From Candidatus Gastranaerophilales bacterium (GTDB lineage: Bacteria; Cyanobacteriota; Vampirovibrionia; Gastranaerophilales; Gastranaerophilaceae), in assembly GCA_947584965.1 (NCBI GenBank), contig CANPWQ010000017.1:1-36577 (forward strand): a stretch of DNA of 36,577 nucleotides, in the 5' to 3' direction. Positions within the stretch are counted from its first letter, which is position 1. The number at the start of each line of letters is the position of its first letter. Of this stretch, positions 1 to 36,577 are shown one piece after another. A program made the translations under genes and the position numbers. The notes beneath the pieces are model-generated. The model saw only the letters and a program-made list of their open reading frames with translations. It was not told where the DNA came from and did not search any database.

Positions 1-34
1 TAGAGTTTTTAGGTATTATAACACGATAAGCATG

Positions 35-63
35 TTGTCTTTAAATTTATAAATTAATATAAT
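35..63 (+). promoter_or_regulatory. Promoter of the LprI-like gene, probably leaderless
   Basis: TTGTCT at 35-40 and a perfect TATAAT at 58-63 are separated by exactly 17 bases. The ATG at 70 lies six bases after the -10 box, and no Shine-Dalgarno sequence is visible. Transcription would therefore begin at or next to the start codon. The hexamers and spacing are seen directly; the leaderless reading is inferred. Confidence 0.6.
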
Positions 64-69
64 ACTTCT

Positions 70-657
70 ATGAAAAAGTTTGTTATTATATCCATTTCAA
101 TATTTTTATTATTATCCGCTTTTACTATGGGATATTTTGTTAAAAAACACATTGATGATAAAAAAATTTTTTATTTAACTAATGAAAAATTTAACTTGAA
201 GATTGTTAATAATGATTTAATAAGTAAAATTAAGAAATTAGAACATAGCTTAAGTAAAAATAACAGCCAAAAAGAAGATTATAATTTAGAAGAATATAAA
301 CACCCTATTGATATAGAACTTGAAAAATGCGTGGAGTCAACTCATCCGTACCTTTATTCAGACTGTGCAAAAGAAAATGAAAAAGCGTGGGATAAAGAAG
401 TTCAAAAACAATTAAAAAATTTAAAAGATATTATGAATAAAGATGAATATACTGTTATTATCAATTCTCAAAACGATTGGAATAAATCTTTTAATAGCAG
501 TAAAATAGCAATTAACAAGTTTATTTCTGAATGTGACGGAACTGTTAACCAAACCTTAGGTTTTTCTTCTATAGCTAATTTAAAAAAGCAAAGAGCTTTA
601 TTGTTAGAACAAATATATTATAGTTATACCAATGAAAAGGAAATAACTACTTATTAA
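70..657 (+). CDS. LprI-like (DUF1311) membrane-anchored or exported protein
   Basis: This 195-residue protein begins with an uncleaved-looking signal anchor or signal peptide (residues 3-24, Lys-Lys then a hydrophobic run). A polar linker follows, then a C-terminal domain at about residues 78-190. That domain has the layout of the lysozyme inhibitor LprI-like/DUF1311 family: Cys87, Cys99, a helix with a conserved DKE-type motif, a QNDW motif near 134-137, and a third Cys at 155. Family members are small periplasmic or surface proteins; M. tuberculosis LprI inhibits lysozyme, but most members are uncharacterised. Its stop codon overlaps by 4 bases the stop of the convergent GH108 muramidase gene, which makes an inhibitor or immunity role tempting but unproven. 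The gene has a strong -10 box six bases before the ATG and no Shine-Dalgarno sequence. Confidence 0.65.
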   Translation: MKKFVIISISIFLLLSAFTMGYFVKKHIDDKKIFYLTNEKFNLKIVNNDLISKIKKLEHSLSKNNSQKEDYNLEEYKHPIDIELEKCVESTHPYLYSDCAKENEKAWDKEVQKQLKNLKDIMNKDEYTVIINSQNDWNKSFNSSKIAINKFISECDGTVNQTLGFSSIANLKKQRALLLEQIYYSYTNEKEITTY

Positions 658-1289
658 TTTTTATTTCCTTTAACTGATTCATATCTTTTTAATATTTTTT
701 CTAATCTATCTATTCTATTATACCAACCTTTTTCAAATTCTTTTTGATCAGGATGTTTTTCTACGGTATTTTTGTTGTATTCACGTCTTAGTTCAAGAAA
801 TTTATTTAAATTTCCATTTGATTTATTTAAAAATTCCTTTGTTCGTCCTACTCCATGTAATACGGCTGTATCAAAAATTATTAAGGATTTTATCGGATCA
901 TTCTCCTTATCTAAACCCGATTTCAACCAATAATCATTATAATATATTTGTATAGTTTCTTCTTTTGACAAGTTTTTTACATCTTTATGAGGTAATTTAT
1001 GCCTTCTACAGTAATCATTGTATGTTGATTGAGTTACCCCCATGTTAGTTGGTCCACCTTTATCTTTAGAATTGTTAGAATATTTGCCTTCAGAACCAAA
1101 AACTTTTTCTAAGGCTGTAAAAAAATTTCTGTCATTTTCTGTTTGTATTGTATTTTTTAAATTGTTATAATTTAAATTTTTTGAATTAATATCCGCGGCA
1201 CCGCCTGTTACATAACCTATATCTTTTTTATTTATTTTTATTCGTTCAATATTCGGTTCTTCTTTGATTATTTCTTTTTTATCTTTCAT
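654..1289 (-). CDS. GH108-family muramidase (lysozyme), main open frame
   Basis: The 211-residue open frame holds a glycoside hydrolase family 108 domain. Glu67 in an EGKY motif matches the catalytic Glu of the family's EGG motif, followed by Asp76, Gly78-Gly79 and a TNMGVT stretch. A C-terminal peptidoglycan-binding-type segment ends in the GWYNRIDRL motif near residues 187-195. These enzymes cleave the glycan backbone of peptidoglycan and are common in phage lysis modules. There is no signal peptide. The ATG at 1289 has no ribosome binding site. The same frame continues upstream without a stop to about 1440, and the missing first exon-like piece (1423-1503) is in another frame, so 1289 is probably not the true start. 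The residues around Val27-Thr-Gly-Gly-Ala resemble a double-glycine leader, but this is weak. Confidence 0.75.
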   Translation of the reverse strand: MKDKKEIIKEEPNIERIKINKKDIGYVTGGAADINSKNLNYNNLKNTIQTENDRNFFTALEKVFGSEGKYSNNSKDKGGPTNMGVTQSTYNDYCRRHKLPHKDVKNLSKEETIQIYYNDYWLKSGLDKENDPIKSLIIFDTAVLHGVGRTKEFLNKSNGNLNKFLELRREYNKNTVEKHPDQKEFEKGWYNRIDRLEKILKRYESVKGNKN

Positions 1290-1422
1290 TGTCGGATATA
1301 GTATATCTTCACGTTTTTTTTCTTTTTGTTGATTTATAATATGTTCAGCTAATATTTCTGCCCATTCTCCATTATTATGTTTTTTAGAATTAGTTAAATT
1401 TTCATTGTCTTCTTTATTAATA

Positions 1423-1503
1423 TCAATCTTTTTTATCTTTCATTGTAGGGAACAGAATATCTGCTCTCCTTTGCATTTTATCTTCATGTTCATCCCAAAA
1501 CAT
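1423..1503 (-). pseudogene. Frameshifted N-terminus of the GH108 gene
   Basis: An ATG at 1503 with an AAGGAGG ribosome binding site at 1508-1514 (4-base spacing) opens a 26-residue frame ending at a TGA at 1423-1425. Removing one T from the T6 run at 1429-1434 (A6 on the coding strand) joins it without a stop to the GH108 frame, adding about 70 residues before residue 1 of the 1289 frame. The join is supported by an internal repeat. The peptide DILFPTMKDKK in this fragment recurs as DILYPTMKDKK directly across position 1289 in the downstream frame. So the intact gene would run 1503 to 654. Whether the extra base is a sequencing error, a mutation or a switch cannot be told from the sequence. 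Confidence 0.7.
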
Positions 1504-1669
1504 TTTTCCTCCTTAACTTATTAAATTACACTATATTATTAATATAAACCTATTTTATTATGTCTACAAGATATATCGTATAAAAATATAGTTTATAATA
1601 TTATCTAATATTCCCGAAACCATGACAAACACTAAGTTACAGAAAAATGTTAATAATTGTTAAATCCTT

Positions 1670-2326
1670 TTAATTCCAAATATCGGGAGTTGCAAGAGTA
1701 AGTGCCGTTATATTATTGTAACCGTTAGTCTTTAACAGTTTTATTATTTCTTCAAGGGTTATTCCTGTTGAAGTTATATCATCTATTATCAACAAAGGAG
1801 TTGATTTATCGGGTGCATTTTCATTGTTTAATTCAAACGCATTTTTTATATTTTTAATTCTTTCACTTTTATGTAATTTGTATTGCTTTTGAGTATCTTT
1901 TGTTCTTATTATAAAATTTTTATTAACCTTAAACCCCGACAAAACAGAAAATTCATCGGCGGTTAAATCCATGTGATTATATTTGCGCTCTTTTTTCCTT
2001 AATTTATGGATAGGAACGGGCAGAATAAGGAAATCCTGCGCTAAATCCAGCTGATTAAAATAATCAAACATAATTTGCGCTTGAGCCTGCGCTAAATATT
2101 TTTTATTATAATATTTAAAATCTTTAACAAGTCTTTTTATAATATCGTCATAAATTGTGCAGGCATATACATTTACATCTTCTAATTTTCGAAAAACTCC
2201 CTTGGGCATAAATCGGATTTTTTTATAACATTTATTGCAGATAATTTTATCATCCTTTGTTGAACGGCAAAAATAGCAACGGCGGATATATATTAAGTTT
2301 AGTAGTTTTTCCAAAATCTTTATCAT
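1670..2326 (-). CDS. comF: ComF family phosphoribosyltransferase-like protein
   Basis: The 218-residue protein has the ComF layout: an N-terminal zinc-finger-like module with Cys17, Cys20, Cys30 and Cys33, then a type I phosphoribosyltransferase fold. The PRPP-binding loop reads LLIIDDITSTGIT near residues 178-190. The family is tied to natural transformation (passage or handling of imported single-stranded DNA) in competent bacteria, though it is also present in species not known to be competent. It is divergent from rseP, with starts 36 bases apart. No Shine-Dalgarno sequence is visible; a TATAAT on the minus strand at 2340-2335 lies eight bases before the ATG, again suggesting a leaderless message. 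Confidence 0.88.
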   Translation of the reverse strand: MIKILEKLLNLIYIRRCYFCRSTKDDKIICNKCYKKIRFMPKGVFRKLEDVNVYACTIYDDIIKRLVKDFKYYNKKYLAQAQAQIMFDYFNQLDLAQDFLILPVPIHKLRKKERKYNHMDLTADEFSVLSGFKVNKNFIIRTKDTQKQYKLHKSERIKNIKNAFELNNENAPDKSTPLLIIDDITSTGITLEEIIKLLKTNGYNNITALTLATPDIWN

Positions 2327-2334
2327 ATAATCAA

Positions 2335-2340
2335 ATTATA
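2335..2340 (-). promoter_or_regulatory. Candidate -10 box of comF
   Basis: A perfect TATAAT on the minus strand ends eight bases before the comF ATG (2326). No good -35 hexamer is seen at 16-18 bases upstream, so the promoter call rests on the -10 box, the absence of a ribosome binding site and the pattern at other genes in the window. Confidence 0.35.
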
Positions 2341-2362
2341 TTAGATAATCGGGAATAATAAA

Positions 2363-3748
2363 ATGGATTTACATATATTAATAAGTGCAGTAATAATGAT
2401 ACTTTTAATAAGTTTATTGATATTAGTGCATGAAGCAGGACATTTTCTTGCAGCGAAATTAGTTGGTGTCAGGGTAGATAAATTCGGTTTTGGGCTTCCT
2501 ATCGGGCCTACTTTGTTTTCAAAAAAGGTAGGTGAAACGGAAATATTAATCCATGCGTTTTTGCTGGGCGGTTATGTATCTTTTCCCGATGATGAACAGG
2601 ATTGCGACCTGCCTATGGATTCACCCTTAAGATTTTCCAATAAAAAAGTAGGGCAAAGAGCCTTGGTTATTTCTGCGGGTGTTATATGTAATGTTATTCT
2701 TGCTTATATTTTAATATTTTTTACGGGATTAATATGGAAACATCTGCCCGAAAATACTTTTACGGTTCGATTTGAAAAATTTACTCCGTCTGCTGTTGAA
2801 TCAATAAAAACTTCAGGCATTCAAAAAGGGGATATTATTTATTCAATTAATGGCTTAAAAGTTAATTATCCCATTGCGTTAAATAAATTTTTCAATTATT
2901 CAAAAGAGTTTGACGGGTTTATTAATCCTCAAACGGCAGAAAAAAAACTTGATGAATTAATTAAATTAAATCCTCAATATAATGCAGATGATATTGTAAA
3001 ATCGGGAAGTACAATAAAATTACCCGTATTCACTGATGAAGAACCTATTAATTTAACATTAGATAATATTTTAGGAATAGGGAAATATAAAACCGGTGAA
3101 ATTGCACTTTCTGACTCGCAAAAAGAACTTCGCAATAAAATCAATTATAACGGCAGTTATAAATTAGAGGCTGATACTCCTTTAAGTGATATAGCAAAAG
3201 CAATATCCGATACAAAAAAACCGATTTCAATCGTAATATTAAGAAATAATGAACAAATAAATTTAAGCCCTGTATATTCATCACGCGAGGGCATACTGGG
3301 TATTGAGCAATCATACAGTGAAAATTATACTAAGACTGATAATCTTATATCGGTAATAAAAGGAACAAATAAATATATAAATTACAATATGGGATTTATG
3401 GTTTATACTTTGGGAAAATTATTTACGGGCAATATTCCGATGAGTGAAATGAACGGAATTATTGCAATAGCCAAAATAGGTACAGAGCTTATTGCATATA
3501 AAGGTTTATTTGATGGAATACTGTTAACCGCAATAATATCTTTAAACCTTGCATTAATAAACATACTACCTATACCAGCATTAGACGGCGGACATTTATT
3601 GTTTTTAATAATAGAAAAAGTAACAGGCAGACCTGTCAGCAAAAAGTTTGTAGAAGTTTTAAGTAATTTCTTTTTCTATTTATTGATAGTCTTAATGGTG
3701 TTTATTGTATATAATGATATACACGGGTGGATTATAGGAAAATTCTAA
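2363..3748 (+). CDS. rseP: RseP-type site-2 membrane metalloprotease
   Basis: This 461-residue membrane protein is an M50 site-2 protease. The zinc motif HEAGH is at residues 23-27 inside the first membrane helix. A PDZ-type region containing an IQKGDIIYSING motif is near residue 155, and the second active-site motif NILPIPALDGGH is near residues 400-411. A last membrane helix is near the C-terminus. It would cut transmembrane anti-sigma factors or signal peptide remnants within the inner membrane. The middle region (about 180-320) is longer than a single PDZ domain and charged, so it may hold a second degenerate PDZ. The ATG at 2363 is preceded by GGGA at 2351-2354. It heads an operon; gmk starts one base after its stop codon. 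Confidence 0.93.
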   Translation: MDLHILISAVIMILLISLLILVHEAGHFLAAKLVGVRVDKFGFGLPIGPTLFSKKVGETEILIHAFLLGGYVSFPDDEQDCDLPMDSPLRFSNKKVGQRALVISAGVICNVILAYILIFFTGLIWKHLPENTFTVRFEKFTPSAVESIKTSGIQKGDIIYSINGLKVNYPIALNKFFNYSKEFDGFINPQTAEKKLDELIKLNPQYNADDIVKSGSTIKLPVFTDEEPINLTLDNILGIGKYKTGEIALSDSQKELRNKINYNGSYKLEADTPLSDIAKAISDTKKPISIVILRNNEQINLSPVYSSREGILGIEQSYSENYTKTDNLISVIKGTNKYINYNMGFMVYTLGKLFTGNIPMSEMNGIIAIAKIGTELIAYKGLFDGILLTAIISLNLALINILPIPALDGGHLLFLIIEKVTGRPVSKKFVEVLSNFFFYLLIVLMVFIVYNDIHGWIIGKF

Positions 3749-3749
3749 A

Positions 3750-4310
3750 ATGGCAGGTCATTTATATATAATATCGGGGTGTTCGGGTGTAGGAAAAGGA
3801 ACTTTATTAAAAAAGTTTCTTGAACGTAATCCGCAGATAATATTATCAGTATCAGCAACAACACGTCAGCCCCGTATAGGCGAAATAAACGGAGTAAATT
3901 ATTTTTTTGTAAGTGAAGAAGAATTTGAAGCGTCGGTTAAAAATGATGAATTTCTTGAATGGGCGCGTTTTAGCGGTAATTATTACGGGACGAAAAAAAG
4001 TTTTGTTGAAAAGACCCTGGCAAAAGGTATTGATTTAATACTTGAAATAGATGTTCAGGGTGCAAAGCAGGTAAAGGAAAAAATGCAAGAAGCCGTCAGC
4101 ATATTTATTATGCCGCCCTCAATAGAGATTTTGGAAGAACGGCTTAGAGGCAGACATACAGAGGATGAAGAAACAATAAAAAAACGCTTAAGTGAAGCTC
4201 AAAGAGAAATAAACGCAGGTGAATTATTTGATTATAAAATAGTTAATGATAATCTTGATGAAGCACTTAACCGTCTGCAGGAAGTATTTGATAAGAAAAA
4301 AGGCTTATAA
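3750..4310 (+). CDS. gmk: Guanylate kinase
   Basis: The 186-residue protein has the P-loop GCSGVGKGT at residues 9-17. The GMP-binding region contains STRQPR-like (ATTRQPRIGE) and NGVNYFF motifs, and the late LRGRHTEDEETI lid segment is present. It converts GMP and ATP to GDP and ADP in the cytoplasm. Length and motif order are normal for the family. It starts one base after rseP ends and overlaps coaBC by one base (TAATG), so translational coupling is likely. In many bacteria rpoZ lies between gmk and coaBC; there is no rpoZ here. Confidence 0.96.
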   Translation: MAGHLYIISGCSGVGKGTLLKKFLERNPQIILSVSATTRQPRIGEINGVNYFFVSEEEFEASVKNDEFLEWARFSGNYYGTKKSFVEKTLAKGIDLILEIDVQGAKQVKEKMQEAVSIFIMPPSIEILEERLRGRHTEDEETIKKRLSEAQREINAGELFDYKIVNDNLDEALNRLQEVFDKKKGL

Positions 4311-5491
4311 TGTTAACGGGTAAAAAAATTTTATTGGGAATAACGGGAGCTATCGCAGCATATAAAATATGCGAGCTTATAAGGTTATTTAAAAAAAACG
4401 GAGCGCAAGTGCAGGTTGTAGTTACTCCAAACGCTTTGAATTTTGTTACAAAAACTACACTTGAAACATTGAGTCAAAACCCGTTATATGTTGAACAATT
4501 TGAAATAAAAGATTATAAACCCGAACACATCGCATTATGTGATGACAGTGATATTTTTGTCATTGCGCCAATAAGCGCTAATACAATAGCAAAACTTACC
4601 CATGGGATTTGCGATAATCTTTTAACTTCAATATATTGCGCGTATAAAAAACCTGTAATTATTGCACCTTGCATGAATACGGGCATGTGGGAAAATCCTG
4701 CCGTGCAAAAGAATATAGAAACTCTTAAATCGCGCGAAGTAAAAATAGTAGAACCCGAAACGGGTTATCTTGCCTGTGGAACGGAGGGGAAAGGCAGATT
4801 AGCGGATATTAATAAAATATTTGAAACTGCAAAACAAATTTTATTGCCCGAGCAAATACTAAAAGGTAAGAGAGTTATCGTAACAGCAGGCGGAACAAAA
4901 GAAGATATTGATATTGCAAGATATATAGGCAACAACAGCTCGGGAAAAATGGGTATAGCTCTTGCAGACAGCGCAAATTCTCTCGGGGCTGATGTTGTTT
5001 TAATTTCAACGGTTGAAGCAAAAAGAAACTATCGGGTTATAAATGTTAAAAGTGCGGATGAAATGTATAATGCCGTAAAATCAGAATTTGTAAATGCTGA
5101 TATACTGGCAATGGCAGCGGCCGTCAGCGATTATAGAGTAAAAAATAAAATTGGCGGAAAAATAAAAAAAACAGGCGCAAGTTTAACTTTGGAACTTGTT
5201 GAAAATCCCGATATTTTGCGTGAAATGTGCGCAATAAAGGAATCCAATCAAACTGTTATAGGATTTTGCGCCGAAAGCGAAAATTTAATTGAAAATGCAA
5301 AAGAAAAAATTAAAAATAAAGGCTGCGACTACATTTGCGCTAATGATGTATCTCAAAAAGATATAGGCTTCTCGTCAAATTATAATGAATTGTATATAAT
5401 AAATAAAGAAAATAAAATTTATCATATTGATAAAACAGATAAAAATAAAGCAGCATACGAGATTTGGAAATATATTTATGGAAAACATTAA
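4310..5491 (+). CDS. coaBC: Bifunctional phosphopantothenoylcysteine decarboxylase/synthetase
   Basis: This 393-residue protein carries both CoA-synthesis activities. The N-terminal flavoprotein CoaC part (about 1-185) has GITGAIAAYK at the start, the SANTIAKLTHG active-site His segment and the PCMNTGMWENP motif. The catalytic Cys lies in GYLACGTEGKGRL. The C-terminal CoaB part (about 186-393) begins with the GKRVIVTAGGTKEDID segment and has the AAAVSDYR motif. It joins cysteine to phosphopantothenate and then decarboxylates the product. It overlaps gmk by one base and the next gene by 14 bases. It looks complete. Confidence 0.96.
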   Translation: MLTGKKILLGITGAIAAYKICELIRLFKKNGAQVQVVVTPNALNFVTKTTLETLSQNPLYVEQFEIKDYKPEHIALCDDSDIFVIAPISANTIAKLTHGICDNLLTSIYCAYKKPVIIAPCMNTGMWENPAVQKNIETLKSREVKIVEPETGYLACGTEGKGRLADINKIFETAKQILLPEQILKGKRVIVTAGGTKEDIDIARYIGNNSSGKMGIALADSANSLGADVVLISTVEAKRNYRVINVKSADEMYNAVKSEFVNADILAMAAAVSDYRVKNKIGGKIKKTGASLTLELVENPDILREMCAIKESNQTVIGFCAESENLIENAKEKIKNKGCDYICANDVSQKDIGFSSNYNELYIINKENKIYHIDKTDKNKAAYEIWKYIYGKH

Positions 5492-6212
5492 TAAAATAAT
5501 AAAAAAAATAGAAGAATTTGCCCCGTTATCCACATGCCAGAAATGGGATAACTCTGGTTGGCAGATAAATTTAGGGATAGAAGATATAAATAAAGTGCTT
5601 TTAGCGCTTGATGTAACACCTGCGACGGTGGATGAAGCAATAAAAAATAAATGCGAGTTGATTTTATCTCATCATCCCGTGTTTTTTACGGGCATAAAGT
5701 CAATAGAAGCTCCGTTTATAATAAAAGCAATAAAAAATAATATACAAATATATTCGGCTCATACAAATTTAGATATAGCGCAAGGCGGAGTAAGCGAATA
5801 TTTAGCGGAAAAGTGCGGATATAAAGACTTAGATACGGCTTTTGAATTTATAAAATATAAGCAGTTTGATAAAGAGAAAAACTTTTCAAAATTAATATCT
5901 ACACTGAAAACAGTATTCAGCCTGCCTAGCGTGAGAGTAGTTAACAGCCACCGTAAAACATACCGTTCGATAGCTTTTTGTTCGGGCAGCGGTGCTGAAT
6001 TTATACAGGATTTGGAAAAAATCGGAATAGATGTATTTATAACGGGTGATTTAAAACATCATCAGGCATTAAGCGCCAATAATATGACAATAATTGATTT
6101 AGGGCATTTTCACAGCGAACGTTTTGTTGTTGAAATATTCCAAAATATTTTAAAACATGAGGACATAGAAGTTATTGCTGCGAATGAAAAACCGGCATGG
6201 GAGTTAATATAA
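5478..6212 (+). CDS. Nif3-like dinuclear metal centre protein
   Basis: This is a 244-residue member of the Nif3/YbgI/YqfO family. It has the metal-binding motif LSHHPVFF near residues 66-73, a SAHTNLDIAQGG motif, and the C-terminal ITGDLKHHQA and DLGHFHSE motifs that complete the two-metal site. The family is often called GTP cyclohydrolase I type 2, but the true reaction is unsettled. The frame is open back to 5427, but the ATG at 5478 gives the normal family N-terminus and overlaps coaBC by only 14 bases. It is in the rseP operon; the next gene starts on its stop codon (TAATG). Confidence 0.9.
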   Translation: MENINKIIKKIEEFAPLSTCQKWDNSGWQINLGIEDINKVLLALDVTPATVDEAIKNKCELILSHHPVFFTGIKSIEAPFIIKAIKNNIQIYSAHTNLDIAQGGVSEYLAEKCGYKDLDTAFEFIKYKQFDKEKNFSKLISTLKTVFSLPSVRVVNSHRKTYRSIAFCSGSGAEFIQDLEKIGIDVFITGDLKHHQALSANNMTIIDLGHFHSERFVVEIFQNILKHEDIEVIAANEKPAWELI

Positions 6213-6736
6213 TGAAAAAAATTTTATTTATTTTATTTGGTTTATTGTTATTGCAAACTCAATGCTTTGCAAAGGATTGCGTAGAATTTAATTTTCCTAA
6301 CGACGGGTGGCATAAAGTTGCAAGTCCTGACGGAGTGGAATCTAAAAAAAGCTATGTGCCATATAATCAAACCGCTGAAAATTATACTGAAATGCTTGTA
6401 TTTACTGAACGAGTGCTGAAAAATAAAGATATTGCCCCCATGACAATATTGCATAAACAGCTTGGAAAGGATAGAACAAATTATCCCGATATCGAGCCTC
6501 AGTATATAAGACAAGATTTTAATGAAGCAATGGTTACATGGTGCAGTCAAATGAAAAATACTTGTACTGTTGAAAGAGCATTTCAAGGAAAAGAGGGCGT
6601 AATTTTAGTGATTTACATAAATAAAATGCCGCATTATTCACAGAATATGTTTGCTCAGTGGTCAAATATAATCGGCAGTGTGAAATTATATGAAAAAGCG
6701 GAAACACCGCTTCCTAAAAATGTTATAGAATTATAA
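6212..6736 (+). CDS. Secreted protein of unknown function
   Basis: The 174-residue protein begins with a clear signal peptide (MKK, then a hydrophobic stretch ending QCFA, probable cleavage after Ala19). The mature part is a small alpha/beta-looking domain with four Cys residues (Cys21, Cys110 and Cys116 among them), likely in disulphides outside the cytoplasm. I do not recognise a family. The start at 6212 is preferred over an upstream in-frame codon at 6197. It lies in TAATG with the nif3 stop, has GGGAG upstream, and places the signal peptide at the N-terminus. It is embedded in a housekeeping operon and is followed two bases later by rsmD. Confidence 0.8.
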   Translation: MKKILFILFGLLLLQTQCFAKDCVEFNFPNDGWHKVASPDGVESKKSYVPYNQTAENYTEMLVFTERVLKNKDIAPMTILHKQLGKDRTNYPDIEPQYIRQDFNEAMVTWCSQMKNTCTVERAFQGKEGVILVIYINKMPHYSQNMFAQWSNIIGSVKLYEKAETPLPKNVIEL

Positions 6737-6738
6737 TT

Positions 6739-7275
6739 ATGCAGATAACAGGCGGAGTCTACAATTCAAGAAAAATAAAAACTGCCGATTACGATAATAT
6801 TAAACCGACATTATCAAAAACACGGCAGGGAATATTCAATACGCTTGCTTCAATGTTTGATTTTAAGGGTAAAGTTTTTTATGACTTATTTGCAGGAAGC
6901 GGAATAATGGGATTAGAGGCGATTTCGCGCGGGTTTGAGGTTGTGTGTTTTGAAAAAGATAAAAAAACGGCTCTTGCTTTGCAGGAAAGTTATAAAAGTC
7001 TTAATTTAAAAGCCAATTTATATTTTGGCGACGCTGTAAAAAATATTGTTAAATTAGGCTCAAATAAAGCTGATGTAATATTTATTGACCCGCCTTACGA
7101 GTCTGATTTATATGAAAAAGCGCTTGAAGTAATATTAAATAATAATATATTAAATCCGCAGGGGATAATAATTTTAGAACATCCTGCGGATAAAATAATA
7201 AGTCATGAAAAATTTAATTTAATTAAAACAAAAATATACGGTAATAAACAAATTACGTATTTAAGTTTAATCTAA
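6739..7275 (+). CDS. rsmD: 16S rRNA (guanine966-N2)-methyltransferase
   Basis: This 178-residue protein starts with the family's MQITGGVYNSRKI segment and KPTLSKTRQGIFN motif. The SAM-binding motif DLFAGSGIMGLEAISRG is near residues 50-66, and the catalytic DPPY motif is near residues 114-117. It methylates G966 of 16S rRNA during 30S assembly. Length is normal. It is the last gene of the rseP operon and overlaps the 3' end of the convergent LysM gene by nine bases. Confidence 0.94.
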   Translation: MQITGGVYNSRKIKTADYDNIKPTLSKTRQGIFNTLASMFDFKGKVFYDLFAGSGIMGLEAISRGFEVVCFEKDKKTALALQESYKSLNLKANLYFGDAVKNIVKLGSNKADVIFIDPPYESDLYEKALEVILNNNILNPQGIIILEHPADKIISHEKFNLIKTKIYGNKQITYLSLI

Positions 7276-7851
7276 AGGAATAACAAGTTTTTGCCCGATA
7301 GAAAGTTTATGAGCGCTTGCTAAATTATTTGCCTGCTTGATTTTCTCAACTTTATTAGGGTCATATTTGCCGTAGAACCGATAAACAATACTGCTCATAG
7401 AATCACCGCTTTTAACGGTATAAGTTTCAACGGCAGGAATTTGTGCTTCATTTTTAACCGTATTTGCGGCAGGAATTACCGTAACTTGCTGATTAATTTG
7501 AGGAAGCGTATCTTTTCTTGAAATTTTCTTTTCATATTTAGGCTGACCTAAAACAGACGGCTCATTGCTTGTTGTAATATTTGAACTGATACTTAATATT
7601 CCATTCATTATAAACATACATAATGCACCTGTTATAAATCCCGTTAACAAATATATTCCGGGGGATTTTTCTTCTTTAGGGTTAATCTTAAAATTTTGCC
7701 ATAACAGGTCGAGTTCTTTTTGTTTACCTTGTCTTTTGTATGCTTTTGGAGCATTATCTTCTTGGTTAAATTCTTTTTGGTTTTTTATTTCAGATAAAAA
7801 AGCAATTTTTTCGTCAGAAATGTTTGACCTGTAAATCGATGAATTTCTCAT
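7267..7851 (-). CDS. LysM-domain membrane protein
   Basis: The 194-residue protein has a charged cytoplasmic N-terminus (1-65), one membrane helix at about residues 66-90 (starting GIYLLTGFITGALCMF) and a Pro/Lys/Thr-rich periplasmic linker. A C-terminal LysM domain (about 142-192) has the typical YTVKSGDSM start and the LSIGQKLVIP end. LysM binds N-acetylglucosamine-containing glycans, so the protein probably ties the membrane to peptidoglycan. No enzymatic domain is present. It overlaps the rsmD stop by nine bases on the opposite strand. Confidence 0.88.
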   Translation of the reverse strand: MRNSSIYRSNISDEKIAFLSEIKNQKEFNQEDNAPKAYKRQGKQKELDLLWQNFKINPKEEKSPGIYLLTGFITGALCMFIMNGILSISSNITTSNEPSVLGQPKYEKKISRKDTLPQINQQVTVIPAANTVKNEAQIPAVETYTVKSGDSMSSIVYRFYGKYDPNKVEKIKQANNLASAHKLSIGQKLVIPLD

Positions 7852-7884
7852 TTATAAAACCCAATCCTTTCCCTCTACAATGCC

Positions 7885-7914
7885 ATGATAGTCTAAGTAT
7901 AAATTTAAAGTCAA
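7885..7914 (-). promoter_or_regulatory. Promoter of the LysM gene
   Basis: On the minus strand TTGACT (7914-7909) and TATCAT (7890-7885) are separated by 18 bases. This leaves a leader of about 30 bases before the ATG at 7851. A GAGGGAAAGGA stretch lies in the leader but rather far from the start codon. Confidence 0.5.
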
Positions 7915-7936
7915 GCAGTTACGCACTTTTATTACA

Positions 7937-7969
7937 AAAAAGACTAATGTTTTTTACATTAGTCTTTTT
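7937..7969. terminator. Bidirectional-looking intrinsic terminator
   Basis: A perfect 13-base inverted repeat (7937-7949 and 7957-7969, AAAAAGACTAATG with its complement) has a seven-base loop and A/T-rich flanks giving U-runs on both strands. It sits just downstream of the minus-strand gene 7993-8286 and most likely terminates it. Confidence 0.8.
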
Positions 7970-7992
7970 GATATACTTTTAATTTAATTTTA

Positions 7993-8286
7993 TTAAGCGG
8001 CAATCCCTTTAATTTCTTTAATTAAATAATTAGCAATCCATTCAAAATCGCTGTTGGTTTTTGCAGCTTTTTTAAGGTAGTCAATAGAAGATTCACCGAT
8101 TCTGATAAGAACCATGGCAACAACACCTCTTGTTCTGCCTTTAACGACTTGCAGCGAATTTACAAGAGAAGGTACGGCATCTTTGCCCATATCTACAAGT
8201 TCGTTTTCAATTTCATTTTTTATATTATTATCTGCATTTTCTAACTTTGTTAAATATTCATCAATCGGTAATAAAACTGTGTTCAT
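7993..8286 (-). CDS. Small HEAT-repeat-like protein
   Basis: This 97-residue all-helical protein contains a HEAT-like pair: a GKDAVPSLVNSL segment near residues 33-44 and a VVAMVLIRIGESSIDYLKKA segment near 54-73. Such repeats usually bind other proteins or nucleic acids. There is no signal peptide or membrane segment, so it should be cytoplasmic. GAAGGGA upstream of the ATG at 8286 is a good ribosome binding site. Minus-strand TTGCTT and TATAAA, 18 bases apart, could be its promoter. A specific function is not recognisable. Confidence 0.7.
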   Translation of the reverse strand: MNTVLLPIDEYLTKLENADNNIKNEIENELVDMGKDAVPSLVNSLQVVKGRTRGVVAMVLIRIGESSIDYLKKAAKTNSDFEWIANYLIKEIKGIAA

Positions 8287-8587
8287 TAAAATGTCCCTTC
8301 TGAATGTTATTTATAACTTCCGATTTTATTATAAAGCAAAAAATTCAAATTCCCGTTTTTTTAATATATTCTTTATATCAAGGCTGAAACCCATTAATAA
8401 TAACTGTTTTTATTTGATTTGTAATCGGAATTTTTATTATCATTTTCAAAAAATAGCCCGAAAATATAGTAAGTATATTATACGTTGGTCTATTTTATTG
8501 TCATTAAAATAAATTTAAACTGAATATATCCCGAGGATAATTTGGGATATGGAAGTGTGTAAATAAGTCATTACGGGGTATAGAAAA
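8287..8587. other. Intergenic region, no gene seen
   Basis: This 301-base stretch separates the divergent genes 7993-8286 and 8588-8896. It holds the probable promoter and ribosome binding site of the minus-strand gene at the left. At 8526-8550 there is a small inverted repeat (ATATCCC and GGGATAT with an 11-base loop) in the leader of the plus-strand gene. No tRNA, small ORF with a ribosome binding site or known riboswitch is seen. Confidence 0.5.
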
Positions 8588-8896
8588 ATGCTGGTAGAAA
8601 AGTACATTAACGGATTAAATCAGAGAAGCCAAATAGAATTTAAAAATATATCAAAAGATATAATTCCGTGGCTTGAGCAGACTGCGTTAGAGAATAACTG
8701 CCTTATTGATAAAAAAGAGTGGAAAAGTAAATATAACAGTTATGTAATATATGATTACGAACCGTTTTGTTCCGACGGATTTGAAATAAATATTACCGTG
8801 TCGTCGCATGACATTAACTATTTGTATTTTTTAAAATTTCTGTATGATAATAAGTTAGATACAATAGAATATTTAAATAATTGTATAGGTGAATAA
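8588..8896 (+). CDS. Hypothetical protein, 102 aa
   Basis: This is a small soluble protein with no signal peptide. An N-terminal helical part (about 1-45) is followed by a mixed segment rich in Tyr and Phe (VIYDYEPFCSDG, then NYLYFLKFLY). I do not recognise a family. The ATG at 8588 has a distant GGGG stretch at 8575-8578 as its only ribosome binding candidate. The gene stands alone on the plus strand and is followed after 54 bases by the Hsp20-like gene. Confidence 0.55.
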   Translation: MLVEKYINGLNQRSQIEFKNISKDIIPWLEQTALENNCLIDKKEWKSKYNSYVIYDYEPFCSDGFEINITVSSHDINYLYFLKFLYDNKLDTIEYLNNCIGE

Positions 8897-8950
8897 ATCT
8901 GCTCTGCGTCAGTGCGCGCAAGGCAGTTAAGCGAAAAGAAAGGCAATAAT

Positions 8951-9550
8951 ATGGAAGAAAACAACTACACAAATGAAGAAAAACATGAACAATGTGCTAA
9001 AAATGCTTGGAGAATGTGTCTTTGTGCATTGCTCGGAGGATTTTTAGGCGGACTGTTAGCGTTTTATATGGTGTTTGACCAAATCATGGAGCGTAAATAC
9101 AGAGTTCATGAATTCCCACCGATGAAAATGGAGAGAAAATTGCTTCATGATATGGACAGAATGTATAAACAAGATATGGACGCATTTGATAACGCTTTTA
9201 GGCGTATGGATATGCCTAAAATGCCCAAAATGCCGAAAATTAAAGATCGTAATCTTGCCATGCCGTTATTTATGATGGATAGTGTTAAGGTTAAATCCGA
9301 AATTGACGATAATAATTTTGTTGTTGAAGTGGGATTAAAACCTTTCCAAAATGATGAAAATAAAGTTAATTACACTGTTAAAGGCAGAAAACTCACTGTC
9401 TTTGGCAATTCTGAAGTTAAAGATAAAAATTATGAAAATAATATATCTTTTTCGCAGGATTTTATTTTGCCTGAAAATGCCGATACTGCAAATATTTCCA
9501 AAGTTAAAGACGGTAATGAATTAAAAATTATTGTTCCGTTAAAATCATAA
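8951..9550 (+). CDS. Membrane-tethered Hsp20/alpha-crystallin-like protein
   Basis: This 199-residue protein has a short polar N-terminus with two Cys, one membrane helix (about 21-42) that is glycine-rich, and a charged linker very rich in Met (about 43-115, including DMPKMPKMPK). A C-terminal beta domain (about 116-199) resembles the alpha-crystallin domain, with a SFSQDFILPENAD segment and a KDGNELKIIVPL ending typical of Hsp20 proteins. It may hold unfolded proteins at the membrane; the side it faces is unclear. The ATG at 8951 with AAAGG at 8939-8943 is preferred over a GTG at 8912. Its stop overlaps the convergent folC by six bases. Confidence 0.7.
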   Translation: MEENNYTNEEKHEQCAKNAWRMCLCALLGGFLGGLLAFYMVFDQIMERKYRVHEFPPMKMERKLLHDMDRMYKQDMDAFDNAFRRMDMPKMPKMPKIKDRNLAMPLFMMDSVKVKSEIDDNNFVVEVGLKPFQNDENKVNYTVKGRKLTVFGNSEVKDKNYENNISFSQDFILPENADTANISKVKDGNELKIIVPLKS

Positions 9551-10759
9551 TTTAGGATACAATTCACCAATCATATAAAGGCTGCCCGTTACTATTTTAA
9601 GGCAGTCTTTTTGCATTAAATTATCAAGCATTGAGGGATTAAATTTATATAAATTCTTTAAATGACTTGCTGATAGTTTAAATTCATCAAAACTTAATCT
9701 GTCTTTATGATTAAATTCATAAAAATACACTTCATCTTCATCATTAAATAAAATATGTGAAACCTTTTTATAATCTTTAGTTTTCAGTGAGGAATAAATG
9801 AAAATTCTTTTTTGATTTTTAAAATAAAAATCAAGACTTTTTTTAAGCTCAAATGCGCCGTCAGGGTTATGGGCGCCATCTATAAGTAAATTTTTATCCT
9901 TTTTATATTCAAGCCTTGCGCTCCATTTTAATGTTTTAAGCCCCTCTATTACAGCATTTTCGGTTATTCCGTTTATATGTTTTACTGCTTCCATACAAAG
10001 TGCAAGATTTTTATTTTGATATAACCCTAAAAGAGGGAAAGTATATTTATTTTCATTAATTATGGCATAATTATTCCCGTTTTCAAATGCGGTTTCAATA
10101 TCTTTATCAACCGTTATTAATTTTGAATGCTTTTCCTGTGCGGTTTTTTTAATGACTTCATAACCGTTATTATTTTTTGACACAATTACAATTGAGTTTT
10201 CTTTTATTATTCCCGCTTTTTCGGCTGCAATTTGTTCAATTGTGTTACCTAACCTGTCGGTATGGTCAAATGATATTGATGTAATTATGCTTAAAATCGG
10301 GCTTTTTATTACGTTTGTTGCGTCAAATCTTCCGCCCAAGCCTGTTTCTATTACCGCATAATCAATATTATTATCGGCGAAATACTTAAAAGCTGAGGCA
10401 GTCAGAATTTCAAACTCGGTTAAATCAATGTTATTTTCTTCCGCCACATTGCATATTTTACTTATATATCCGCTAAAATCTTCTTTTGATATTTCATTTC
10501 CGTTAATTCTAATTCGTTCCGTATAATTAACAAGGTGCGGACTTGTGTAAAGCCCTGTTTTATAACCGCAGTGTTTTAATATATTGGCGATAATTGCGCA
10601 AACAGAGCCTTTTCCGTTAGTTCCCGCTATATGAATTATTTTAAATTTATCCTGAGGATTGCCTAAAAGTTTTGTTACGGCTTCTATTCGTTCAAGGCTT
10701 AAATTTATTTGAAATTTTCCTTGTGATGTTAGTAATTTTATTGCTTGTTCGTAGTTCAT
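9545..10759 (-). CDS. folC: Folylpolyglutamate/dihydrofolate synthase
   Basis: This 404-residue protein of the Mur-ligase superfamily has the ATP loop HIAGTNGKGSV near residues 43-53 and the FolC-specific TSPHLVNYTERIRI segment. ETGLGGRFDATN and the C-terminal DGAHNPDGA motif near 290 are also present. It adds glutamate to folate derivatives, and probably also to dihydropteroate. It is the last gene of the minus-strand cell-wall cluster, overlapping murG by four bases (ATGA), in the place where murC often lies. Confidence 0.94.
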   Translation of the reverse strand: MNYEQAIKLLTSQGKFQINLSLERIEAVTKLLGNPQDKFKIIHIAGTNGKGSVCAIIANILKHCGYKTGLYTSPHLVNYTERIRINGNEISKEDFSGYISKICNVAEENNIDLTEFEILTASAFKYFADNNIDYAVIETGLGGRFDATNVIKSPILSIITSISFDHTDRLGNTIEQIAAEKAGIIKENSIVIVSKNNNGYEVIKKTAQEKHSKLITVDKDIETAFENGNNYAIINENKYTFPLLGLYQNKNLALCMEAVKHINGITENAVIEGLKTLKWSARLEYKKDKNLLIDGAHNPDGAFELKKSLDFYFKNQKRIFIYSSLKTKDYKKVSHILFNDEDEVYFYEFNHKDRLSFDEFKLSASHLKNLYKFNPSMLDNLMQKDCLKIVTGSLYMIGELYPKL

Positions 10760-11877
10760 TGCATTATGCTTTTTAATTGTTTTACAATTTCGTCTGCGGG
10801 GTTGGTTTTTGTTAATTTACTTATATTATCCCGCATTGTGTTTAGGGTTTGTTTATCGGTTATAATTTGAGAAATCATATTTAAAAGATTATTTTCATTA
10901 CAATCGGCATCTTCAAGATAAAGCGAGACGCCTTTATTTGTCATTTCTCTTGCATTCTTTCTTTGGTGATCTTGCGCTGCATAAGGATAAGGAACAAGTA
11001 TAGAGGGCAGATTACATTGTAAAATCTCGGTCAAACTAACGGAGCCTGCTCTTGCAATTACTACATCGCTTGCTTTTAAAGAATATACCATTTCATCAAA
11101 GTAAGGTGCTACAAGAATATTTTTATTTTCTTTGTATTCGGGGTATATTGAGTTAAGCTCTGCGCAAACCTCATCAAAATTCTTTTTGCCTGTCTGCAAG
11201 ATAACATAAGCGTTTAAGGTTTCACTTAGCGGTTTTAATATTTTTATCATTGCATTATTAATGGTTTTAGCGCCTTGCGAGCCTCCCATTGCAAAAATAA
11301 CTGTCTTATTTTGTTCAATATTGAGTTTATTTCTTGCCTGCTCTTTAGTAACCGTAAAAAACGCTTCTCTGACAGGGTTTCCGTTATAAATAATCTTGTT
11401 TGATTTTAATATTGTTTTTGAATTTTCAAAAGCAACGGAGACTATTTTAGCATAAGGCGCTGCAATTTTTGAAACTAACCCGGGGACAGAGTCGCAATCA
11501 TGTATCATATAAGGTTTATTCATCGCTCTTGCTGCTAAAACAATAGGGGCAGATACATATCCGCCTGTTGTAAATATTGCGTCGGGATTATATTTTTTTA
11601 AATAACTTTTTGCCGTAAAAAAAGCCGTTATAAGCTGAATTGTCCACTTAAAAAAAGCAGGTGTAAGTTTTCTTGGCATGCCAGTAATATTAACGGGTAA
11701 AAATTCAACATCGGGATAGCTTTTTGATATTTCAAATTCCAAATTATTTTTATTCCCGATAAAATAAATTTTCTTTGTATCAATGTCATTTAATAATTTT
11801 TCGACAATGGTAAAAGCAGGGTAAATATGCCCGCCCGTACCTCCTCCTGATATGAAATAAACTTTATCTTTGGACAT
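10756..11877 (-). CDS. murG: UDP-GlcNAc transferase, lipid II synthesis
   Basis: This 373-residue GT28 glycosyltransferase has the N-terminal GGGTGGHIYPA loop (residues 11-21), the GGSQGAKTINNAM segment in the middle, and the donor-site motifs ARAGSVSLTEI and PYPYAAQDHQRKNA in the C-terminal half. It converts lipid I to lipid II at the inner face of the membrane. Length is normal. It overlaps ftsW by 14 bases and folC by four, so the cluster is translationally coupled. Confidence 0.95.
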   Translation of the reverse strand: MSKDKVYFISGGGTGGHIYPAFTIVEKLLNDIDTKKIYFIGNKNNLEFEISKSYPDVEFLPVNITGMPRKLTPAFFKWTIQLITAFFTAKSYLKKYNPDAIFTTGGYVSAPIVLAARAMNKPYMIHDCDSVPGLVSKIAAPYAKIVSVAFENSKTILKSNKIIYNGNPVREAFFTVTKEQARNKLNIEQNKTVIFAMGGSQGAKTINNAMIKILKPLSETLNAYVILQTGKKNFDEVCAELNSIYPEYKENKNILVAPYFDEMVYSLKASDVVIARAGSVSLTEILQCNLPSILVPYPYAAQDHQRKNAREMTNKGVSLYLEDADCNENNLLNMISQIITDKQTLNTMRDNISKLTKTNPADEIVKQLKSIMQ

Positions 11878-13003
11878 TAGGCAGCCTTCTTATTCTTTTC
11901 TTGGATACATTTAATAAAACACCAATCATGCACATTGTAATAAATAAAGATGTACCGCCGTAGCTTATAAAAGGAAGCGGAACACCGGTTGCGGGCAGCA
12001 TAGAGCTTGAAACGCAAATGTTTATAAATGCTTGAAATGTAATGGAAACGGTAATACCTGCGGCAAGCAGTTTTCCGAAAACATCTTCGCATTTTGCAGA
12101 TATTAAAATTCCTCGTTGAAGAAATGCAAGAAATAATCCGATAATCAGCATACAGCCCAGAAATCCGAATTCTTCACCAAATACTGCATAAATAAAATCA
12201 GTATGACCTTCAGGCAGCCAGCCAAGTTTTTGCCTTGAATTACCGTAGCCCTCACCGAAAAATCCGCCTGCAACAAATGCAACCATTGATTGTATTATGT
12301 TGTAACCTGCGCCGTACGGGTCTTGCTCGGGATGCAGCCACGTTTCAACCCTTTGTTTTTGGAATGATTGAAGTGCAAAACTTATCCCAAGTACGCCTGC
12401 GCCTATTGCAGAGCCAATTAATTTTAAACTTCCGCCAGCCGCAAAGTACATAAACATTGATGATACAAGCAAAATTATTACCATACTTAAGTTTGGCTGT
12501 TTGAATATTAAACCTATCATTATGAATATCGGTATAAAATATTTAAATTGCCTTGAGTCAAATATATTTATATTTCTGGAAAAAGCACTTGCCAAAAGCA
12601 TTATTACTGATAATTTAGCTGCTTCAGAGGGTTGAAACTGAATAGGACCTAATGTCAGCCACCTTGTAGCACCGTTTACGGTTGTTCCGAACAAATGAAC
12701 GCAGACGAGCAATCCTACTATTATCCATGCAAAAGGTATTGAGAGCTTGTCCAGTGCTTTATAATTTACCTTGCTTATAGCTGTCATTGCTATAAAACCT
12801 AAAATGAACCAGATGAATTGTCTTACAACAAAAAATGTCGAGTGAGTGCCTTGAATTATACATTTAGGCGCTCCCGCGGAAAATATTGCCAAAAATCCTA
12901 TTATTATCAAAAACAAAACTATAAATGTCAGTGTTGTATCATACCCCGACAGTATTACAGCTGTATTTTGAGTTTGATTAACATTATAGTTTGGATTTGA
13001 CAT
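11864..13003 (-). CDS. ftsW: FtsW/SEDS peptidoglycan glycosyltransferase
   Basis: This 379-residue polytopic membrane protein has about ten helices and the SEDS signature PEGHTDFIYAVFGEEFGFLG in its second half. The late PLPFISYGGTS motif is also present. It polymerises lipid II with a partner class B PBP; its place in a mur cluster favours FtsW (division) over RodA. The frame is open to 13081, but the ATG at 13003 with GGAGAAG upstream gives a normal N-terminus and overlaps murD by 20 bases. Confidence 0.92.
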   Translation of the reverse strand: MSNPNYNVNQTQNTAVILSGYDTTLTFIVLFLIIIGFLAIFSAGAPKCIIQGTHSTFFVVRQFIWFILGFIAMTAISKVNYKALDKLSIPFAWIIVGLLVCVHLFGTTVNGATRWLTLGPIQFQPSEAAKLSVIMLLASAFSRNINIFDSRQFKYFIPIFIMIGLIFKQPNLSMVIILLVSSMFMYFAAGGSLKLIGSAIGAGVLGISFALQSFQKQRVETWLHPEQDPYGAGYNIIQSMVAFVAGGFFGEGYGNSRQKLGWLPEGHTDFIYAVFGEEFGFLGCMLIIGLFLAFLQRGILISAKCEDVFGKLLAAGITVSITFQAFINICVSSSMLPATGVPLPFISYGGTSLFITMCMIGVLLNVSKKRIRRLPNVQR

Positions 13004-14327
13004 AATCTTTAAAGACTTCTCCTCTGTGTTCATAACTGTTAAACATATCATAACTTGCGCAAGCAGGCGACAACAGTACAATTTCGTTATTAAGTGTTAA
13101 TGAAATATCAATTGCTTCTTCAAGTGAATTTGCGTTTATAATATTATTAAATCCGTTTTTTTCCATATTTTCTTTAAATCTTTGAGCGGCTTCGCCTATT
13201 AATATTGCTGTTGAAACGTATTTATTGATATAATCAGTGCAAAATTCGGTTAAATCGGTGTTTTTATCACGTCCGCCCGCGATTAATGTTAAAGATTTGC
13301 CTTCAAATGCTTTTATTGCAACAAAAGATGCTTCGGGGTTTGTTGCTTTTGAATCGTTATAAAATTTCTTTCCGTTAACTTCGGCGGTATATTCAATTCT
13401 GTGTTCTACGGGTTTAAAAGATTTTATTTGTTCTTTTATGTGTTCGGTAGAAATTCCCGTTAATTTAGCTATGATTATTGCGCACATTGTATTTTGCCAA
13501 TTGTGTTCACCTACAAGCGGAATTTCGCTTAATTTTATGATTTCTTCTTCTTCCTTGCGTTTAAAATAAATTGAGTTATTTTTTATATAACAGCAGTTTT
13601 TATCGAGTTCTTTGGAATAAATAAACTTTTCACCTCCGTAGGATTGAGCAAATTTGTATATTGTTTCATCCGCGCCGTTAAATACCGCATAAGCAGGCTG
13701 TTTATAATCTTTAAATAAACTTATTTTAGCTTCAAAATATTTATCAAGTCCGCCGTGCCAGTCGATATGGTCGGGAGTAAATGTTAAAAAACAAGCTATT
13801 TGCGGTTTAAAAGTAGGAGCTGTGGCAAGTTGAAATGAGCTTGTTTCACATACAAGGTAGTCGGGATTTTTATCTATTAATGATGTAGGAGGAACTCCGA
13901 TATTTCCGCATACAGGCGCATTGTATTCGCTTGATAGTATGTGTGATGTTAAATATGTGGTTGTTGTTTTGCCGTTTGTTCCCGTTATGGCAATAAATGG
14001 TGAATTTGATTCTAAGTAAGCAAGCTCTACTTCTCCTATTACGGGAATGTTTTTTTCTTTTAATCTTTGAAAAATCTCGCTTTTAGGCGGCACGCCGGGG
14101 CTTGTAATCGCTATATAAGAGTCATTTATAAATTCATCGCTGTGTCTGCCTGTTTCTACTTTTATTCCCTCTTTTTCCAATGATTCAATAAGCTCTTTGT
14201 CATCACTCGGCTTGAATTCGGTTATATAACAATCTGCTCCGTGCGAGGATAAATATTTTGCCGCAGAAATTCCGCTTTTTGATAACCCTAATATTAATAC
14301 TTTTTTATCGTTCCATTTTCTTTTCAT
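12984..14327 (-). CDS. murD: UDP-MurNAc-L-alanine:D-glutamate ligase
   Basis: This 447-residue Mur ligase has an N-terminal Rossmann-like segment starting KVLILGLSKSG. The ATP loop AITGTNGKTTTTYL is near residues 110-123, and the middle domain carries a DHIDWHG motif. The C-terminal domain has the DSKATNPEAS and AGGRDKNTD motifs typical of MurD. It adds D-Glu to the peptidoglycan precursor in the cytoplasm. An in-frame ATG at 14339 would add four residues; neither start has a strong ribosome binding site, and 14327 is chosen because GGTAGG lies just upstream. Confidence 0.94.
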   Translation of the reverse strand: MKRKWNDKKVLILGLSKSGISAAKYLSSHGADCYITEFKPSDDKELIESLEKEGIKVETGRHSDEFINDSYIAITSPGVPPKSEIFQRLKEKNIPVIGEVELAYLESNSPFIAITGTNGKTTTTYLTSHILSSEYNAPVCGNIGVPPTSLIDKNPDYLVCETSSFQLATAPTFKPQIACFLTFTPDHIDWHGGLDKYFEAKISLFKDYKQPAYAVFNGADETIYKFAQSYGGEKFIYSKELDKNCCYIKNNSIYFKRKEEEEIIKLSEIPLVGEHNWQNTMCAIIIAKLTGISTEHIKEQIKSFKPVEHRIEYTAEVNGKKFYNDSKATNPEASFVAIKAFEGKSLTLIAGGRDKNTDLTEFCTDYINKYVSTAILIGEAAQRFKENMEKNGFNNIINANSLEEAIDISLTLNNEIVLLSPACASYDMFNSYEHRGEVFKDYVKSKL

Positions 14328-14332
14328 AATGC

Positions 14333-15307
14333 CTACCATAAAATTTTAAATAATATAATACCTATTGAACACATTATTAAACTTACAAGTGAAAACACAA
14401 TTACAATTTTATTTTCACTCCACCCGCAAAGTTCAAAATGATGATGAATAGGGCTCATTTTGAAAACTCTTTTCCCCGTTAATTTAAAACTTGTAACCTG
14501 AATTATAACAGACATTGTTTCGCAGAAAAATACAAAGCCTATAAATAAAACCCAGAGTTCAAATTTACCCATAACGGCAAGAACTCCTAAAAGTCCCCCT
14601 AGTGCCAGTGAACCCGTATCGCCCATAAATACTTTGGCAGGATATCTGTTAAAATATAAAAATCCTATAACAGCACCTGTTGTTGCGGCAGCTATGATTG
14701 CCAAGTCAACTTGCCCTGTCATAGCGCATATTATAGCCACTGCACTCATTGCAACAGCACAGTTTGCTGACGCAAGCCCGTCTAAACCGTCAGTTAAATT
14801 AACCGCATTTGATACTCCCGTGATAAAAAATATTGCAAATATCGGATAAAAATAATGTAAATCAATACTGTATTGCCCTACATTTAAATATGTTTGACCG
14901 CAAAGTGTCATATATATTGACGGCAAAAGCCCTATTGCTATTTGAAAAAATAACTTGTTGCGCGGAGTTAATCCCGCTTTATTTTCTTTATGCTTAATCT
15001 TGCCTAAATCATCTTTAAATCCTGCGAGCATAAAAAATAAGAAAGTCATTAATACTATCATTGCAGATGTTGTAAGACTTTGGTTCATTGTTAATGCTGC
15101 AAGAGAAGCCATTATAATGGATATAACAATAAATACACCGCCTGTTGTAGGAGTCCCAGCCTTTTTCGCATGATTTTCGGGCGCGTCCTCAAGAATATAC
15201 TGGGTATACATTTTTTTCTTTAAAAAATCTATGTAAACTACACCCAGCAAGAGCGTTAATACGAATGATACCAAAAGTGCTACTATTATTAATATATTAA
15301 ACCCCAT
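14333..15307 (-). CDS. mraY: Phospho-MurNAc-pentapeptide translocase
   Basis: This 324-residue polytopic membrane enzyme has the motifs of the family: KKAGTPTTGG near the N-terminus, VNLTDGLDGLA with the catalytic Asp pair near residues 170-180, FMGDTGSLALGG, and the C-terminal MSPIHHHFELCGW. It makes lipid I from undecaprenyl phosphate and UDP-MurNAc-pentapeptide. The ATG at 15307 with GGAG eight bases upstream is preferred over one at 15334. It overlaps the murF end by 11 bases. Confidence 0.95.
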   Translation of the reverse strand: MGFNILIIVALLVSFVLTLLLGVVYIDFLKKKMYTQYILEDAPENHAKKAGTPTTGGVFIVISIIMASLAALTMNQSLTTSAMIVLMTFLFFMLAGFKDDLGKIKHKENKAGLTPRNKLFFQIAIGLLPSIYMTLCGQTYLNVGQYSIDLHYFYPIFAIFFITGVSNAVNLTDGLDGLASANCAVAMSAVAIICAMTGQVDLAIIAAATTGAVIGFLYFNRYPAKVFMGDTGSLALGGLLGVLAVMGKFELWVLFIGFVFFCETMSVIIQVTSFKLTGKRVFKMSPIHHHFELCGWSENKIVIVFSLVSLIMCSIGIILFKILW

Positions 15308-16622
15308 TTTTAAGCTCCGTAATAATATCTTCAAATTTCATAAATCTTGACGCCTTAAGCAAAATATTTGAATGCTTGGGCAGATTATTTTGTATAAACT
15401 CCGCAAGTTCTTTTTTGTTCTCAAAATGAATGGTTTTAACCTTTTGAGGCTGTATAAATTTTGCAAGTTCTCCTGTTGTTAAAACATAATCACATTCAAA
15501 ATTATCAATAAATTTGCCTGTTTCACTGTGATATTCTTCTTCATTAAGCCCCAGTTCTCCCATATCGCCTAAAACAAGTGATTTCGGGTTTGGCGTTAGA
15601 GTTAAAAATGTTTTTATAGCAGCTTTAACCGATTCGGGGTTAGAGTTATAACTGTCATTTATAATTTTAAATCCGTTAATTTCTTCCGCGTCCCACCGTT
15701 TTTCAATCGGAGTAAATTCTTTTAATCCTTTTGCAATAATATTCGGATTTAACCCTGCAAATAATCCGGCTTCTATAACACTTAGAGCATTTTGGATATT
15801 ATGCTCTCCTGCCACGTTAAGTTTATACTCATTGTTTTTATATTTAAATCGGCATGAGTTTGATGACATTTCAATTATTTCAAGATTTTTGTCATTTAAC
15901 GAAAAATAAACGGTATTGTGTTTATTATCGTTAATTTGTCTGATTAACGGGTTATCATGTGCAATTAAAATGCCGTCAGATTTAAGATATTTAGCTATTT
16001 CAAATTTAGCTTTTGCAATATTTAAAAGAGAACCCAATCTGCCGATGTGAGCGCTTCCCGCATTGACAATAACGCCGATATCGGGCTGGGAATATTTAGA
16101 TAAGAGTTCAATTTCGCCAAATCCGCGCATTCCCATTTCAATAATTAAATATTTTGTCTGCTCATTAATGGCGGATATTGTTTGACATAAACCGATTTCA
16201 TTATTGTGATTGAGCAATGATTTAACCGTTTCACCCGCATTTTTAAATACACTATACATCATTTCTTTAACGGTGGTTTTTCCGCTGCTTCCCGTTATTG
16301 CAATAGTGAAAGGGTTAATTTTATTTTTATAAAAGTTTGCAAGTTTTAAATATGCTTCTTTTGGGTCGTTAACATATAAAACTATCTGCGCATTATCGGA
16401 TATTTTATTCTTATCTCGGGTAAAATAACCTTGAGCGCCTGCTTCAACGGCATTATTAATAAAATTTTCGCCGTCAAAACTTTCGCCTTTAAGCGGAATA
16501 TAAATATCATCCTGTGTAATGGTTCTTGTATCCGATGAAAAAGAGTATAATTGTGCGCTTTCACTGCCTTTTAAAAGTTCAGCACTTGTCGCTTTTATAA
16601 TCTCACTCAGATTTAATTTCAT
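15297..16622 (-). CDS. murF: UDP-MurNAc-tripeptide:D-Ala-D-Ala ligase
   Basis: This 441-residue Mur ligase has the MurF-type N-terminal domain (SFSSDTRTITQDDIYIPLKGE) and the ATP loop AITGSSGKTTVKEM near residues 103-116. HNNEIGLCQT, the MGMRGFGEI motif and the C-terminal INDSYNSNPES are also present. It adds D-Ala-D-Ala to the precursor. The ATG at 16622 is chosen over 16640 because GGGGA lies just upstream. That ribosome binding site is inside a long perfect inverted repeat (16625-16671), described separately. It is the first gene of the mur cluster. Confidence 0.94.
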   Translation of the reverse strand: MKLNLSEIIKATSAELLKGSESAQLYSFSSDTRTITQDDIYIPLKGESFDGENFINNAVEAGAQGYFTRDKNKISDNAQIVLYVNDPKEAYLKLANFYKNKINPFTIAITGSSGKTTVKEMMYSVFKNAGETVKSLLNHNNEIGLCQTISAINEQTKYLIIEMGMRGFGEIELLSKYSQPDIGVIVNAGSAHIGRLGSLLNIAKAKFEIAKYLKSDGILIAHDNPLIRQINDNKHNTVYFSLNDKNLEIIEMSSNSCRFKYKNNEYKLNVAGEHNIQNALSVIEAGLFAGLNPNIIAKGLKEFTPIEKRWDAEEINGFKIINDSYNSNPESVKAAIKTFLTLTPNPKSLVLGDMGELGLNEEEYHSETGKFIDNFECDYVLTTGELAKFIQPQKVKTIHFENKKELAEFIQNNLPKHSNILLKASRFMKFEDIITELKNGV

Positions 16623-16624
16623 AA

Positions 16625-16671
16625 ATATCCCCAATCTCATTTTATTTTAACATAAAATCAATTGGGGATAT
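16625..16671 (-). promoter_or_regulatory. Long RNA hairpin covering the murF ribosome binding site
   Basis: On the minus strand an 11-base perfect inverted repeat (arms 16671-16661 and 16635-16625, ATATCCCCAAT with its complement) encloses a second seven-base repeat (16658-16652 and 16645-16639) with a six-base loop. The proximal arm contains the GGGGA ribosome binding site of murF and ends two bases before the ATG. In the folded form the site would be buried. The plus-strand T6 run beyond the hairpin could instead make it an antisense-facing terminator, but no plus-strand gene ends here. Confidence 0.55.
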
Positions 16672-16685
16672 CTTTTTTGAAAAAT

Positions 16686-17126
16686 TTATTCTGCATACCC
16701 TGACGGAATTAAAGTGTCAGGTGCTTTTACTTTATCAATGTAATAATAATCGGCAGCTTCTCTTGAGCCTCTTTTGATACGGTCAAGCCTTGCTGTATAT
16801 TCGCTGTTACTTGTATATGTTTCATAACTGACAGGAACGTCATTAACCTCCATATTCCATTTAGTTCCTACTAATTCAAGCCTGAAATCATTACCTAAAA
16901 GATTACGTTGGTAATCACTTTGTTCTTGGTTTTTATTACCGTAATATTTTGGAGTTTGTTCCGGCTTGTTTATTGTAGTTTCTTCATAAATAACAGCTTC
17001 ATTCGGGAATGATGAACGTGAATAAACAATTCTGTCTTGATTATCATTTACAATGATTTTTGTTGCATAAGTAGGTAAAGCTGAAATTACAGTTAAACAG
17101 CAAATAAATAAACATAAATTTTTCAT
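16686..17126 (-). CDS. Small secreted protein of unknown function
   Basis: This 146-residue protein has a signal peptide (residues 1-21, ending LPTYA). Its mature part is polar, Tyr- and Asn-rich, with few hydrophobic stretches, and ends in a KRGSREAADYYYIDK segment. No family is recognised. GAGAGGA upstream of the ATG at 17126 is a good ribosome binding site. It lies directly upstream of murF on the same strand, 63 bases apart, so the two may share a transcript with the hairpin between them. Confidence 0.75.
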   Translation of the reverse strand: MKNLCLFICCLTVISALPTYATKIIVNDNQDRIVYSRSSFPNEAVIYEETTINKPEQTPKYYGNKNQEQSDYQRNLLGNDFRLELVGTKWNMEVNDVPVSYETYTSNSEYTARLDRIKRGSREAADYYYIDKVKAPDTLIPSGYAE

Positions 17127-17297
17127 ATTATCCTCTCTTACATCCTTTTTAAGACTTTTATCATTTTTATATTTTCCACAATTTAAAAAATTTTAAACCT
17201 ATTTAAAAAAAAATAAACTTAACAAAAGTTATAAAAATGTAAATTTTAAAATTAAAAAAAACTTTATATACATGTGTAGAAAAGGAAAATAAGTATT

Positions 17298-18347
17298 ATG
17301 TTAAATGGAATAGATGCAAATTATGCAGTAAATCAAGCAACAAATCAGGTGTATGCAACGGCACCTCAGACAGCGGCAATAAATGCAGGTGCACAAGCAG
17401 CTGAACAACTTCCTGATACCTTTTTAAGCTCAACAAAAAATGCTGCTTCAAGTGCAGCGCTATTTGAGGGGATTCCTTTATTAAATCTTTTAATAAGAAG
17501 TAAGAAAGCAACGGGAAAAACCATAAGCCAAGGAATGAAATTAATCGGGAAACATAATGATATTGCTTTGAAAAAACTATTACATGGCGAAGGGAAACTT
17601 TCTGAAAGAATATTAGATTTTATTTCCTCCGCAAATAAATCAAAACAAGCATATATGGCAGAAAGAAGTTCAGTAAAAGCGTTAAATTCCTCATTGAAGG
17701 CAAGTAAAGAATTAGAACAAATAACACAAAAATTATCACAAGTGGCAGAAGGCGGTGCAGGAAAACTAAAAAAACAGATTTTAGAGTTCTTAGAAAAACA
17801 TATTAAAGGAAAAGCCTCAAAAGCTGAAGCAAAAGCAGTTGAAATGGCATCAAGAGCCGAAACTGCAAGAATTGCTATAAATACAACACAAACAGTGGGA
17901 AAAACGGCAGGAAAACTTGGAAAAGTTCGTAATTTATTAAGTTCGAGCGGTGCAGGCATAATGCTTGTGTTTAGCGGAATTTCAGAATGTATTTCTGAAG
18001 TAATTCCAACATTTAAAGAGTTAGGTGTTAAAAAAGGATTTAAACAAATTGGTAAATCAGCGGTAAAAGTATTAGGTGATACTATAGGATTTATCGGAGG
18101 TGAACAAGTCGGTGTTGCTCTTGGTACAGCAATAGGAACAGCGATATTTCCGGGAATAGGCAGCGCAGTTGGTGCAGCATGCGGTTTCATTGGAGGTTTC
18201 CTCGGCTCTTGGGCAATGGGTAAAGTTACTAAAGCAATTACAGGAAAAACTGAACGTGAAATTGCTAAAGAACAACAAACGCAAGAAGTTCAAAATAATC
18301 CTTTTGGTGAAATTGACCAATATCAGTTAAACCCGTATTCGGCATAA
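17298..18347 (+). CDS. Glycine-zipper protein of unknown function, 349 aa
   Basis: The N-terminal 50 residues are Ala/Gln/Asn-rich. The middle (about 60-220) is helical and rich in Lys, Ala and Glu, with coiled-coil character. The region about 255-310 is strongly hydrophobic and Gly/Ala-rich with repeated GxxxG spacing (IGFIGGEQVGVALGTAIG and onwards). This is a glycine-zipper pattern as found in membrane-inserting or pore-like proteins. The tail is polar and Gln/Asn-rich. There is no signal peptide. I do not recognise a family. AAAGGA at 17280-17285 serves as a rather distant ribosome binding site, and a strong terminator follows, so it is a single-gene unit. A long minus-strand open frame inside it is a shadow. 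Confidence 0.75.
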   Translation: MLNGIDANYAVNQATNQVYATAPQTAAINAGAQAAEQLPDTFLSSTKNAASSAALFEGIPLLNLLIRSKKATGKTISQGMKLIGKHNDIALKKLLHGEGKLSERILDFISSANKSKQAYMAERSSVKALNSSLKASKELEQITQKLSQVAEGGAGKLKKQILEFLEKHIKGKASKAEAKAVEMASRAETARIAINTTQTVGKTAGKLGKVRNLLSSSGAGIMLVFSGISECISEVIPTFKELGVKKGFKQIGKSAVKVLGDTIGFIGGEQVGVALGTAIGTAIFPGIGSAVGAACGFIGGFLGSWAMGKVTKAITGKTEREIAKEQQTQEVQNNPFGEIDQYQLNPYSA

Positions 18348-18369
18348 ATTTTATATAAAAAAGTTTCAC

Positions 18370-18391
18370 GTCCGTTCGATATCGAACGGAC
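18370..18391 (+). terminator. Terminator of the glycine-zipper gene
   Basis: A perfect 22-base palindrome (GTCCGTTCGAT followed by its exact complement) lies 22 bases after the stop codon and is followed by TTTT. Because it is fully palindromic the loop must form from the central bases. The position fits an intrinsic terminator. Confidence 0.75.
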
Positions 18392-18529
18392 TTTTCGTAT
18401 TTTTAATTTATAAAATAAAATGCGACATGAAGCCGCATAAGTCAAGAAAGGAATGGTTAGACTATTAATTTACTTGTATTATTACACAGAATTGTTTAGT
18501 ACGCAAATTTATGTATATTTGTTAACATT

Positions 18530-18558
18530 TTGTAATATTTATTTTTAAATGCTATATT
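18530..18558 (+). promoter_or_regulatory. Promoter of the DUF2157-GDYXXLXY-tyrA operon
   Basis: TTGTAA at 18530-18535 and TATATT at 18553-18558 are 17 bases apart. The -10 box is preceded by TGC, giving an extended -10. The start codon at 18578 has GGAGG at 18567-18571. Confidence 0.55.
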
Positions 18559-18577
18559 CCATTTATGGAGGAATACT

Positions 18578-19717
18578 ATGGAAAAACGCCTGTATAACTG
18601 GCTTCAAAAAAATATTATAAATCAGGAAACATACGAAATCCTGTTAAAAGAAGTTAAAGAAGAAGCGGAAAAAAGAAGAAAAACCGGTTTAACAATTACA
18701 ATGTATATTATTGGTATAATTCTTCTGGGTTTAGGTATAATCTCTTTTATTGCCGCAAATAATTGGCTGTTAGCGTTTTTAATGAAAAATGATTTTATAA
18801 AAATCTTTTTACTTTCATTAATTACTTTTTTATCTTTTTATTTCGGTTATGTATTTGCGTATAAAAAACGAAATTTAGTTGGGCTTGGCAAGGCGCTTAT
18901 TTGCTTATCTTCAATATTAATAGGTACTGACTATATGTTAATAGCTCAAATATATAATCTTAATGCGCATAATTCTTTTCTTTATTTCCTTTGGAGTATA
19001 TCCATATTTCCTTTAGCTTATGTTTTTAAAGAAAAATTTATTAATTGTCTTGCTTCATCATTATTTATTATTTCTTTTATATTATATTATTTTGAACTGG
19101 CACTTGATACAAAACTTTTATGGACCATATTTATGCCGATTATACTGGGCAGTATTTTTTATTTGGCGGGCAGTTTGAGAGCAGTTACCGAAAAATTTAA
19201 TGATTTTGCCGTATTTTATAAAATCATTGGACTTAAAGCTGTGTTTATTACTCTGTTAATACTTACTTGCAGTTCTGAAAGTTCATATAATATCAGTTCT
19301 TGGCAATATTATATTCCCGTAAGTGCAGTTATGATTTGCTTTATAATAAACGGTATAATAAATAAGAGTAAAGATGATTTATATATAATTGAAGCTGTTT
19401 ATTTCTTTTTATTATTATCGGGGCTGTTAACGGTTATGTTATTAAATAGCTTAAATCCGACGTTTATAATGATATTTGCCCATATTTTCATAATAATAAT
19501 GATATATTATGCGCTTAAATACGGTCATAAATTAGAAAATAATAATTTAATAAGTATGACTCACTTATTTTTAGAGATATATTTGTTTGTAATGTTTTGC
19601 AGATGGGGTTGGAGCTTTTTTGATAAAACCTTATTCTTTTTATTAAGCGGAATCATTATTATTACAATGGGGATTTTATTTGAAAAGAAGCGTAAGGAAC
19701 TGACAAATGGAAAATAA
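18578..19717 (+). CDS. DUF2157 polytopic membrane protein
   Basis: This 379-residue protein has a cytoplasmic N-terminal helix pair (about 1-42, charged) followed by about eleven membrane helices. The N-terminal part matches the DUF2157 layout: a short helical region, then the first helix with a GIILLGLGIISFIAANNW sequence. The function of DUF2157 proteins is unknown. They are very often followed, as here, by a GDYXXLXY-domain protein, with which they probably form a membrane complex. The next gene overlaps by 11 bases. A good ribosome binding site (GGAGG) precedes the ATG. Confidence 0.88.
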   Translation: MEKRLYNWLQKNIINQETYEILLKEVKEEAEKRRKTGLTITMYIIGIILLGLGIISFIAANNWLLAFLMKNDFIKIFLLSLITFLSFYFGYVFAYKKRNLVGLGKALICLSSILIGTDYMLIAQIYNLNAHNSFLYFLWSISIFPLAYVFKEKFINCLASSLFIISFILYYFELALDTKLLWTIFMPIILGSIFYLAGSLRAVTEKFNDFAVFYKIIGLKAVFITLLILTCSSESSYNISSWQYYIPVSAVMICFIINGIINKSKDDLYIIEAVYFFLLLSGLLTVMLLNSLNPTFIMIFAHIFIIIMIYYALKYGHKLENNNLISMTHLFLEIYLFVMFCRWGWSFFDKTLFFLLSGIIIITMGILFEKKRKELTNGK

Positions 19718-20204
19718 AATAGGAAAAACAGCATTATATATAGGAGTTGGCTGGTTAGTTGTTATTATAAGCATGATTTTATATAATGTTTTGCCGATTC
19801 TTACGGGAACTGAAGTTTTGCTTGAAATAAAACCTATTGACCCCAGAGATTTATTAAGAGGAGATTATGTTACATTAAAATATGCAGTATCACAAGTTTA
19901 TATGCGAGATAAGATAGGAAAAGATGTAATTGTAGTTTTAAAAACAGATGAAAATAATGTTGCACAAATTGATTATATTGAAGATTTTTCATCAAATGTT
20001 AAAGGGAAACTGTATTTAAGAGGAAAAGTAAGAAAAAACGGAATAAAATACGGAATTGAAAGTTATTTTGTAAAAGAAAAGACAGGTCGTGAAATTGAGC
20101 GGAAAATTAATTCAAGTTCTAAATCTTATGCCAGAGTAAAGATAGCGTCAAACGGTAAAGCAAAAGTAACAGGGCTTGAATTAAATAAGGAATTTAATAA
20201 ATGA
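19707..20204 (+). CDS. GDYXXLXY-domain protein
   Basis: This 165-residue protein has one N-terminal membrane helix (about 8-30). Its extracytoplasmic beta-rich domain has the name-giving motif GDYVTLKY near residues 52-59, preceded by the typical IKPIDPRDLLR stretch. Its role is unknown; the tie to DUF2157 proteins is well known from gene neighbourhoods. It overlaps both neighbours (11 bases with the DUF2157 gene and four bases with tyrA), which argues for one transcript. Confidence 0.9.
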   Translation: MENKIGKTALYIGVGWLVVIISMILYNVLPILTGTEVLLEIKPIDPRDLLRGDYVTLKYAVSQVYMRDKIGKDVIVVLKTDENNVAQIDYIEDFSSNVKGKLYLRGKVRKNGIKYGIESYFVKEKTGREIERKINSSSKSYARVKIASNGKAKVTGLELNKEFNK

Positions 20205-21013
20205 AAACAGGAATAATATCACTTGGACTAATAGGCGGTTCTTTGTTTAAATGTTTATCAAGAACGGGAAATGAAGTATATGCCGTAACCCGAAACAAAG
20301 AAACAATAGTAAAGGCAAAACATTGGTGTGATAATGTTTCGGATGATATTAATCTTGTAAAAGATTGTGATGTTATATTTGTTGCTTCACCTATTTGTAA
20401 AACACTTGATATACTAGATAAACTTGAAACAATTGTCAGAAGTGACTGTATAGTGCTTGATTGTGCAAGTGTAAAAGAATTTGTAATGCAAAAAAAACGC
20501 CCGTATAAATTTATAGGTTCACACCCTATGGCAGGAACGGAATTTTCGGGTTATGAGGCTTCATTTAAAGAATTATTTGAGGGCGCAAAATGGGTATTAA
20601 CTCCGCAAGAGGGTATTTCACGAGAGGATATTGAGCTTGTTGAAAAAATCATAAAAAAAACAGGAGCGCAGGTTATTATAACAACGGCAAAAAAGCACGA
20701 TGAAGCTGCAGCACTTATAAGTCACATGCCTTTATTGATTTCGCAAGCCGTATTTAAATCTGCATGTGAAAATCCTCTTGCCATGCAGCTTGCTTCAAGC
20801 GGATTTCGTGATATGACAAGGCTTTCTATGTCTAATCTTCAAATGGCTCAAGATATGCGCGAATATAACTCCGATAATATAAAAAAAGCACTTGATAAAT
20901 TTGAGTTTGAACTTAAAAAATTAAGTGTTACAAAGGATAGTCAAATATTCTCCGAAATAAAATCAGCACGTGAAAAAATGTACTCTGCCGAGGGTAAAAA
21001 TATTTTTACATAA
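20201..21013 (+). CDS. tyrA: Prephenate/arogenate dehydrogenase
   Basis: This 270-residue protein has an N-terminal NAD(P)-binding Rossmann segment (IISLGLIGGSLFKCL) and the SHPMAGTEFSGYEAS active-site segment near residues 107-121. An all-helical C-terminal domain carries the LISHMPLLISQA segment. It makes tyrosine precursors from prephenate or arogenate; which substrate and which cofactor it uses cannot be told from sequence reading. There is no ACT or chorismate mutase domain. It overlaps the previous gene by four bases (ATGA), an odd operon partner for the membrane pair. Confidence 0.9.
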   Translation: MKTGIISLGLIGGSLFKCLSRTGNEVYAVTRNKETIVKAKHWCDNVSDDINLVKDCDVIFVASPICKTLDILDKLETIVRSDCIVLDCASVKEFVMQKKRPYKFIGSHPMAGTEFSGYEASFKELFEGAKWVLTPQEGISREDIELVEKIIKKTGAQVIITTAKKHDEAAALISHMPLLISQAVFKSACENPLAMQLASSGFRDMTRLSMSNLQMAQDMREYNSDNIKKALDKFEFELKKLSVTKDSQIFSEIKSAREKMYSAEGKNIFT

Positions 21014-21019
21014 TAAAAA

Positions 21020-21037
21020 AACCGATTTTAATCGGTT
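21020..21037 (+). terminator. Terminator after tyrA
   Basis: An inverted repeat with arms AACCGAT and ATCGGTT and a four-base loop follows the tyrA stop codon by six bases. It is preceded by A6 and followed by a T-rich stretch. The stem is short but well placed. Confidence 0.6.
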
Positions 21038-21142
21038 AATTCATTTTTATCAGAGAGAGGAATTAGAGAAAGATAACACTTATTTAACAATTTTTTATAT
21101 CCTCTAATCATGTAATTGCCACTCATGTTTTATTTTATATCG

Positions 21143-21174
21143 TGTAACTTGTACACTTGTTACATTTTGTTACA
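21143..21174. promoter_or_regulatory. Repeated TGTAAC/GTTACA boxes upstream of the kinase pair
   Basis: TGTAAC at 21143-21148 and GTTACA at 21159-21164 form a dyad with a 10-base spacer. A second GTTACA at 21169-21174 repeats the right half exactly 10 bases (about one helical turn) later. The cluster lies 20-50 bases upstream of the extended -10 box, where an operator or activator site would sit. The repeats are seen; the protein bound is unknown. Confidence 0.35.
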
Positions 21175-21192
21175 TTTGCTTGTAAATTGTTG

Positions 21193-21201
21193 TGTTATAA
21201 T
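21193..21201 (+). promoter_or_regulatory. Extended -10 promoter of the thymidylate-kinase-like pair
   Basis: TGTTATAAT gives an extended -10 (TGn before TATAAT at 21196-21201). No convincing -35 is present at the right distance. This leaves a leader of about 30 bases before the ATG at 21238, with only an A-rich AAGAAAAG stretch as ribosome binding site. Confidence 0.5.
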
Positions 21202-21237
21202 GGTTTTACTTAAAATTACCAATTAAGAAAAGAAAAA

Positions 21238-21921
21238 ATGAATACAAAATCAAGATTAAATGAAGTACATAATTTACCCGGAACTCTTGTATGCGTTGAA
21301 GGAATAGACGGGTCAGGAAAATCAACTCAGCTTGTTATATTGCGGGATTGGTTGAAATCATTGAAACAGGATGTTATTTTTACCGAATGGAATTCATCTG
21401 ATTTGATTTCACAGACAACAAAGCTCGCAAAAAAGAAAAATTTGTTAAGCCCGAGAACATTTTCGCTGCTGCATGCAGTGGATTTTGCCGACAGACTGGA
21501 GCAGGTTATTATTCCCGCACTTAAAGCAGGATTTATAGTTCTTGCCGACAGATATGTATATACTGCATTCGCCCGCGATGTGGCAAGAGGTGTTGATAGA
21601 GATTGGGTAAGAAAAGTTTACGGTTTTGCGGTTCGTCCCGATTTAACACTTTATTTTAATGTTACCGAAGATGTTTCTTTGGAGCGTATCTGTGCTAATC
21701 GTTCACCGAAGTTTTATGAAGCGGGCATGGATTTAAAAATCAGTAATGACCCTTATGAAAGTTACAAAATTTTCCAAAAACGTGTTAATGATGAATACAG
21801 GAAAATGATTAAAGAGTACGGTTTGGTTGAAATAGATGCAAATGATACTATTCATAATAAACAGTTATTCTTTAGAGAACAAGTCAGGAGTGTACTCGCT
21901 CAAAAGGGGATTGAAATTTGA
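21238..21921 (+). CDS. Thymidylate-kinase-like protein, copy 1
   Basis: This 227-residue P-loop kinase of the thymidylate kinase family has GIDGSGKSTQ near residues 21-30, the DRYVYTAFARD segment (Tmk DR[YH] motif) near 102-112, and a PDLTLYFNV strand. It differs from standard Tmk. The usual AYQG after the DR motif is replaced by ARDVARG, and the region after the lid reads FYEAGMDLKISNDPYESY. It may phosphorylate dTMP or a related nucleotide. It is immediately followed, with a one-base overlap, by a paralogue. Confidence 0.8.
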   Translation: MNTKSRLNEVHNLPGTLVCVEGIDGSGKSTQLVILRDWLKSLKQDVIFTEWNSSDLISQTTKLAKKKNLLSPRTFSLLHAVDFADRLEQVIIPALKAGFIVLADRYVYTAFARDVARGVDRDWVRKVYGFAVRPDLTLYFNVTEDVSLERICANRSPKFYEAGMDLKISNDPYESYKIFQKRVNDEYRKMIKEYGLVEIDANDTIHNKQLFFREQVRSVLAQKGIEI

Positions 21922-22580
21922 TGGCTAAATATAAATCAAAACACGGTTATGAGGGAAAATTAATCGTTATAGAGGGTACGGACGGTTCGGGGAAATCCAC
22001 TCAAATCGAAAAATTAAAACGCTGGATTGAAGATCAATCATACGGGGTTATGGTCAGTGAGTGGAAAACATCAAAATTTATAGCTGACGCAATAAATGAC
22101 GCAAAAGACAGAAACTTGTTAAATGCAACCACATTTAGTCTTTTGTATGCGGCAGATTTCGCCGACAGATTAGAGCAGGTTATTATTCCCGCACTTAAAG
22201 CAGGATTTGTCGTTATTTTGGACAGGTATGTTTATACGGCTTATGCCCGTGACAAAGTAAGAGGCCACAATATTGAATGGCTTAAAAATCTTTATGAATA
22301 TGCGCCTGAGCCTGATATGGTGTTTTATTTGGATGTACCCGTTGAAATCTTGCTTAAACGAATTATAGGAACAACGGGGCTTGATTATTGGGAATCAGGC
22401 AGAGATATAGGTTTAAGTACGGATTTTTATAAAAGTTTTCAGATATATCAAAGTAAATGCCTTGATGAATACCATAAAATGATAGATGAGTACGGTTTTA
22501 TTGCTATCGACGGCACTTTAAGTATTAAAGATATTCATAAAAAAATTATTTCGGAAGTAAAAAATCTGCTTGATGATTAA
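21921..22580 (+). CDS. Thymidylate-kinase-like protein, copy 2
   Basis: This 219-residue paralogue of the upstream gene has GTDGSGKSTQ near residues 20-29, the nearly identical block ADFADRLEQVIIPALKAG, and DRYVYTAYARD. The lid region differs (TGLDYWESGRDIGLSTD). The two proteins clearly come from a tandem duplication that has diverged. They may form a heterodimer, since Tmk enzymes are dimers. The ATG at 21921 overlaps the previous stop (TGATG) and has GGGG upstream; an in-frame TTG at 21918 is not needed. Confidence 0.8.
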   Translation: MAKYKSKHGYEGKLIVIEGTDGSGKSTQIEKLKRWIEDQSYGVMVSEWKTSKFIADAINDAKDRNLLNATTFSLLYAADFADRLEQVIIPALKAGFVVILDRYVYTAYARDKVRGHNIEWLKNLYEYAPEPDMVFYLDVPVEILLKRIIGTTGLDYWESGRDIGLSTDFYKSFQIYQSKCLDEYHKMIDEYGFIAIDGTLSIKDIHKKIISEVKNLLDD

Positions 22581-22607
22581 TTTTATCCACCATTTTTATT
22601 AACTTTT

Positions 22608-22636
22608 TTGATAAATTTTGAAAAAAAAGTTATAAT
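22608..22636 (+). promoter_or_regulatory. Strong promoter of dciA, probably leaderless
   Basis: TTGATA at 22608-22613 and a perfect TATAAT at 22631-22636 are exactly 17 bases apart. The dciA ATG at 22644 begins seven bases after the -10 box, where transcription should start. No Shine-Dalgarno sequence is present. Confidence 0.7.
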
Positions 22637-22643
22637 TATACGT

Positions 22644-22982
22644 ATGAAAAAATCATCAAACTCAAATTTTGTACTTTTACAGGATATATTTAAGGATTTA
22701 AATATAAATTATGATGAAAAAATTGCGGTTAATTCCGAAAAATTATCAAAGTTTTGGAGTGAAACAGTAGGAGAAAAAATTTCAAAATTTTCAAAATTTT
22801 TAGAGTTAACTTCAAATAATGTTTTAATAATTACCTGTTCTGATTCTTATGCCGCAAATGAGTTATATTATGTAAAAAGTAAATTAATTGAGTCTATGAA
22901 TGAAAAATTAAAAAAATTGGGAATAGAAATAAAAGATATAAAATTTGATTACAAAAAATGGAAAGAACAAAAAGATGAATAA
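22644..22982 (+). CDS. dciA: DciA-like (DUF721) replicative helicase loader
   Basis: This 112-residue protein has the DUF721 fold layout: an N-terminal helix (LLQDIFKDL), a central SEKLSKFWSETVGEKISKFSK segment and a LTSNNVLIITCSDSYAANELYYVKSKLIESMNEKL segment ending in a KDIKF strand. DciA proteins help load DnaB helicase in bacteria lacking DnaC or DnaI. The protein is shorter than many DciA members and lacks the long disordered tail. An in-frame codon at 22608 would extend it, but that stretch is the promoter. It overlaps the next gene by eight bases. Confidence 0.72.
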   Translation: MKKSSNSNFVLLQDIFKDLNINYDEKIAVNSEKLSKFWSETVGEKISKFSKFLELTSNNVLIITCSDSYAANELYYVKSKLIESMNEKLKKLGIEIKDIKFDYKKWKEQKDE

Positions 22983-25176
22983 GAAAAGAAAAGGTTTTTC
23001 AATCGCAGAATTATTAATTGCACTTTTGATAATAAGTATAGTTTTGGCGGCTGCAATACCTACAATAACGAAAAAAAATTCAGCAGCAGGTGAAAAAATT
23101 TGGCGTTGGGCAGGTACTAATAATAGTGCATATTTTGGAGTCGGGGCAAATCAAAGTGCTATAATCGGTGCTTCTCAAATGCCTTTTGCTAATGTTAGTG
23201 ACAATGAAAAGCCTAAACAAGTATTTGTTATGGATGATATTGATCCTTCAAATGTCAATTTTACTACAGACGGAGATAAACTTGTTCTTATAAAACGAGC
23301 TCCGGAAGGTACAGACAAAGGAAGTGGTAAAAATGTTCTTGACAATTTTATTAATTCACATATTTCATTTTATTATTTAAGAAATGGGGCAGATGCTACT
23401 GCTGCTGATGATGTTACTTATGCGGGAAGATTAAATTTAGATCAGCATAATATTGCACTTGGTATTGGTACTCTTCAACATATGGTGCAGGTAGAAACAG
23501 ATAATAGTGACACTGCTTTTAAAGGATATAATACGGCATTAGGACATTATTCATTATTTTATAATACAGAAGGTCAATGGAATACAGCGGTTGGGGAAAA
23601 GGCATTAGCTTTTAATGTTGATGGAAATGATAATACTGCAGTAGGATACGCTACTATGTCCGGTAAGAGTGAAAATTCCGGTTCGGATAGTGGCGTTTCA
23701 CCTTATAATTCAACTGCATTAGGAGCTTATGCATTGCAAACCAATAATGGTAATAATAATACGGCAGTTGGTATATCTTCTCTTTCTGCGTCAACAGGCA
23801 GTTTTAATACGGCTATTGGAGCTAATTCATGCAGGAATTTGAAAGGTGACTATAATATTTGTATAGGTTATAATGCAGGTGTTACTAAAGATGAAGATAC
23901 AGAAGATTCTTCTGATGAAGGCGGATATGGGTTTTATCTCGGAATTAAAACTGCAGAAGAAAATGTTGCAGAAGCTCCTTTGTTAGAGGGACATACAAGT
24001 CGGAACGGAACCTCAGGTGTTAAAGATTTAATAGCTAATGTTGATAATTTTCAGATAAGAACTCAAGATTCTTCCGGCAGTATTTTCAATGTTGATGCTT
24101 TATCTACTAAAGCAGGCGGAGTAAATGGTAGATTTAGTTTTATATTCCGTGATCCCAGAAAGACAAACAGTATCGCTTCTGTTCTTACGTTGCAGGAACG
24201 TTGCGGATCTGGGGCCATAGATGCTGATATTTGCTCCACAACTGCAGGTAATGTATTATTTATGACCTCCGATATAGGTAAGTCTTTCAGAAATATATCA
24301 TTTAACGATATTTTAAAAATAGTATTTCCTGTTAATGCAGGTGATACAACTAAAACAGTAAAATTCAATATAAGTGATTCTGTTTTATTGGATCAAGGCG
24401 GTAAGGTTCAAGCAAGTCTTTTAGAATTAAATAATAATGTTTTAATTGATAGAGAAGCTAAATTCAAGCTCAATATAACAAGTGCTAACGGATTTTTATT
24501 GCAAAGTATTGAAGATGGAAATAATCCGTTTGATGTAATTAAAGCACAAGGAACAACTTTAAATATTAATGCAAAAGATAATTTAACATTTGATGGAGGT
24601 AAAAATTATATAAATTTGTATAGCAAGGCAGGAGCAAGAATTGCTATACAAGGTCAAGAGTCAAATGGTATTACATTAAATTCTGACGGATTAATTCAAG
24701 CCGGCAATCTTATATTAAGCCAGTTAGCATCTCATGCACAGGGAAATTTAAAAATTATAATTGATGATTTGTATTCAAAATTAAGTACGGCTTCTGATGT
24801 GCGTTTAAAGAATATATCCGGTGATAACACTGCAGGGTTAAAGGAAATTACTGCGCTTGAAATTAAAAATTATACATATAAAAATGATAAAAAGAAAACT
24901 CCGCATGTTGGTGTTATTGCACAGCAATTGCAAAAAATATTTCCGAACTCTGTATTTAAAGGCGATGATGGTTATTTAAGAATTACAAAAGATGAAATGT
25001 TTTATGCTTTGATTAATTCTGTTAAGGAACTGCTAGCAAAAATTCAGGATTTAACCGCTAAAATAACCGGACTTGATAAACGTATAACAGAGCTTGAAAA
25101 ACAAAATCAAATACTTAAAAATCAAAATGCAGAGTTTGAAAAACGGCTTTCACAATTAGAAAAGAAAGCAAAATAA
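22975..25176 (+). CDS. Prepilin-like protein fused to YadA-head-like and peptidase S74 chaperone domains
   Basis: The 733-residue protein starts with a type IV prepilin signal: MNKKRKG, cleavage between Gly7 and Phe8, then FSIAELLIALL with Glu at +5 and a hydrophobic helix to about residue 27. Residues about 185-302 hold six or so degenerate repeats with NTAVG/NTALG/NTAIG cores about 20-30 residues apart, like the left-handed beta-roll head of YadA-type adhesins. Residues about 310-600 look beta-rich, like a tailspike stem. At Ser607 begins SDVRLK, the self-cleavage motif of the peptidase S74 intramolecular chaperone, followed by EITALEIKNYTYK and HVGVIAQQLQKIFP. Residues about 690-733 form a coiled coil. 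S74 domains trimerise phage tail fibres and then cut themselves off. The likely picture is a surface fibre exported by a type IV pilus or type II secretion machine. The start at 22975 is chosen for the prepilin signal; it overlaps dciA by eight bases. Confidence 0.88.
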   Translation: MNKKRKGFSIAELLIALLIISIVLAAAIPTITKKNSAAGEKIWRWAGTNNSAYFGVGANQSAIIGASQMPFANVSDNEKPKQVFVMDDIDPSNVNFTTDGDKLVLIKRAPEGTDKGSGKNVLDNFINSHISFYYLRNGADATAADDVTYAGRLNLDQHNIALGIGTLQHMVQVETDNSDTAFKGYNTALGHYSLFYNTEGQWNTAVGEKALAFNVDGNDNTAVGYATMSGKSENSGSDSGVSPYNSTALGAYALQTNNGNNNTAVGISSLSASTGSFNTAIGANSCRNLKGDYNICIGYNAGVTKDEDTEDSSDEGGYGFYLGIKTAEENVAEAPLLEGHTSRNGTSGVKDLIANVDNFQIRTQDSSGSIFNVDALSTKAGGVNGRFSFIFRDPRKTNSIASVLTLQERCGSGAIDADICSTTAGNVLFMTSDIGKSFRNISFNDILKIVFPVNAGDTTKTVKFNISDSVLLDQGGKVQASLLELNNNVLIDREAKFKLNITSANGFLLQSIEDGNNPFDVIKAQGTTLNINAKDNLTFDGGKNYINLYSKAGARIAIQGQESNGITLNSDGLIQAGNLILSQLASHAQGNLKIIIDDLYSKLSTASDVRLKNISGDNTAGLKEITALEIKNYTYKNDKKKTPHVGVIAQQLQKIFPNSVFKGDDGYLRITKDEMFYALINSVKELLAKIQDLTAKITGLDKRITELEKQNQILKNQNAEFEKRLSQLEKKAK

Positions 25177-25186
25177 AAATAAAAAT

Positions 25187-25211
25187 CCCCGTTTAATAAG
25201 CGGGGTTTTTT
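25187..25211 (+). terminator. Terminator after the prepilin-S74 gene
   Basis: Arms CCCCG (25187-25191) and CGGGG (25201-25205), with a nine-base loop and a following T7 run, lie 10 bases after the stop codon. This is a typical intrinsic terminator. The -10 box of rqcP starts only a few bases after the T-run. Confidence 0.8.
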
Positions 25212-25216
25212 TAATG

Positions 25217-25222
25217 TATAAT
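25217..25222 (+). promoter_or_regulatory. -10 box of rqcP, probably leaderless
   Basis: A perfect TATAAT ends six bases before the ATG at 25229, and there is no Shine-Dalgarno sequence. The -35 region would overlap the terminator hairpin of the upstream gene. Confidence 0.5.
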
Positions 25223-25228
25223 TATTTT

Positions 25229-25474
25229 ATGAGATTAGACAAGTTTTTAAAAGTTTCAAGGTTAATAAAACGCAGAACTGTTGCAAATAAAGTCACTGAA
25301 CAGGGCAGAATATATGTTAACGGTATTATTGCTAAACCTGCTAAGCAGCTTAAAGTTGGCGATGTTATCAGTATTGTTCAAGCAGACAAAGAATACAAAG
25401 TTAAGATAGTAAAAATTCCTAATAACAATGTATCTGTTCAAGAGGCGTCATCTTTGTATGAAGAAATCAATTAA
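25229..25474 (+). CDS. rqcP: S4-domain RNA-binding protein RqcP (YabO-like)
   Basis: This 81-residue protein is almost entirely an S4 domain. MRLDKFLKVSRLIKRR at the start closely matches Bacillus YabO/RqcP, as far as I recall that sequence. QGRIYVNG and the LKVGDVISI segment follow. RqcP works with RqcH in ribosome-associated quality control, stabilising P-site tRNA during alanine tailing of stalled chains. The ATG at 25229 is preferred over 25214 because it gives the conserved N-terminus. Its 3' end overlaps the convergent ABC transporter by four bases. Confidence 0.87.
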   Translation: MRLDKFLKVSRLIKRRTVANKVTEQGRIYVNGIIAKPAKQLKVGDVISIVQADKEYKVKIVKIPNNNVSVQEASSLYEEIN

Positions 25475-27327
25475 TTTTCTTCTTCATCTTGTTTTTCTTC
25501 AGCTTGAGTTTGTTCATTATCATCAAGTTTAATTCTTGAAAGTTTAACTATTTCTTCAAAATCACTGTGTTTATTGCTTAATTCTTGGAAAGTACCCGTA
25601 TCAACAAGTCTGCCGTCTTTTAAGTATATTATTCTGTCGCAGTTGATTAAAGTTGATAGTCTGTGAGCAATGGCTATAATTGTTTTATTTCCTTTTATGC
25701 TTGATATAACTTCCGTCAATTTGTTCTCAATTTTAACGTCAAGATTTGATGTAGCTTCATCAAGTACAATAATTTCGGGGTCGCGATATAATGCTCTTGC
25801 TATGCCTATTCTTTGCATTTGTCCGCCTGATAACCCTGTTCCGTCTTGTTTTAATTCAATCTCAAGTCCGTTTTCCGTATTTTTTAATTGGTCGTATAAT
25901 TGTGCTATCTTTAATACTTCATCGGCTTTTTCTTTATCAATATCTTTTCTTTCAACGCCCCAAGCTATATTTGTATATATATCACCTTGGATTGTGCTGG
26001 TTTTTTGAGGAACATAGCCTATTATATTTCTGAATTTTCTTATATTATCAGTATTTAAAAGTGTGTCATCAATGTATATTTCGCCTTTATAGTCAAGTAA
26101 TCCCAATAAGCAGTCTACAAAAGTTGTTTTGCCTGCTCCCGATAATCCGACTATACCTACAAATTCCCCCTTTTTAATATCTAGAGTCACATTTTCAAGA
26201 ACATTACTTTTCTTATCATAAGAATATGAAACATCTCTCATTTTTATTTCGTTTATAAACGGTATTTTTTCATCCGTATCTTTATCTTTAGGATAATCAT
26301 ATTTTTTGTATTCTTCATACATGCTGAGAAGCTGGTCCATTTTAACCGTATTTATATTTATGTAGTTTAAATATACTTGATTTTTATATATTTGAGGTAC
26401 AATTCTGTAAATTGCGATAGCAACAACACCTAATGAAACCAATACATTAGACGGATTTTCTCCGTATTTTGCGAGTATTCCGAAGCAAAGGATTATCATT
26501 GTTAATATAAATATGATTTCTATAATGTATTGCGGAATTAACGGTATAAGGGTTAATTTTTCATTGTAAGGAATAATCTTTCCTAAAGTCTTGTCATAAA
26601 ACTCTAAAAAGAACTTTTGACATCCGTTAATTTTAATATCTTTCATAAATGCAAAACTGTTCATAACGCTTTCATAAGGTCCTTGAGTCAGCTTTAACTT
26701 CTTTATGGCAAGGTTTTCCGAACAGCGTCTGAATATTTCACTTTGCAAAGTGCCGGTTAACGTGAAAAATACTACTGCTATCAATGTAAACATTGGCAGT
26801 AAAAACATTAAAATTGAAAATACTAAGATAATTACAAGTGTATTAGAAATAAATCCTATTAATTTGAATACATAATACAGCATTACATCATCTATAATTT
26901 TTGTGATTTTAGTTACTACATTTGTATTTCCTCTTATTAAATCGGATTCATAAGGTGCATAAAGAATGAATGAGAGCATTTTATCTTTTATTTTTAATCC
27001 CCATTCGCTTATCATTTTATTTTGTAAATATGTAATAAGTATGGAATATAAGTTTTTTATAATGATAATCGATGCAATCAACCCGCCGATAAGCAAAATC
27101 ATATTATTTATTCCGGTTATATTAAATACCTTTTGAAAGTACATCGCAACGGGGTTATCTGCTACTCTGCCGGGATTTACCAATATCATTATGAACGGAA
27201 ATACCAATACAACTGTAAGAAACTCAAGTAAACTTGTCATAAATGCCATAAAAAACAAATATACCAGTTTTATTTTATACTCTCTGCCAAAATATTTTAA
27301 AAACCTGTTAAAACGTGAAAAAAACAT
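25471..27327 (-). CDS. ABC exporter, fused permease and ATPase
   Basis: This 618-residue half-transporter has about six membrane helices in residues 15-320. Its ATPase domain (about 348-590) has Walker A GLSGAGKTT (near 395), signature LSGGQMQRIGIARAL, Walker B IIVLDEATSNLD and the H-loop IAHRLS. A charged Glu/Gln-rich tail follows. The layout resembles MsbA/PglK-type exporters of lipids or lipid-linked sugars. The substrate cannot be read from sequence; glycosyltransferases about 2 kb away make a lipid-linked glycan possible. GAGGG upstream of the ATG at 27327 is a good ribosome binding site. Confidence 0.88.
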   Translation of the reverse strand: MFFSRFNRFLKYFGREYKIKLVYLFFMAFMTSLLEFLTVVLVFPFIMILVNPGRVADNPVAMYFQKVFNITGINNMILLIGGLIASIIIIKNLYSILITYLQNKMISEWGLKIKDKMLSFILYAPYESDLIRGNTNVVTKITKIIDDVMLYYVFKLIGFISNTLVIILVFSILMFLLPMFTLIAVVFFTLTGTLQSEIFRRCSENLAIKKLKLTQGPYESVMNSFAFMKDIKINGCQKFFLEFYDKTLGKIIPYNEKLTLIPLIPQYIIEIIFILTMIILCFGILAKYGENPSNVLVSLGVVAIAIYRIVPQIYKNQVYLNYININTVKMDQLLSMYEEYKKYDYPKDKDTDEKIPFINEIKMRDVSYSYDKKSNVLENVTLDIKKGEFVGIVGLSGAGKTTFVDCLLGLLDYKGEIYIDDTLLNTDNIRKFRNIIGYVPQKTSTIQGDIYTNIAWGVERKDIDKEKADEVLKIAQLYDQLKNTENGLEIELKQDGTGLSGGQMQRIGIARALYRDPEIIVLDEATSNLDVKIENKLTEVISSIKGNKTIIAIAHRLSTLINCDRIIYLKDGRLVDTGTFQELSNKHSDFEEIVKLSRIKLDDNEQTQAEEKQDEEEN

Positions 27328-27350
27328 AATTACCCTCTTTTACGGAAAAA

Positions 27351-28055
27351 TTATACCATAAGATTATTTTGAACATATACGTTTGTATCATTTTTTAAAA
27401 TTTCCGATATTTTGGTTAACTTAAAAATATTTGCCGCCTTTGCAGTTTTTTCACGTATTGTATAATCGTTTGATTTTGCGGTTATATTTAAGATATTAAT
27501 CAGTTCTTCACCTGCTTTAATGTATTCTCCTAGGCTTATTATGGCTTCAAGGCTCCAATAGAGTGCAAAATTTTTCTTGTTTTGAACGTATGAGCGGTTT
27601 TTCGTTTCAAGAGAATGTTTTTCCAGTATTAAATTTATTGATTTAATTAAACTTTCATAAATATATTGAGGATTTTTAACATATTTAATAATTTCAACAG
27701 CATTCCTTGAAACGGAGGGATTTATGTCTGTTATTGACTTTATAAAATTATCAAATATAGGTATAGTTTGAAAAAATTTATTGTATTCCGTTGTTTTAAT
27801 TAAATCAAGGATTTTATAAGAAGCAGTTTCTCTGACGGGACCTGACTGATTAGTTAAGTTATATACCAGTATATCAGCATCATTTTGTGAATTTATACGC
27901 TTTAGCTCCAAAATACAAAGTTGCTTTTTGATATCATTATCACCTTTTAGCGTTTCAAATATTTCAGAGTCCGTAAAATCCGTATTACAGTATTCAAAGG
28001 CAAGATTAAGCGATTTCATATTATTTTCATAATTAATTTCATAAAAATTTTCCAT
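27351..28055 (-). CDS. HEAT-repeat-like helical protein, 234 aa
   Basis: This soluble, all-helical protein contains HEAT/ARM-like repeats; the clearest are NLTNQSGPVRETASYKILDL (near 66-85) and INPSVSRNAVEIIKYV (near 111-126). A third is in the C-terminal NDYTIREKTAKAANIFKL segment. It has no signal peptide or membrane segment. A binding or scaffold role is likely; the partner is unknown. It lies 23 bases upstream of the ABC exporter on the same strand, so the two probably share a transcript. An extended -10 sits seven bases before its ATG and no ribosome binding site is present. Confidence 0.72.
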   Translation of the reverse strand: MENFYEINYENNMKSLNLAFEYCNTDFTDSEIFETLKGDNDIKKQLCILELKRINSQNDADILVYNLTNQSGPVRETASYKILDLIKTTEYNKFFQTIPIFDNFIKSITDINPSVSRNAVEIIKYVKNPQYIYESLIKSINLILEKHSLETKNRSYVQNKKNFALYWSLEAIISLGEYIKAGEELINILNITAKSNDYTIREKTAKAANIFKLTKISEILKNDTNVYVQNNLMV

Positions 28056-28062
28056 AGCAACA

Positions 28063-28071
28063 AATATAGCA
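28063..28071 (-). promoter_or_regulatory. Extended -10 of the HEAT-ABC transcript, probably leaderless
   Basis: On the minus strand TGC followed by TATATT (28068-28063) forms an extended -10, and the ATG at 28055 follows after seven bases. No Shine-Dalgarno sequence lies between. Confidence 0.45.
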
Positions 28072-28137
28072 TAATTGGAGGTTAAAAATAAAATAAAAAA
28101 AGTTTAATATTTATAACGTAGAGAGAGGCAGGAATAT

Positions 28138-28305
28138 ATGGGTGAAATAGTTAATTTTGTAAAAGAAATATTAATGCTTGAAACGTCGGAGAGAACCCCT
28201 GTCGGGTTATGTGCATTTGATTGCAGTGAACAGGAAAAACCAAAACGTGTTTTAAAACAAAAACGAAAAAAAGAAATGCGATTATCCGAATTAATGGATA
28301 AATAA
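28138..28305 (+). CDS. Small basic protein, 55 aa
   Basis: This short open frame starts at an ATG with an AGGAA ribosome binding site at 28130-28134. It encodes 55 residues: a hydrophobic-acidic helix (EIVNFVKEILMLE), a CxxxC-containing turn (GLCAFDCSE) and a strongly basic tail rich in Lys and Arg. The periodic amphipathic start, the ribosome binding site and the clean position between a divergent gene and the ybaB promoter support a real gene. No family is recognised. Nucleic acid binding by the tail is only a guess. Confidence 0.6.
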   Translation: MGEIVNFVKEILMLETSERTPVGLCAFDCSEQEKPKRVLKQKRKKEMRLSELMDK

Positions 28306-28312
28306 ATTATTC

Positions 28313-28341
28313 TTGCTAAGTATAAATGCTTGTTTTATAAT
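28313..28341 (+). promoter_or_regulatory. Promoter of ybaB-recR
   Basis: TTGCTA at 28313-28318 and a perfect TATAAT at 28336-28341 are exactly 17 bases apart. A leader of about 28 bases follows, with GGAG at 28365-28368, before the ATG at 28377. Confidence 0.65.
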
Positions 28342-28376
28342 ATTTTCAGTAGGTTATGTGATATGGAGTTTAATTT

Positions 28377-28712
28377 ATGAATTTAGCAAGTATTATGAAA
28401 CAGGCACAACAGGTGCAAAAAAGATTACAAGATGCACAAAAGGACTTGGCACAGACGGAAATCACGGCAGAAGCCGGAAATGGCGCAGTAATTGTTGCTT
28501 GTGACGGTAACGGAAAGTTCAAATCAATAAAGTTGACGAAAAATGCAATAAATGCTGAAAATCCAGACTCTATTGATGATGAAAGCGTTGAAATGCTTGA
28601 AGATTTAATTACAACTGCAATGAAACAAGCAACAGAGCAAGCAGCAAAGAAAATGCAGGATAAAATGAAAGGAATTGTACCTGCTGGCGTTAATATTCCC
28701 GGATTGTTCTAA
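28377..28712 (+). CDS. ybaB: YbaB/EbfC nucleoid-associated protein
   Basis: This 111-residue protein has the YbaB/EbfC layout: an N-terminal helix ([19 protein letters not shown]), a three-stranded sheet with the [20 protein letters not shown] segment, a second helix ([25 protein letters not shown]) and a Gly/Pro tail. It is a dimeric DNA-binding protein. It lies directly before recR with a one-base overlap (TAATG), the usual arrangement. GGAG precedes the ATG. Confidence 0.93.
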
Positions 28713-29311
28713 TGGAATACACAAAGCCTCTGGCACAGTTAATAGAATTTTTTCAAAAATTTCCGGGAGTCGGACCAAAGTCTGCTCAAAGAATGGCATT
28801 TCATTTACTTAAAATGCCTTTAGGTGAAGTTCAGCGTTTTTCGCAGGTGCTTGTTAATGCTAAAGAAAATATTCACTATTGCAGTACATGTTTTAACATG
28901 TCAGTATCGGACCCTTGTGAAATATGTTCGGATTCAAGACGTGACAGGTCTGTAATTTGCGTTGTTGCCGAAACTAAAGATTTAATTGCCATTGAAAAAA
29001 CACGCGAATATAAAGGATTATATCATGTTCTTCAAGGTACTCTGTCGCCTTTAGACGGTATCGGGGTTGAAGATATAAGAATAAAAGAACTGCTTAAACG
29101 TGCTGCAGATGAAAATATTAAAGAGATAATACTGGCATTAAGCCCGTCGGTTGAGGGTGAGGCTACCGGTTTATATATTGCAAAATTATTAAAACCTTTT
29201 AATATAAAAATAACAAGAATAGCTTTTGGTCTGCCTGTCGGTTCCGATTTGGAATATGCGGATGAAATTACTCTGGCTAAAGCTATTGAGGGAAGAAGAA
29301 CTATAGATTAA
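28712..29311 (+). CDS. recR: Recombination protein RecR
   Basis: This 199-residue protein has a helix-hairpin-helix start ([18 protein letters not shown]), a four-Cys zinc finger ([18 protein letters not shown]) near residues 54-71, and a Toprim domain with [14 protein letters not shown]. The late [15 protein letters not shown] and [16 protein letters not shown] segments are also present. It works with RecO and RecF in loading RecA at gaps. Length is normal. It is coupled to ybaB. Confidence 0.96.
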
Positions 29312-29320
29312 GGAGTTATT

Positions 29321-29497
29321 ATGAGTCAAATTACAATCAGGTCGGATAGGGATACGGATTATACTTTTACATATAAAGGCGAGGATGTTACTCTTGCTGC
29401 AAGAAGCGTTATTAGTATTGCTAACGGGCTTCAAGATGTTGTTTTGCCTACTTGCAAAATGAAAATTGCCAATAATTTAATTGTTATAAAGGAATAA
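29321..29497 (+). CDS. Small protein of unknown function, 58 aa
   Basis: The open frame begins nine bases after recR and has AAGGAG at 29310-29315 as ribosome binding site. The product is beta-looking with alternating polar and hydrophobic residues (QITIRSDRDTDYTFTYKGED) and ends shortly before the next gene's ribosome binding site. No family is recognised. Its spacing in the operon argues that it is real. The next gene starts four bases after its stop. Confidence 0.6.
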   Translation: MSQITIRSDRDTDYTFTYKGEDVTLAARSVISIANGLQDVVLPTCKMKIANNLIVIKE

Positions 29498-29500
29498 TAT

Positions 29501-30373
29501 TTGAACAATATTGATGTTTCAATAATTCTTGTTTCTTATAATACTTCAGAGTTAACCCGCAATTGTATTAAATCAATTTATGAAAAAACAACGGGAGTTA
29601 ATTTTGATATTTGGGTTGTCGATAATAATTCAGCCGATAACTCTTGTGAAATGATTAAATCTGAATTTAGTAATGTTTATTTGATTGAAAATAAACAAAA
29701 TTTAGGGTTTGGCGGGGCTAATAACATTGCTATTTCCCGCGCTCAAGGGAAATATATTTTTCTTTTAAATACTGATACACTGTTAATAAATAACGCTGTT
29801 AAAATTTTGTTTGATTTTATGGAAAGTAATCCTAATATCGGAGCTTGCGGGGGAAATTTATTTAACGCTGACGGAAGCCATGCGATGTCGCATTTTTATT
29901 TCCAAACTCTAAAGTCTAAACTGGTTAAAACATTTAAACTCGGCAGGTTTTTTCCTTGTGAGCAGAAAAAAATTAAAGGAATTAATATTGCAGATTCCGT
30001 TCAGGAAGTTGAAATGATTAGCGGGGCGGATTTATTTATCAGAAAAGATGTCCTTGATACCGTAGGTGCGTTTGATGAGGATTTTTTCTTATATTATGAA
30101 GACAGTGAATTGCAATACCGCGTAAAAAAAGCAGGTTGGAGTATATTTATTAATCCCGAAGCTGAAATTTATCACTTAGAAGGTAAATCAACAAAAAAAC
30201 GTCTGACTTCGCGTCTTTATAAGATGTATAGTGAAGTTTTGTTTTATAAAAAATGCTACGGACAAAAAAATCTTGGTCTTTTTAAATTTATATGCTTTTT
30301 ATCTGACTTCCACAGAATTTTTGCTCACCCAATAGCTATTTTTAATACTTTTATAAAAATGAGAAAAATATAA
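29501..30373 (+). CDS. Family 2 glycosyltransferase, TTG start
   Basis: This 290-residue GT2 enzyme starts at a TTG with AAGGA at 29489-29493 as ribosome binding site. No in-frame ATG lies before the conserved N-terminal strand VSIILVSYNTSELT. It has VVDNNSADNS, NLGFGGANNIAISRA, the metal-site LNTDT motif and the later EMISGADLFIRKDVLD and FFLYYEDSELQYRVKKAGW segments. These are typical of rhamnosyltransferase-like GT2 proteins that build cell-surface glycans. The following glycosyltransferase starts directly after its stop codon. Confidence 0.88.
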   Translation: MNNIDVSIILVSYNTSELTRNCIKSIYEKTTGVNFDIWVVDNNSADNSCEMIKSEFSNVYLIENKQNLGFGGANNIAISRAQGKYIFLLNTDTLLINNAVKILFDFMESNPNIGACGGNLFNADGSHAMSHFYFQTLKSKLVKTFKLGRFFPCEQKKIKGINIADSVQEVEMISGADLFIRKDVLDTVGAFDEDFFLYYEDSELQYRVKKAGWSIFINPEAEIYHLEGKSTKKRLTSRLYKMYSEVLFYKKCYGQKNLGLFKFICFLSDFHRIFAHPIAIFNTFIKMRKI

Positions 30374-30622
30374 ATGAAAATATCAGTTTTAACAGCAAGT
30401 TATAATTATGAAAAATATATTTCCCAAACGATAGAAAGTGTTTTAAATCAAACATATACTGATTTTGAATATATTATATTTGATGACGGTTCAACGGATA
30501 ATTCTGTTAACATCATAAAGGAATATGCCAAAAAAGATAAAAGAATTAAATTTTATACTCATGAAAATAATTCAAATAAAAACTTAAATTCCCCCCCCCA
30601 TCACCAAAAACTAACCATTTGA
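30374..30622 (+). CDS. Family 2 glycosyltransferase, N-terminal part (frame broken at C9 tract)
   Basis: This 82-residue frame has the GT2 start KISVLTASYNYEKYISQTIESVLNQ in its normal form and the DDGSTDNS nucleotide-binding motif near residues 36-43. Just after HENN it runs into a tract of nine C at 30591-30599 and ends at a TGA 21 bases later. The next frame (30619-31329) carries the rest of the enzyme. With 10 or 7 C the two frames would read as one protein of about 318 residues. The fragment alone cannot be an active enzyme. Confidence 0.75.
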   Translation: MKISVLTASYNYEKYISQTIESVLNQTYTDFEYIIFDDGSTDNSVNIIKEYAKKDKRIKFYTHENNSNKNLNSPPHHQKLTI

Positions 30623-30660
30623 TTAATGAATATGAAAATAATTTAAATAAAGGGTTAATT
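30561..30660 (+). repeat. Imperfect direct repeat flanking the C9 tract
   Basis: The 30 bases at 30561-30590 (starting ATGAAAATAATTCAAATAAA) recur with a few changes at 30632-30660 (ATGAAAATAATTTAAATAAA). They lie 71 bases apart and enclose the C9 tract. Both copies encode an ENN-x-NK peptide. It looks like a short duplication that inserted about 23 residues between the DDGST region and the NKGLIQTL segment of the enzyme. Confidence 0.6.
30591..30599 (+). repeat. C9 homopolymer at a glycosyltransferase frameshift
   Basis: Nine consecutive C in AT-rich coding DNA mark the point where the glycosyltransferase reading frame breaks. Tracts like this in surface-glycan genes of, for example, Campylobacter change length by slippage and switch genes on and off. 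Here the frame is off at C9 and would be on at C10 or C7. Confidence 0.7.
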
Positions 30661-31329
30661 CAAACATTAAAATGCGGTATTGAAAAATGCAGCGGGGATT
30701 GGATTATTTTTGTTGAAAGTGATGATTATATTTCACCTGATTATATTGCTTCAAAGATAAATGCTTTAAATAAAATTCCTCTGCCTGAGCGGAATAATAT
30801 TGCTTTGGTTTTTAATGATATTATTCCTCTGTATTCTAAAGAAAGACACCAATATCTGGATAAATATTTATCTATTCAAAAAAAATTAATTGCGGAAAAA
30901 TGTTTTAAACAATTTGAATTAATGGAAATAAATATAATTCCTACATTTTCTTGTGTTATGGCAAGGAAAAATGTTTTGCGGGAAATAAATTTTCAATTTG
31001 ATGTTCCCAAATGTTTTGATTGGTATTTGTGGAACAGTATTTTAATTAAATATCCAGCATTATATATAGATAAAAAACTTACAACCTTTAGACTGCATAA
31101 TCAAAGTTATACTATGAAAAAAATTAATAAGAGTGTATATAGAGGGCTTCTGGACATCGGAAAAGAAAAATATCCGAAACTAAAATTGCTTTATTTCCTT
31201 TTTTGTTTGTATAGGAGTAATGTAAGATTTGAAAAAATGTTCCGTCCGTTTGTCAGAATAACAAGCAGGTTTATTTATAAAAATTTATATGTTCAAAATA
31301 CCGTTAAAATAATAACTGAAAAAAACTAA
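30619..31329 (+). CDS. Family 2 glycosyltransferase, C-terminal part (frame broken at C9 tract)
   Basis: This 236-residue frame continues the GT2 enzyme of the previous entry. It has [28 protein letters not shown] in its normal order, where VESDDY holds the metal-binding acidic residues, and a C-terminal acceptor part with [12 protein letters not shown] and [11 protein letters not shown]. Its TTG at 30619 has no ribosome binding site, so it is probably translated only when the upstream frame is restored. It overlaps the convergent ABC ATPase gene by four bases at its 3' end. Confidence 0.75.
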
Positions 31330-32384
31330 TAAATTCGGTTTCCCGATTCTGAGTCAAAAAATAAAATTTTATCTTTATTGAATGAAAGATTTATTTCTTT
31401 TCCTATGTTGTTATCGGCACTTAGTAAAGCAGAGCATTCCGAGTTATTAACCTTAAAGTAAACCAAGACGGAGCTGCCTAAAAGTTCTGAAATCTCAACG
31501 GGAGCGGTAAATTTAAAGTTTGTTGAACCGTTATTAAAATATTCCGGTCTGATACCTAAAGTGACTTTTTTATAATTCAACAGTTTTTGTTTTTGTTCTT
31601 CGTTAAATTCAAGGATTGAACCGTTTATACTGCAAGTGCCGTCATTTATTTCGCACTCTATAAAATTCATGGATGGTGAACCTAAAAAACCGCCCGTAAA
31701 CTTATTTTTAGGATTATTGTAAACTTCAACAGGTGTTCCTATTTGTTGGATAATCCCTTTATCAATAACGGCAATTCTGTCACCCATTGTTAGTGCTTCT
31801 GTTTGGTCATGAGTTACATAGATAAAGGTTGTTTGCAGTTTTTCGTGCAATTTTTTTATTTCCGAGCGCATTTGAACTCTTAACTTTGCGTCAAGATTTG
31901 ACAGGGGTTCATCCATTAAAAATACTTTCGGATTTCTGACTATGGCTCTGCCAAGTGCCACCCTTTGTCTTTGTCCGCCCGATAACTGCTTGGGTTTGCG
32001 TTTTAATAAGTCGGTTAAATTTAGTATTTGCGCTGCTTCGTTAACTTTTTCTTCTATTTCTTTTTTGTTCATTTTTCGCATTTTCAAAGGAAATGCAATG
32101 TTTTCATATACACTCATGTGCGGATATAATGCGTAATTTTGGAACACAAAAGCAATATCGCGGTCTTTTGGGTGAACATTATTTACGCATTTTCCGTCTA
32201 TAAATATTTCACCTTTGGTTGTGTCTTCTAAGCCTGCTATCATCCTTAAAAGCGTTGATTTTCCGCACCCCGATGAACCTACTAATACTAAAAACTCTTT
32301 ATCTTTTATATCAAGACTGACATTATCAATAATTACTTTTGTATCAAATGACTTTGTTACATTTTTCAGTTCAACTTCAGCCAT
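31326..32384 (-). CDS. ugpC: UgpC/MalK-type ABC transporter ATPase
   Basis: This 352-residue ATPase has Walker [10 protein letters not shown] (residues 36-44), Q-loop [10 protein letters not shown], signature [14 protein letters not shown] (near 134), Walker [13 protein letters not shown] and H-loop THDQTEA. A C-terminal TOBE/OB regulatory domain (about 240-352) is of the MalK kind. Such ATPases drive sugar or glycerol-phosphate importers and are often shared among several permeases. No permease or binding protein lies nearby. It starts one base after the stop of the PAS/kinase-like gene, so the two are co-transcribed. Confidence 0.85.
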
Positions 32385-32385
32385 A

Positions 32386-33540
32386 TTATACCGCCGTATT
32401 TTCTTCCGTTAATGATTTTTCAACCGGTATTATAAATGCTATCGAAACTTGGTTTGTAAATTGATTATTAATCCAAATTTCACCTTTTAACTTATTAATA
32501 TATTTTTTTGAGCTGCCTAATAGTAAACTTTGTATTAAATATTTTTTGGAATTTTTTTCAACTTGAACATAAGGGTCAAATATGTCACTGCTGTTATATA
32601 ATGAAGCGTCAACCCCTTTCATTGTTAACTCAAACATTAAATAAGATTTCTCGTTAATATTATTTCCGAGTTCAAAGCCTTTTGATAATAAGTATTCGGG
32701 CAGAGGGTTTGATAACGTAACATTTATTGCCCCTGTTTCAATTAAAGCCAATGCCTGTTCAATTAAATTTGTCATTATCATTTTTACTACATCTTTATCC
32801 GAATAACAGTTTTGTCTTATTAAATCAACTGTATTGGTAGTAAGCGCTATATCTCTTCCTTGAAGTTTTACCGCTATTTCATTAGTTACAACGGATAACA
32901 GCGCAACTGCGTCAAAATTTTTATAATCAAATTTGTATAAATCAGATTCAGCCTGCGACATTTCTATTAATTTTTCCGTTAAAAGCAAAAGCTCTGTTGA
33001 ATTGGCATTCATTATCTGCAAATATTTTTTCTGCTTATCGTTAATCTCTCCGCTTAATCCTTCAAGCATTGCCTGTGAAAATCCGATAACGGAATTTAAC
33101 GGTGAACGCAGGTAATTTGATATTTTTGTCAGAAGTGCATTTTTTGTGTGATTTAATATTTTCTGTTCTTGTCTTTCCGCTATTAATTTATCCAGTAAGG
33201 AGTGGTCCTGCGTATTATCTATTATTGTTAAAATATAGCGTTTTTTCTTGCCCGAGGATACATTTACTACCTTTACGTCAGTTATTTTTGTATTTTGTTC
33301 TTCAGAAACTATTTTTAAAATTTGTTTTATTTCTTCATCGCTGTTGCGGATTATATTATCAGAGTTTGTTAAAAAGTAATCATTTATGTTTTTCCCTCTG
33401 AGTTTATTTGTTTCAAACAATTTAAATGAGCTTTTATTAGCGTAGTGTATTTTCCCGTTTTCATCTATTACCAATACTGCTTCGGGCAGATATGTAAGTA
33501 CATTGTATTGTTTCCCGAGTAATAATCCAAAGATATTCAT
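32386..33540 (-). CDS. PAS-domain histidine-kinase-like protein, apparently a pseudokinase
   Basis: The 384-residue protein has a PAS domain (about 12-110, with [20 protein letters not shown]), then a region with the HisKA layout. That region reads [17 protein letters not shown] where active kinases have a SHELRTPLN-type box. The phospho-acceptor His is therefore Asn142 (codon at 33115-33117). The C-terminal part (about 205-375) follows the HATPase outline but its N-box reads NLIEQAL. The DxGxG box is replaced by [11 protein letters not shown], followed by a recognisable [14 protein letters not shown]. It should be neither phosphorylated at the usual site nor bind ATP normally. It has no membrane helix. 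AAAGGAA precedes the ATG. A role as a sensor that works by binding is inferred. Confidence 0.75.
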
Positions 33541-33556
33541 TTATAATTCCTTTAAC

Positions 33557-33600
33557 AATAATATGCTAAATATTCCACGAAAATATTTTAGCATATTATT
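33557..33600 (-). terminator. Long hairpin between the sigma factor and kinase-like genes
   Basis: A perfect 14-base inverted repeat (33557-33570 and 33587-33600), extended by four more pairs past a bulge, lies between the sigma factor stop (33621) and the next start (33540). It is AT-rich and is not followed by a good U-run in the minus direction. It may act as a weak terminator or an mRNA end protector rather than a standard terminator. Confidence 0.5.
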
Positions 33601-33620
33601 ATTTAAGAATATAGTAATTA

Positions 33621-34559
33621 TTACGTTAAGTAATCTTTTAAATGTTTTATATTATCTGAAGCACGTAATTTTTTTAGTGCAATACACTCTATCTGGCGTA
33701 TTCTTTCTTTTGAAAATCCCATTTCATTGCCCAGTTCTTCAAGTGTTTTAGGGTTAGTGCCGTCTATACCAAATCTGTTTATTATAATTTTGCGTTCTTT
33801 TGGAGTTAATTCTTTTAATATTTTATTTATGTGTAATTTTAACATTGTATTTTGAGTCTTACTTTCTGGCGATATGTAATTATCATCAGAGATATAATCT
33901 TCAAGTGACAAATTATCGGCTATCGGAGTATCAAGGCTCATAGGTTCAAGTTTTATTGTATTTAATGCCATGATTACTTGTTTTGTTGGCATGTTCAGCT
34001 TCTTTGCTATTTCTTCTTCCGTTGCTTCTCTGCCGAGTGTGTAATTAAGCTCAAACATTGCTTTTTTTACAAGCCTTATTTTATCTATCATGTGTACGGG
34101 AATTCTGATTACTTTTGAATTATTTGCTATTGCCCGAACTATTGTCTGGCGAATCCACCATGTTGCATAAGTTGAAAACTTAAATCCTTTGGAATAATCA
34201 TATCTGTTTGCTGCTTTAATTAATCCTAAAGAACCCTCCTGCACTAAATCCATAAACAAAACGCCCTGCCCCGTGTATTTTTTTGCTATACTTACAACCA
34301 GTCTTAAATTTGCTTGAATTAGTTTCTTTTTAGCAATAAGTGCTTTATGCTCATCCCCTTCCATTATATCTTTGCCGAGTTCTTCTTCCTCTTTTCGCTT
34401 TAACAGCTTGGTTTTACCTATATCCTTTAAATACATCTGTAAAATATCATCTTTAAAAACCACATTGTTAAAGGTTGTTATTTCTTCTTCCTCATTTTCT
34501 TCTTCTAAATTAATATAATTTTCTTCCAAATCAAAATCGTCAAGATATTGAATACTCAT
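33621..34559 (-). CDS. RpoD-type sigma-70 factor (group 1 or 2)
   Basis: The 312-residue sigma factor has an acidic N-terminus (about 5-35, many Glu) and region 1.2 ([17 protein letters not shown]). Region 2 carries [28 protein letters not shown], and [17 protein letters not shown] for promoter melting. Region 3 follows, and the region 4 helix-turn-helix reads [20 protein letters not shown]. There is no large region 1.1. Whether it is the primary sigma or one of several group 2 factors, as in Cyanobacteria, cannot be told. The ATG at 34559 with GAGAGG upstream is preferred over a GTG at 34574. Confidence 0.92.
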
Positions 34560-34641
34560 AACACATCCTCTCACTCTTAATTATTTCATTTGACGAGAAA
34601 ATATATTATGAGTTCCTAAATTTAATAAATTGTTACGAGAG

Positions 34642-36240
34642 TTAGCCCGCGTTTTTAAAATCACTGCCGCCAACTATTCTTAGGCGGCGCTCACTGCCCT
34701 CACCTACGCTTTCGCTTGAGAGGTTATGCTGTTCAACAAGCTCGTGCTGGAGTTTTCTTATCTGCTGGTTTTGAGGCTGCAATTCCACATTATCCGCGCC
34801 CTCTAATATTTTTTGTATTGCGGCTTTTGCTTCATCAAGTGCGCGCTCGGCATCGTCATAATACCCTTGCAGAGTTTCACTGTCCGTAATATGCAATGCT
34901 TCTTTGACAACCTTTTGAACCTGCGACATTGAATTTGACCTTACGTAATAAATCGGCAGTTTGTAATCGTTTGCAATGCTTAATATTTTTGTTCCGCCTT
35001 TTGCAAATGCTTTATGAACAATTACAATGTCGGCTTCTTCAATATTTCTGGTTATTTCCGCCTGCAGATTTAATCGCTCAAGAACTTTATCAAGCACGGT
35101 TCTTGAAACCGCATAAATATAAATCTTTTTAAAATCCTTAACCTGTTTAACGTATTCCTGCCTTGAGAAGCTGAATTTTAATTTTTGGCTTGCAAGATTT
35201 TCTTCTTCTTCCTTTATTTTTTCCTGTACAATTGTTTGTTCTTCTTTAGGCTGAGTGTCGTAAACCTGGTCGACTTTTCTTATTTCGGGGCGGATAGGCC
35301 AGCCTCTTAATATGTAATCGACGGCTTCTGCCGTGTTTTTATATACGGCAAGAGTATTTCTGTCAATAATTTCAATAACTATATCAAAAGTAGGCTGTTT
35401 TTCACGCTCTAAAACCGTTTTTTGCGAACCTCTGCGTTTTGCTTCATCATCGCCCAATGTAACAGAGCTTATTCCGCCGACTAAATCAGATAAAGTGGGG
35501 TTTTTGATTAAGTTATCCAATGTATTACCGTGAGCGGTAGCTATCAGCATAACTCCGCGTTCGGCTATCGTTCTTGCCGCCTGCGCTTCTTCTTCTGTTC
35601 CTATTTCATCAACAACAATAACCTCGGGAGTATGGTTTTCAACAGCTTCAATCATTATGTCTTTTTGATATATGGGCTGAGAAACCTGCATTCTTCTCGC
35701 ACGTCCTATTGCAGGGTGCGGAGTGTCGCCGTCGCCGGCTATTTCGTTTGATGTATCAACAATAACAACTCTTTTGCCGAGGTCATCAGCTACCAGTCTT
35801 GAAATTTCTCTTAATTTTGTTGTTTTCCCGACTCCGGGACGCCCTAAAAATAATATGCTTTTATTTTGAAGTACAAAATCTTTTATACACGCAATAGTCC
35901 CTGTTACTACACGCCCTATTCGGCAGGTTAATCCGACTACTTTACCCTGCCTGTTCTTTATTGCACTTATTCTGTGCAAAGTTCCCGCAATCCCCGAGCG
36001 GTTGTCATTTGTAAACGGCTGAATACGTGATGTGATATATCCTATGTCATCTTCGGTTATAATATCACTGCCGATAAAATCTGTCCTTTTGTCCGAATAA
36101 CGTATTTCCCCAACCCTGCCTAAGTCAAGCACCAATTCAATGGCATCATCCAAATTGTATGGCTTTAGTGCTTCTACAATCTTTGGCGGTAAAATTTCAA
36201 TTAACCTTCTCAGGTCATTGTGAAATTGTATCTTATCCAT
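34642..36240 (-). CDS. Ycf45/SpoIIIAA-like AAA ATPase with R3H domain
   Basis: This 532-residue protein has an N-terminal domain (about 1-125). Its ATPase domain has Walker A GRPGVGKTT (133-141), VVIVDTSNEIAGDGD, and Walker B VIVVDEIGTEEEA (near 210). A region with a Lys/Glu-rich linker follows, and near the C-terminus an R3H-type nucleic-acid-binding motif runs from RKLQHELVEQ to SVGEGSERRLRI. The same layout is known from Cyanobacteria and plastid Ycf45; the ATPase part is also like SpoIIIAA. The cellular role is unknown; single-stranded nucleic acid handling is implied. AAAGGGA precedes the ATG, and a leader of about 125 bases lies upstream. Confidence 0.85.
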   Translation of the reverse strand: MDKIQFHNDLRRLIEILPPKIVEALKPYNLDDAIELVLDLGRVGEIRYSDKRTDFIGSDIITEDDIGYITSRIQPFTNDNRSGIAGTLHRISAIKNRQGKVVGLTCRIGRVVTGTIACIKDFVLQNKSILFLGRPGVGKTTKLREISRLVADDLGKRVVIVDTSNEIAGDGDTPHPAIGRARRMQVSQPIYQKDIMIEAVENHTPEVIVVDEIGTEEEAQAARTIAERGVMLIATAHGNTLDNLIKNPTLSDLVGGISSVTLGDDEAKRRGSQKTVLEREKQPTFDIVIEIIDRNTLAVYKNTAEAVDYILRGWPIRPEIRKVDQVYDTQPKEEQTIVQEKIKEEEENLASQKLKFSFSRQEYVKQVKDFKKIYIYAVSRTVLDKVLERLNLQAEITRNIEEADIVIVHKAFAKGGTKILSIANDYKLPIYYVRSNSMSQVQKVVKEALHITDSETLQGYYDDAERALDEAKAAIQKILEGADNVELQPQNQQIRKLQHELVEQHNLSSESVGEGSERRLRIVGGSDFKNAG

Positions 36241-36372
36241 ATGTCCCTTTCGCTGATGTACGCGCTCAGGTGATTTTTACTTGTACCCGATAAAGGACTT
36301 TTGCCGTTTTGTTAAATTTTTTTGCTGTCGGCTCTCTGTTGACTGCCCTTAATCGGGGGCTGTTACACTTAT

Positions 36373-36381
36373 ATTATACCA
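36373..36381 (-). promoter_or_regulatory. Extended -10 promoter of the AAA-R3H gene
   Basis: On the minus strand TGGTATAAT (36381-36373) is an extended -10 box. A -35 is not clear. Transcription would start near 36366, giving a leader of about 125 bases that is richer in G and C than its surroundings and contains a small GCCC/GGGC hairpin possibility. Confidence 0.5.
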
Positions 36382-36476
36382 CTTTTTTATAACTTTTCCA
36401 CATTAATCTACTATATTTGTAGTAATGTAACATTAATAAAGAAATATGATGTTTTTCGTTATTAATATTTTGTAAT

Positions 36477-36507
36477 AAAAAGACGGGGTATTTAACTCCG
36501 TCTTTTT
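36477..36507 (-). terminator. Terminator of the gene at the right edge
   Basis: Arms of 10 bases (36477-36486 AAAAAGACGG and 36498-36507 CCGTCTTTTT) with an 11-base loop give U-runs on either strand. It lies 20 bases downstream of the minus-strand stop codon at 36527, so it most likely terminates that gene. Confidence 0.8.
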
Positions 36508-36526
36508 GTTTATTTTAGTTATTATA

Positions 36527-36577
36527 TTAGAGCCAAACTTGAAACCCGTTCTGCGGGCGCTGTCTTTGATTTTGCTT
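36527..36577 (-). CDS. C-terminal end of a gene cut by the window edge
   Basis: On the minus strand an open frame enters at 36577 and ends at a TAA (36529-36527). It gives 16 residues rich in Gln and Arg and ending NGFQVWL. The terminator just downstream supports a true gene end. Too little is present to name it. Confidence 0.45.
   Translation of the reverse strand, partial: KQNQRQRPQNGFQVWL

Follow-up and report, generated by a model that had tools for sequence, protein, structure and literature searches.

A candidate trimeric pilus-tip fibre joining a prepilin signal to a phage-type self-cleaving chaperone in Gastranaerophilales

The gene studied here, on a 36,577-nucleotide stretch of a Candidatus Gastranaerophilales genome (hereafter the window), raises the question of how a protein that begins with a class III prepilin signal and ends with the self-cleaving S74 chaperone of phage tail fibres could be assembled and displayed. 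A preliminary description, made from the sequence alone, had proposed a single 733-residue open reading frame consisting of a prepilin signal, a repeat region, and an S74 end, and Pfam and NCBIfam profiles bear out its two ends, with both N_methyl and Peptidase_S74 scoring above their Pfam cut-offs. The features of the gene and its surroundings are collected in Table 1.

Table 1. Features of the prepilin-S74 fusion gene and its flanks, in positions of the window.
Feature	Position	Strand	Basis or remark
dciA	22608..22982	+	8-base overlap with the fibre gene; Pfam DciA 42.7 bits
Prepilin-S74 fusion gene	22975..25176	+	ATG to stop, 733 aa
Class III leader, residues 1-7	22975..22995	+	Pfam N_methyl/TIGR02532; predicted prepilin-peptidase cut Gly7/Phe8
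Pilin alpha1-N helix, residues 8-35	22996..23079	+	E12 = mature Glu5, P29 = mature Pro22; helix 10-35 in model
Neck, residues 36-160	23080..23454	+	conserved Trp43; model pLDDT blocks 35-58
Beta-roll repeats (NTAxG), residues 161-302	23455..23880	+	phage tail-spike-like shaft; PHROG 4636, model strands
Hypervariable shaft/tip segment, residues 303-606	23881..24792	+	ends at predicted self-cut; identity comparison
Peptidase_S74 intramolecular chaperone, residues 607-665	24793..24969	+	Ser607-Lys612 dyad; profile and fold matches
C-terminal coiled coil, residues 672-733	24988..25173	+	long helix in full-length and fragment models (672-732 in full-length)
Terminator-like hairpin, then seven T	25187..25205	+	intrinsic type, pattern match

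Residues 3-28 match N_methyl at 29.3 bits (Pfam cut-off 21.2), and the NCBIfam model IV_pilin_GFxxxE (TIGR02532) scores 21.6 bits against a cut-off of 16.3. The cut site and the Glu at +5 lie where they had been placed, and the protein has the hallmarks of a class III signal, namely a Gly/Ala before the cut, a hydrophobic +1 residue, Glu5, and a hydrophobic alpha1-N segment. Mature Pro22 is invariant in 37 aligned sequences that were not selected for it; Glu12 is also invariant in the same rows, but these were picked for that residue. Gly/Ala precedes the cut in 118 of 120 prepilin motifs. The motif rule itself asks for Glu5 and for proline at or around position 22, so the conservation of these two residues in counts based on it is partly built in. 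An in-frame TTG is present upstream of the ATG and, if used, would add 10 residues.

At the opposite end, Peptidase_S74 matches residues 607-660 at 50.6 bits (Pfam cut-off 22). The domain begins, as claimed, at Ser607 in the motif SDVRLK, with the Ser607-Lys612 dyad intact, and the coiled coil that had been expected behind it appears as a long predicted helix, which Pfam coiled-coil families match below cut-off only. Throughout the order the motif is kept: SDxxxK is present in all 143 non-redundant S74 ORFs, 140 of which fit SDxRxK, the other three reading by eye SDIKLK, SDRNLK, and SDINVK, and its Ser, Asp, and Lys are invariant in 92 aligned S74 fragments. A monomer model of the S74 fragment has a mean pLDDT of 81.6, with blocks of 88-96 from residue 610 and 65 around the dyad, where it is least sure. 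With this model, Foldseek returned the MyRF ICA (7dc3) as the sole entry at E ≤ 0.001 (E = 2.8e-5, probability 1.00, TM 0.47-0.55), followed by 3gw6 and 3gud at E 0.04-0.24, and the S74 part also has profile matches to MyRF and to phage fibres. MYRF/MrfA is the best solved match in both sequence and fold and, like the window's protein, is membrane-anchored and carries S74 (ICA) with a Ser-Lys dyad. In MyRF, S587/K592, equivalent to S911/K916 of endoNF, form the proven dyad, and cleavage is reported to occur only in the trimer (PMC8326128). Cleavage of MYRF detaches its N-terminal part from the membrane, whereas here a cut would free the chaperone and leave the N-terminal fibre anchored.

The middle of the protein resembles a phage tail spike. 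The repeat unit NTAxG occurs at positions 186, 203, 220, 262, and 278; NIALG at 159 and NICIG at 294 are variant copies. The repeat region is modelled as short spaced strands (block pLDDT 82-94 over 201-300, with one block of 48 at 231-240). Residues 157-270 match the phage tail-spike family PHROG 4636 (E = 1.8e-20), and Bacillus phage tail spikes are ≈36% identical to residues 155-301. Residues 185-302 had been called a YadA-head-like beta-roll; the repeats and modelled strands stand, but the 16 Pfam families listed at E ≤ 1 include none of YadA type, and the likeness is therefore one of appearance. A YadA-type autotransporter was dropped as an identity on this ground and for want of a membrane-anchor barrel at the C terminus, where S74 and the coiled coil are found instead.

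Beyond the repeats, mean pairwise identity falls to 17% (303-460) and 13% (461-605), compared with 72-73% for the prepilin and S74 ends (73% for S74) and 33% in the neck, and residues 303-605 are also hypervariable between constant ends within 10 paralogues of one genome. The full-length monomer model is weak (mean pLDDT 63.5, pTM 0.49), and a fold search with it gave no match at E ≤ 0.001.

The fibre gene is the sole S74 match in its own genome, and all 34 same-genus relatives have an S74 match; two weak fragments from that search (22 bits, with stops) were left aside. Across the order Candidatus Gastranaerophilales, S74 is found in 151 of 286 genomes; the other 135 have no match, so the S74 fibre is not an obligatory pilus part. 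Some genera carry three S74-prepilin genes, or 11-12 S74 copies. Because one locus set was partly found by the prepilin pattern, the count free of that bias is the one made on 60 ORFs found by S74 alone. Fifty of these start in frame with a prepilin motif, six are cut by contig ends, and one has its motif in another frame behind a poly-G run; the last three comprise one with a motif by eye, one broken at poly-G, and one without a motif. Many genomes of the order share this architecture, so the fusion is neither a one-off nor an assembly artefact. Whole-genome searches reached at most phylum level, and one further scan of named genomes was pattern-limited. Plasmid relatives gave no match at E 1e-5, and a pattern scan of viral contigs gave two loci with S74 relatives, whose S74 ORFs start without a prepilin signal.

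Poly-G runs break the frame in several relatives, which suggests phase variation there, although in these metagenome-derived genomes the breaks could also be homopolymer assembly errors. Of 121 genes, 13 have a run of at least nine G close to the prepilin motif; four of the 13 share one genome and two further genomes supply two each, so the 13 are not independent. One tract looks artificial: it consists of 23 consecutive G, has other runs next to it, and lies close to a contig end. The window's gene has no poly-G run.

The protein is a variation on kinds already known. Its modules had been thought not usually to occur together, but a 2021 paper lists N_methyl with S74 (IPR012902-IPR030392) among the 15 commonest modular-pilin architectures (PMC8179133), and those pilins share both signature domains with the window's protein. 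That source reads S74 in these pilins as a peptidase function and takes it no further; its accessible parts say nothing of a trimer, a chaperone role, gene sets, or poly-G runs, and the main text names neither Gastranaerophilales nor Melainabacteria. The union of a pilin N terminus with trimer assembly, which had seemed mechanistically new, also has precedents in the trimeric tip minor pilins CofB and TcpB (PMC8179133, PMC10191384). Both are large minor pilins of type IVb pili that form trimers and have been assigned to, or predicted at, the tip, as we propose here; in CofB a pilin domain is combined with C-terminal domains of other kinds, and the accessible text describes no S74 or self-cleavage for it. 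Cellular, non-phage trimeric S74 fibres are represented by a subgroup of Bdellovibrio MATs, which have an S74 end with SDxxxK, diverse tips, proven self-cleavage (Bd3182), and a tip ≈40 Å across (PMC10769870). The window's protein is likewise S74-ended and probably trimeric, but MATs start with an ordinary signal peptide, followed by a conserved beta-rich domain of ≈130 residues at the N terminus, and the word pilin is absent from the accessible main text of PMC10769870. Judged by its N terminus, a class III prepilin signal, the window's protein does not belong to the MAT family. Phage S74 fibres and tail spikes (K1F endosialidase 3gw6, neck appendage 3gud, L-shaped tail fibre 8hqz, and the Bacillus SPO1 group) share a shaft and a C-terminal chaperone with the window's protein but are phage structural proteins and are not known to carry a prepilin signal. 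Among the matches listed in the open-licence PMC literature, no description was found of S74-prepilin fibres in Gastranaerophilales or of a trimeric S74 pilin, nor, in the accessible parts of the same literature, of a route by which a pre-formed S74 trimer enters a pilus.

We think it probable that the protein is a minor-pilin adhesin that is trimerised through S74, sheds its chaperone, and is seated at the tip of a type IV pilus. The prepilin would sit in the inner membrane, its long C-terminal part reaching into the periplasm, and prepilin peptidase would trim the leader after Gly7. The C-terminal coiled coil and S74 would join three chains, folding the beta-roll and a beta-helix into a trimeric fibre, and the dyad would cleave before Ser607. 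The chaperone would then come away, leaving the hypervariable end free as the mature tip. The three alpha1-N helices would be the first subunits built into the growing filament, which would carry the fibre through the secretin and present it on the pilus tip, where it would act as a variable adhesin.

Delivery by pilus or type II secretion machinery had been suggested from the start, and a type IV filament system is the most reasonable route. The same genome encodes a prepilin peptidase (one Peptidase_A24), a secretin (the only one found), and a PilB/GspE-type ATPase, as well as 11 further N_methyl proteins, to which sequence reading adds a platform protein and two PilT-like ATPases. Peptidase_A24 is found in 51 of the 58 genomes of the relatives set (own genome included) and in all 36 of good quality. 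Neither of the two outcomes that would have overturned the preliminary description, a missing S74 match at about 607-695 or a genome devoid of type IV pilus and type II secretion genes, was observed. Among the points against the pilus-tip reading, Glu5, present in the window's protein and in TcpB, is absent from the bulky tip subunit GspK, and one f6 copy scores only 18.8 bits for N_methyl, below the cut-off of 21.2.

The class III signal might instead be a mere anchor, with a trimeric S74 fibre that either stays in the inner membrane with a periplasmic role or is set free by other proteases, in neither case joining a pilus. The helix ends near residue 35 with no pilin globular head visible after it, residues 36-185 being modelled mostly at low confidence, which makes normal filament packing less than certain and speaks for such an anchor; so does the position of the gene among housekeeping genes, outside any pilus cluster. 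The Gly/Ala preference before the cut and the invariant Pro22, however, fit processing and filament entry, and the hypervariability and poly-G frame breaks fit an outward-facing protein. A further prepilin-like gene also adjoins the S74-prepilin genes in four of five f6/f7 loci, and we regard an anchor alone as unlikely.

It is improbable, in our judgement, that a type II secretion-like pseudopilus exports and releases the fibre as a secreted or cell-surface product, the pilin N terminus forming part of the piston. Pilus and type II secretion proteins are alike, only a single secretin was found, and minor pseudopilins form tip complexes as well (PMC10191384); against this, the two PilT-like ATPases suggest a retractile type IV pilus, and pilA, pilB, pilC, pilT, and pilD are reported from a termite Gastranaerophilus (PMC5877343).

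The gene lies immediately downstream of dciA in 29 of 41 same-genus loci, the other 12 being from the multi-copy genomes G008 and G032 (eight) or cut at contig ends (four). The pattern that picked out the hairpin behind it matches four times in the region, compared with 2.0 times in shuffled sequence. We dismissed as very improbable a phage tail-spike gene or prophage remnant accidentally fused to a pilin start, for although both the beta-roll and the S74 part have matches among phage tail spikes and viral S74 proteins, the recurrent place after dciA, the presence of S74 in all 34 same-genus relatives, the single S74 match in this genome, the dyad kept in all 143 S74 ORFs of the order, and the absence of phage genes among the neighbours looked at tell against it.

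A more tentative and rather doubtful extension of the pilus-tip reading concerns the families in which three S74-prepilin genes lie side by side, with a fourth prepilin-like gene after them in four of five loci; their products might form one heterotrimeric pilus-starting fibre, with the S74 self-cut as an assembly licence replacing the minor-pilin/PilY1 tip and the window's single-gene genus as the homotrimeric form. Only a correctly folded trimer would shed its chaperone and pass the secretin, so that a phage folding checkpoint would now serve as quality control of pilus assembly. PilY1 (PF05567) is the usual tip protein of T4aP; its propeller profile matched none of the 58 genomes, the control genomes being equally silent. 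As to how often the three-gene sets arose, a quick tree built from 83 S74 domains on 112 columns pulls the three metK-type positions apart: one is a clade with support 90, and each of the other two needs two changes because of single intruders, one of them on a very long branch. Members of the f7 set cluster at support 94 and f6 positions 2 and 3 do not stay together, in a tree whose deep forks have support 31 and for which the program warned of long branches meeting, the f7 set among others.

If the pilus-tip reading is true, a self-cleaving folding module of phages has been turned into a builder of pilus tips across much of a gut-bacterial order, and there is a concrete, testable way to reconcile a trimeric fibre with pilin assembly. 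The pilins catalogued as S74 peptidases would then gain a different function. Gut attachment by Gastranaerophilales would also gain a candidate explanation, one that includes gene sets and poly-G runs resembling on/off switches.

The class III prepilin signal proposed in the preliminary description, with cleavage between Gly7 and Phe8 and glutamate at +5, is borne out in the fibre protein: the N_methyl profile matches above its Pfam cut-off, Gly7 is the last leader residue before a predicted mature start at Phe8, and mature Glu5 and Pro22 correspond to Glu12 and Pro29. A Peptidase_S74 (S74) domain beginning at Ser607, also anticipated there, was likewise recovered over cut-off by its profile.

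Coordinates of the fibre gene, its protein matches and other features of the window
Feature	Position	Strand	Details
Tandem thymidylate-kinase-like genes	21238-22580	+	4-base overlap; Pfam tested for the second only
Fibre gene	22975-25176	+	733 aa; dciA overlaps it by 8 bases
N_methyl (Pfam)	residues 3-28		29.3 bits, cut-off 21.2
Tail-spike match (PHROGs)	residues 157-270		
Tail-fibre match (PHROGs)	residues 555-712		
Peptidase_S74 (Pfam)	residues 607-660		50.6 bits, cut-off 22
Terminator-like hairpin	25187-25205		Downstream of the fibre gene
Glycosyltransferase family 2 gene, split	30374-31329	+	Reading from ATG 30374 stops early
Run of nine C	30591-30599		Site of the split
Remainder of glycosyltransferase	30619-31329	+	ORF in another frame

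The full-length structural model is weak overall (mean pLDDT 63.5, pTM 0.49), with helices at residues 10-35 and, C-terminally, 672-732, and spaced short strands at 186-297; block pLDDT is 82-94 across 201-300 except for one block at 48. The S74 fragment modeled better (mean pLDDT 81.6), reaching 88-96 at residues 610-669, 83-95 along the coil, and 65 around the catalytic dyad. Its best solved match is the MyRF ICA domain, an S74-type chaperone (7dc3; E 2.8e-5, probability 1.00), the sole entry at E ≤ 0.001, followed by 3gw6 and 3gud at E 0.04-0.24. A profile of 92 S74 fragments matched MyRF at E 8.2e-11 and a putative tail fibre at 6.7e-9; hits between 4e-5 and 5e-5 were a neck appendage protein, an L-shaped tail fibre, and a long tail fibre subunit. 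The Ser607-Lys612 dyad aligns with S587-K592 of MyRF and S911-K916 of endoNF. Because sequence, catalytic motif, and fold all agree, we assign the fibre protein to the S74 family.

The prepilin peptidase and pilus ATPase sought in the window's genome are both represented there, with one Peptidase_A24 match and four T2SSE matches over cut-off, alongside one secretin and 12 N_methyl matches including the fibre protein. Reading of the sequences of one contig placed the secretin, a 713-residue PilB/GspE-type ATPase, and a platform-like protein consecutively, and two further ATPases look like PilT. Among the 58 genomes in the relatives set (own genome included), 51 have Peptidase_A24, as do all 36 of good quality. 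No pilus genes were seen near the fibre gene. Directly upstream lies dciA in 29 of 41 same-genus loci, usually with an ABC transporter following on the opposite strand and two thymidylate kinase genes ahead of dciA, a pair that usually stays together in the genus. Eight of the other 12 loci come from two multi-copy genomes (G008 and G032), and four are cut by contig ends.

Relatives in named genomes (74 loci retained from 212 relatives) carry labels including Candidatus Gastranaerophilales, Avigastranaerophilus, Melainabacteria, Cyanobacteria bacterium, and gut bacterium. S74 matched in 42 of the 58 relatives-set genomes (34 of 34 in the same genus), in 151 of 286 evenly drawn genomes of the order (≥80% complete), and in 109 of 386 genomes of the phylum (≥85% complete). 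Twelve of these 109 S74-positive genomes lie outside the order, with one match each (L202-L213); in stretches from all 12 a custom S74 profile recovered the ORF in eight, one of them 5'-cut, and the prepilin motif, whose scan rule includes Glu5 and a proline near mature position 22, was absent from all seven with a visible start. Within the order, 60 ORFs were collected by their S74 match alone: 50 have the motif in frame, six are cut by contig ends, and one (L039) has it in another frame. Among the last three, L078 has a start that reads as prepilin-like by eye, L042 loses its frame at a poly-G run and has its hydrophobic helix in another frame, and L079, a weak S74 match, lacks the motif. 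The pooled loci give 143 non-redundant S74 ORFs from the order: 119 with the motif in frame, one with it in another frame, 17 cut, and six other cases.

Copy number varies, and three recurs. Families f6 and f7 carry three tandem S74-prepilin genes (L073-L077), followed in four of five loci by a fourth prepilin-like gene without S74. This gene has a Pfam N_methyl match in L073, where it was tested (L073 and L074 are near-identical species of one genus); in L076 and L077 it is prepilin-like by its sequence start alone, with no Pfam match, and none was present within the stretch read of L075. The first S74 gene of L076 scores 18.8 bits for N_methyl, below cut-off. Ten other loci, taken from matching spacing to belong to genus g23, carry two S74-prepilin genes on the same strand and a single one on the opposite strand, separated in the three inspected by a probable metK. 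Among 30 S74-positive g23 genomes, 25 have three matches, four have four, and one has two; at least one g23 genome has none. Four S74-positive g36 genomes among the matches listed have three each. Genera g1, g19, and g28 mostly have one copy and g31 one to nine, and genomes G078, G177, and G207 have 11 or 12 matches each. For these three and G058, 30 of 36 places were fetched, with the motif in frame in 22, cut in six, and lacking in two. Besides its ten S74-prepilins, G177 encodes a short S74 protein that lacks a prepilin start (L241:3547-4377) and may be a phage gene. In G207, several copies near contig ends have long G or C runs upstream of the motif (L216-L221), which may mark points where assembly of a repeated gene family broke off. 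The recurring three suits a trimeric product, though not necessarily a heterotrimer.

In 13 of 121 non-redundant genes a run of at least nine G lies between positions -260 and +300 relative to the prepilin motif; these tracts are not all independent, as several share a genome. The fetched loci, ≈1.39 million distinct 31-mers, contain 31 distinct such runs, and by rough arithmetic the stretch around the motif is ≈25- to 30-fold enriched over the rest. From the likeliest ATG, traced in eight run-bearing genes, two genes read through in frame (L229 and L231) and six do not; L039 and L042 break frame near a run inside the gene, and L064 and L070 carry a run with the frame open. At sequence level these breaks look like phase variation, although they may instead be assembly errors at homopolymers, and the L218 run, 23 long and upstream of the motif, looks like an assembly artefact. 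The window's fibre gene has no poly-G run. Its split glycosyltransferase looks like either a phase-variable gene in the off state or a sequencing error. Runs of at least nine G or C also occur far from fibre genes (L040:11369, L058:386, L038:263, and others), suggesting that switching at homopolymers could be widespread across the order.

The N_methyl-S74 combination is listed among the 15 commonest modular pilins and read as peptidase activity in PMC8179133. In the literature searched we found no report of the chaperone/trimer reading, order-wide spread, sets of three, variable tip, or poly-G runs.

Across 22 same-genus proteins, mean pairwise identity (gaps scored as mismatches) shows constant ends, with 72% at residues 1-35, 73% in S74, and 69% in the coil, compared with 33% at 36-160, 40% at 161-302, 17% at 303-460, and 13% at 461-605. 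The ten G177 paralogues are 97% and 91-93% identical at the ends and 24-56% in the middle. In MAT proteins, trimeric Bdellovibrio fibres of which some end in S74, PMC10769870 places the S74-type cleft in a β-helix before S74, describes its exposure by S74 proteolysis as necessary for ligand binding, and gives one tip as ≈40 Å wide. Because it occupies the same position as this cleft, the variable segment before S74 may be an adhesive tip. MyRF is cleaved in trimeric form only (PMC8326128), and since the dyad matches that of MyRF, three chains would fold together as a trimer and then lose the chaperone by a cut before Ser607, leaving a pilin-anchored trimer. A fibre ≈40 Å wide would presumably go through a channel large enough for a pilus. 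Precedent comes from CofB and TcpB, trimeric minor pilins of type IVb pili that can occupy the pilus tip (PMC8179133 and PMC10191384); TcpB keeps Glu5 and initiates assembly (PMC5207764). We infer a comparable tip display for the fibre protein, whose processing would follow the steps given above and which would act in adhesion.
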